Source: a virus. From it: a stretch of 36,016 bases of DNA. Location: the IMG/VR virus record IMGVR_UViG_3300037488_002473, positions 1 through 36,016 of that record; one strand, written 5' to 3'. Both the position numbers and the translations under genes were made by a program. Below, piece after piece: positions 1-36,016 of the stretch (the stretch's first letter is position 1; each line of letters begins with the position of its first letter). The notes below the pieces were generated by a model. The model searched no databases, had not been told where the DNA came from, and saw only the letters and a list, made by a program, of their open reading frames with translations.

Positions 1-107
1 ATGAATCAGCAAAGGATCGTCAGAGAAATCCCAAGCGTATTGATCGGCAGCGGGATGCTTTATCACACTGCCAACATCCGATGAAATGTCGGCTGGATCA
101 ATCAAAT
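1..107. repeat. terminal direct repeat, left copy (circular-contig overlap)
   Basis: Positions 1-107 are identical, base for base, to 35910-36016. An open reading frame continues without interruption across the joined ends. A short exact repeat at both ends of an assembled contig usually marks a circular or circularly permuted molecule, so the unique length is about 35,909 bp. A true physical terminal repeat cannot be excluded, but the overlap lies inside a tail gene, far from the terminase genes, which favours an assembly overlap. Confidence 0.95.
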
Positions 108-189
108 GCTGTGGTTTCATAAGGAAGAACGCAATCTTTACTAGGGAATCACCGAAAGACTTTGAGAGTAGGTAAAGGAATAATTGCAT
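1..189 (-). CDS. unknown tail-module protein, N-terminal part (gene spans the circle junction)
   Basis: This is the 5' part of a gene whose 3' part lies at 35688-36016. After closing the circle it encodes about 136 aa, starting MQLFLYLLSK. I chose the ATG at 189-187 because a run of G lies about 8 bases upstream and the start overlaps the stop of the preceding tail gene. A second ATG at 120-118 (MKPQHLIDPA) would give a 113-aa product but has no clear ribosome site. The N-terminus is hydrophobic over about 20 residues. No family is recognised. It sits between two tail-tube paralogues, so a structural or assembly role in the tail is likely by context only. Confidence 0.7.
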   Translation of the reverse strand, partial: MQLFLYLLSKSFGDSLVKIAFFLMKPQHLIDPADISSDVGSVIKHPAADQYAWDFSDDPLLIH

Positions 190-191
190 AA

Positions 192-1472
192 TCAATACCC
201 CCCCGGAGTGCCGAAGACTTCTTTTTGGTTTTGTGCAAGACTTTCTTGCATCGCTTCACTCCACACCTGTGATTGTACTATCACCTCGCTGATGTTCATG
301 TTGTAACTGTATCCACCGCAGGTAATCTGAAACTGATTCACTAACCCTACCCATCCGTCGATGCGTTGGACATTCGTAGATAACGCCTTTTCGCCCTTGC
401 GATAGACAGTAGCAACCCCCGCTGGGGTGCATGACACGGAATAGTCAACAAAAGGAGTGCTGAGATATATGTCGGAATCATCGACATAAAAAAGGTCATT
501 GCCTATCAATATCCGATGGTTTTTTATGTCTGGCAGCCAATACCGTCCAATCCCAAGACCATTTATACCATTTGCAGGGAACTCCCAAAACATGGACGTT
601 GTAGAATCCCCAAAGTAAGAATCTGGGATTTTTGATGTAAGCATTGAAATGAAAACACCGTTTGCCGCAGCATAAACACTGTATCCACCCCCCGCCCGTC
701 CTAGATATTCTGTAGTCCACCGGAAAAAGACGGTTGGTTTTTGTTTCGCTCCGCTCCGGTGTATAACGCCATTTTCAACAATCTTTGGTTGTCTTACTAC
801 GTTGGTCATGACGAAAGACGTTGTTCCATATTGTGGGGTCTGGTTATACCACGCTGTCACAAAGCCATTCCCAGACCCAACGAAAGAAAGCAGATCTGCT
901 TCATCAATCCAGCCGTCTTTGAACGGAATATCTCGCTCTTGGTTATTGCTCGACCTACGCACCCGCATGCACTTGCCAGCGTAGGCTTCCACCACTTTTC
1001 GGACCGAAAGAATATAGCTTTGATCGTAAGGCCCGAGGGGCGGGATCGGGATCTCTGTGCCCGTACCGAGGACCCCTGAGGAATCCAGAGAGAGGGTCCA
1101 TTGCTCTGCCCCATTGTGTTCCCCGGTTCTGGCAAAGGAGGCAATCAGAAAAGAGCCTTGGTAGATAACAGAAACCCCGTCCAACAGCCGAAAAAGCCCA
1201 ATCTCACCAAAGGCCGCGCTTTGGGCGAGGAAGTTAAAGGCAGTTTTTGTGATGCCGTCACGCACCACCCCCGCCGCCTGGATTGCGGCAGAGCGAAGCC
1301 CGCAAGGCACCAGCTCTTGCATGCCGTTGGCCGTCTGTGATTCCTTGCTTGTAGTGTCCACTTTCTCATTTGACACCGTTATGCCCGAAGAAACCTCGCC
1401 CGGGATGTTCTCCCAGGAAGCCCCAACATCCATTGACATCTGCAAGCGAAGATCTGACCCAGGGCGCTTCAA
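192..1472 (-). CDS. tail-tube protein fused to arabinofuranosidase-B/lectin-like domain
   Basis: The protein has 426 aa in two parts. Residues 1-137 match the short tail tube encoded at 35158-35571: SDLRLQM against KDLLLQM, NEKVD.T, YQGSFLI.SFAR and an almost identical GEHNGAEQWTLSLDS end. After a Pro-rich linker (about 138-150), residues 151-426 begin with a motif (SVRKV..AYAG.C.RVRRSS...DI.F.....D...L..FVG.G.GFVT.WY.Q) typical of the ArabFuran-catal domain found in many phage tail and fibre proteins, a concanavalin-like sugar-binding or hydrolase fold. A TTG start at 1472 is chosen because AGGTGA precedes it and the tube homology begins before the first internal ATG. It probably forms or decorates the tail tube and shows a glycan-binding domain outside. 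Catalysis is not proven; the role is inference. Confidence 0.8.
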   Translation of the reverse strand: MKRPGSDLRLQMSMDVGASWENIPGEVSSGITVSNEKVDTTSKESQTANGMQELVPCGLRSAAIQAAGVVRDGITKTAFNFLAQSAAFGEIGLFRLLDGVSVIYQGSFLIASFARTGEHNGAEQWTLSLDSSGVLGTGTEIPIPPLGPYDQSYILSVRKVVEAYAGKCMRVRRSSNNQERDIPFKDGWIDEADLLSFVGSGNGFVTAWYNQTPQYGTTSFVMTNVVRQPKIVENGVIHRSGAKQKPTVFFRWTTEYLGRAGGGYSVYAAANGVFISMLTSKIPDSYFGDSTTSMFWEFPANGINGLGIGRYWLPDIKNHRILIGNDLFYVDDSDIYLSTPFVDYSVSCTPAGVATVYRKGEKALSTNVQRIDGWVGLVNQFQITCGGYSYNMNISEVIVQSQVWSEAMQESLAQNQKEVFGTPGGY

Positions 1473-1480
1473 GGTTCACC

Positions 1481-1879
1481 TCAATTTGTGATGATGGCGG
1501 AATAGTCTTGGACTGTGTGATTGGTGATGCCGTCAGGCTCGACAAAAAAGTCTTGCATGGTTAGACGTACCAAAAGGCATTGTGATACTGTTCCGATATT
1601 TTGCAGGTGCAAGGCATTTTGTACCAGATCTGCAATCTGGGCCGCCTGGAGGGCGCCCTTGTGTTCCGTCCAAATATCGATGCGGATCTGCCCGTCCAGG
1701 CCGTCCGAGTCTTTCGTGTCCCAGTCCTGGGCAGAACCCCACCGGGCCCGGAGGAATGGTGGGGCCAGATCTTGGGGGACATAGTTGTAGACATTGCCGC
1801 CCACTGCCGCCACAAGCGGGGCGCTTGCCTTGAGTGTGGCAATGATTTTGGCCAAAATATCCGCGCTGGATGGTTTCAT
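1481..1879 (-). CDS. tail terminator / completion protein (DUF3168 type)
   Basis: The protein has 132 aa and resembles the DUF3168 family, to which GTA gp8 and similar tail terminators belong. Family-like features are the N-terminal helix with PLVAAVGGNVYN, then the conserved stretch P.F.R.R.G.AQDWDTKDS.G..G.IRIDIWT, and the C-terminal V.DYSAIIT strand. These proteins cap the tail tube at its head-proximal end and join it to the head. The ATG overlaps the stop of the upstream gp10-like gene (ATGA), which implies coupled translation. The tail-tube fusion gene follows 8 bp downstream. Confidence 0.8.
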   Translation of the reverse strand: MKPSSADILAKIIATLKASAPLVAAVGGNVYNYVPQDLAPPFLRARWGSAQDWDTKDSDGLDGQIRIDIWTEHKGALQAAQIADLVQNALHLQNIGTVSQCLLVRLTMQDFFVEPDGITNHTVQDYSAIITN

Positions 1880-2358
1880 CCCTCACCCCCGCCGTTTTCC
1901 CCTGTCTCGCCTTTGTTCATTTTGCGTAATTTCTGCGCCATATATTCCTTGAAAATCGGAGCCACCCAATCCTTGGTAGGCCCTACGAATGGACGGGCCG
2001 CCATGCGCCTTGTCCCGTATTCAAGCCATTTTGCGTATTTTGCCGAGACTATGACTTTGGACGCAACCGCCCCGCCTTGGTCCGGCATTTGTACGGTCTG
2101 TATCGACCCAATCAGATTGCCCGTATCGTTTGCAGGGGCCTGCCCTGGGGCGGACGCCCTGTGTTTTACTGAGCGTCTTGTATAGACCTTCCCAGCTTTC
2201 GGCAGTCGGATCATCGTTGACATTTTCTTCTGTGCCTTGGTGGCCGCCACAAAAGTGGCCTTCCTCGCCATTTTCTGAATGTTGGCCAGGAAGTTAGGGC
2301 CGCCCAATAAGGCGCCCTTTGCCGACATAGGCTTGAAAGAAATCTGTATTTTGCTCAT
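1876..2358 (-). CDS. HK97 gp10-like tail component
   Basis: The protein has 160 aa and fits the HK97-gp10-like family of head-tail joining or tail-completion proteins. It is basic, with an N-terminal helix rich in Lys and Ala, then a middle with APGQAPANDTGNL and the family-like Y.KWLEYGT.RMAARPFVGP motif at about residues 108-127. The C-terminus is Gly/Glu rich. It overlaps both neighbours by 4 bp (2355-2358 and 1876-1879), placing it firmly in the connector operon. In related phages this protein sits between the stopper and the tail terminator, exactly as here. Confidence 0.85.
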   Translation of the reverse strand: MSKIQISFKPMSAKGALLGGPNFLANIQKMARKATFVAATKAQKKMSTMIRLPKAGKVYTRRSVKHRASAPGQAPANDTGNLIGSIQTVQMPDQGGAVASKVIVSAKYAKWLEYGTRRMAARPFVGPTKDWVAPIFKEYMAQKLRKMNKGETGENGGGEG

Positions 2359-2720
2359 GTCGGGACTCCCGACTCTAAGACAATGGCAAGATATTTATTG
2401 GAAGTTTCGATATTTTCAACGGCCCGGATATTGTATGTCCTGGAAAGGATGCCGTCAGACAGAACAACCCGGTCCCCGACAAAAATATCCCGCCGAAACC
2501 AGGTGATGAAGGCCTCTGTTCTACTTTCCTTGACGTTGCCTTCTGCCGTATCGGCGTATTGCTCGCTGGCGTTACTGACTTTCAGTTTCCCCCAGACAGT
2601 GGCAACTTGAGCCCACGAGGAATTGAAACCCCCGGCCCCGTCTGCCGTTTTGGTCTCCCTCTGGATTCTCGCCAGAATGCGGAAGTCTGCCGCGCCATAA
2701 TTCGGCAGGCGATAACTCAT
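2355..2720 (-). CDS. head closure / stopper protein (phage head-tail joining family)
   Basis: The protein has 121 aa and resembles the Phage_H_T_join family (SPP1 gp16-like; GTA gp7). Visible signs are the short N-terminus, I.R.T...DGAGGF..SWAQVATVWGKL at about residues 19-46, EAFITWFRRDIFVGDRVVL, then R.YNIRAVENIETSNKYLAI. This arrangement of beta strands (GG....W..V...W..L, then F..R.R..I..GDRV...G..Y.I..V) is the family signature. The protein plugs the portal-adaptor channel after packaging. Start and stop overlap the neighbouring genes by 4 bp. Confidence 0.88.
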   Translation of the reverse strand: MSYRLPNYGAADFRILARIQRETKTADGAGGFNSSWAQVATVWGKLKVSNASEQYADTAEGNVKESRTEAFITWFRRDIFVGDRVVLSDGILSRTYNIRAVENIETSNKYLAIVLESGVPT

Positions 2721-3427
2721 AGCGTCAGTCTCAAGACCCGGTAAGGGTCGAGGGTGGCCCGTATGTTGCCAAGGTCGAGGACATCTTGGCCCTTGTCGAT
2801 GCTATCCCCGCGATTGGACCAAAGGGCCGCAGCAACTAAAAGGACGGCATGCCGAAGAGAGGCAGGGACATCGGAGGCCGTACCATACCCAACGGTCCCA
2901 GTAATGGCAATGGACTTGGCCACACGCAAAGGGGTGGGCCAGATCTGACCACGCCGCAGGATGATCCGGCTTGTGGCGTCCAGGTCTGCCACGTCCACCA
3001 AATAAATAGCCGGGTCCAATGTCGTGGCCTCGTCTGCATCGTTATAGGTCTGGACGCTGGTAATGGTACGAAAAGGAACCCCGACTAGATCTAACTGCCG
3101 GACAGTCTCAGAGAAAGGCCAGAAGGCCCCGTCCCATACTCCGTCAGCGTTATAGTCGGCCCCTGTGCCGTATCCTGGGAAGAAATCTAGCCATTGCCGG
3201 ATGGTGCGAGTAATGAGAGAGCGTGATATATATCGTTCCGCAATATCTACGGCAACGGCAATCAAAGAGGTTATGTACGTATCCGAGTCGCTGTCTGTAA
3301 CGCGGAGGTGCGCCTTGAGCGTTGCCGCATCAATGGGCAGTGTTGCGGGGGGCGTGACGATCTCTGTACGCCTTGGCGTCATGCGCAAGACTGTGGCACC
3401 CGCAAGAGGTTGGGACGTTGGGCGCAT
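2717..3427 (-). CDS. head-tail connector / adaptor (phiE125 gp8-like)
   Basis: The protein has 236 aa. The middle (about residues 20-75: PIDAATLKAHLRVTDSDSD, then Y...L...A....ERYISRSLITRT.RQWLD) is characteristic of the phiE125 gp8/HK97 gp6 adaptor family. The C-terminal half has the usual P..I..V..YN..D.....D...Y.VD and RHAVLLVAAALWSNRGD. It should form a ring below the portal. The start at 3427 has AGAGG six bases upstream; an internal ATG 15 codons in is an alternative. The gene begins just after a terminator-like hairpin, so it may be expressed less than the capsid gene upstream, or from read-through. Confidence 0.85.
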   Translation of the reverse strand: MRPTSQPLAGATVLRMTPRRTEIVTPPATLPIDAATLKAHLRVTDSDSDTYITSLIAVAVDIAERYISRSLITRTIRQWLDFFPGYGTGADYNADGVWDGAFWPFSETVRQLDLVGVPFRTITSVQTYNDADEATTLDPAIYLVDVADLDATSRIILRRGQIWPTPLRVAKSIAITGTVGYGTASDVPASLRHAVLLVAAALWSNRGDSIDKGQDVLDLGNIRATLDPYRVLRLTL

Positions 3428-3440
3428 TGTGGACCTCTAT

Positions 3441-3499
3441 AAAAGCCCTCCCGGTTGTCCGTGCCCGCCTACAAGAGGGATCCGCACGGGCCGGGAGGG
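3441..3499 (-). terminator. terminator-like GC-rich hairpin after the capsid/decoration genes
   Basis: On the minus strand, the arm at 3499-3484 (CCCTCCCGGCCCGTGC) pairs with the arm at 3464-3446 (GCACGG, then CCGGGAGGG after a small bulge), followed directly by CTTTTAT. This is the shape of a rho-independent terminator. It lies between the stop of the decoration-like gene (3513) and the start of the connector gene (3427), one of the few places in the minus-strand block without stop/start overlap. It probably attenuates rather than fully ends transcription, as the genes beyond it are needed for the same particle. Confidence 0.65.
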
Positions 3500-3512
3500 G
3501 CTAGGTTCAGAC

Positions 3513-4244
3513 TTAGGCCGGGTTGGCGGTCTTCATGGCCGATGGCTTGGCCAGGGTCGCTGTAACAGTCAGATCGGTGGAACCGTTGGGGGTGATGACC
3601 AGACGGGCATAACGCTTGCCGCCAACGTAGGCGAGGCGCAAAGTCTTGGAAACGGCCCAGTCGGCAAGGGCCTCTTCCCCGACTTGTTCATCCGCCGCAA
3701 CAGTGGTCCAGGCCGAGTCGTCAGCAGATTCCTGCATAACGACGGACGTTGGAGCGGGTGCAACGGCGCCAGCGTGGACGTTGAAAGTCGCAGCATCAAA
3801 GCCGAGACAGTCAAGGCTCGCAGTGGTGAGAGCCGCAGCATCCCCACCAGCCAGATTGGCCGCACTCAAGGCAGTGACGATACCTGTACCAGCATCGCCA
3901 GCCTTGACGATTGCAGTCACCAGCATTTTGGCCGTGGCGTCAGCATTGATTGCCGCCACGACTTGGGCGGCAGTGGAGGTGATAGCGCCAGCCACACCCG
4001 TGGCCAGACTCACACTGATGGCGAGTTCCGACACGGTGACGGCGAGGGCCTGGTTATTGCCGCTGGGGTCAACCAATGCAATGGTGATGGCATTGCCCCC
4101 GGTTCCGCCGACTTTGGCGGTCAAGGTCATGTCATTGTCAGCGCCCACAAGGGCGGTGGTGTAGGTAGCCAAGGGGAGCCCCAAGGCAACGGAGGCGAGC
4201 AGTAACTTGCTCACTTCGCTATTGATTCTTTCACGGTTCGGCAT
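3513..4244 (-). CDS. capsid decoration-like protein
   Basis: The protein has 243 aa from the ATG at 4244 (MPNRERINSE), chosen because GAGG lies 5 bases upstream. An upstream start at 4364, overlapping the capsid stop as TGATG, would add 40 aa of unlikely composition. Residues about 30-130 form an Ala/Gly/Thr-rich beta domain (TLTAKVGG.GGNAITIALVDPSGNN..., then VAGAITSTAAQVVAAINADA) that recurs in phage head and tail proteins. The C-terminal 110 residues are another beta-rich segment (SAWTTVAADEQVGE.. through VGGKRYARLVITPNGS). Its place directly after the capsid gene and before the connectors suggests a head decoration or fibre protein. The exact role is unproven. Confidence 0.65.
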   Translation of the reverse strand: MPNRERINSEVSKLLLASVALGLPLATYTTALVGADNDMTLTAKVGGTGGNAITIALVDPSGNNQALAVTVSELAISVSLATGVAGAITSTAAQVVAAINADATAKMLVTAIVKAGDAGTGIVTALSAANLAGGDAAALTTASLDCLGFDAATFNVHAGAVAPAPTSVVMQESADDSAWTTVAADEQVGEEALADWAVSKTLRLAYVGGKRYARLVITPNGSTDLTVTATLAKPSAMKTANPA

Positions 4245-4363
4245 GGGATCCTCGTATTGTGTAAGGGTAAAGAGAAAGGGCCGGGCTCTATTCATCCACA
4301 GTAAGGAGTCCCCCGGGCCGCGCCGCCCAACCCAACCACGCGGCCCAGGTTTCCCCAAAATCA

Positions 4364-5602
4364 TCAGGCCGCAAACTTCAACAATTTGAGGGCCTCGAAG
4401 TTCAACATATCGGCGCCCGTGCGCTTGCGGGTGTAGAACCGGACAAAGCCTTCCTCAACATAAGGATTGCGGAGGATGGTAATTCCTTGACGGTCCACAA
4501 TCTGGTAGGCTTCGGCCCAATCGGCCAAAGCAATACTCAGGGAGTTTGCCGCAATGGCGGGCATATCGTTAAACTCGGCAATTGGCAGGCCCAACAGAGT
4601 GGAAGGCTTGCCAACCTCAATGCCGGGGGCCCACAGATAGCGACCTTGCGAGTCTTTCAATTTGCGGACTTCGCCGACAACAAAGCGATTCATGGCCCAA
4701 GCAGCGCGGGCCCGGTATTGATCCTTGAGCATCTGTTGCATGTCAATCAGAACATCACCACCATTGGGAGCGGCAGCAAAAGCACCAGCGGCGCCCGTCT
4801 TGGTGTACTGGATTTTCCGCTTGGCTGTATAGTCATCGCCCGCCAAAGTGGTCACGACATCATACGACAGGAAGCCACGGATCTTGGTCGCACCAGTGAC
4901 AAACTCCCGATTTTCCAGGCGGGCCAATTTCTCACCAATCTTTTTGATAAGCCAGCCTTCCAGATCAAACGCCGCATCATCCAGCACCTTTTGAGTGGTG
5001 CGGGGCTTGGCGTACAATTCGTGGACGGGGATGGACCATTTGCCAATGGTGGGGTTTCCGGTCGTGGCGCGGGCTTGCATTTCGCCAACATATCCGGCCT
5101 CGCATTCGTCAACGTCAACGGCGCCTTCCAAGGCGTCAGTGCTGATTGTTGCAATGCTGGCATACTGACGCATGGGGGACGTGTCGAAAATCTTTTGGAT
5201 GATACGGCCCGAAGTATCGGTGGGAACAAGGAAGCCGCCTTGCGAGTCGTCAGAGACTTGTAGGGTCTTGAGTTCCATTTCCGAAAGGCGTGCGTCCCCT
5301 TTGCGAACCAATTTCAAAAACGCATCCTTCTGCGCTTTCGATTCCTGGGAGGAATTGCTGCCGCCCTTGGTTTCGGGCTGGGCATGGTCGCGTTTCATGG
5401 CGACTTCAATGGCTTCAAGTTTTGCCTTGTATTCGGCATCCTTGGTGGCAATTGCCGCTTCCAGTTTTGCGACCTTTTCCACCTGGAGGGGATCAGCGGC
5501 GCCCTTGGTTTCGATGGCTTTCAGGCGCTCATCGTTGGCCTTTTTGTATTCTGCAAAGGCGGTATTTACTTCGCCCAGCATTTTCTTGAGTTCATCAGAC
5601 AT
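4364..5602 (-). CDS. major capsid protein, HK97 fold
   Basis: The protein has 412 aa, usual for HK97-type capsids. Residues 1-110 are a charged coiled-coil delta (scaffold) domain with many Lys, Glu and Ala residues. The mature shell domain starts near DSQGGFLVPTDTSGRIIQKI (about residue 118), the typical G.LVP entry motif. Later signs are the insert with FVTGATKIRGFLSY and LPIAEFNDMPAIAANSLSIALADWAEAY, with R.TGADMLNFEALKLLKF at the C-terminus. The protease gene directly upstream would remove the delta domain. AAAGGA lies 6 bases before the start. This should be the most expressed gene of the head operon. Confidence 0.95.
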   Translation of the reverse strand: MSDELKKMLGEVNTAFAEYKKANDERLKAIETKGAADPLQVEKVAKLEAAIATKDAEYKAKLEAIEVAMKRDHAQPETKGGSNSSQESKAQKDAFLKLVRKGDARLSEMELKTLQVSDDSQGGFLVPTDTSGRIIQKIFDTSPMRQYASIATISTDALEGAVDVDECEAGYVGEMQARATTGNPTIGKWSIPVHELYAKPRTTQKVLDDAAFDLEGWLIKKIGEKLARLENREFVTGATKIRGFLSYDVVTTLAGDDYTAKRKIQYTKTGAAGAFAAAPNGGDVLIDMQQMLKDQYRARAAWAMNRFVVGEVRKLKDSQGRYLWAPGIEVGKPSTLLGLPIAEFNDMPAIAANSLSIALADWAEAYQIVDRQGITILRNPYVEEGFVRFYTRKRTGADMLNFEALKLLKFAA

Positions 5603-5627
5603 GGTCTGTCCTTTGCCTTTTCAGGCC

Positions 5628-6308
5628 TTATGGGTTTTTGATTGTATCACGGAGCCCGCGCAACAATGCCGCAATTTCCTGGTCTTCGCTTTCGTCTGCA
5701 TCCCGCAGACCCGCAAAGCCTTTGGCTAAGAGTGCCTTTGTTGCCCTTGCGGAGAGTCCTGCATCCCGCAGGAAGCCCTCCATTTCTCTGATGGTGGGCA
5801 ATTCGCCCGAGAGTGTCAAACCTTTTGCTTGTTCAATAATAGCGCTTTGATTCATGGGAAACAGAACGATGGAAACCTCTTCCAAGGCAAGTTCCTTGAG
5901 GCGTCTGATTCCTGTATTCGGATCAGTGACGGCATCCTTGGTCTGGTATCCGATAGAGAGGCCGCGCTTTGTTCTACTCTTGGCGACCATGCGTGCCCGT
6001 TCTGCATCGGGGATTCCCTTGCCCGTCCACAATTGACCCTCACACTTCAATCCCTTCGGTCCCTCTTCCATGGCCAGCCAATCACCGATAGGCGAGGGGC
6101 CATGATTCCAAAACATATGAGGCATTGTGCCATTGGTCTTGTGTTCTGCCAAACTTTTTGTGAAACATCCGGGCATGCAAACATCCCCGCCTTGGTCCAC
6201 GTTCCCGAAAGCCGCACCAAGTCCGGCAATGAAGCCCTCGCCTTGGTCGGCTTTCTTGGTCTGTAAGCCCTCAGCAACAAAATCAAAAGGCAAAATAAGG
6301 CGCGGCAT
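5628..6308 (-). CDS. prohead maturation protease, HK97 type (peptidase U35)
   Basis: The protein has 226 aa. GFIAGLGAAFGNVDQGGD at about residues 25-42 is the classic G..S.F...D..GD.. entry. The candidate catalytic His is in MPHMFWNH, about residue 69, and the Ser is in RGLSIGY, about residue 136, followed by R.LKELALEEVSIVLFPMNQ, the family's conserved C-terminal strand. It cleaves the capsid delta domain during maturation. It sits between MuF and the capsid gene. The 81-bp gap upstream contains an AAGACCA/TGGTCTT inverted repeat (6355-6391). The last 60 residues are helical and poorly conserved. Confidence 0.92.
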   Translation of the reverse strand: MPRLILPFDFVAEGLQTKKADQGEGFIAGLGAAFGNVDQGGDVCMPGCFTKSLAEHKTNGTMPHMFWNHGPSPIGDWLAMEEGPKGLKCEGQLWTGKGIPDAERARMVAKSRTKRGLSIGYQTKDAVTDPNTGIRRLKELALEEVSIVLFPMNQSAIIEQAKGLTLSGELPTIREMEGFLRDAGLSARATKALLAKGFAGLRDADESEDQEIAALLRGLRDTIKNP

Positions 6309-6389
6309 GCTGCCCCCTTGGTGCCCTCAGATTGTGCCCGCCTGCCGCGAATGCAAGACCAAGGCGCGAAAAATAGGCCGCCCCTGGTC

Positions 6390-7223
6390 TTACCTGCCAC
6401 CCCTGGCCCGGACTGCGGCCTCTGCCGCGTCCCAATCCTCGTCCTTCACGTCATAGGTCAGGATGCACCTGCAATTGATAACCTCTTCCGCAGGCCCGAG
6501 AGGATCACCCGGGAATCGCAAGCGCACCCCACCTACAATGAAGGCCCCGTCCAGGTCGACCGCCTGCCCGTCTGCCTCGGCGTGCGACTCTCGGACCCGC
6601 ATATCCATCCCAGCCGTCCAGACCTTTTGAGTCTCGCCCTCTAGGCCTACTGCCTCGGCCTCAAGTTTCATAGTCTCGGCAGAAGTCTCTTGGACTGCCG
6701 AGTGCGTTTCTGTTCTGGCAATGGTCTTGGCCCGTGATACTGAGACATCATCCATACGCTCACGGATGCCTCGCCCTACAACATTTTCCCCAGGGAGTCC
6801 CCCCTCCAAGGCATCGGCAAACCATCGCTTGATTTTGGCCCTGTCGCTTCCCGTTATAGTCTTAGACTTTTCTAGTGCGTTGCGTTTGATCCAGTCTTGT
6901 ATCATGTCCTCATATTCTGCCTCTGTCGCCTTGCGTTCCATTCCTGGGGAAAAGGACTTCCGCTTCCTCAAGGCGTCCCGCACTCTGCCAGACCCAACCC
7001 TTGCCGCGATCCTCCCCCACTTTTCGAGGAGGTTCCTTAGCGCGTTCTGGTGATGTTTTACTACGCTCTCTAGGCCGGGCCCTTTCGGGTGCGCTTCAAC
7101 ATTGCGCGAGAACGCGGCCCACTCTTTGGCAAGATCCTCCTGCATCCGGGCCGCTATTGCGTCCTGGATCTTGAGTAAGACTAGCCTCTCGGTGTGCCTT
7201 TGTTCCCGCGTTAGGTTTATCAC
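6390..7223 (-). CDS. MuF-like head morphogenesis protein
   Basis: The protein has 277 aa. The N-terminal half is helical and charged. The C-terminal domain has the Mu gpF/SPP1 gp7 signature: R.IART.THSAV..T (about residues 165-178), KVWTAGMDMRVRESHAEADGQ, then the FPGDP.GPAEEVINCRC end. These minor head proteins bind the portal and enter the head in a few copies. The start is GTG at 7223, overlapping the portal stop (GTGA), which supports coupled translation. No toxin or nuclease extension is visible. Confidence 0.9.
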   Translation of the reverse strand: MINLTREQRHTERLVLLKIQDAIAARMQEDLAKEWAAFSRNVEAHPKGPGLESVVKHHQNALRNLLEKWGRIAARVGSGRVRDALRKRKSFSPGMERKATEAEYEDMIQDWIKRNALEKSKTITGSDRAKIKRWFADALEGGLPGENVVGRGIRERMDDVSVSRAKTIARTETHSAVQETSAETMKLEAEAVGLEGETQKVWTAGMDMRVRESHAEADGQAVDLDGAFIVGGVRLRFPGDPLGPAEEVINCRCILTYDVKDEDWDAAEAAVRARGGR

Positions 7224-8722
7224 GCCTTAGGGTCCTCTTCCTCTTCCTCTTCCTCTTCCTCTTCCTCAGCGGGCGGGACTTGAGGGGGAACCACTGCCGG
7301 GGGTTCCTCTTCCGGTTCCTCTTCCTCTGCCGGGCCTTCAAGTTTTGACAGGTCAAAAGTCGGGTCGATCTTGGCCACGACATCCCGGGCAAGTTCAACA
7401 CTGAGGGACCCGGCTTTGAGTTTTTCCAAGACTGATAGGATCATATCCAGTTTATCCTTGGATATTGTCTCGGGCATATCGGGCTCACCCTCTTCCGTCC
7501 CGCCCTCTTCCTGGGAAGAAAGGGCGCCGGGTGCCGGGCCAACGGGAATGAGTGCGGGATTGATAAACAGCATATTTGCGTCCCGAGCATCGACCCGAGG
7601 AAGACCAACCGCCTCGCGTTTTTCGTTGGCCGTCATAAAGTCGGCCCCCGCTATTGTGGCCCAGCGTGCCTGTCTCTTTGCTGCAAGCGCTGGAATATCG
7701 TCCACGATTTTGCGCACCTCCATGCCCTTATAGAGCGGTGCGATATATGCGTTGAAGTCGTCAAGGATGAAGTCCAGCAGGGGCATAGCGAGGTCCTCAT
7801 ACAGTGCCTGCCGTGCCTCTTGGTAGTTGCTGTATGTCGAGTCCCCAGGGATGCCGAGCATCTGAGGCGCAATGTTAAATACAAGCGCAATTTCCCGGGC
7901 CGACATATTGCGCCCATTGATCCAATCCATTTCTAAGGCATTCAATTGCGTTGCCACAAACTTAAGGCCTTGCTCTGCCAACATAGGGCGGCCCGCATTC
8001 CGTGAGCCCTCGTACATGCTGGAGACTTCGCTCTTGAGTTTTTCGTACTGGGCCTCTGTTAGGCGCCCTTCGTATTGCAGGATTCCAGAGGGCCGGGCAG
8101 AGTTTTGCAGAAGGGACTGATTCCAGGCCCCCGCCAAATTATGTTGGTCCACGCAATTGGCCGCCGCCTCTATGGGGGATTGCCCGTACCAGTCATGCAG
8201 GGGGTTCCAATACTTGACATGCATAATAGGGCTTACCTGAGTCACAGGATCCACGTCCCAGGCCTTGGACTGCCCGCCTGCCTCATAGATATATTGGGCG
8301 ACACCAAAGCGCCCCGGCTTTATCTTCATGCGGTCTGTTCTATGGACCCACAATTCTTTGATCTTGCCCCCAGTCACAAGCCCCTCTGTGTAACTGTTGC
8401 CAGTCAACGCCAAGAAAGAGACAAGATCTTGCATCCATGCGCCATAGCCCTGGGAAGGATTGGGACGCCTCAACAGTTCCGAAAGCTGGTTTTCCACCCG
8501 CTCACCTTTGACGAAAACCCCCACGGGAATGGAGGCCACAGTCTGGGCAGTGAGCGAAACACACCTATAAACAATTGCATTGGCTTGGTAGCCTTCCTTC
8601 GCAATCTGCCGGGGGTCCCGGCTTGGCGATACCACCCCGCCCCCGTTCATGAGGTAAATGAGGGGCTGGATTGTCGAGGCCTTCTGTTGAAGTCCGGCCC
8701 AGATACGTTGAAAAAGTCCCAT
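7220..8722 (-). CDS. portal protein, HK97 family
   Basis: The protein has 500 aa. Residues 1-400 match the HK97-type portal layout: V..SRD..QIAKEGYQANAIVYRCVS at about 32-56, S.PVGVFVKGERVE, RRPNPSQGYGAWMQDLVSFLALTGNSY, and later the NARPSGILQYEGRLTE and MSAREIALVFNIAPQMLGIPGDSTYSNYQEARQALYEDL blocks. The C-terminal tail is odd: proline-rich and then a run of 11 Glu encoded by a (TCTTCC)-type repeat. The 12-mer ring is the packaging channel and the nucleus for head assembly. It lies between TerL and MuF, overlapping MuF by 4 bp. Confidence 0.95.
   Translation of the reverse strand: MGLFQRIWAGLQQKASTIQPLIYLMNGGGVVSPSRDPRQIAKEGYQANAIVYRCVSLTAQTVASIPVGVFVKGERVENQLSELLRRPNPSQGYGAWMQDLVSFLALTGNSYTEGLVTGGKIKELWVHRTDRMKIKPGRFGVAQYIYEAGGQSKAWDVDPVTQVSPIMHVKYWNPLHDWYGQSPIEAAANCVDQHNLAGAWNQSLLQNSARPSGILQYEGRLTEAQYEKLKSEVSSMYEGSRNAGRPMLAEQGLKFVATQLNALEMDWINGRNMSAREIALVFNIAPQMLGIPGDSTYSNYQEARQALYEDLAMPLLDFILDDFNAYIAPLYKGMEVRKIVDDIPALAAKRQARWATIAGADFMTANEKREAVGLPRVDARDANMLFINPALIPVGPAPGALSSQEEGGTEEGEPDMPETISKDKLDMILSVLEKLKAGSLSVELARDVVAKIDPTFDLSKLEGPAEEEEPEEEPPAVVPPQVPPAEEEEEEEEEEEDPKA
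7232..7267. repeat. hexanucleotide microsatellite encoding poly-Glu in the portal C-terminus
   Basis: About five to six tandem copies of a CTCTTC unit on the plus strand. On the coding (minus) strand they give GAA/GAG codons, hence the Glu run before DPKA. Tandem hexamers can lengthen or shrink in frame by slippage, so tail length may vary between isolates. A second acidic block lies nearby, at about 7300-7330. Confidence 0.85.
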
Positions 8723-8754
8723 GAGAATCCCCTTTTGTTTGCCTTGGTTTCTTG

Positions 8755-10125
8755 TTATAGGGCCCTGAGCCCGGGCTGTTTCTGTTCCTCTAAGTAATTG
8801 TATGCACCGCTAGACCCATCCACTTGGTCGTCATGCGCCCCATCGTCAAAGGCTACAAGCTCGCTGATATACTCGGCATTCCACGGACCGCGCAATAATG
8901 CGACCTTGCCATGTTCACACGCGGCGGACAAGGGGATTGCTCTGATGCCTTTCTCTTTTGTTACCCTGCGAACATCCACGGGAAACCCCGTCAGATATTC
9001 TACTAGAGAATCAATGTCTGATTTTCCTGCCTGCCCCGGGTCCTCTTCCAGGACTTGCATCACGGTCCCGCCGTCTTGGCTTGCCGTGGACTTTATTGCC
9101 TGCCGCATCCGGCCAGGCGTAAGCCGAAAGCGCGCCACGTCCTCCACGATATACTTGTACGGCCCGGATGCACACTCCAAAAACTTGACCCCCGCCGTCC
9201 AATCTGGGTCTGGGTTTTGTGCGTTGGGTTCTGTTGCTGCCCGGTCCCAATATCGTATGGCCTGCACAATCCCCGGGAGTTCATCCACAATGGGGAGCCA
9301 TATCCGCTTGAAGTAGGAGCCCGCCTCCCGTCTGACTTTCCAATTGCCATCCCTAAGCCGGGCCCGCTCAACGTGCCCAAGTGCGTTCAAGTTTGCCCGA
9401 TAGTTCGGATCCTTTCGCATGAGGATCCGGTTGTCCTCAAGTTTCGCCGGGATGAACGTAACGGACTTGCCCGGCATGTCCTCCCCAAAGCGTTCCCGAT
9501 TGGCGGCCTGAGATTCCTGGGCAGAATTATGCCAAAGTATGGCATCACCATCCCGCAGCATCCACCGCAGGACCCCGGCCCTCTCGGGAATGGGGAAGCC
9601 TGTGTCTTGGTCAATCCACCATTCCAGAAACTTAGCGACCCAAGAGTCAGGGTCAGGGTTGCAAGATGCCCGGACGTATGGACGTACGCCAGAGGTTGAA
9701 CGATTGCGCGACAATAGATAGAAAAACTGAGTCTGTGAAAAGTGTGTAAGTTCATCAAAGCATATCAAAGGAATCTGCGCCCCTTGCCAGTCATATATAT
9801 TTTTCTCATATTGCAGGTGGGAAAAAGAAATTGTTGCACCAGAAGGAAACACCCAGGATAGCGACCCAATGCGGGGCTCCCCTCTGAGGGCCGGGAAAAC
9901 CTGGAAGGAAGTATCCCAGATTGACCCCGCTTTTTTAGCGTCTGCCAGAGTCTTGCGAAAAATTGTAGCTGAATATCTGGGATTGTGGACATTGCGTATT
10001 GCTTCCATCAGAAGGGAGAAGGTTTTGCTCCCGCCTGCCGCGCCCCCAAGTATGGCGATATCTGCGCCGCAAGAAAGGAAACTTTCCTGTGGCCCCTTCT
10101 GTGGTTTTATTGGTGCTGGTTTCAT
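8755..10125 (-). CDS. terL: terminase large subunit
   Basis: The protein has 456 aa with both terminase domains. ATPase part: Walker A-like GGAAGGSKT at about residues 27-35 (a common terminase variant), Walker B LICFDEL at about 120, and the coupling motif ASCNPDP (about 153-159). Nuclease part: RYWDRAATE at about 290 with the first acidic residue, and FDDGAHDDQVDG near residue 436 with the last acidic pair. It cuts and pumps DNA into the head. The start overlaps the stop of the small zinc protein (ATGA), with AAGGTG 5 bases upstream. Similarity is closest to GTA gp2/terminase_6-type enzymes, judged by eye. Confidence 0.95.
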   Translation of the reverse strand: MKPAPIKPQKGPQESFLSCGADIAILGGAAGGSKTFSLLMEAIRNVHNPRYSATIFRKTLADAKKAGSIWDTSFQVFPALRGEPRIGSLSWVFPSGATISFSHLQYEKNIYDWQGAQIPLICFDELTHFSQTQFFYLLSRNRSTSGVRPYVRASCNPDPDSWVAKFLEWWIDQDTGFPIPERAGVLRWMLRDGDAILWHNSAQESQAANRERFGEDMPGKSVTFIPAKLEDNRILMRKDPNYRANLNALGHVERARLRDGNWKVRREAGSYFKRIWLPIVDELPGIVQAIRYWDRAATEPNAQNPDPDWTAGVKFLECASGPYKYIVEDVARFRLTPGRMRQAIKSTASQDGGTVMQVLEEDPGQAGKSDIDSLVEYLTGFPVDVRRVTKEKGIRAIPLSAACEHGKVALLRGPWNAEYISELVAFDDGAHDDQVDGSSGAYNYLEEQKQPGLRAL

Positions 10126-10328
10126 CGTTTCACCTTACAGGCGTCCCAATCTCTTGAGGCTTCCCAAAGCGAGGGAACCCACGCCGTTGCAATATGACAA
10201 TGCACACAATACACCCGCCAACGATGCCCTGAACCAAGCTGGGCCTTTCTTTTCTCGGCAAAAGCCTTGTGCCCGCAGATGCAAGCCTTAGGGGTCTCCA
10301 GGATCTTGGAGTCTTGGTATGGGCTCAC
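10122..10328 (-). CDS. small zinc-binding protein, restriction-alleviation (Lar)-like
   Basis: The protein has 68 aa. It carries two Cys/His pairs in the order C-x-C-G-H (about residues 17-20), then W.VYC.HC (about 37-43), then S..EA..DWD. This matches the spacing of Lar-family restriction alleviation proteins (C..C, W.V.C..C, EA...WN), which protect phage DNA from type I restriction. The family call is by eye and tentative; a plain zinc ribbon is possible. It starts with GTG overlapping the TerS stop (GTGA) and overlaps TerL, an unusual place for such a gene. Confidence 0.6.
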   Translation of the reverse strand: MSPYQDSKILETPKACICGHKAFAEKRKAQLGSGHRWRVYCVHCHIATAWVPSLWEASRDWDACKVKR

Positions 10329-10978
10329 GGTGCGGCCCTTTCCTGGGAGGAATCGCCAGCCTCGCCCGAGTCGGTAGAAGTGCGCCCGTTGTCCGGTAGA
10401 TATATCTGCGCCCGGTCTTCCGCATTCAATCCACCCGGGGCGACGTCCACGGGCTTGCTGTATAAGTATGGCAATAGATCCTTGGCCGCAGCAATGCGCA
10501 AAGGCGTGGGCAGTAAATCCCGCGCAATTTCTTTACCTCCTGGTTCAACCATCCAGCCCGTTTCCGCATCAATAAGTCCCGCTTGGTCATAGTCCTCTTG
10601 AGTCATCAGACCAAGCCCCACCGCGTCCCCAACGGCGGCAAGGGCCAAGATCTTCACCGGATCCACTTCAATGGCCGAGAGAGTAGCACGGGCATCCTTG
10701 TTGAATGCCTGCCGCTCCCGAGTAAGCCGTACGAAAATCCGGCCCCGCCCTGCCTCTGCCTCCTGGATGGTAGGCTTTCTGCCCGGCCCGTCTGGTTTTT
10801 TGATCCTGGGGCCTGTGCTCTTTCCTGGGACCTTGTTTCTCTCGGGCGACTCTTCCGAAAACCTGGAAGATCTGGCGGCAATCTTTTTGTCCCGCCTAGA
10901 AACGGGCGCAGGCTTTGGCTTGGCCTTTGCTTTTGGCCCCCGCTTTCCTGGGAGCAAATACTTCTTTGGTGGCGTCAT
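10325..10978 (-). CDS. terminase small subunit-like DNA-binding protein
   Basis: The protein has 217 aa. The first 80 residues are disordered, with many Lys, Arg and Pro. The middle has ATLSAIEVDPVKILALAAVGD (about 100-120), and later PTPLRIAAAKDLLPYLYSKPVDV, a segment typical of small terminases of HK97/lambda-like phages. The C-terminus (GEAGDSSQERAAP) is acidic and short. It recognises phage DNA and feeds the large subunit. It is the second gene of the minus-strand block and lies 9 bp after the small membrane-protein gene. Family assignment rests on the conserved middle segment and gene order. Confidence 0.75.
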   Translation of the reverse strand: MTPPKKYLLPGKRGPKAKAKPKPAPVSRRDKKIAARSSRFSEESPERNKVPGKSTGPRIKKPDGPGRKPTIQEAEAGRGRIFVRLTRERQAFNKDARATLSAIEVDPVKILALAAVGDAVGLGLMTQEDYDQAGLIDAETGWMVEPGGKEIARDLLPTPLRIAAAKDLLPYLYSKPVDVAPGGLNAEDRAQIYLPDNGRTSTDSGEAGDSSQERAAP

Positions 10979-10987
10979 ATTGCCGCC

Positions 10988-11200
10988 TTATTTTGTCGCT
11001 AAATATAAAGCCCAAACCATAACAATACCGCCGACATATTGAACAAGACAAAGCATGGTGCCGATGGCGGCCCCGATTTTTTGGCTTACCTCTTCCCGTT
11101 TCTCTTTTCTCTCTTCGGCAGTCGTCTGGGACTTATAGACCACCCGGAAGCAGTCCATGAGCAAAAGCCACGTCAAAAATATCGCACAAAATAAAAGCAT
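10988..11200 (-). CDS. small two-helix membrane protein
   Basis: The protein has 70 aa from the ATG at 11200 (MLLFCAIFLT), chosen because AAGGA lies 7 bases before it. The frame is open further upstream to 11392, but that part reads through a G-run cluster as Pro-rich low-complexity sequence. Two hydrophobic segments, at about 1-18 and 48-67, flank a charged KSQTTAEERKEKREEVSQK loop. This shape fits a small holin or inner-membrane accessory protein. No family is recognised. As the first gene of the late block, next to the divergent control region, it would be transcribed first. Function unknown. Confidence 0.6.
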   Translation of the reverse strand: MLLFCAIFLTWLLLMDCFRVVYKSQTTAEERKEKREEVSQKIGAAIGTMLCLVQYVGGIVMVWALYLATK

Positions 11201-11327
11201 AGCCGGATCCTTTTCTGGGCGGGGTTGGGCGCCCATGACTGCCAAGTATCCAAGCCCGGAAAAAAGACAATCCAGCCCGGAAAAAAATAGGCCTCGAAAC
11301 ATCCCGAAAAACACCCCGAAAACCTCT

Positions 11328-11353
11328 GGGAGGGGGGGTGGGGTGGGAGGGGG
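11328..11353 (+). other. potential G-quadruplex (G-run cluster)
   Basis: The plus strand has five G runs of 3 to 7 bases separated by single bases (GGG A G7 T GGGG T GGG A GGGGG). This satisfies the usual G3+N1-7 rule with very short loops, which generally gives stable quadruplexes. It lies upstream of the first late gene and next to the AT-rich core, where it could stall polymerases or mark an origin. Confidence 0.8.
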
Positions 11354-11401
11354 AGAGACCCCCAATCTTTTTTTTCTCTTTTTTCTCTTCAAGTTATATA
11401 T

Positions 11402-11430
11402 TTGTCATATATTTGTTATACTTTTACTAT
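11402..11430 (+). promoter_or_regulatory. candidate sigma70-type promoter for the rightward block
   Basis: TTGTCA (11402-11407) and TACTAT (11425-11430) are separated by 17 bases within AT-rich DNA upstream of the plus-strand genes. The match to TTGACA/TATAAT is moderate, four to five of six at each box. The transcript would carry a leader of about 750 bases that is poor in G. Confidence 0.35.
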
Positions 11431-11485
11431 TATCTACCATTTACTATAAGTCAAAAATTATCTATTGGAAAGAAAACATAATAAA

Positions 11486-11515
11486 AATATAGGCTTTTCA
11501 TTCGATAAAAATCAA
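11486..11515 (-). promoter_or_regulatory. candidate sigma70-type promoter for the leftward block
   Basis: On the minus strand, TTGATT (11515-11510) is followed after 18 bases by TATATT (11491-11486), a fair match to the sigma70 consensus. It points toward the small membrane gene and the terminase-to-tail block. No operator was identified, and AT-rich DNA yields such matches by chance. Confidence 0.35.
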
Positions 11516-11517
11516 AT

Positions 11518-12060
11518 ATGAGTCAAAACCCCAAAAACCAAAAAAAGTATCACAAAACTCAAAAACCCTATAAAAACACAGGAAAAAAAAACACCCTCTT
11601 TTTCAGACCTACAAAAACCATCAAAGGGGTCTCTCCCACCATACCCACCCCCCTCCCCAAAGGTTTTTTCCTGTTTTCCGCGCTCTTTTTTCCTGTTATT
11701 TTGCAGCAACTCCAGCAAAATACCCCCGAAAACACCCCACCCCCTCAAGGCCTATTTATTTTCCATAAAAACCCCAGAAACCAAAAATCCTCGGGGGGAT
11801 CACGTCAGATTGCCCCTATTTTTTGACCCATATTTTGCCGGGGGTACACCCTCCCCCCGAAAACCCCAAAAAACCACCCACCCCACCCCCAAAACGGGCG
11901 AAAATACCCTCCCCCTTTTTGGCCCCAAAACCTCCCAAAATACGCCTCGAAATCCAACCCAAAAACCAAACCAAAATCCCCGCCCAAAGCCCACCAATCC
12001 AAGCCCCAATCCAAGCGCCAAAATATCGCCAAGCCATCCAACCCGCCAACCCAAAACCCA
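11518..12060. other. strand-asymmetric, G-poor tract
   Basis: Over about 540 bases the plus strand is mostly A and C, with roughly one G in ten by eye and C three to four times more frequent. Motifs such as ACCCC, CCCCGAAAA and CCAAAA recur; near-copies of CCCCGAAAAC occur at about 11303, 11727 and 11852. As RNA from the plus strand it would be nearly unstructured; the opposite strand has many G runs. No gene is called. Confidence 0.8.
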
Positions 12061-12068
12061 CCGAGGCC

Positions 12069-12089
12069 GCGCCTCTTCCCAGGAGGCGC
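12069..12089. promoter_or_regulatory. inverted repeat with 7-bp stem
   Basis: GCGCCTC (12069-12075) pairs with GAGGCGC (12083-12089) across a 7-base loop TTCCCAG. No T run follows on either strand, so it is not a clear terminator. It contains one copy of the abundant TCCCAGGA 8-mer, spanning loop and right arm. Confidence 0.5.
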
Positions 12090-12112
12090 CCGCCTTTCCC
12101 GTTTCGATAAAG

Positions 12113-12126
12113 CCTTATTGATAAGG
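12113..12126. promoter_or_regulatory. short palindrome, operator-like
   Basis: CCTTAT and ATAAGG form a perfect inverted repeat with a TG centre, about 65 bp upstream of the first rightward gene. Two-fold symmetric sites of this size can bind dimeric regulators, but no regulator is identified here. Confidence 0.35.
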
Positions 12127-12191
12127 ATCCGCCCAGCCGGGCTCCCTTGCCTCGCCTTTCCCGCGTCCATACTCCTGGTAGGAGCCATACC

Positions 12192-12572
12192 ATGCCGTCC
12201 ACCATACCAGCACAAACACACCACAAGGCCAGGAGAGGAAGGCCGCAAAAGCCAATCCCCTGCGAAACATTGGCCGCCTACATTGCCGCCGCGTGCCTGA
12301 CTGATGGATCGGACGGCGGGATCTATACGAGGGCGGCCCTCGTTCTCCAGGCCGTCAAAGCGCCGCGCCCATATAGCCATCGGCATCTAGTCTTTGCCCT
12401 CCTGGCGATTCATCGGGCATGGAGTCCAGAAAGCAAAGCGACATCCCTTTGGAGTTCTCGGGGGTGCGTTTTTTGCGGTGGAAGGGGTAGCAGTGTGGGA
12501 GACTCTGGCAGTTCCCATATCCAAAACCACCTCACGGAACTGCGCGGGCACATAAACGTCCGCGAATTGTAA
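12192..12572 (+). CDS. unknown protein with one copy of the HR-PES-SLW-CxxC module
   Basis: The protein has 126 aa from the ATG at 12192, with AGGAG 7 bases upstream. The first 25 residues are basic (HHKARRGRPQKP, AT-hook-like). Residues 45-95 hold a module seen twice in the next gene: TRAALVLQAV, then a Tyr, HLVFALLAIHRAWSPESKATSLW, and a closing C-V-F-C pair. The last 30 residues (GSSVGDSGSSHIQNHL) are Ser/Gly rich and lack the helix that follows the module in the neighbour. I do not recognise the family. The CxxC pair may bind zinc, and the basic start suggests nucleic-acid binding. As first gene of the rightward block it is probably expressed early. Confidence 0.7.
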   Translation: MPSTIPAQTHHKARRGRPQKPIPCETLAAYIAAACLTDGSDGGIYTRAALVLQAVKAPRPYSHRHLVFALLAIHRAWSPESKATSLWSSRGCVFCGGRGSSVGDSGSSHIQNHLTELRGHINVREL

Positions 12573-12616
12573 CGCAAACACCAAACCAAAAACCCAATCA
12601 AACAGGAGCCCACACC

Positions 12617-13528
12617 ATGGCCCAGAATATCCACGCCTTCATCACTGCCGGGAAGCGTACCACCGGAACCCTGCACGAAAGGGCGGCCCAGATCTTGGAC
12701 TTGCTCCAAGTCTCGGACCCGCTTTGCCCGTACAAACACAATGCCCAGCAAGTGGAATGGGCCCTTGTGGCGGCCTATCGTTCCATGCACCCCGAGTGCC
12801 AAGCCGTCTCCCTTTGGGTTCCACAGCATAAACACACCAAGGTCCGGCGTGTCTGTATTTTGTGCGCCCGAAAATCAGACAATATACCGACAAAGGCAGG
12901 CGCCAAGTCCGAGCAAGAGGACAAGGCAGAGCATGTCCAGGCCTTCCGGGAGTTCTACGACACAAGGAAGCCCACCATCAACCAAGATAAGACCATAAAG
13001 GAAGTGGAAGAGGCCCGAGGCCACGGCAAGGCAAGGCCGTTGGGGTTTCCACCAATCAAAAACAAGCCCGAGGACTATTGCCCGGCATCAATTGCCGAGT
13101 TTATTAAGGCCGTGAAACTGTTCCCCGTGGATCCACCAAAGGAAAAGCAATATCGCCACAAACTCACCCTGGAGGAAAGAGCATATAAAGCCCTCCGGTA
13201 TTTATTCCCGCAGCAAGACCACCGATCCTTCACCCCCGCACAAATAGAGAGGGCCCTAGTTGCAGTCCATCGGGCAGACCACCCAGAAAGCGGCGCCGTC
13301 TCTCTTTGGATCTACGAAAGAAAAACAGGGACAAAGAAAATACGGCACTGCATCCTTTGCGATCGTTCATCCCAGGAATACGCCACCCCAACCTTTTACG
13401 CCAAGTATCCCGAACATCCCACCAGCACCCAGGCCGAGAGGGAGGACAAGGCCAAACACCTGCTTGACTTTGCCGACTTTGTGACCTGGAAATGTTTGCC
13501 GCAAGCAATAAAGCCGCACCAAAAATAA
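12617..13528 (+). CDS. unknown protein with two HR-PES-SLW-CxxC modules
   Basis: The protein has 303 aa; CAGGAG lies 8 bases before the ATG. Two copies of an unrecognised module are plain: residues 20-86 and 186-251. Each runs ERA..hL, a variable loop, then ALVA.(Y/H)R..HPE...VSLW, about 10 residues with many Lys and Arg, and CILC (C80/C83 and C245/C248). Each is followed by a helix with EDKA.H...F (101-110 and 276-285). The linker between them (115-180) is charged and Pro-rich. The preceding gene has a third, shorter copy, so the pair arose by duplication. A zinc-binding or DNA-binding role is inferred from the CxxC and basic residues only. Confidence 0.8.
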   Translation: MAQNIHAFITAGKRTTGTLHERAAQILDLLQVSDPLCPYKHNAQQVEWALVAAYRSMHPECQAVSLWVPQHKHTKVRRVCILCARKSDNIPTKAGAKSEQEDKAEHVQAFREFYDTRKPTINQDKTIKEVEEARGHGKARPLGFPPIKNKPEDYCPASIAEFIKAVKLFPVDPPKEKQYRHKLTLEERAYKALRYLFPQQDHRSFTPAQIERALVAVHRADHPESGAVSLWIYERKTGTKKIRHCILCDRSSQEYATPTFYAKYPEHPTSTQAEREDKAKHLLDFADFVTWKCLPQAIKPHQK

Positions 13529-13698
13529 AACCCAGCAAAATACCAAGCAAAAAATAAAATAAGCGCCAAAATACTTGTTTGACACACCGCTATTGTGGCG
13601 CCGGGAATATTCTTTGACTCTACCGAATACCTCCTACTCTTTGACCCATCAGACAAGAGAACGCGAAAAAACCGAAGTCTGATAGAAACGAGACGACC
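13529..13698. promoter_or_regulatory. intergenic stretch with three TTTGAC direct repeats
   Basis: This 170-bp gap is A-rich at its left end and carries TTTGAC at 13578, 13613 and 13640. The first belongs to TTTGACAC, which contains a perfect -35 box (TTGACA, 13579-13584), but no good -10 lies at 16-18 bases. The repeats could be a promoter with activator sites for the small-gene cluster downstream. Confidence 0.35.
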
Positions 13699-13911
13699 AT
13701 GAACATACAAACCCAAGAACAAAAAGTTTTCGCGCACGACCCAAGAAACGGGTTACGTCTGCGAGAAGCGTCCGCAGTCGAAAAAAAAACTTGGGAGGCC
13801 CAGCCTGTTCGCCACCAATCTTTCAGAAAAGCGATTGTCGTGCATGGGTTTCTCATAGACCAAGAGTCAATCGATCTCAATGGTATTTTGTGCCATGGCG
13901 TCTCTGACTAG
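13699..13911 (+). CDS. small unknown protein
   Basis: The protein has 70 aa (MNIQTQEQKVFAHDPRNGLR). The translation has balanced composition with a stretch of charged residues (LREASAVEKKTWE), a basic middle and a hydrophobic end (AIVVHGFLIDQ), consistent with a small real protein rather than a shadow frame. The ribosome site is weak (GAGACGACC before the ATG). It has no recognised domain. It follows the TTTGAC-repeat gap and begins a run of five small genes, a pattern common for early phage genes that act on the host. Confidence 0.5.
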   Translation: MNIQTQEQKVFAHDPRNGLRLREASAVEKKTWEAQPVRHQSFRKAIVVHGFLIDQESIDLNGILCHGVSD

Positions 13912-13965
13912 CCGAGCAAAAAACACCCGACCCCAGGAGGAACCTGGGGAAAAGAGAGAACAAAA

Positions 13966-14049
13966 ATGGAAATCACCGCCGAAAATATCCACAAGGCCGC
14001 CTCCCTGCATGAAGAAGCAGGCCGCAAGGCGGCAGGGATCACAGCATGA
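13966..14049 (+). CDS. very small ORF (27 aa), translationally coupled
   Basis: This short frame encodes MEITAENIHKAASLHEEAGR and seven more residues. It is preceded by an A/G-rich stretch (GGGAAAAGAGAG) and its TGA overlaps the ATG of the next gene (ATGA), the same coupling used throughout this genome. The peptide would be one amphipathic helix. It may be a true micro-protein or a leader that loads ribosomes for the next gene. Confidence 0.45.
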   Translation: MEITAENIHKAASLHEEAGRKAAGITA

Positions 14050-14297
14050 GCACCTCCGACACCATCAGAGACAAGACAATCGCCAGCATCGAAGAATCCG
14101 CCCGCTTGGGCAAGACTGTCCATATTGAAGAGGCCCCGGGATATTTTGACATCCAGAAGGCAATCCTTCGCATCCTTCGCATCCGTTGCGCCCACCATAC
14201 CAAGACCAAGGCCGGGCTGGAGTATCTTGGCCATACCTCGGACGGCAGGCCTTGGGGCGTCATTCTTGCGGTCAGAGCGAAAGAGGCCCGGCAATGA
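14046..14297 (+). CDS. small unknown protein
   Basis: The protein has 83 aa. The N-terminal half is charged and helical (SDTIRDKTIASIEESARLGK), followed by ILRILRIR encoded by a short DNA repeat (CATCCTTCG twice, at about 14168-14185), and a C-terminal part with CAHHTKTKAGLEYLGHTSDG, which has Cys and His residues but no complete zinc motif. It overlaps the micro-ORF upstream and the next gene downstream by 4 bp each. No family recognised. Confidence 0.6.
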   Translation: MSTSDTIRDKTIASIEESARLGKTVHIEEAPGYFDIQKAILRILRIRCAHHTKTKAGLEYLGHTSDGRPWGVILAVRAKEARQ

Positions 14298-14476
14298 TCG
14301 TCCCAGCCCGCCTCTTGCGCCTCCTGGGCCTGCGCCCGAGGACATATATCTATCAGGCGCCGCCAGCCCGTCCAGCCAAGCCCGCCGACCCGCAAACCCT
14401 CCAGGCGCTTTCCCGCGCCTGCAAGGTCCAGGCCTACTATGACAGGCACAATCACCCAGCAGGATGGACCAGGTAA
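14294..14476 (+). CDS. small basic unknown protein
   Basis: The protein has 60 aa and starts at the ATG that overlaps the previous stop (ATGA). The sequence is basic and Pro-rich (LLRLLGLRPRTYIYQAPPAR), with a helix in the second half (TLQALSRACKVQAYYDRH). No motif recognised. Its stop TAA shares bases with the likely ATG of the next gene (TAATG). The frame is open far upstream in the same phase, but only this part has support from coupling. Confidence 0.55.
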   Translation: MIVPARLLRLLGLRPRTYIYQAPPARPAKPADPQTLQALSRACKVQAYYDRHNHPAGWTR

Positions 14477-14811
14477 TGCAAGGCCGTTCCCTAGACCTTA
14501 CCCCGTACCTTGCTTTGATCGCCCAGGAGCTTCCCCGGGGGTGCGTTACCTACATCAAAAACGAATACTCTGGGAGATATGAACGGGGGTATGACCCGAA
14601 AGCCCGCAGACCCCTGGCAGATCTCTGCCGTTATCTGCTCAAAGCAAAAGGCGTCCAGTCTATTAGAATACATTGCCCGGACCCGGATCTGCAAGCCACG
14701 GTCTCTATTTTCCCGGCAGAGGGGTGGCCTGTTTATTCCTTCCCCGTCCAAGACTTCATGAATGCCGAGGCCCTTATTTTGCGCGAGAAATCAAAACCAG
14801 CCCAAGCCTAA
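14476..14811 (+). CDS. small unknown protein
   Basis: The protein has 111 aa from the ATG at 14476, which overlaps the preceding stop as TAATG; an ATG four codons earlier, at 14464, is also possible. The sequence has alternating helices and strands (LTPYLALIAQELPRG, then CVTYIKNEYSGRYERGYDPK, LADLCRYLLKAKGVQSIRIH, and a beta stretch QATVSIFPAEGWPVYSF). It looks like a compact globular domain, but I cannot assign it. It lies directly before the DNA ligase, separated by a C/A-rich leader. Confidence 0.6.
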   Translation: MQGRSLDLTPYLALIAQELPRGCVTYIKNEYSGRYERGYDPKARRPLADLCRYLLKAKGVQSIRIHCPDPDLQATVSIFPAEGWPVYSFPVQDFMNAEALILREKSKPAQA

Positions 14812-14848
14812 CCAGCCAATCCAACCCCATCCCAGGAAAGGGAACCCC

Positions 14849-15754
14849 ATGGCCCGCCAAGCAAAATCCGCCCTGCCGGACGCACCAACCCCCATGCTTG
14901 CATCCGTTATCTCAGACGCCAGCAAAGACACCCCGCCTAGCGCCTGGGAGGGCTGGGGCTTCCAACACAAAATAGACGGGGTGCGGGCCCTGTTCTCGCC
15001 CAGGACGGGACAATTCACCTCCAGGGGGCGCGCCCTCTTGAGTGTCGAGGGGATGCCTTTTGAACGCATTGCCGGGCATATTCCGCTACAGTTACGGAAT
15101 ATAAACATCATACTTGACGGGGAGTTCTACGTGCACGGCAAGCCATTTGAAGAGGTTGTATCTATAGTAAAAAATAAAGCGCACCCCATGCGCTCTTCAC
15201 TGCAATATATCGTTTTTGACTGCATTCTGCCGGGAAATCCATCGGCGCAATTTTGGGAGAGATATGAAAGCGCCGAGCATTTTTGCGCCAAGCTATCACA
15301 CCTGGGCGTCTCTACTTTGCTTTGGAAACACCTCACGCACCCGGCCCGATTCCATTGTGAGGCGGCATGTTCCGATGGATACGAGGGGATCATGCTCCGG
15401 GACTTGGGTGCCCCCTATGCTCCCGGGAAGCGGTCCCCGGGATTGATGAAGTTCAAGTTATTCGCGGACGCGGAGTTCCGCATCACTGGCGCCCAGGAAG
15501 GCGAGGGTAAAAACAAAGGGACCCTTGTATTCACCCTTCAAACCAAAACAGGCGAAACTTTCACCGCTACCAGCCCGGGCACCTACGAAACGAAACGGGC
15601 AGACTTTCTCTTGTTTGAGCAAGCAAAGAAAACTGGCACGCTCACTCTTCCTTGGCGTTGGGCCAAGGTTCGCTACCAAGGCATTTCCTCCTACAAGATT
15701 CCCCGCTTCCCCGTGATCCTGGCCCTGTTTGAGAATCACCCATCCCTTGACTAG
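14849..15754 (+). CDS. ATP-dependent DNA ligase
   Basis: The protein has 301 aa with the nucleotidyltransferase motifs in order: motif I KIDGVRA with AMP-accepting Lys41, the RGR after it, motif III DGEFY (about 91-95), motif IV YEGIMLRD (about 177-184), motif V LMKFK (about 201-205), then a C-terminal OB-fold (FRITGAQEGEGKNKGTLVF and VRYQGISSYKIPRFPV). It seals nicks during replication or recombination. Length fits a minimal phage/bacterial ATP ligase without an N-terminal DNA-binding domain. The start at 14849 is preceded by CCAGGAAAGGG, and the leader contains a copy of the TCCCAGGA 8-mer. The first 25 residues are poorly conserved. Confidence 0.92.
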   Translation: MARQAKSALPDAPTPMLASVISDASKDTPPSAWEGWGFQHKIDGVRALFSPRTGQFTSRGRALLSVEGMPFERIAGHIPLQLRNINIILDGEFYVHGKPFEEVVSIVKNKAHPMRSSLQYIVFDCILPGNPSAQFWERYESAEHFCAKLSHLGVSTLLWKHLTHPARFHCEAACSDGYEGIMLRDLGAPYAPGKRSPGLMKFKLFADAEFRITGAQEGEGKNKGTLVFTLQTKTGETFTATSPGTYETKRADFLLFEQAKKTGTLTLPWRWAKVRYQGISSYKIPRFPVILALFENHPSLD

Positions 15755-15786
15755 CCACAATCACACGAACGGAAAAGGAAGCGCCG

Positions 15787-16047
15787 ATGCATAGCAAGTG
15801 CCTTGACGAAAGCCTGAAAAACTTAGCCAGAGCGTCCAGAGACTTTGCAGAGCTTCGATTGGTGTATAAGGACCCTGAGATGCTCTGCGCCGATATTCGG
15901 GCCGCGCTCGCAAAAATTGACGAAAAACAAGAGCAAATCGACCGTCTCACGGGCCGCGTCAATGAAATCCGTAATAGCCGTGATGAGTTGCTGGTAGGTG
16001 TGCAAGCCGTAATGAAAAAGTTTGATTTTACCATGCGATCAGTCTAA
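15787..16047 (+). CDS. small coiled-coil protein
   Basis: The protein has 86 aa, nearly all helical. Residues 35-70 (DIRAALAKIDEKQEQIDRLT and onward) show heptads with Leu and Ile, expected to form a coiled coil. AAGGAAG lies 5 bases before the ATG. It contains one Cys near the start and one in the middle, but no zinc motif. It lies between the ligase and a basic disordered protein; function unknown. Confidence 0.65.
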   Translation: MHSKCLDESLKNLARASRDFAELRLVYKDPEMLCADIRAALAKIDEKQEQIDRLTGRVNEIRNSRDELLVGVQAVMKKFDFTMRSV

Positions 16048-16081
16048 GACAATCATCCACCCAGGCCAAAGGAGCCAACCC

Positions 16082-16576
16082 GTGCCGTACCTCCGTGATC
16101 AGATCCGCAATGCCGCCGTCCAGGCGATTGCAGACCGTAAGACCCTCCCACAGATTCTTGCCGCCCTGCCGAAAGAGGCAGGCAAAACTATCACAAGGGA
16201 GACCCTCATTGCAACAATTGCGGCCCTTGTGGTTCGCATGAATCGCCGAGGCATCACCATCCATGCCACCACCGCGAAAGAGTTCCCCGCTCCCGGCCCA
16301 GAGGCAGCGCCCTACGCCCCGAAAGGCCTGGACTTGGACGCGCTCAAGAAACCCCGCAAGACCCGGTCGGACAAAGGCACCAAGCGAGGCAAGCAAGCGC
16401 GACACACCCCAACGCCAGCCCGTAAGGCGCCGAAGGCAGCCGAGACCCAGCCCACCAAGCGACAGGAAAAATCCGCGCCAAAATTGTCTGAGCCCATTGC
16501 CCGCGTGACAAAGCCCAAGACCCAAAAGCCGAAACCAAGCCCCGCCCTGGAAGAAATCATCCCAGACGCGGACTAG
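16082..16576 (+). CDS. basic, C-terminally disordered protein (possible DNA-binding)
   Basis: The protein has 164 aa from a GTG at 16082, which has AAAGGAG 7 bases upstream. Residues 1-60 form a small helical domain (LRDQIRNAAVQAIADRKTLP, then TRETLIATIAALVVRMNRRG) that could be a helix-turn-helix. From about residue 75 onward the sequence is Lys/Arg/Pro/Ala rich (RKTRSDKGTKRGKQARHTPT) and resembles histone H1-like or nucleoid protein tails. It may coat or organise DNA, but no family is recognised and the call rests on composition. Confidence 0.6.
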   Translation: MPYLRDQIRNAAVQAIADRKTLPQILAALPKEAGKTITRETLIATIAALVVRMNRRGITIHATTAKEFPAPGPEAAPYAPKGLDLDALKKPRKTRSDKGTKRGKQARHTPTPARKAPKAAETQPTKRQEKSAPKLSEPIARVTKPKTQKPKPSPALEEIIPDAD

Positions 16577-16718
16577 ACTGCCAGCCCGTCCCAGCCGGCA
16601 GGCGCGGCCCATTCCCGAGGACTCAGCCTAAGCAGGCAGACCTCCACACCCTGCGCCTCTACGTCCTGCCGCTGGCTTTATTTTCAACCCAACCCAACCC
16701 AACCCAAAAGGCACCCCC
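16577..16718. repeat. gap with (CAACC)4 tandem repeat leader
   Basis: The 142-bp gap holds a weak CTGCC/GGCAG hairpin just after the previous stop (16578-16601) and, at 16685-16704, four exact copies of CAACC directly before the ribosome site AAAAGG and the ATG at 16719. The leader is C/A rich and should be unstructured in RNA. A similar tandem (CCAA-type) precedes the tail-chaperone gene on the other strand. Confidence 0.7.
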
Positions 16719-17033
16719 ATGCCGACCCAAGACCCAAACCCCGCAATCTCAGACGCGGAAACACTGGCAGAGGACTGCCGCCTGGCCCGAGAAAAGGCCA
16801 AGGGGTTCTGTATCTGGGCCAAGATCCCACCTCCAGCCCATTCCGTTTTGGCCGGCAAGTATCGCATGGGGTGCAATCCTTCCATCATCGTCCCGGCTGG
16901 CTTTGAGTGTCTCGGGCAATACTGCCCAAACTGCCGCAGACCAATAAAGTTCCACGAGGTCCAGGCCTTCCAATCGCCTCCAGGAATCGAAACCAAGAGC
17001 GCCCCAACCGCAAGCCCCGAACAATCGGGCTAA
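16719..17033 (+). CDS. small protein with zinc-binding Cys pairs
   Basis: The protein has 104 aa; AAAAGG lies 7 bases before the ATG. Residues 11-30 form a charged helix (SDAETLAEDCRLAREKAKGF). The core has C52, then GFECLGQYCPNC (about residues 62-73) with a C-x5-C-x2-C arrangement, suggesting a zinc site. The last 30 residues are disordered. No family recognised. It ends 3 bp before the helicase gene, so it may assist or regulate that enzyme; this is inferred from position only. Confidence 0.6.
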   Translation: MPTQDPNPAISDAETLAEDCRLAREKAKGFCIWAKIPPPAHSVLAGKYRMGCNPSIIVPAGFECLGQYCPNCRRPIKFHEVQAFQSPPGIETKSAPTASPEQSG

Positions 17034-17036
17034 CCA

Positions 17037-18476
17037 ATGGCCCTTTCTTTTCGCTTCCAGAGGCGCCCGCTTAGGGCGCACCAGCGGGACGCCATAGCCA
17101 GATTCAAGGCCGCCCCCTCGGCTTTCTTCGCCATGGATATGAGACTAGGAAAGACTCTCTCTTGTATTCGATGGATCCAAGAGAACCCAAAGGCAAGGCA
17201 AGGCCGGATTGTTATAGTCGCCCCCAAGACTGTTCTGATTCCCTGGGAAGAGGAATTGAAGGCCGAAAGGATCCACTTCATCACCTTGAGGGGATCAGCA
17301 TCCTCAAAAATTGCGGGGCTTTTATTTTCCGGGCCCGGTTCATTCGTTCTAGTAAATTATGAGGCTTTTCTTTCATTGGATTTTGTGCGAACACTTGAGA
17401 AAACCCAGCCTTCCTGCCTGGTCTTGGATGAATCGACCCGCATCAAAGGACACAAGTCCAAGACAACCCAAAACCTCTTGAGAATCTGCGACCTCATACC
17501 ATTCAAGGCCTGCTTGTCCGGGCTGCCCTCCCCCCAAAGCCTTGAGGATCTATGGCCCCAAATGGCTTTTTTGAATGACGGCTGCTGGATGGGATGCTCC
17601 GGGTTTTATCGTTGGAGGGCCCGGCATACCGTGCCAGACCTACTTTCACACGGGCAGCACGGGCGAGAGTTCCCGCCAGCCGAGGCCGCCAAGGTTCGGG
17701 AGGCATTCCAAGCCCAGGCCTTTTGTCTTACCAGAAAGCAAGCAGAAGAGGAATACGGCCTAGCAATGCCTGAAAAAATATACGGAACCCGCTGGGGGTA
17801 CCTGTCAAAGCCCGAGCAAAAGGCGTACAATTATATAATCAAAAATATGGAGCTGCCGCCCGGGCCTTTCCAAAATCTTTCCAGGCGTTTTCGGGAATAC
17901 CAAGAGAACGAAACCCCGGACCCACTACAGCAGGCATCCGAGGCAGACCATCAGATCGTGATCCTCTCTTGGCTTAGGATGCTCCCCGGGTTTCTGCCAA
18001 CCTCCTGGAAGTATGCGGAATTGATAGCAATCATTCGGGACCTCGGGGCAGATAAAGGCCGGGAAAAATTGGTTGTATGGTTTGCCTTTACTCAGGAAAT
18101 GAAACAGGCACAGAAAATACTTGGTGAATCCGGGATTGATTGCCGCCTACTCCTGGGAGAAACAAAGGACCAAGAGAGGCGCCAGATCTTGCGAGACTTC
18201 AACGGAGGACTAGGCATCCTCCTAGTACAACAAAACCTCGGCAAGTTTGGCTTGAACCTCTCCACCGCTTCCACTGCCGTTTATTTTTCCAACAGTTACA
18301 ACCTGGAGGAAAGAGCACAAAGCGAGGACAGGATCTTCCTCCCAGGAAAGCGCAACCTCTTGATCATCGACCTACTCACGAAAGGCACCATAGATGAAGA
18401 AATCCGCGATATTCTCACGACCAAGCGCGCCGTCTCTGCCCGAACACTTGCGCGGCAAGCGCTGGGCAAGCATTGA
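17037..18476 (+). CDS. SNF2-type DEAD/DEAH helicase
   Basis: The protein has 479 aa with two RecA-like domains. Domain 1: Q-like motif RAHQRDAIARF (13-23), Walker A DMRLGKT (34-40, Lys39), motif Ia VIVAPKTVLIPWEEE, Walker B LVLDEST (128-134) and motif III CLSGLP. Domain 2: LVVWFAFTQEMKQA, then QQNLGKFGLNLSTASTAVYF (motif V) and YNLEERAQSEDRIFLPG (motif VI with the Arg). This arrangement is that of phage SNF2-like translocases used in replication or recombination. The C-terminus overlaps the resolvase gene by 83 bp in another frame. No accessory nuclease domain is visible. Confidence 0.93.
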   Translation: MALSFRFQRRPLRAHQRDAIARFKAAPSAFFAMDMRLGKTLSCIRWIQENPKARQGRIVIVAPKTVLIPWEEELKAERIHFITLRGSASSKIAGLLFSGPGSFVLVNYEAFLSLDFVRTLEKTQPSCLVLDESTRIKGHKSKTTQNLLRICDLIPFKACLSGLPSPQSLEDLWPQMAFLNDGCWMGCSGFYRWRARHTVPDLLSHGQHGREFPPAEAAKVREAFQAQAFCLTRKQAEEEYGLAMPEKIYGTRWGYLSKPEQKAYNYIIKNMELPPGPFQNLSRRFREYQENETPDPLQQASEADHQIVILSWLRMLPGFLPTSWKYAELIAIIRDLGADKGREKLVVWFAFTQEMKQAQKILGESGIDCRLLLGETKDQERRQILRDFNGGLGILLVQQNLGKFGLNLSTASTAVYFSNSYNLEERAQSEDRIFLPGKRNLLIIDLLTKGTIDEEIRDILTTKRAVSARTLARQALGKH

Positions 18477-18939
18477 TCCGGGAATCTCTGGGACGGGGGT
18501 AGCGATCTGGAAAGGGGCCATTCTTGAAGATTCCTACTCCATCACGCCCCACGGGTATGATTGGAACGCCAAGGCCCAAGATCTTGTCTTTCGTTTTGGT
18601 GATGAAAATAACCTCCCCGGCTTTTCTGCCCTCTATTATGAAATGCCGTTTATTGACTCAGAGGGCGGGGCCCGTTCCGCAATTTCTGCCAAGACTCAGG
18701 ACGTTGTAAAACTTTGCATAGCGGCAGGAATGATAGTCGGCGCCTTTGTTTCTTGGTGCCCAAATGGCCTCATTTTCCCCATCCCCGTTATAGATTGGAA
18801 GGGCACGATTCCTAAGAAAATCCACCAAGCCCGACTAGAAAAACGCTTTGCTTTGCTTGGCATCACCCCCACCACCAAGACCACCCATGAGCGGGACGCC
18901 CTTGGCATCGGTCTGCATGTTATCTATGGAAAGGGCTAA
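18394..18939 (+). CDS. RuvC-like Holliday junction resolvase
   Basis: The protein has 181 aa with the RNase H-like fold of RuvC nucleases: ASIDPGISGTGVAIW with Asp28, ALYYEMPF with Glu83, and the C-terminal THERDALGIGLHV helix with Glu166 and Asp168 completing the acidic site. The WKGTIPKK segment (135-142) is found in phage versions. It should cut branched DNA before packaging or during recombination. The ATG at 18394 lies within the helicase gene; the 83-bp overlap is large, and the first 20 residues may be dispensable. No nearer ATG exists before the active-site strand, which supports the start. Confidence 0.85.
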   Translation: MKKSAIFSRPSAPSLPEHLRGKRWASIDPGISGTGVAIWKGAILEDSYSITPHGYDWNAKAQDLVFRFGDENNLPGFSALYYEMPFIDSEGGARSAISAKTQDVVKLCIAAGMIVGAFVSWCPNGLIFPIPVIDWKGTIPKKIHQARLEKRFALLGITPTTKTTHERDALGIGLHVIYGKG

Positions 18940-18942
18940 CCC

Positions 18943-20097
18943 ATGCCCCGCTTTACTTTCGCGCCAAAAACCCTCGCACCAGACGCCCCCGGGCATCCAG
19001 ACAACCCGGTAGGCTTTCCCGCCTGCCCTACTGCCCCACGGTCAATAAAGGCCGCACTCCAGGCCTCCAAGCCGGGGGAAGTAAAACACTTTGAGCGCAT
19101 CGACCCCAGACGGGACGGCATCCGGCAGTCAGACCTTGCCCAGTTCCTTCAATGCAGGCAAAAGGCCCGGCTTTGCCAGTGGTTCAATCTCCAACCCATT
19201 GGGGCGAAAAAACATTACTTTGTCCACGGCAATGCCTATCATGACTGCCTGGAAAAAATCTACCGGGGCATGCGGGCCGGGAAAATCAAAACACAAGCGG
19301 ACGTGTCAAAGGCACTAGTCCAAATTGAGACAGACATGCTTGCCAGCCTGCCGAAGGATGCACAAAGCCGGGAAATGCTGGAGGACGTATTGTGGAAATT
19401 GCGTCCAGTTTTCCAAGGATATTTTGCCCACTACAAAAAAGACTTTTCTATTCCTTGGGTTACTGTGGAAGGGCGCTTCCTCGTAGATCTGGCGCCCGGT
19501 ATCAAAATCACCGGGACCATGGACGGAGGCTTCCTCGGGAATGCTGGGGCCTTTTCTGTCTTTGAAAATAAGTTTCGGGGCAGGATTGACGCGGAAAACA
19601 TCACGGACGTTCTGGCCCTGGATCTTCAATTGTCCTTTTATACTCAGGCCGCCCAGGCCTATGGCTACAAGATCGGTCCCAGAGTGTTTAACATCGTTAA
19701 AAAACCGCAGCAACGCCAAGGCAAGAAAGAAAAGAAAAGCGAGTATTCCGCCCGCATCCTGGGGGAAATCATGGACAAGCCAAAAGACTACTACTTCCGG
19801 GAATCCTCGCCCATTTCTCCCCAGGAAATTGCCGCGCAAAAGGTCCGGCTTGTCGGGCTTTGTTCGGCATATCTGGCGTGGTTCGATGGACTCAAAGGCG
19901 ATAGCCAAGACCCGGCAGTGCTGGACATCCTGGCCAACCCTGGGCAGTGTGAGGGCAAGTATGGGGTCTGCGAATACCTCGGCTTGTGCGCCCAAGGTAA
20001 TTGCGGCATGTATGTTGAAACGGACCCACAAGCCCGCAAGGTGCAGTCTTACGAGGACTTACCTCGGCCCGGAAAATCCGCTAAGACGAAACATTGA
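18943..20097 (+). CDS. PD-(D/E)XK nuclease, Cas4/RecB-like
   Basis: The protein has 384 aa. Nuclease core: GIRQSDLAQFLQCRQKARLC (59-78) resembles the first helix of RecB/Cas4-type nucleases; HGNAYHDCLE (95-104); GTMDGG with Asp194; SVFENKFRG with Glu208 and Lys210; and LQLSFYTQA, the QxxxY motif (229-233). A C-terminal Cys cluster, about 335-356 (C.GKYGVCEYLGLCAQGNC), together with Cys71 could hold an Fe-S cluster, as in Cas4 and AddB. It probably processes DNA ends for the annealing ATPase that follows. AAGGG lies 7 bases before the ATG. No CRISPR array or other cas genes are present, so a CRISPR role is not supported. Confidence 0.88.
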   Translation: MPRFTFAPKTLAPDAPGHPDNPVGFPACPTAPRSIKAALQASKPGEVKHFERIDPRRDGIRQSDLAQFLQCRQKARLCQWFNLQPIGAKKHYFVHGNAYHDCLEKIYRGMRAGKIKTQADVSKALVQIETDMLASLPKDAQSREMLEDVLWKLRPVFQGYFAHYKKDFSIPWVTVEGRFLVDLAPGIKITGTMDGGFLGNAGAFSVFENKFRGRIDAENITDVLALDLQLSFYTQAAQAYGYKIGPRVFNIVKKPQQRQGKKEKKSEYSARILGEIMDKPKDYYFRESSPISPQEIAAQKVRLVGLCSAYLAWFDGLKGDSQDPAVLDILANPGQCEGKYGVCEYLGLCAQGNCGMYVETDPQARKVQSYEDLPRPGKSAKTKH

Positions 20098-20153
20098 CGC
20101 CCGGCCCGCTTTGATATTGTCGATTCCCCGCCCACCCAACCCGAAAGTATAAC

Positions 20154-21005
20154 ATGGCAACCATCACCCCACCCAAGACTTTTTCCCTGCCGTCAGAGAA
20201 AAACGTCCCAAGCGATTCCCTGTCCGACTACTCAATTTTGCTTTACGGAGCCAAGAAAATAGGCAAGACCTCTTTTGCCTCTCAGTTCCCTAACGCTCTT
20301 TTTTTATCGACTGAGCCCGGCACAAAGGCCCTCTCTGTTTATTCCGTCAATGTCGGAGACTGGGCCGATTTTCTTGGGTATATCAAAGCCCTTGAGACTG
20401 GCAAGCAAAAATATGGCACCGTCATAGTTGACACGGTGGACCTTGCCTATGAGGCGTGTTTCCAGTCTGTTTGCCGCAAGGAAGGCATCACCCATCCACA
20501 AGACCTTGCCTATGGTAAGGGGTGGAATATGGTACTAACCACCTTTCGCAATGCCATCATGAGGCTTTTTCACCTGCCCGGAAATCCTGGTGTTGTGTTC
20601 ATCAGTCACGATACCGAAAAAGAGTTCGAGGACCGAGAGGGCCGGAAGTTTGACAGGATCCAGCCCACCATGCCGAAGCAGGCCTTGGGAGTAGTGGAGG
20701 CCCTTGTCGATCTGATAATCTCATATCAATATGACGGGCGGAAACGTATCGCCAAGATCCTGGGGGATGAAACAATTGTAGCAGGATGCCGACTCCAAGA
20801 GGATGGCCTCCGGTTCATGGCAAAGGACGGCGCCCCTGTTGAATCCATCCCCATGGGTTCCTCTTCCCAGGAAGCCTTCCAAAACTTTATCCAAGCATTC
20901 AACAATAAGCAAGAAACGGCAACGGGCGAAGAGGAAAAACCCACGCCGAAAAAGCAAACCAAAACCTTGCCGACTACTACAGGCAAAAAAATCCGTTTTG
21001 GCTAG
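20154..21005 (+). CDS. Sak4-type RecA-like ATPase (AAA_24 family)
   Basis: The protein has 283 aa. Walker A is GAKKIGKTS (32-40); Walker B is GTVIVDTVD with Asp93; a sensor-like strand VVFISHDTEKE follows near 143-153. This is the layout of Sak4/AAA_24 proteins, short RecA-like ATPases that help ssDNA annealing in phages and usually work with an ssDNA-binding protein, as the next gene appears to be. The last 40 residues are Lys/Thr-rich (EEEKPTPKKQTKTLPTTTGK), probably a flexible tail. The leader before the ATG is C/A rich with only a weak ribosome site. Confidence 0.85.
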   Translation: MATITPPKTFSLPSEKNVPSDSLSDYSILLYGAKKIGKTSFASQFPNALFLSTEPGTKALSVYSVNVGDWADFLGYIKALETGKQKYGTVIVDTVDLAYEACFQSVCRKEGITHPQDLAYGKGWNMVLTTFRNAIMRLFHLPGNPGVVFISHDTEKEFEDREGRKFDRIQPTMPKQALGVVEALVDLIISYQYDGRKRIAKILGDETIVAGCRLQEDGLRFMAKDGAPVESIPMGSSSQEAFQNFIQAFNNKQETATGEEEKPTPKKQTKTLPTTTGKKIRFG

Positions 21006-21055
21006 GCATTCCGTCTAGCCTGAATCATGGCGCCGGGTTTCAACCCAGGCCCGGC
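21000..21055 (+). terminator. two short inverted repeats after the Sak4 gene (weak terminator or pause)
   Basis: GGCTAG and CTAGCC flank a 9-base loop around the Sak4 stop codon, and GCCGGG (21032-21037) pairs with CCCGGC (21050-21055) over 12 bases, followed by ACTTT. The U run is too short for a strong terminator; it may pause polymerase or protect the upstream mRNA. The next gene starts at 21088 with AAGGAGG. Confidence 0.4.
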
Positions 21056-21087
21056 ACTTTCACCGCCTACCAATAAGGAGGCACCCC

Positions 21088-21918
21088 ATGGGCTTAGGTA
21101 TCAAAATCCCCCGCAACGCGTTAGCACAAGGCCGAGAGGCCTTTGCCGCCAACCCCTCACACGGCGAGAGTGTTTCACTTGAGCCGGGCGAATACTTCGG
21201 ATTGATTGCCAAACTGAAGGCAGTCGATACCAAGAAAGGCCCGCAATTGGTGGCCGACATCACGGTGGGCGAGAACGAAAACAGTCCCGAGGCCAAGGGC
21301 GGGTCTGTTTCGCTTTGGTTCTGTTTTGAACCTGAGCGCATTATTTACCTTTTCCGCTTCCTCAAGTCCCTTGGCTACGGGGACCGCCTGGAAGATCTGG
21401 ACGAGGACTCTCTTTCAGAAATTGCCAAAGAAATCCCCGGCAAAAATCTGGTGGTGAAGTTCCGCGCCACTGAATCAGAAGGCGGGCATATAAATATCCG
21501 CCTCAAAAAAGTAATGGACGAAATGACACCTGACGAAATCGGCCTAGAAGAAAACGCCACCAAGCCCACCAAGGGAAAAGGCAAGCCCACCCCTGGGAAG
21601 AAAGCGCCCAAGGAAGAGGAGCCGGAACCCGAGGCCGAGGTCGGCGGCCTTGGGCATGTCCGGGTGGTTGGGGCCGAAGTGCTTGAGGATGACCAGCGGT
21701 TCGTACTGGCTCTCGCAGGTGATGGTCACGCCGGCCTTGGCGGCGGGTTCGCTGACGAAGAAATCATCGTAAAGGTCGGCTTGGTCTGCAAGACCAAAAT
21801 CAAAGGCAAATTGCAAGAAATCAAAGTACTGAAATTATTGCCGGAAGAAGATAAGGTAATCGCCCAGGTATTGGCGACAGAAGAACAATTCAAGATCAAA
21901 CGCGAAAACCTGGAATGA
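21088..21918 (+). CDS. probable ssDNA-binding protein (DUF669/OB-fold like), with an anomalous insert
   Basis: The protein has 276 aa; AAGGAGG lies upstream of the ATG. Residues 28-160 look like the OB-fold of phage ssDNA-binding proteins that travel with Sak4-type ATPases (LEPGEYFGLIAKLKAVDTKK, then SLWFCFEPE.. and GKNLVVKFRATESEGGHINI). An acidic/Lys linker follows (165-184). Residues 185-225 are Gly/Val-rich and unlike the rest; on the opposite strand this DNA reads as a high-GC3 coding segment (see 21640-21770). Residues 226-276 (VKVGLVCKTKIKGKLQEIKV) form a compact basic domain. Conserved identity is judged by eye only; the position between Sak4 and polymerase supports it. Confidence 0.65.
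   Translation: MGLGIKIPRNALAQGREAFAANPSHGESVSLEPGEYFGLIAKLKAVDTKKGPQLVADITVGENENSPEAKGGSVSLWFCFEPERIIYLFRFLKSLGYGDRLEDLDEDSLSEIAKEIPGKNLVVKFRATESEGGHINIRLKKVMDEMTPDEIGLEENATKPTKGKGKPTPGKKAPKEEEPEPEAEVGGLGHVRVVGAEVLEDDQRFVLALAGDGHAGLGGGFADEEIIVKVGLVCKTKIKGKLQEIKVLKLLPEEDKVIAQVLATEEQFKIKRENLE
21640..21770 (-). other. segment with antisense coding signature inside the ssDNA-binding-protein gene
   Basis: Read on the minus strand, this roughly 130-bp segment encodes an ordinary-looking peptide (DDFFVSEPAAKAGVTITCES, then QYEPLVILKHFGPNHPDMPK) with G or C at nearly every third codon position. The same DNA in the annotated plus frame gives low-complexity Gly/Val sequence, and the flanking plus-strand sequence has the usual mixed third positions. 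It is best read as a gene fragment from a GC-rich genome inserted in reverse. The ends are approximate. An assembly chimera is an alternative. Confidence 0.55.
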
Positions 21919-21982
21919 TGGAATAAAAGGCGGGCCCAATACCTGTGCCCGCTATTTTCCTGCCGATAATAAAGGACTACCA

Positions 21983-24148
21983 ATGTCGCCCCGCTTTGTC
22001 TTTCGTAGCGCCACCAAACACCAGCCCCAAGGCGCTACGGATGAAAGCGGGTTTTCTGTTTTCTCTTGGGAAAGAATCCACACCATTGCCATTGATACAG
22101 AAACCACAGGCCTTGACCCATGGGGCACTCTTGGGGTAGATCGCAAGTTTGCCCCCTGCCGCCCTTTCTTTATCGCAATTTGCGACACTGAAGGCAATAC
22201 AGCGTCATTCCGCTTTCCAGTCAATAAAAAGACTCGAGAAGTCATATTCCCGGCCAGACCATCGGGAAACCTCCGGGCCCTCTTGGATTGCATCGAAAGC
22301 CCGAACATCACCAAGGTTCTCGCCAATTTCAAGTTTGATGCCTGTATGCTCAAAAAAGCCTTCGGCGTTACGTTCCGGGGCAGGATTGTGGACGTACTAT
22401 TGACGCAATATCTAACGGACCCAACCGCCTACAATATCGACCTCAAAAGCCTTTGCGCCAAGTTCCTCAAAATCTCAACAGAGGACGAGGACGCACTCCA
22501 TGCCGCTACCCTGGAAGGGAGGCGAGAGGCCAAGGCAAAAGGCTGGGCCTTTGCCGAAGAGGTAAAGGCAGACTACCACCTTGCCGCCCCTGCCATACTG
22601 GAAAAATACGGGCGCCTAGACGCCTTCCGCACTATGGCCTTGCACCAAGCCCAACAGGAAGCCTTGAACAATAAAGAGAACGCGGACACACTGTTCGCCC
22701 CAGGGATCGGGGAATTGATAGAGCGCGAGCATGCCGTGATGATGGAATTGATGCGAATGGAAGAGACTGGCGTCCGTATCGACACGGGAACCCTTGCGGA
22801 CCTCTCCGACTTATACAGGGGCATCGTTGAAGAGAACGCCAAAACAATAGCTAAGGAAGCCAAAACAAAAGATTTTAACGTCAACAGTGCCCCTCAAAAG
22901 CAAGTGGAGTTTTTTGGGAATCGAAAACTCACCCCGCTTGCCTACTCTTCCAAAGGGCGGGGTCGTTCCTTGGTTTATTCCCAGTGCCGCTGGTGTAAGG
23001 GTCGAGGGTGCCGGATCTGCCAAGAGACTGGGCGCTCCCCGAAGTGTGACGCGGACTTTCTGGACCATGTTGGGGTGGATCGGACGGGCGGGGGCTTCAA
23101 GCCGAAGGACCGCCTAGCCTTTGCAATGCTGCACCACTCTGCCGCAGATACCATGCTTGGGTTTTGCGAACAATACGGAGAGAAAGCGTGCGAAGAAAAA
23201 GCGTCAGGGATTCCCTATCCCGTCAAGATCCTGCATCCAAACTACAACCAAACCACAGTAAAGACAACCCGCCTTTCTTCATCCAATCCCAACCTCCAAA
23301 ACGTAGCGTCAGACGACTCAGGAAAAAAGAAAACGGCAATCCCTTACAGGGTCCGGGAATTATTTACTCCCCGCCCAGGAAAAGCCTTCCTTGCCCCAGA
23401 CTATTCCCAAATCGAAGTTTGGGTCCTCGCCCTCCTGGCAGGGGACAAGGCCTTCCTGAATCAATTGGCAAAGGGCGGGGACGCCCACCAAATAGTCGCT
23501 GACATGATCTGGCCTGGAGCATACAACCGGGCAACGGTCAAGAAAGCAAAGGCGAAAGAGAAAGCGGGCAAGCCTTTGACAGAGGAAGAAAAGGCAGAGA
23601 AAAAGAAAGCCGCCCGGGTTCGCAAAATCGTCAAGACAATCAATTTCGGCATCATGTACGGGAGCGGGGACGATAAAACGGGCGAGGCAATAGGGGTGAG
23701 CACCGAGGAAGCCCGCAAGATGAAAGCCGAGTATTTTGCAACATTCCCCGCCGTCCAGGCATTCATGGAACGAATCCAGAAGGAAGCCAAGCGCCTGGGG
23801 TACGTTGACTCCCCCTATGGGGTCCGGTATCGGGCAGAACGCGGGGCGGAGTATCGTCTAACAAACTACATAATCCAAGGGACTGCCGCCCAGATCCTCA
23901 AGTCCGGGATGGTAAAACTCGGGGAATTGTTCCGCAAAAAATACCAAGGCCGGTCGGAAATGCTCCTACAGATCCACGATGAATTATTGATCGAATGCGA
24001 CAAGGCCTTGGCCGAGTCGTTAGAGTTTCGCAAGGAAGTGGAGGGGTGCCTTGCCACAGATTGGAAGCGTCTGGGATGCCCGATACCGTTCCCCATCGGC
24101 ATGAAGTTCACAGAAAGCGCCTGGGGCTTTGCAAAGGACGTGGCCTAA
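21983..24148 (+). CDS. family A DNA polymerase with 3'-5' exonuclease and inserted zinc knuckle
   Basis: The protein has 721 aa. Exonuclease: IAIDTETTG with Asp38 and Glu40 (Exo I), LANFKFDACML (Exo II) and YGRLDAFRTM (Exo III), so proofreading should be active. Polymerase: motif A APDYSQIEVWVLALLAGD (Asp473), motif B with RKIVKTINFGIMYGSG, motif C LQIHDELL with Asp666. Motif B carries Phe at the sugar-selectivity position, as in E. coli Pol I. Unusual is an insertion around residues 320-360 with C335-x2-C338, C343-x2-C346 in a CRWCKGRGCRIC pattern like a DnaJ zinc repeat, in the region of the thumb. AAAGGA lies 6 bases before the ATG. It replicates the phage genome with the primase-helicase next to it. 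Confidence 0.95.
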   Translation: MSPRFVFRSATKHQPQGATDESGFSVFSWERIHTIAIDTETTGLDPWGTLGVDRKFAPCRPFFIAICDTEGNTASFRFPVNKKTREVIFPARPSGNLRALLDCIESPNITKVLANFKFDACMLKKAFGVTFRGRIVDVLLTQYLTDPTAYNIDLKSLCAKFLKISTEDEDALHAATLEGRREAKAKGWAFAEEVKADYHLAAPAILEKYGRLDAFRTMALHQAQQEALNNKENADTLFAPGIGELIEREHAVMMELMRMEETGVRIDTGTLADLSDLYRGIVEENAKTIAKEAKTKDFNVNSAPQKQVEFFGNRKLTPLAYSSKGRGRSLVYSQCRWCKGRGCRICQETGRSPKCDADFLDHVGVDRTGGGFKPKDRLAFAMLHHSAADTMLGFCEQYGEKACEEKASGIPYPVKILHPNYNQTTVKTTRLSSSNPNLQNVASDDSGKKKTAIPYRVRELFTPRPGKAFLAPDYSQIEVWVLALLAGDKAFLNQLAKGGDAHQIVADMIWPGAYNRATVKKAKAKEKAGKPLTEEEKAEKKKAARVRKIVKTINFGIMYGSGDDKTGEAIGVSTEEARKMKAEYFATFPAVQAFMERIQKEAKRLGYVDSPYGVRYRAERGAEYRLTNYIIQGTAAQILKSGMVKLGELFRKKYQGRSEMLLQIHDELLIECDKALAESLEFRKEVEGCLATDWKRLGCPIPFPIGMKFTESAWGFAKDVA

Positions 24149-24149
24149 C

Positions 24150-26327
24150 ATGAGAGACAAAACCGTCAAACTTTATACCGCCTTGGGTTTCGACATTGCC
24201 GAAAACAACGGCGGGGAGTTGCGGGCAACCTGCTTGGTATGCGGGAAGCCAAAGTTTTACCTTTCGGACGATGGCGCCTTTGACTGCAAAGGATGCAGCA
24301 TCCGGGGGAATGATCGCACGATTGCAAAAATACTGCATGACAAGATCTATGCCAAAGCACTAGGGCCAAAACAAAAGGCCGCCCTCTCAGAGTGGCGCGG
24401 CATGCCAGAGGACTGTTTCGATTCCAAGTCGCTGGGGTGGGATCCAATCTTCAAGGAATGGACCGCCCTTTCTCCGTTGTCCCCAGGATTGAAGGCCTGG
24501 GGCTTGAAGCGTACAAAGGAAATCAAAGGCAAGCGCCGATTCCTCGCCCTTCCTGGCGGGGAAATGGGGCTTTTCGGGGCAGATCTGATCCAGCCGGGCG
24601 GCAAGGAAACGGTCTATATTTGTGAAGGCGAATGGGACTCCCTTTCCTTTTCTTGGCTGCTTAAGGCAAACAATGCCCGGGCCTATGTTGTAGGCGTCCC
24701 CGGTAGTACAACCTTCAAGGATGAATGGGTCGAATGGATGCGGGGGCGTAAGATCTGCGCCCTCTTGGACAATGACAGGGGCGGCTTGGCAGGAAATGGG
24801 GTTTTGAGGAAGCGCCTTGGGAATGTTGCCGCGTCCATTCAATATCTCCATTGGCCCGCCGACTTAGACGGCAAGTGGGACGTTGACAAACTTATACAAG
24901 AGGAAATCCCAGAACGCGACCCCGCCGAAATCCTGGAAGGAATAAAGAGAAATCTCAAGGCAACGATCCAGGGAAGCACCGAGGACAAAGGAAAGAAAAC
25001 CACCCAGGAGCAAGCCCAAGAGGCAACGGGCCCCGAAGCAATCGACCCCAGCACCGTCCCTCAAATATCCTACAAGGAATTGCACGCCTGTTTTGGCAAG
25101 TGGTATCACCTGCCTCAGGCCTTGCGGGACGGCTTGGACATAGAGATTGCCTGTCTCTTTGCCGCCAAAATGAACCTGAGGCCCGCCCCTTGGGTCTATC
25201 TGGTGGGCCCGTCCTCGACCGGAAAATCCATGCTAGTGGAAAGCCTGGACGCCTTGGAAGAGGCCGTTTTTCTTTCCGAAGTCCGAGGGACAACCTTGGT
25301 TTCCGGGTTCTCCGTCCAGGGAGGCGGGGATCCTTCAATGCTGGCCCGGTTCAACGATTTTGGGAGTGGTGCGTCAAAGTCTGTTCTACTTGTGGGCGAC
25401 ATGTCAGTCACCATGTCTCAGGGTTCGGAGGAAGTCCAACGGGTCCAAAGTCTTTTGCGTGATATATCAAATGGGCGCATGTATGCCGCCTATGGTAACG
25501 GAGTGATTAGAGACTATAAAAAGTTGCACGTGGCAATCCTGGCAGGTGTGACCATGGAAGTTTGGCGCATCGACACCCCGGAAATGGGGGAACGCTTTGT
25601 TAAGTGTATCGTTTGCCGATCCTCAGGCCGGGAAAAGGACGATCGTCTAGCGTCAGAAAAAGCCGTCAGGAATACCCCATTCAGAAAAGAAATGGAGAGG
25701 GAAACAAAAGAGGCAGTCATCGGCGCAATGAAGCGCCCGATTCCCGAGGTTATACCCTACCCCGCTCCTGAAAATATGGGGCCTTTTATTGATCTCGGTA
25801 TATTTTGCGAAAGGATAAGGGGTTCGTCAAAAGTCGATAAGTTCACAAACGTACAAGAGACAAACACAAACCACGCAGGCGGGACTCGCTTTGCCACTAC
25901 TCTTGCAGTCATAGCAACAGGGGCCGCCGTTCACCTGGAATGCTCGCCCACTGATGAAAGGGTTCTCCGATTGGTTCGCAAGATCACCCGGGACACCCCA
26001 AACCATTACCGAATGATTTTGGTCAAGGCTTTGTATGACATGTACCAAAAAAAGCCTTTCATGGTTCGAGAGGTTATCCCTTCAATTTATCGGGACATGA
26101 CCACGGAGACCGCAGAAATGGAGACTGCCGCCCTTTTCCGCATGGGGGTGATTCACAAGACCAAAACACTTTGCCCGGACGGGGTGGAGCGCATCGCCTG
26201 GGAACTAGACAAAGGCATCCATGCACTCATCAAAAAACTCAGGCTTTTCGAGGACCTAGACCAATCTGACCCCTTTTCCATATCCTTCATCCCCAAACAG
26301 ATGACCATCACAAGGAAGAAACAATGA
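24150..26327 (+). CDS. primase-helicase (zinc finger, TOPRIM, AAA+/SF3-like ATPase)
   Basis: The protein has 725 aa. N-terminal CHC2-like zinc finger: C28-x2-C31 and C46-x2-C49 (CLVCGK, then FDCKGC). TOPRIM core: VYICEGEWDSLS with Glu159, and CALLDNDRGG with Asp207 and Asp209. A Gln/Lys-rich linker spans 270-300. The C-terminal ATPase has Walker A LVGPSSTGKS (351-360), then SVLLVGDMS as a Walker B-like strand, and HVAILAGVTMEVW as sensor 1. This combination primes and unwinds DNA at the fork. The last 120 residues look like a winged-helix domain. The ATG at 24150 follows the polymerase stop within 2 bp. The upstream frame extension is not used. Confidence 0.9.
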   Translation: MRDKTVKLYTALGFDIAENNGGELRATCLVCGKPKFYLSDDGAFDCKGCSIRGNDRTIAKILHDKIYAKALGPKQKAALSEWRGMPEDCFDSKSLGWDPIFKEWTALSPLSPGLKAWGLKRTKEIKGKRRFLALPGGEMGLFGADLIQPGGKETVYICEGEWDSLSFSWLLKANNARAYVVGVPGSTTFKDEWVEWMRGRKICALLDNDRGGLAGNGVLRKRLGNVAASIQYLHWPADLDGKWDVDKLIQEEIPERDPAEILEGIKRNLKATIQGSTEDKGKKTTQEQAQEATGPEAIDPSTVPQISYKELHACFGKWYHLPQALRDGLDIEIACLFAAKMNLRPAPWVYLVGPSSTGKSMLVESLDALEEAVFLSEVRGTTLVSGFSVQGGGDPSMLARFNDFGSGASKSVLLVGDMSVTMSQGSEEVQRVQSLLRDISNGRMYAAYGNGVIRDYKKLHVAILAGVTMEVWRIDTPEMGERFVKCIVCRSSGREKDDRLASEKAVRNTPFRKEMERETKEAVIGAMKRPIPEVIPYPAPENMGPFIDLGIFCERIRGSSKVDKFTNVQETNTNHAGGTRFATTLAVIATGAAVHLECSPTDERVLRLVRKITRDTPNHYRMILVKALYDMYQKKPFMVREVIPSIYRDMTTETAEMETAALFRMGVIHKTKTLCPDGVERIAWELDKGIHALIKKLRLFEDLDQSDPFSISFIPKQMTITRKKQ

Positions 26328-27211
26328 GCGCCAAAGTAGAGGCCCGGCTTTCCGCCCTCCGACAATACATAGAGGCGAGGCAGGCCGCCTATATCCTCCA
26401 CCGTCAAGGGATCGTGGAATCACCGGACTATATTTTGAGGGCCTACCGATTCCCCAACGTCATACGAAACCAAGACAAGACAACCCAATGGATACAAGAA
26501 ACCTGGGCCCGCCCGTACTATAAACACCCCCGGCTTTGGTTCGCTTTGATTCTGGCCCGAGTGTTCAACTTACCCCGTACCCTTTCCCTGCTGGGGTTTC
26601 CTGGGCAGGGGGACCCAAAGGAATGGCGCGATCATGCCTTGCAGGTTTTGGCGTTCATCCGAGAAAGCGGGACGCCTGTCTTTTCTTCCGCCTACCCCAT
26701 CACCCCACACGGGCACAAAGGCGACAAGGCCCGCATCATCGTCCATGATTCCTTGTACCCGGCCCTAGTTTATTTTTCCCAGGAAAGGACCTGGGAAACC
26801 CCTAGAGCCCTGGAAGAGATATGGGGCATTCTCATGCTGCACCTAGGCCTCGGCCCTGTGGTCTGTTCTGAAATTGCGGCAGATTTTTCATGCACAAAAT
26901 ACCACCGCCAAGGCACGGACTTGTGCCTGTGGGGCTTTGTTTCCCCGCCCGCAATAGACGCCCTGTGCCATATTTATGGGCGCCAAAAAATCGACCAAGC
27001 CGAGGCCCGGGAAATGGTCCGGGAGGTTCGCAAGGTCTGGCCCGAAAAAATCCCGTGCCCTTTCTTTGTGGATCTTGAGCACACCCTTGTCGGGTTTTCC
27101 CGTTATCTCTCGGCAAAAAACGGGAGCCCCATATCCAAGAAAATACCGAAAATCCAAAGCCCTGGGGCTGGCCCTGACGGGCTTCCCTGGGCGAAAGGTG
27201 CAAAGCCATGA
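26324..27211 (+). CDS. thymine-hypermodification-type helical protein (HMUDK_hel / aGPT-Pplase-like)
   Basis: The protein has 295 aa. Residues 17-125 match, by memory of the family, the helical domain of phage 5-hydroxymethyl-dU DNA kinases and the alpha-glutamyl/putrescinyl-thymine pyrophosphorylase-like proteins: RAYRFPNVIRNQDKTTQWIQ, HPRLWFALILARVFNLPRTL, and VFSSAYPI. Residues 172-190 (HLGLGPVVCSEIAADFS) resemble a helix-hairpin-helix, and a late D-LEHTL-GFSRYL segment is conserved too. The family is linked with modified thymine in phage DNA. No dUMP hydroxymethylase, kinase or transferase partner is visible in this genome, so its substrate is unknown. It overlaps the primase-helicase gene by 4 bp, tying it to replication. 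Confidence 0.8.
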   Translation: MSAKVEARLSALRQYIEARQAAYILHRQGIVESPDYILRAYRFPNVIRNQDKTTQWIQETWARPYYKHPRLWFALILARVFNLPRTLSLLGFPGQGDPKEWRDHALQVLAFIRESGTPVFSSAYPITPHGHKGDKARIIVHDSLYPALVYFSQERTWETPRALEEIWGILMLHLGLGPVVCSEIAADFSCTKYHRQGTDLCLWGFVSPPAIDALCHIYGRQKIDQAEAREMVREVRKVWPEKIPCPFFVDLEHTLVGFSRYLSAKNGSPISKKIPKIQSPGAGPDGLPWAKGAKP

Positions 27212-27507
27212 GCCCGCCGCGTTTTGTGTTCAAGAAAGCCCCGGCCAAGGCCCCCAAGTCCGTGGATCTGGAGGCGCTTATCCCTGCTTTTATATCTGCC
27301 ACAAAAACACCGGGAGGAATCACGGCCCGAGAGTTTGCAAGAAAGCACCGGGTGGAGGTTTTGGACGCATTGATGGTGGCCAAAGCCTGCGCCTTTGGAT
27401 ATGGCGTCCGATCCAAATGGAAAGCCCGGCCCGATGGCGGGCAGGAATCCTTGTACTGCTTACCCACAGAGAAAGAAAGAGGCGTCCCATGCTCGGCATC
27501 GTTCTGA
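27208..27507 (+). CDS. small protein with possible winged-helix domain
   Basis: The protein has 99 aa; the ATG overlaps the previous stop (ATGA). The first 20 residues are basic and Pro-rich. Residues 20-70 (VDLEALIPAFISATKTPGGI, then TAREFARKHRVEVLDALMVA) have the spacing of a helix-turn-helix, and the C-terminal part suggests a wing. It may regulate or assist DNA binding. The reading frame overlaps the next gene by 19 bp. The family is not recognised. Confidence 0.6.
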   Translation: MSPPRFVFKKAPAKAPKSVDLEALIPAFISATKTPGGITAREFARKHRVEVLDALMVAKACAFGYGVRSKWKARPDGGQESLYCLPTEKERGVPCSASF

Positions 27508-27701
27508 CCAAGGATCGTGTGTTTCATCATACTATCGAAGTTCCCGCCGTGCATCGGGAGCAATTTGCCGAGAGTCGAGGGATGGACTGCCAAACCTTTT
27601 GCGGGCTTGTTTTCCTTCAGCCTGCCGCATCGGAGAAATTGACCGAGAGAGAGGCCCTGCAAATCTTGGCCGGTATGGTCTTGGCGGCTTGGGGTGAGTA
27701 G
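27489..27701 (+). CDS. small unknown protein
   Basis: The protein has 70 aa from the ATG at 27489, preceded by AAGAGG. The same frame is open far upstream (to 26976), but there it lies antiphase within the preceding genes and is not credible. The sequence (VLTKDRVFHHTIEVPAVHRE, then EREALQILAGMVLAAWGE) is mixed and has a C-terminal amphipathic helix. It has two Cys residues, in CQTFC, close together but no second pair. No family recognised. Its stop overlaps the GTG start of the next gene. Confidence 0.6.
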   Translation: MLGIVLTKDRVFHHTIEVPAVHREQFAESRGMDCQTFCGLVFLQPAASEKLTEREALQILAGMVLAAWGE

Positions 27702-27888
27702 CGCCAAAGACAGAGGCGGGGCCCTGTTGTTCACAGGACAACGCAAAAGCCGAAAGGCCCGAGAATGCCCGGACTGTGGGCGCCCGATATGCCGGGGGGA
27801 ATACTATTGGTCTAGGGTGGAGTTACTTATTGATCCAGACGGGGCCCGGTCTGTTCTGGTCTCTCTATCGTGCTGCCGGGAAGTCTGA
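27694..27888 (+). CDS. small zinc-ribbon protein, last gene of the rightward block
   Basis: The protein has 64 aa from a GTG at 27694 overlapping the previous gene's end. Residues 25-36 hold CPDCGRPICRGE, and near the end SLSCC supplies further Cys. This resembles a zinc ribbon with one pair at each end of a beta hairpin (YYWSRVELLID). The basic N-terminus (GQRKSRKARE) suggests nucleic-acid contact. The 3' end overlaps tail-to-tail by 62 bp with the last gene of the leftward block, so no free terminator region exists between the two operons. Confidence 0.6.
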   Translation: MSSAKDRGGALLFTGQRKSRKARECPDCGRPICRGEYYWSRVELLIDPDGARSVLVSLSCCREV

Positions 27889-28111
27889 TTGCCCAGACCA
27901 CTTGCCCGGCCCGCTCAAAGCCTCGGACCTTCCCGGCCCGTTCTAGGCCCGCCAAGGAAAAGCCCACCTCGTGAGTCTCAAGACCTACTGCCGCCCCTAC
28001 CTCGCAAGTCCTGGGCGCCCATTCAACGCCACACGCCCGCAGGAGCCCCAAGATCTGGGCCCTGACTGCCTCTTCCTGGGGGGAAATGGGATCAGAGAGG
28101 GCCGCAGGCAT
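27827..28111 (-). CDS. small winged-helix-like protein, last gene of the leftward block
   Basis: The protein has 94 aa from the ATG at 28111, which overlaps the upstream stop as TGATG. Residues 10-75 read as a helix-turn-helix with wing (EEAVRAQILGLLRACGVEWA, then VGAAVGLETHEVGFSLAGLE, and KVRGFERAGQVVWAIR). The frame is open upstream of this start, but as an Arg/Cys-rich shadow of the membrane-protein gene. It may be a transcription regulator at the very end of the late block, an unusual place. It overlaps the convergent plus-strand gene by 62 bp. Confidence 0.55.
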   Translation of the reverse strand: MPAALSDPISPQEEAVRAQILGLLRACGVEWAPRTCEVGAAVGLETHEVGFSLAGLERAGKVRGFERAGQVVWAIRLPGSTIERPEQTGPRLDQ

Positions 28112-28815
28112 CACGCCCGGCCTCGGGCCCTTTGGACTGCCTGCCACGCCCCTGCCGCAATCTGGGCGCCTTTGGCCTCTAGTTTGGCCTCGGCAACCCC
28201 AAGGCCTGACTCTAAGGCATCGCCAAGCCGGGCAGTGGCAGCAAGGGCGCGCCTCTGGCGCACAATGAGGGCCACGACAACACCAGCCAAGGCGAATCCT
28301 CCCAGGATAGGCCCAGCAATGCGTAGCCACGGCAAGGCCTCACCAAAGGCGAGCAAGGCCACGCAAAACACCAGCAAGGCCCCAGCGATAGGCAAGGCGA
28401 TACGGCCCAGCCCAAACCAAGCGCCAAGGGCCCCGGCAGCAAAAGCCAACGGGATACCAAGGGCCGCAATCAGTCGGGTCCAATACTGCCAAGAGGCTAG
28501 GGCCTTTTCCTCTGCCTGCTTTTTGCTTTGGTCGAGTTCGGCCCGGGCCTTGGCAAGCGCCCCTTCTGCGTCTGCCACCCGTTGCCGGGCATCGTCTAGG
28601 GGATCGGAGGCCCCGGCCTGGGCGCCGTTGCCCGGAGGCTTGGGAGCGCCTGGGAGTTCTGTCCCAGGAAGGCCCGGCCCCTGGGAAGGAAGAGAGGGCC
28701 GAAAGGATCCGAAGCACCCACAGAGGAAACCCAAGACCACAAGGGCGAGGCCCGCCAGAAAGGCGAGGGCTAAGGCTTGGATCCAGTCTTGGCTATGGGG
28801 GTCGTGGGGATCCAT
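28111..28815 (-). CDS. multi-helix membrane protein with coiled coil (lysis or membrane role suspected)
   Basis: The protein has 234 aa; AAGGG lies 7 bases before the ATG. A hydrophobic segment at about 13-33 ends in LCGC, which could be a transmembrane anchor or a lipobox. A Pro/Gly-rich linker (38-65) follows, then a coiled coil (LDDARQRVADAEGALAKARA), then about three hydrophobic helices (110-195) rich in Ala, Leu and Gly, and a final charged helix. With the coiled-coil membrane protein encoded just upstream it sits where siphophages often carry holin/spanin genes. No holin family is recognised; the role is inference. Confidence 0.5.
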   Translation of the reverse strand: MDPHDPHSQDWIQALALAFLAGLALVVLGFLCGCFGSFRPSLPSQGPGLPGTELPGAPKPPGNGAQAGASDPLDDARQRVADAEGALAKARAELDQSKKQAEEKALASWQYWTRLIAALGIPLAFAAGALGAWFGLGRIALPIAGALLVFCVALLAFGEALPWLRIAGPILGGFALAGVVVALIVRQRRALAATARLGDALESGLGVAEAKLEAKGAQIAAGAWQAVQRARGRA

Positions 28816-28818
28816 GGG

Positions 28819-29238
28819 CTAGCCCTTTCGATGCTGCCCCGTTTCGGGGCTTGGTCTGTAGTCCCTTGGCATATCCCGCTCAATCCTATGGACTGCGCTT
28901 GCCAAGTCTTCAATTTTTGCCAAAAGGTTTTTCAATTGTTCTTCAGTCCGGGCCGCTGATATATTGATAGAAGAATGCTCGGAAGCATTGGAAATCACCT
29001 GTGCAGTGTGCATTTCTAGGAGCCTTTGCATCATGCTTTGCCAATTGGCCGTCTTGGTTTCATCTGCGTTCCTTTGGTCCTTCTGTGCAAGTTTGCATGC
29101 GTTGCATCGTGCCTCTTGGTCTGCCTTGTTCTGGTCTATCTTTTTTTCATTTTGCCCTATGCGATAATAGGCAATTGATGCCGTGACGATCACGCCAAGG
29201 ATTGCAAGCAAAGGGCCGACATAGGAAAACCATTCCAT
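28819..29238 (-). CDS. membrane-anchored coiled-coil protein (spanin/holin-like)
   Basis: The protein has 139 aa; AAGGA lies 8 bases before the ATG. One N-terminal transmembrane helix (about residues 6-26, VGPLLAILGVIVTASIAYY) is followed by a charged, heptad-containing segment with a CNAC pair (about 45-48) and a second helix near 95-115 (TEEQLKNLLAKIEDLASAVH). This one-helix-plus-coiled-coil shape fits an inner-membrane spanin or XhlA-like accessory. It lies 12 bp after the last tail-tip gene and 3 bp before the multi-helix membrane protein. Identity is inferred from topology and place. Confidence 0.55.
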   Translation of the reverse strand: MEWFSYVGPLLAILGVIVTASIAYYRIGQNEKKIDQNKADQEARCNACKLAQKDQRNADETKTANWQSMMQRLLEMHTAQVISNASEHSSINISAARTEEQLKNLLAKIEDLASAVHRIERDMPRDYRPSPETGQHRKG

Positions 29239-29250
29239 GACTTTGGTCCT

Positions 29251-30000
29251 TCAATCCGCAGAAAATATAAGATCAGACTTGAACCATGAAGTTACTATGA
29301 GGGACCCGGAGGTCCCCCCTGTTCTTATATATTCGGCAAAGTATAGGTCCATGGGTTCGTTGTCGGTTAGCATCGATAATCTCAACACCAAGCTTTTTTG
29401 CCCCTCGCTCAGTATCCCCGACACTGCTGCCAGCACCGCTATGGCGGCACCACGCTTTCGGCAGATCCGAAGCGTTCCCTCCCATACTTCGTCAGAACGG
29501 GCGTGGATATATGCCTCAAAGTTCACCACAAGCCGATATGCCCTTTCTATCTGCAAGGCTAGGCCGTATCCATAGCTGTTTATGACAGTCCAGCCTGAGG
29601 TTCCAGACACGGCTGCAAAGTCAAGGTTTCTTGGGTTCGTCAGTAAGGAGTAGCTTTGGCCACCCTCAACGAGGGTGGAATATACAATAAAACCCCCGTC
29701 TGTATATATTCCAGAGACTGACGTAGACCACCGAACCCCGCCCATTCCGTCGGGCTGTAGATAGACTCGCGTATCCATGCAGTCCGTGAGAATTCCAGTC
29801 TGAGCATCTGATGCAGGGAACGGGTCCCCGTTAGGGCTTTTTTGGATCCAAACCCCAAGTCCCGCCGTCCTTGCCGACGGGCTTCCTTGTATCACGCTCA
29901 AATAATTTTTGGCCCAGCGAAGGCCAAGGGAGACTGTAATGGGATCACCAGACTCAATCTCTGCATCATTGATAGGGCTATAGACTGGAGATGCGGGCAT
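29251..30000 (-). CDS. tail-tip or fibre-like protein
   Basis: The protein has 249 aa from the ATG at 30000 (MPASPVYSPI), with AGGAG 7 bases upstream; the frame is open a further 26 codons, but that region overlaps the preceding gene. The sequence is beta-rich with many Gly, Ser, Tyr and Thr residues (LGLRWAKNYLSVIQGSPSAR, then STSVSGIYTDGGFIVYSTLV) and ends FKSDLIFSAD. No collagen repeats or enzyme motif were seen. It is the last structural tail gene, a common place for receptor-contact proteins. It may bind the host surface together with the sugar-related domain of the tail-tube fusion. Confidence 0.55.
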   Translation of the reverse strand: MPASPVYSPINDAEIESGDPITVSLGLRWAKNYLSVIQGSPSARTAGLGVWIQKSPNGDPFPASDAQTGILTDCMDTRVYLQPDGMGGVRWSTSVSGIYTDGGFIVYSTLVEGGQSYSLLTNPRNLDFAAVSGTSGWTVINSYGYGLALQIERAYRLVVNFEAYIHARSDEVWEGTLRICRKRGAAIAVLAAVSGILSEGQKSLVLRLSMLTDNEPMDLYFAEYIRTGGTSGSLIVTSWFKSDLIFSAD

Positions 30001-30020
30001 GGGGTCACTCCTGGGAAGGA

Positions 30021-31805
30021 TCAGCAAAAGGCGTAGGGCGGGTCGCCGTTCGGCATTTTGAACGTTGAAGAATCGCAAAACCAGGAATAGAGGTCCCGGG
30101 CTTCCTCGCTTGCTGCAAGATACTCAAGGTATCCGTCGGGCGCAAAAGAGGCACACCGGGAGCCCTGGGCGCATTCTCTGAGGCGATACTTGACCCCGGC
30201 TTGGCCTCCGTTGTAGGATTCATCAGACGAAAGGACAAGGTAAGGAGTCGAGGCAGGATCACCGGACACGCCTTGCCGATAGCGAGTCAGGCAACGGCAA
30301 AAGCCTGCCGTCCAGATTCCATCATCCTTTGCATCTACGGCAACATCCAAGAGGGTTTTGGTATCCCGATACTCGGCCAAAAGGCGGGACGTAATTTCTG
30401 CCGCCAAAGAATCCTGAACGGGAGTGAGCCAGCGGGACCGTATCAATTTGATTGCAGGTTGGCCGTATTCGTCCGGGAGTTCCGCGTCCAAGTCAGCCGC
30501 TACTTTCACAAATCTATAATTGAAAATCTTTTCTTCGTTTTCCACAATCGGAGAGCGTATGGCGTAATAGATCCACACCTGAGACATGCGGGCATCGGTA
30601 TCCTTTCCGATTGCGACACTGTCGGCAATGAGGCTAGAATCATCGTCCAGCCTTGGGAGTGCCCCGCTTGCGGGCTTTATTGCCGTAAGGGTTATTTTGC
30701 TTGTCCGTTCATTCCACCAAATGATGGCCAAATGCTGGCATAATTCCTCTAGGAGTTTTGTAACTTCCTCAGGCTCCGTCAACAATGTGGAAAGGTAGTA
30801 GGTAGCAAACCAGCGATCTGCCTCATCTGCCCATTGCACCGCGTCTAGGTATCCGGCCGGAATCTGGGTGTAGTCGTGCAGTAGGGCATAGAGAACCGCA
30901 TCCAGGCGCACCCCGTCAAATAGGACGCACCCTTGCACCGTTGCCCCCTCTTGATGTTCCTCTGCCACCATGGCCCCCGCATCGTACCACGCGGGCATGG
31001 TGGCCCGCGTGACACTCATCGTCCCAACCCCGTCATTTCTCCCCGTTACTTTCATCACTTCCTTGTCAATGCGTACCCATTCCGTGCCGGCAGGAATGTC
31101 CGTGATATTGTCGATGAAAAGCCCCGTTGACGTTTTATCTGTTGCGGTCTGCAATGTTGCACCACTTGGCAGCGGGCATTGTGCTTTTTCTTTGTCGCCC
31201 CACCGGAGGGGGTCCTTGCAGGCTAGACCGACTTGCCCAGAGGCAGAGGGCCCCGCTACTTTTTGCATGAAGTAACCCTTGGCCCGAAAGTTTGCCGGGT
31301 CGTATGCTCCCGAAGAATCCAGAAACCCCGTCAAAAGTCTGACTGGCAGATTTTCCAGATACTTCCACCGGGCTATGAGTTTCCCCCAGAGGGTGCCCTT
31401 GGTTTCCGGGTCGTACCCTCTTTCCTGTGCGTAATAATCTAGGCCGACATCGGAAAAGGGGTGATCTTGAATTGATACAGAAAGCGAGGCCCGGACTCCA
31501 AGGCCTTCCGTTGGGGTAATCTCAGTTGGGGCAGTGTCGGCGCTCAAAAGAGTGGGGAGGCATGGCATGCCGTTGACCCCCTGCAATTCGTCAATACGAA
31601 CACTAGCGACATGCAAAAGCCAAGGCTCTGATACAAAACTGTCAACGTCCTGACAAGTTGCTAAGGTATTGTAACACTTTGACGGGCCCGAAGTGGAACC
31701 AGTACAAGGCGCAACACCACACCGGCGGGAACACCTGGGGAGGGTGATCTCCACAATCTGGACGGGCACTTTTCCCAGGGATTGCTTTTCTGCCTCAAAA
31801 GTCAT
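30021..31805 (-). CDS. large minor tail protein / hub-like
   Basis: The protein has 594 aa. The N-terminus has a conserved Cys-rich motif (ITLPRCSRRCGVAPCTGSTS, then KCYNTLATCQD) that recurs at this place in tail proteins of many proteobacterial siphophages; the five to six Cys could bind a metal or Fe-S cluster, as lambda gpL does. The middle (TAPTEITPTEGLGVRASLSV, then GTLWGKLIARW and FLDSSGAYDP) and the strands after it resemble baseplate hub proteins. The C-terminus has further Cys (YRLRECAQGSRCASFAPDGY). It probably forms the tail-tip hub. The ATG overlaps the upstream stop by 4 bp. Confidence 0.7.
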   Translation of the reverse strand: MTFEAEKQSLGKVPVQIVEITLPRCSRRCGVAPCTGSTSGPSKCYNTLATCQDVDSFVSEPWLLHVASVRIDELQGVNGMPCLPTLLSADTAPTEITPTEGLGVRASLSVSIQDHPFSDVGLDYYAQERGYDPETKGTLWGKLIARWKYLENLPVRLLTGFLDSSGAYDPANFRAKGYFMQKVAGPSASGQVGLACKDPLRWGDKEKAQCPLPSGATLQTATDKTSTGLFIDNITDIPAGTEWVRIDKEVMKVTGRNDGVGTMSVTRATMPAWYDAGAMVAEEHQEGATVQGCVLFDGVRLDAVLYALLHDYTQIPAGYLDAVQWADEADRWFATYYLSTLLTEPEEVTKLLEELCQHLAIIWWNERTSKITLTAIKPASGALPRLDDDSSLIADSVAIGKDTDARMSQVWIYYAIRSPIVENEEKIFNYRFVKVAADLDAELPDEYGQPAIKLIRSRWLTPVQDSLAAEITSRLLAEYRDTKTLLDVAVDAKDDGIWTAGFCRCLTRYRQGVSGDPASTPYLVLSSDESYNGGQAGVKYRLRECAQGSRCASFAPDGYLEYLAASEEARDLYSWFCDSSTFKMPNGDPPYAFC

Positions 31806-32593
31806 TGCGTCAAACCAATGAGCGGCATCTTGGCCCGCATCAAATGGGGTTTTTGGTATTCCGGTCCAGGGATGGAAGAGGCCGCAGCAAAGAGGCAGTC
31901 AAAGGGGTAATTTCTTGGAGACCAACGGAAAAAGAAAGGATACTTGAGGGCATGGGTGCAAAATGGGCGCCAGTGGTCGGCAACGAAAGCCGGGGTCAGA
32001 TATTCAAGATCTACGTTGTATTCCTTGATCAAACGAAGCAGGGACCGAGAAATCAGAGAACCATTGACGCTCATGCCGTTGGAAAGTTTCCAAGACTGTT
32101 GAAGGCTTGGCGGTGCGACCCCTACTTGCTGCCCAGTGGGCGGCACGAGTAAGGGGCCGACGCATAACTGCCGGGCGTACAAAAACTTTCCAGAGGGTAC
32201 GACAAAACGAATTAAAATCAATTTCCCCCCAGGAATCTCAGTAATGGGGAAAGAGAGAAGTCCAAGGGGTTGTACTACAGGATCAATTGTAGCAGTGATA
32301 GGCGCGAACACCCCAGGGCTGCCCGTCTCAGAGTATAGTCTGATTGAAAAGCCCGTCTCTGTGATCGGTAGGGTTTTGACAAACCACCCAAAGCCTCCGA
32401 TGCTTTGCGTATAAGGATAAGAAAATACGACATCAGTCGTTCCCGGCTGTACCTGGAAAAGAGTCCAATCTTTCCAGTCGAAGGCATTTGCCAATGGAAA
32501 ACGTGGATTTTCTGCGGCGCCGTCATATACTGGGGTCACGCCAGTATATCGGGCTAGATTGGAATAAAGAATCTCAGGAACTACCATAGTCAT
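31802..32593 (-). CDS. distal tail-like minor protein
   Basis: The protein has 263 aa, beta-rich. The N-terminal part (NPRFPLANAFDWKDWTLFQV, then a jelly-roll-like stretch with IGGFGWFVKTL) resembles a discoidin-type strand sandwich. The C-terminal part has RPFCTHALKYPFFFRWSPRN, a pattern seen in proteins that sit between the tape measure and the hub of related phages. By position it should be the distal tail ring or an adaptor to the hub. It overlaps the tape-measure gene and the hub gene by 4 bp each. Confidence 0.65.
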   Translation of the reverse strand: MTMVVPEILYSNLARYTGVTPVYDGAAENPRFPLANAFDWKDWTLFQVQPGTTDVVFSYPYTQSIGGFGWFVKTLPITETGFSIRLYSETGSPGVFAPITATIDPVVQPLGLLSFPITEIPGGKLILIRFVVPSGKFLYARQLCVGPLLVPPTGQQVGVAPPSLQQSWKLSNGMSVNGSLISRSLLRLIKEYNVDLEYLTPAFVADHWRPFCTHALKYPFFFRWSPRNYPFDCLFAAASSIPGPEYQKPHLMRAKMPLIGLTQ

Positions 32594-34488
32594 AGGACAT
32601 TTACCCTTGTAAGTTTTTTGCCGTCCTTACTTTCTTCCCGGATCTGATCCATGAGCCCACGGACTTGGGAGGCCCCGAAACGCTCACCGATTAGTGACAC
32701 GTTGACCGTCGAAGTACCGCCAGATCCTCCCGGGCCGCCGCTATTGCTCGACCCCGTGGGAGCGTCTGCGCTTCCCCCAGGAATGCCGCCAGCGCTTGCC
32801 CCGCTACCGTAAGACTGTGAGGCGAGTTTGGCCGCCTGGGCCATCCCTGCGCCAACGGCAAGGGCCGCAAAGGAGGAGGCAAAAACCAAAGGGGTGCCTA
32901 GTTTGGAATCAATTGCCGCGCCTGCACTCCATGCCCTCATGGTGGCAATAGTTGTTTCCACCCCGATGGCTGCAATACCGAAAACCTTGGCCGCCTCAAA
33001 GCCTTTCTTGCCGAAAGCCTCAGAAATTGCCTGGGCATCCCGCAGTGCCTGAGAGGTAGCGCCTAGATCTTCCGTGAGTGTGGACCGTTTTAGTTTTGAG
33101 GTTTTCTTTTCGTCTAAGATCTCTTGCGCCCTTCTGCGCCCCTGTTGCTCCCGTATTGTGCCGTTCATGTAATCATCAATGGCGATGATCTCTTCAGCGT
33201 AGGTATTTGCGTCCTCAATTGACTTCGTGTAAAAGTCCATCTCCAGTTCCATGCGCGCCTTGAAGTATTCCTGTTCGCCCTCTGTTTGGTTTATTTTCAT
33301 CGTATCGGCAGGGGTCTCCCCGGAGGTCATCTTACCTATTTTGTCAAAATAATTTGCGTTTGCCTGCGCCTTTACCTCGTCAAGATACGCCTCTTCCCGC
33401 TTCATCTTGAGGACGGCGGGCATCATTTCCATGAAGGCCTTGTTTGCCTTGAGTTCCTCAAGCCTCATAGAATCGGGATCGGCATTTTTCAGCCTTTGTT
33501 TTTTCTCAAGTTCTACTGCCTCGTCCTTTTGAAGTTTCAAAATCTCTTCGGTGATCTCTCTTTGTGCCCGGATCTCTGGGAGTTCTGACACTGCCAAAGC
33601 CAATGATTTTTGCCGTTCATCTGAAATCTTTTTCAGGGACGCTAGTTTTTCATCTAGTTTTTTTGTCGCGTCAACATCCAGGCTTATCTCTTCCGCCCTG
33701 GCAGGAATCCCAGCCTTAAACTTATCAAAGCCTTTCATGGTTCTGTCGTACATTGCGCCGGACAAGGCATCGCCTAGTTTTGCTCCCGATTTTTCCATAG
33801 ACCCCACTGCTTGATTTGTGATCTCTTGCGCCGAGTTGACTAGCGTATCACCAAAAGACTTTATCGAATCCCCGGCCTCTTTTGACACTACCCCTGCAAG
33901 ATACCCAAAACCCTTGGCGGCAGTCCCGACAAGCCCGATAATCCCAGCCAAAGCAAACCGGGCTTCCTGGAAGAAAACATTGAAAGTCTCAGTCACTACC
34001 ACGGCAACAGTCTTGAGGACGGCCCACCCGTTGGCGAAGTTTTCGACCATTTCCGAGTTGTCTTTGAGGCCTTTGGTTGTTTGCCGCAGGCCATCAGATA
34101 GATCCTTTGCAATAAAACCGATAACAGGGGCGAGGGCAGAAACGGCAGTTTCTTTGAAACGCTCAAAGCCAAGGGTTAGATTTTTGACCTCGTAATTGGC
34201 GACCATCGCCCCCTCTTTGAGGGCGCCGCTAACCAAGGAGTTTTGGCCTGCCGCCTTCTCCAGATCCTGGAAGCCTTCGCGTAAGGCGCGGACACCGAGC
34301 CGAAAGGCCTGCATGCCGACAAAAGCAAGCGAAACATTCCGCCCCATGTCCGTGAAAGACTTGGACGCTTTATCGCCCGCATCCTTGGCGGCAGTCCCTA
34401 CCTGCTTGGTGTTTGCGACTACCTGAGCAAGGGCCGCCTTCAGATCGGCAATATCCGCCACAATCTTCAGCGTTAAATCTTCGCTCAT
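32590..34488 (-). CDS. tail tape-measure protein
   Basis: The protein has 632 aa. It starts with a typical LTLKIVADIADLKAALAQVV segment, then long charged and Ala-rich helices. Hydrophobic parts lie at about 150-185 (LAGIIGLVGTAAKGFGYLAG) and 515-560 (AIGVETTIATMRAWSAG, then FASSFAALAVGAGMAQAAK). The Gly/Ser linker and end VNVSLIGERFGASQVRGLMD are typical for GTA/lambda-type tape measures. The length predicts a tail of roughly 90-100 nm by the usual rule of about 0.15 nm per residue. The ATG overlaps the TGA of the frameshifted chaperone product. Confidence 0.92.
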   Translation of the reverse strand: MSEDLTLKIVADIADLKAALAQVVANTKQVGTAAKDAGDKASKSFTDMGRNVSLAFVGMQAFRLGVRALREGFQDLEKAAGQNSLVSGALKEGAMVANYEVKNLTLGFERFKETAVSALAPVIGFIAKDLSDGLRQTTKGLKDNSEMVENFANGWAVLKTVAVVVTETFNVFFQEARFALAGIIGLVGTAAKGFGYLAGVVSKEAGDSIKSFGDTLVNSAQEITNQAVGSMEKSGAKLGDALSGAMYDRTMKGFDKFKAGIPARAEEISLDVDATKKLDEKLASLKKISDERQKSLALAVSELPEIRAQREITEEILKLQKDEAVELEKKQRLKNADPDSMRLEELKANKAFMEMMPAVLKMKREEAYLDEVKAQANANYFDKIGKMTSGETPADTMKINQTEGEQEYFKARMELEMDFYTKSIEDANTYAEEIIAIDDYMNGTIREQQGRRRAQEILDEKKTSKLKRSTLTEDLGATSQALRDAQAISEAFGKKGFEAAKVFGIAAIGVETTIATMRAWSAGAAIDSKLGTPLVFASSFAALAVGAGMAQAAKLASQSYGSGASAGGIPGGSADAPTGSSNSGGPGGSGGTSTVNVSLIGERFGASQVRGLMDQIREESKDGKKLTRVNVL

Positions 34489-34742
34489 ATCACGCCCTTG
34501 CCCTTTAGGTAGTTTTCAAACTCTTCTGCCGTGTCGTGATCAAAACGATTCGCTTTCTTGGTGTGGTTCCTTTGTTTTTGGTACATCAAAGAAACCCACT
34601 CACGGTATGACATGCGCCAGGCCTCAGAGGGTGCAAGGTGCCATTCCAAGACTGCAAAATTGACGCACTCCTGGGCCCACTCTCCCGGCCCTTCCCAAGC
34701 TGGGGCGTCTGCGGTGCGGGGTTCTACGCCCCGCCGCCTGCT
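34485..34742 (-). CDS. tail chaperone extension in the -1 frame (gpT-like part of a frameshift product)
   Basis: From the A8 slip site the -1 frame is open for 85 codons to the TGA at 34487-34485, which overlaps the tape-measure ATG. The peptide (SRRRGVEPRTADAPAWEGPG, later EWHLAPSEAWRMSYREWVSL) has the W..S..EW..M pattern of GTA gp10.1/gpT-type domains that bind the tape measure. It has no credible start of its own near its beginning; an internal ATG would give only the last 42 residues. So it is most likely made only as a 209-aa fusion with the preceding chaperone, at low ratio. Confidence 0.8.
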   Translation of the reverse strand, partial: SRRRGVEPRTADAPAWEGPGEWAQECVNFAVLEWHLAPSEAWRMSYREWVSLMYQKQRNHTKKANRFDHDTAEEFENYLKGKGVI

Positions 34743-35113
34743 TTTTTTTCCCGTTCCTCAAGATTCTTTGCCTCATCGGGGATTGTCATCGTAACCATAA
34801 CAAACTCACCCAGGGCCTTCAGGATTTTGAGAGACCCAGAATTGACAATCCTTTCCCCTGCCCCTTCCAGGGTCAGCGGTCTGATATGGCTTGCCGGGTC
34901 GAGGCCTGCCCGTACACCTGCCGCCAAAATAACGGCGGCAGTAGTGAAAGACATGTCCCCTGCACCAAGCCCGTGGGCAATGGACAGGATTGATTTTCCT
35001 GTTTTTTCCTCAATCTCGGCAATAGCCTGCCAAGACATTTTCAGCGTGTAAGTTTCCGGGCCGTTGGGGCCCTGGACCGTAATTTCTTTCTCAGCACGAA
35101 GCAGCAAAGCCAT
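34724..35113 (-). CDS. tail assembly chaperone, short form (GTA gp10-like)
   Basis: The protein has 129 aa from the ATG at 35113; AAGAGG lies 5 bases upstream, preceded by tandem ACCA-type repeats. The layout (RAEKEITVQG...YTLKMSWQAI, AEIEEKTGKSILSIAHGLGA, then TTAAVILAAGVRAGL) matches the GTA gp10-like family. The second half is helical and ends KKAGGGA after the slip site. Chaperones of this kind wrap the tape measure before the tube polymerises. With the -1 product it forms the usual G/GT pair. The frame open upstream of the ATG is not supported by a ribosome site. Confidence 0.85.
   Translation of the reverse strand: MALLLRAEKEITVQGPNGPETYTLKMSWQAIAEIEEKTGKSILSIAHGLGAGDMSFTTAAVILAAGVRAGLDPASHIRPLTLEGAGERIVNSGSLKILKALGEFVMVTMTIPDEAKNLEEREKKAGGGA
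34742..34749 (-). promoter_or_regulatory. programmed -1 ribosomal frameshift site (A8 run)
   Basis: On the coding strand the end of the chaperone gene reads GAA AAA AAA GCA. The A_AAA_AAA heptamer allows tandem slippage by -1, five codons before the zero-frame stop (TAG at 34726-34724). The -1 frame then runs open to the tape-measure start. Location and outcome match the conserved frameshift between the two tail assembly chaperone parts (G and GT) known from lambda and many siphophages. A GC-rich stretch follows, which may help stalling. Confidence 0.85.
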
Positions 35114-35157
35114 GGGAACCTCTTGGGGTTGGTTGGTTGGTTGGTTGGGCGCTAAGC

Positions 35158-35571
35158 TCAAGTCGGGGGTGTGTAAGCAATCGCCCCGGCAGAATCCAGA
35201 GAGAGGGTCCACTGTTCGGCGCCGTTATGCTCGCCTGAACGGGCGAAGGACCCGATCAAAAAAGAGCCCTGATATACGTCAAGGCGGCCCGTTACAATCT
35301 TGAAGTTTTTAATAGGGCTTGTGTTGGCAGCAAGCTCAAGCGCTTTTTGTACGACATCCGACGAAATCGGCCCCGAGGCAGTCACAGCCATGGAACGGAC
35401 ACCGCAAGCCAAGAGGGCCTGCCATGCCATATCATCCTTGGTCGTGACATCGACCTTTTCATTGTTAATGGTGAGACTGTTGGACTTCATGGCGCCAATA
35501 GTCGTAAAGACTTCAGGGGACGCCCCGTTGCCCATCTGGAGGAGTAAATCCTTGCCGCAATACTTGGCCAT
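35158..35571 (-). CDS. major tail tube protein (TP901-1/GTA gp9 type)
   Basis: The protein has 137 aa, the usual length of GTA gp9-like tail tubes, with the family pattern GKDLLLQM at 6-13, INNEKVDVTTKD (35-46), the central ACGVRSMAVTASG strand, and VYQGSFLIGSFARSGEHNGA to AEQWTLSLDSAGA near the end. It forms the stacked hexamer rings of the tail. It is a paralogue of the first 137 residues of the gene at 192-1472, and some DNA similarity persists at the 3' end (about 35198-35276 against 1085-1150). AAAGGG precedes the ATG. Being without an extra domain, it is the better candidate for the main tube subunit. Confidence 0.88.
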   Translation of the reverse strand: MAKYCGKDLLLQMGNGASPEVFTTIGAMKSNSLTINNEKVDVTTKDDMAWQALLACGVRSMAVTASGPISSDVVQKALELAANTSPIKNFKIVTGRLDVYQGSFLIGSFARSGEHNGAEQWTLSLDSAGAIAYTPPT

Positions 35572-35687
35572 TTTGTGCCCTTTCCCTGGAGGGAATGCGC
35601 GGGGTTTCCCGCTTTGGTTTATCTGTCAGCTTTCCGCAAAGAATCCAAAAAAACGGAGGAAGGCAAGCCGCGCCCCTGCAAAATAGG

Positions 35688-36016
35688 CTAGGCCCCTGGC
35701 GGCCCTTGGAACCACCCTTCAGCATTCATTTGCTCAAAAGTCTTGACCGATGGGGCAAGACTCTGGGGCAATATATCCAAAATGGTCTTGAAGGTCCCAA
35801 GGGCGGCTGTGATTCTGTTCTGCGTTTCTTGTTTTTCCCCAGGAAGGCAGACCCCCGCAGCAATCAAAGCATCCAAGATTGCGTCTAATCCGTGAGGGTC
35901 TGCCTCGGGATGAATCAGCAAAGGATCGTCAGAGAAATCCCAAGCGTATTGATCGGCAGCGGGATGCTTTATCACACTGCCAACATCCGATGAAATGTCG
36001 GCTGGATCAATCAAAT
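35688..36016 (-). CDS. unknown tail-module protein, C-terminal part (gene spans the circle junction)
   Basis: This is the C-terminal 109 or so residues of the 136-aa protein that starts at position 189 near the left end. The visible part is acidic, with a predicted helical stretch around LDAILDALIAAGV, and it ends QGPPGA. No catalytic or binding motif was recognised. The stop is followed by about 115 bp before the next gene (the short tail tube, starting at 35571). That gap contains a small hairpin (GCGGG/CCCGC) and an A/G-rich ribosome site. Its function is unknown; its place between two tail-tube genes suggests a tail accessory protein. Confidence 0.7.
   Translation of the reverse strand, partial: LIDPADISSDVGSVIKHPAADQYAWDFSDDPLLIHPEADPHGLDAILDALIAAGVCLPGEKQETQNRITAALGTFKTILDILPQSLAPSVKTFEQMNAEGWFQGPPGA
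35910..36016. repeat. terminal direct repeat, right copy (circular-contig overlap)
   Basis: Exact copy of the first 107 bases of the window. One copy should be removed when the genome is closed into a circle. The minus-strand gene ending at 35688 enters from this copy and continues, after joining, into the left end of the window. Confidence 0.95.

Follow-up and report, generated by a model that had tools for sequence, protein, structure and literature searches.

The window analysed here is a 36,016-bp record from an uncultured tailed phage. Nucleotides 1-107 recur exactly at 35910-36016 as a 107-bp direct terminal repeat, and the record is therefore probably a complete, circularly closed genome. 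The structural genes run leftward, with the terminase at 8755-10125 and the portal at 7220-8722, and this set continues across the record ends to the tape measure gene (32590-34488). The replication genes (ligase, helicase, exonuclease, Sak4-like, DNA polymerase and primase) run rightward. Two genes, p1 and p2, were thought to stand at the head of the early block. Gene order agrees with this: no assigned gene of the rightward replication block precedes them, and they are the first ones assigned on the plus strand past an intergenic region of about 800 bp, with the replication genes next. The following features lie at this locus:

11393-12191, no strand assigned: intergenic stretch separating p1 from the leftward late genes, a likely early leader and regulatory region, with no assigned gene, low G and repeats
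12192-12572, plus strand: p1, 126 aa, one module copy; open reading frame with a ribosome-binding site (RBS) and homology to p2
12231-12245, plus strand: RRGRP, AT-hook-like motif, p1 residues 14-18; a sequence reading only
12617-13528, plus strand: p2, 303 aa, two module copies; open reading frame with an RBS and phage-like codon usage

Both genes are preceded by AGGAG (12180-12184 for p1 and 12604-12608 for p2), 7-8 nt before the ATG. The codon usage score was -0.05 bits/codon for p1, unlike the other genes of the phage, and +0.27 for p2, which resembles them; p1 is thus supported by its homology, frame and RBS and not by codon bias. The encoded proteins are basic, with a pI of 9.95 and a net charge of +8 for p1, and 9.3 and +14 for p2. 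The N-terminus of p1 had been called AT-hook-like, and RRGRP is literally there, but as a single short motif; read with its neighbors (KARRGRPQK, residues 12-20), it has the RGRP core and basic flanks of an AT-hook.

The upstream region (~800 bp, 11401-12190) holds no assigned gene. The G content of its plus strand is 9.8% at 11401-12000, the lowest of the record, against a mean of 25.6%, and the C runs at 11635-11658 and 11907-11936 would form G4 motifs on the minus strand. At 11393-11425 an 11-nt AT-rich unit, GTTATATATTT, stands in three tandem copies and may be an origin or promoter element. The proposal of a divergent promoter here was not borne out, as the 4 sigma-70-like sites found are at chance level (2.2 +/- 1.7 expected). 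Elsewhere in the record, the minus-strand gene adjoining the terminase (10122-10328) encodes a 68-aa protein with CxC and CxxC (ACICGH...VYCVHC...WDACK) that resembles a Lar-type zinc ribbon, and its PHROG matches were weak only (E 0.0096). The protein encoded at 26324-27211 on the plus strand matches Pfam PF18723, the helical domain of 5-hmdU DNA kinase (E 2e-14), without a recognised kinase part, and the annotation of MW202897.1, a relative by structural genes, includes a pyrimidine hydroxymethylase and a glucosyl transferase. Base modification of the phage DNA is therefore possible.

Judged by alignment and profile, p1 and p2 carry three diverged copies of one module:

12258-12554, plus strand: module copy 1, p1 residues 23-121 (alignment, leave-one-out profile, AlphaFold2 model)
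12617-12964, plus strand: module copy 2, p2 residues 1-116 (alignment, leave-one-out profile)
13079-13486, plus strand: module copy 3, p2 residues 155-290 (alignment, leave-one-out profile, AlphaFold2 model)

The sequence-only reading had assigned one copy to the first protein and two to the second, and shuffled alignments and leave-one-out profiles both confirmed this. Shuffle Z-scores of the pairwise alignments were 12.2 (copies 1 and 2), 9.5 (1 and 3) and 19.8 (2 and 3). When HMMs were built without one copy, the omitted copy ranked first among 13,896 ORFs in all three cases, with E-values of 1.8e-14 for copy 2, 4.7e-13 for copy 3 and 1.6e-3 for copy 1; in the copy 1 search the best non-self ORF among the 13,896 had an E-value of 0.82. 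Nucleotide identity between copies at codon positions 1/2/3 was.45/.57/.40,.49/.51/.33 and.53/.66/.33. The stronger conservation of positions 1 and 2 than of position 3 indicates selection on the protein sequence, and third positions near saturation indicate that the copies are old. Copy 1 is the outlier, being shorter, lacking the basic stretch and lying in a gene with untypical codon usage. The three copies are best explained as one small basic domain that was duplicated twice, within p2 in one case and between the two genes in the other.

The module is longer than the ~65 residues at first assigned to it, at about 100-136 aa, since it also takes in a helix on the N-terminal side ([IL]xx[FY]IxA) and one on the C-terminal side, in which a His is invariant. 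Several details of its signature hold in part of the set. HPES is present in copy 3, while copy 1 has SPES and copy 2 HPEC. CxxC follows in every copy, but the basic stretch said to precede it is absent from copy 1, in which the interval from SLW to CxxC is ~9 residues shorter. EDKA.H is confined to copies 2 and 3; its His nonetheless aligns in all three. Helix 1 has an Ile and an Ala that are the same in 3/3 copies, helix 2 has RA and L, and helix 3 has ALxA...R; likewise invariant are PE..A.SLW, R.C..C and the His of the last helix.

The AlphaFold2 input consisted of the three module sequences only, and the models of copies 1 and 3 are thus not independent. Copy 3 was modeled fairly confidently (mean pLDDT 81.6, pTM 0.77), with helices at 5-14, 31-42 and 53-67, strands at 77-83 and 86-91 and a helix at 116-138. 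The copy 1 model was weaker (mean pLDDT 72.8, pTM 0.65), with helices at 27-37, 44-54 and 63-77, a short hairpin and a helix at 106-124. Both models predict the same order of elements, namely three helices, a beta-hairpin, CxxC and a long helix with the His, and so, with one alignment behind the two, give no sign that the copies differ in fold.

Each copy carries candidate metal ligands, read from the sequence unless another source is named:

12465-12476, plus strand: CVFC, copy 1, C92 and C95
12516-12533, plus strand: HIQNHL in the copy 1 helix, H109 and H113, candidate ligands (sequence, AlphaFold2 model)
12776-12799, plus strand: YRSMHPEC, copy 2, H58 and C61, possible first metal knuckle (sequence; inference)
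12854-12865, plus strand: CILC, copy 2, C80 and C83
12932-12946, plus strand: HVQAF, copy 2, H106
13268-13291, plus strand: HRADHPES, copy 3, H222
13349-13360, plus strand: CILC, copy 3, C245 and C248
13457-13471, plus strand: HLLDF, copy 3, H281

The candidates common to all copies are CxxC and the last-helix His. Adding H58/C61 of copy 2, H222 of copy 3 and the second helix His of copy 1 gives at least four per copy, and the module is probably metal-binding. One metal ion, probably zinc, would hold each copy through CxxC and the helix His. The HPE His would be the fourth ligand in copies 2 and 3; in copy 1, where this His is lost, the second helix His (HxxxH) would take its place.

The module could also be a zinc domain of a known type (zinc ribbon, treble clef/HNH or C2H2 finger) that has diverged so far that sequence methods miss it, which we consider improbable. 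The hairpin ending in CxxC is like that of Lar-type restriction alleviation proteins: in copy 3 it superposes on one viral model of a phage 'restriction alleviation protein' over 21 columns at 1.2 A (prob 0.51, E 1.9), and in copy 2 the HPEC before and CILC after the hairpin have ribbon-like spacing. However, the module lacks a second CxxC, its hairpin sits between three preceding helices and a long last helix, the whole-domain TM is just 0.14, and of the two Cys knuckles that flank the hairpin in a zinc ribbon or Lar protein each copy has one CxxC, with HPEC in copy 2 only. Copy 1 has the C2H2-like pattern CxxC-x13-HxxxH (C-x2-C-x13-H-x3-H), and copy 3 overlaps weakly with Kaiso fingers (Z about 2.5). 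Copies 2 and 3, in contrast, have Phe in place of the second His (HxxxF, with HxxxH in copy 1 only) and CxxC-to-His spacings of 22 and 32, so that C2H2 spacing is not found in every copy, and the hairpin of the module precedes CxxC rather than surrounding it. The Pfam scan found no zinc-finger profile. For HNH/treble-clef domains, diverged members of which can be missed, there was no Pfam, PHROG or NCBIfam match and no HNH motif was seen. The absence of any match in Pfam, NCBIfam or PDB, ligand sets that vary by copy and the lack of a common second CxxC or HNH motif all weigh against a known zinc domain.

Fold searches with the copy 1 and copy 3 models gave no convincing match. For copy 3 the best Z was 3.1 and the best Foldseek E-value 3.7, far too weak for fold assignment; copy 1 drew a different and equally unconvincing set. 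One entry, 8d2z, reached Z 6.0 to copy 1, but the best match expected by chance usually scores 7 to 8, and the entry was absent for copy 3. The weak matches of copy 3 include DNA-binding domains (DEK, FoxO, PerR and Kaiso zinc fingers; Z 2.0-2.9). Winged helices (DEK, FoxO, PerR) share with the module an order of helices then hairpin, but these Z-scores are under any useful level and such domains are absent from the copy 1 matches. Furthermore, phrog_6319 (function unknown) matched most of copy 2 weakly and colinearly (E 0.053, or 2e-4 for the record alone) but did not match copies 1 and 3.

That the module belongs to no known family, as had been supposed, agrees with every search made, whether of family libraries, sequence collections or folds. 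Pfam, PHROGs, NCBIfam, PADLOC and PDB gave no significant family match; ImuA (NCBIfam E 0.027), PH_31 and DUF4158 were below cut-off, each with part of one copy. No relative was found by tblastn with p2 against phages and plasmids or p1 against phages, and none was confirmed when IMG/VR was scanned with p2 and with five alignment designs directed at different conserved parts. A GTDB contig scan with poorly chosen patterns also found none. Since contig scans require an exact short peptide, they are not exhaustive and may miss distant relatives. The module profile had no valid match in 34 terminase-related virus records, where a hit in L084 was out of frame with an internal stop, or in 385 + 369 + 389 + 398 (~1,540) bacterial genomes, where the single hit fell within another gene, in a wrong frame that contains 8 stops. 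The terminase-based relatives have only structural genes in common with the record; the closest, L019, shares 13 genes and is a fragment of 12 kb that does not include the early region. MW202897.1 (Manatee Spring) gave no module profile match. Since p1 and p2 have no counterpart in the related phage records searched, phages of this kind do not generally depend on what these genes do. The literature held nothing relevant to the module. In the libraries searched the module is a real but isolated family, an orphan of an ordinary kind among small Cys/His early phage proteins.

Phage early genes encode a wealth of small proteins whose fold is unknown and which redirect the transcription of the host or the phage. 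The best-supported reading, to which we give somewhat less than an even chance, is that the duplicated domain is basic, is stabilised by metal, binds nucleic acid and has a regulatory role early in infection. The direct evidence reaches as far as a conserved domain. Nucleic acid is suggested as the target by the charge, the RRGRP arm and the gene position, and a regulatory role would follow from the same three features, of which the arm is a single AT-hook-like motif. Basic charge is weak evidence, because the DNA enzymes of this phage and another early ORF are also basic. The domain would bind DNA or RNA, in p1 as one copy beside an AT-hook-like arm and in p2 as a pair, and both proteins would act early in infection to regulate phage gene expression, possibly at the unusual intergenic region just upstream.

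The main rival reading, which we regard as somewhat unlikely, is that p1 and p2 act early against the host or its defences and bind a host protein, with a metal site that is only structural and a charge that is incidental. Early-block position and a lack of relatives are typical of fast-evolving host-takeover genes, and p1 and p2 combine a place at the head of the early block with the absence of detected relatives; the fold searches, moreover, identified no known DNA-binding fold. PADLOC gave no match, though this has no bearing on anti-defence proteins. Against a host target, the AT-hook-like arm, the high pI and protein-level conservation despite saturated third positions suggest a long-kept common biochemical role. 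An enzyme, such as a small nuclease, in place of a binding domain is highly improbable: the polar residues R, E, R and H, which are invariant, could be catalytic, but no nuclease family matched (Pfam, PHROG, NCBIfam), no catalytic motif was recognisable, and the module is duplicated within one chain, an arrangement commoner in binding domains.

Returning to the regulatory reading, its fullest form would have a new metal-binding family found an early regulator pair, with the fourth ligand moved between paralogues and the G-depleted 800 bp upstream recognised by the proteins; this we consider a long shot. Three copies kept by selection make a better structure target than a singleton, and the paralogues provide a built-in comparison. 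If the metal-site reading is false, the module is one more orphan phage family; if it is true, the module would show a shift of the ligand set after duplication.

Follow-up and report, generated by a model that had tools for sequence, protein, structure and literature searches.

The stretch of DNA analysed here (hereafter the window) comprises the 36,016 nucleotides of the viral record IMGVR_UViG_3300037488_002473 and carries a replication operon in which the gene for a 295-aa protein, P0001, directly follows the primase-helicase (Table 1). The genes are tightly joined: the start of P0001 overlaps the primase-helicase stop by 4 bp, as a sequence-only reading of the window had it, and its own stop overlaps the start of a 99-aa ORF in the same manner. 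The RuvC-like label within the operon was assigned by eye, without a Pfam match.

Table 1. Features of the replication operon and of P0001 in the window, with the corresponding gene clusters of three relatives (L172, L064 and L016, see below)
Feature	Position	Strand	Basis or remark
Other genes of the shared replication operon: SNF2 helicase, RuvC-like, PDDEXK, Sak4/AAA_24, 276-aa ORF	17037..21918	+	
Family A DNA polymerase	21983..24148	+	PF00476; 59% to L172
Primase-helicase	24147..26327	+	phrog_47; 71% identical to L172
ATGA overlap, primase-helicase stop and P0001 start	26324..26327	+	sequence
P0001, 295 aa, divergent HMUDK_hel (PF18723) protein	26324..27211	+	Pfam, profile, conservation, AF2 model
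HhH-like GLGP (residues 175-178), then invariant D187 and D199	26846..26920	+	alignment, fold neighbours
SPPAIDALCH in place of family motif GPGxxRGLNR (residues 207-216)	26942..26971	+	alignment, motif comparison
LVGFSRY in place of family motif LCExDKY (residues 255-261)	27086..27106	+	alignment, motif comparison
ATGA overlap, P0001 stop and 99-aa ORF start	27208..27211	+	sequence
99-aa ORF overlapping P0001	27208..27507	+	no Pfam or PHROG match
Replication operon with HMUDK_hel and the cluster after it, in relatives	L172:12140-15996; L064:9917-11541; L016:5136-9196		TAGT = PF20691

P0001 belongs to HMUDK_hel (PF18723), a family that aids the synthesis of modified thymine in the DNA of other phages. 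This is its sole Pfam match (E=2e-14; 54.1 bits, cut-off 25), which bears out the membership proposed in the earlier reading; the PHROGs match is phrog_2396 (E=7e-19), and a profile built during the analysis from 79 relatives, with P0001 left out, returns 166 bits (E=8e-49). The motifs quoted in that proposal are genuine: RFxNVxRxxD and W72/F73..A78-R79..N82 are among the best-conserved positions of the family. P0001 keeps R19, D35, R42, F43, N45, R48, D51, R79, N82, Y124, K135, D187 and D199, and with them the whole of the invariant N-terminal and HhH core (N45, R48, D51, D187 and D199).

Two C-terminal motifs, GPGxxRGLNR and LCExDKY, are 82-100% conserved in the family sample and both are absent from P0001 (G207S, G209P, R212D, G213A, N215C and R216H; C256V, E257G, D259S and K260R). 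Given this absence P0001 is, on its sequence, classed as a diverged descendant of HMUDK_hel and not as a functional member. Pfam returned no match of P0001 to PF18748 or any other kinase family, nor to the amino acid:DNA transferases (AADT, PF18724); no GxxxxGK[ST] P-loop occurs in the sequence, and a profile comparison with AADT gave no significant link.

The AlphaFold2 model (80-row alignment) is confident and essentially all-helical (pLDDT 91, pTM 0.88). Its resemblance (TM 0.70-0.78) is to the predicted HMUDK_hel of phiRSL1 (TM 0.78 in BFVD), PhiW-14 (0.70) and Lucky3, and to the helical part of the SP10 5-hmdU kinase (0.72). No sequence relatives of P0001 were found in the PDB; among the folds there, HhH glycosylases and the PaMx11 glycinyltransferase PUGT come nearest, each matching weakly with E of 0.18 or worse. 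Foldseek gave the glycosylases a probability of up to 0.80 at a TM of about 0.3. An HhH-like GLGP segment had been claimed for P0001: the segment is there, followed by the invariant D187 and D199, but the match to the glycosylase fold is weak.

The contig is closed, since it bears a 107-bp direct terminal repeat. A Pfam search of about 40 of its ORFs recognized a ligase, the SNF2 helicase, the PDDEXK nuclease, an AAA_24 protein (Sak4 in PHROGs), the family A polymerase, and capsid, portal, terminase and tail proteins. The same search found none of the enzymes of thymine hypermodification that were looked for – dUMP hydroxymethylase (a TS homologue), the PF18748 HMUDK kinase, the PF18724 AADT, the PF20691 TAGT – and no other glycosyltransferase, and HMMs built during the analysis for kinase, TS, AADT and TAGT matched no ORF of at least 70 aa. 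A modification pathway hidden in another frame was rejected on this last result. The description of the genome as closed and devoid of visible pathway genes is thus upheld, as is the suggestion that P0001 acts without partners.

Elsewhere in the window, the large terminase (8755-10125) shares 53% identity with its counterparts in Methanoculleus viruses L4768 and Blf4 and in Rhizobium phages. PF06199 tail-tube genes occur twice, one near each end of the contig (192-1472 and 35158-35571), which makes them neighbours on a circular map; the one at 192-1472 is far longer and has an additional C-terminal portion.

Syntenic relatives and the divergence of P0001

Three IMG/VR contigs share the replication operon of the window: L172 (of which L014 is a part), L064 and L016. 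In L172 and L064 the shared order runs SNF2, RuvC-like, PDDEXK, Sak4, 276-aa ORF, polA, primase-helicase, HMUDK_hel; L016 shares it only from the 276-aa ORF onward. L172, the nearest relative, is a single 16-kb fragment. The HMUDK_hel start overlaps the primase-helicase stop in every case (ATGA in L172 and L064, GTGA in L016), and in all three contigs an ATGA joins HMUDK_hel to the next start, that of a radical SAM or a TAGT gene. The claim that P0001 is coupled to the replication operon accordingly finds support both in its ATGA overlap and in its identical position in these relatives.

What follows HMUDK_hel differs. L172 has a radical SAM/B12 gene, a TAGT and a TS homologue; L016 has two TAGT-like genes, a TS homologue and a YfbR-like gene; L064 has a TAGT, and the contig ends soon after, before any TS is visible. 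In the window the 99-aa ORF stands in place of the relatives' TAGT (3/3) and TS (2/3). The clusters of the relatives look like a pathway for 5-hydroxymethyluracil (5-hmU) glycosylation that does without kinase and AADT, and in which the TS homologues are, judging from context, probably dUMP hydroxymethylases. Single-protein scans found no close relative of P0001 (best identity 33-34%) or of the primase-helicase, and those with polA and SNF2 returned distant relatives only.

Seven replication genes of the window are 50-71% identical to their counterparts in L172; for HMUDK_hel the figure is 34%. Among L172, L064 and L016, HMUDK_hel is 55-57% identical and polA 42-49%. Relative-rate tests on HMUDK_hel count 74 changes against 12 with L064 as outgroup (p=5e-12) and 79 against 19 with L016 (p=7e-10), and for the other seven genes all p values exceed 0.1. 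Among the operon genes tested, excess change thus appears confined to P0001 (p<1e-9), although it would be only apparent if an in-place replacement had occurred. Of 57 columns conserved to 80% or more, P0001 departs from the family at 23, the highest count among 80 sequences (median 4). Its losses are unevenly placed: 13 of 41 residues are kept after residue 200 as against 43 of 72 before it (p=0.006), with 25 of 33 kept in the N-terminal core at residues 41-95.

The frame is nevertheless intact and free of stop codons, when neutral simulation to 34-65% identity yields 6-10 stops on average and not one stop-free copy in 300 at any level. Codon-position G+C is like that of the neighbouring genes. 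Together these two observations – stop counts and G+C, not dN/dS – argue for a P0001 that retains a function under altered constraints. Trees give it an end branch of 3.6-5.2 and no firm placement; AU tests do not reject a grouping of P0001 with the syntenic genes (p 0.23 and 0.25), and orthology with the relatives' HMUDK_hel rests on gene position.

Partners of HMUDK_hel in phages and plasmids

In the characterised phages M6, Sonora, Pam3 and PaMx11 HMUDK_hel sits between the genes for the kinase and the TS homologue, with polA and primase close by. A one-motif search recovered 493 relatives from viral contigs, a sample biased toward P0001-like sequences. Of the viral loci that have 5 kb or more on each side (68), a TS homologue is present in 59 and a kinase in 14; nine have none of TS, kinase or AADT. 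With a flank of at least 4 kb the loci number 101: TS plus TAGT (38), kinase plus AADT plus TS (23), TS alone (20), none (15), kinase plus TS (4) and AADT plus TS (1). The usual partners had been given as hydroxymethylase, kinase and transferases. For the TS homologue this is correct, but kinase and AADT occur at a minority of loci and the TAGT class is the largest; kinase and AADT as the rule for HMUDK_hel were rejected. In pelagiphages TS has been reported alongside aG/PT-PPlase1, and some of them have a TAGT-type transferase close by (PMC9599517).

TAGT (38 loci) and kinase and/or AADT (28 loci) never occur together at the 101 loci. Fisher's test of this exclusion gives p=7e-5 with near-copies removed; a tree-aware pair test, for which there are too few pairs, gives p of about 0.25. 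The two kinds of locus are interleaved on the HMUDK_hel tree, and TAGT and kinase never change in the same way. That HMUDK_hel keeps company with one or the other, never both in this sample, suggests that it is a shared 5-hmU-DNA module for alternative enzymes. By the same token some of the solitary TAGTs of phages, a group with a role described as open (PMC13216743), may be 5-hmU glycosyltransferases.

Solitary HMUDK_hel genes are likewise found on plasmids and on other viral contigs, so P0001 is not unique in being an orphan. The copy on Flagellatimonas plasmid NZ_CP092105.1 (L008, 8001-8849) stands alone with intact C-terminal motifs; the plasmid also has BREX PglX, a dUTPase, a PD-(D/E)XK nuclease and a helicase. 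A viral contig of 463 kb (L023:9102-10831) has an orphan right after a nucleoside hydrolase gene (PF01156) beside a clamp-loader gene. An Acinetobacter plasmid copy (L009:7959-8911) has been annotated as a pair of short neighbouring genes and is probably broken. In L008, L021, L023, L071, L103 and L113 the C-terminal motifs are largely or fully intact, so solitude alone does not explain their loss from P0001.

Readings of P0001

On balance we favour the view that P0001 is a survivor from a 5-hmU glycosylation pathway that has since been lost, and is now probably a DNA-binding pseudo-enzyme. Its ancestor would have been the HMUDK_hel gene of a 5-hmU operon attached to the replication operon of the group, in the order still seen in relatives: polA, primase-helicase, HMUDK_hel, (radical SAM), TAGT, TS homologue. 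The lineage of the window would then have lost TAGT, TS and, if ancestrally present, the radical SAM gene, and would have retained HMUDK_hel, joined to the operon by ATGA overlaps. To go by its weak and distant resemblance to HhH glycosylases, the HMUDK_hel fold may bind DNA, flip bases and offer the 5-hmU in that DNA to a modifying enzyme: a kinase in some phages, probably a glycosyltransferase in others. Since GPGxxRGLNR and LCExDKY are gone, with the N-terminal and HhH core still in place, P0001 is most likely past supporting 5-hmU modification, and would be produced along with the replisome as a DNA-binding pseudo-enzyme.

We infer from the three relatives, one of which (L064) ends before TS, that the pathway was lost rather than never had. 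Because the syntenic relatives keep the partner genes, loss in the window lineage is the simplest account; gain of partners in the relatives is less likely. Reliance on host enzymes, one of two options offered by the sequence-only reading, draws no support for the same reason; the new role that was its other suggestion is possible, to judge by the changed motifs and the rate. One form of such a role, which we hold to be rather unlikely, is that HMUDK_hel is a general reader of 5-hmU-DNA, at the service of either a P-loop kinase or a TAGT, and that P0001, once freed, shifted to unmodified or other bases, which it would read or flip at the replication fork.

Several explanations compete with that of a retained survivor. 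The gene could be a decaying relic, functionless after the loss of TS and TAGT and on its way out: the excess change falls on the window branch only and family-invariant residues have gone. Even so, the gene shows neither stops nor frameshifts, when a neutral copy should carry 6-10 stops, and the overlaps retained at both ends, the neighbour-like codon-position G+C, the well-kept N-terminal core and the confident structural model all make decay unlikely. Distinctly unlikely, in our estimation, is an in-place replacement, whereby a distant HMUDK_hel, or an orphan copy from a host or plasmid, took the place of the original gene and only gave the semblance of speed. The tree by itself does not join P0001 to the syntenic genes and stand-alone copies do exist on plasmids; a newcomer would nevertheless have had to fall into the exact position with both overlaps kept, the AU tests leave room for a grouping with the syntenic genes, and no closer source was found.

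A part in counter-defence or exclusion, with P0001 binding or acting on the 5-hmU-type DNA of competitors or shielding the phage from a host defence keyed to modified DNA, would fit the stand-alone homologues in bacteria, one of them on the plasmid with BREX PglX. It would also fit the recent validation in phage defence of 5-hydroxymethyluracil kinase and thymidylate synthase domains, with aGPT-Pplase a predicted defence domain (PMC13092281). We nonetheless consider it very unlikely, as the gene sits in a replication operon and the six orphans named above have, unlike P0001, largely or fully intact motifs. Least credible of all is an active enzyme that uses host-made 5-hmU or host transferases: it has the retention of D187 and D199 in the core in its favour, yet the window encodes no source of 5-hmU and P0001 has lost two motifs common to members of the pathway.

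If P0001 is indeed such a survivor, the window and its syntenic relatives form a natural before-and-after pair – an HMUDK_hel gene with and without its pathway – in which the changed residues are pinpointed.

Comparison with known systems

Among known proteins HhH DNA glycosylases (OGG, Mag1, AlkA) resemble P0001 weakly in fold and, like it, have an invariant Asp some 22 residues past the hairpin, but no Foldseek match is better than E 0.18. The amino acid:DNA transferases (PaMx11 gp46/PUGT, PDB 8z2m and 8z2n) likewise have a weakly similar fold, along with an HhH-like GxGP...D segment, although the profile evidence keeps P0001 apart from them. The plasmid HMUDK_hel genes of Flagellatimonas, Acinetobacter and Natrinema are, like P0001, single genes with no modification cluster nearby; plasmids are however a different genomic setting, and the Flagellatimonas copy keeps the C-terminal motifs that P0001 does not. 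The PF18723 HMUDK_hel/aGPT-PPlase1 proteins M6 gp55 and Sonora gp042 and the helical part of the SP10 kinase agree with P0001 in profile, fold and N-terminal core; P0001 differs in its 27-31% identity to them, its want of a kinase, AADT or TS partner and its missing C-terminal motifs. Nearest in setting are the HMUDK_hel, TAGT and TS clusters of L172, L016 and L064, in the same operon and at the same position beside the primase-helicase, from which the window departs in having no TAGT, TS or radical SAM gene and in the 31-34% identity of P0001, against 55-57% among the relatives. The family of P0001 is already known; what is new here is a divergent orphan of what appears to be a lost 5-hmU operon.
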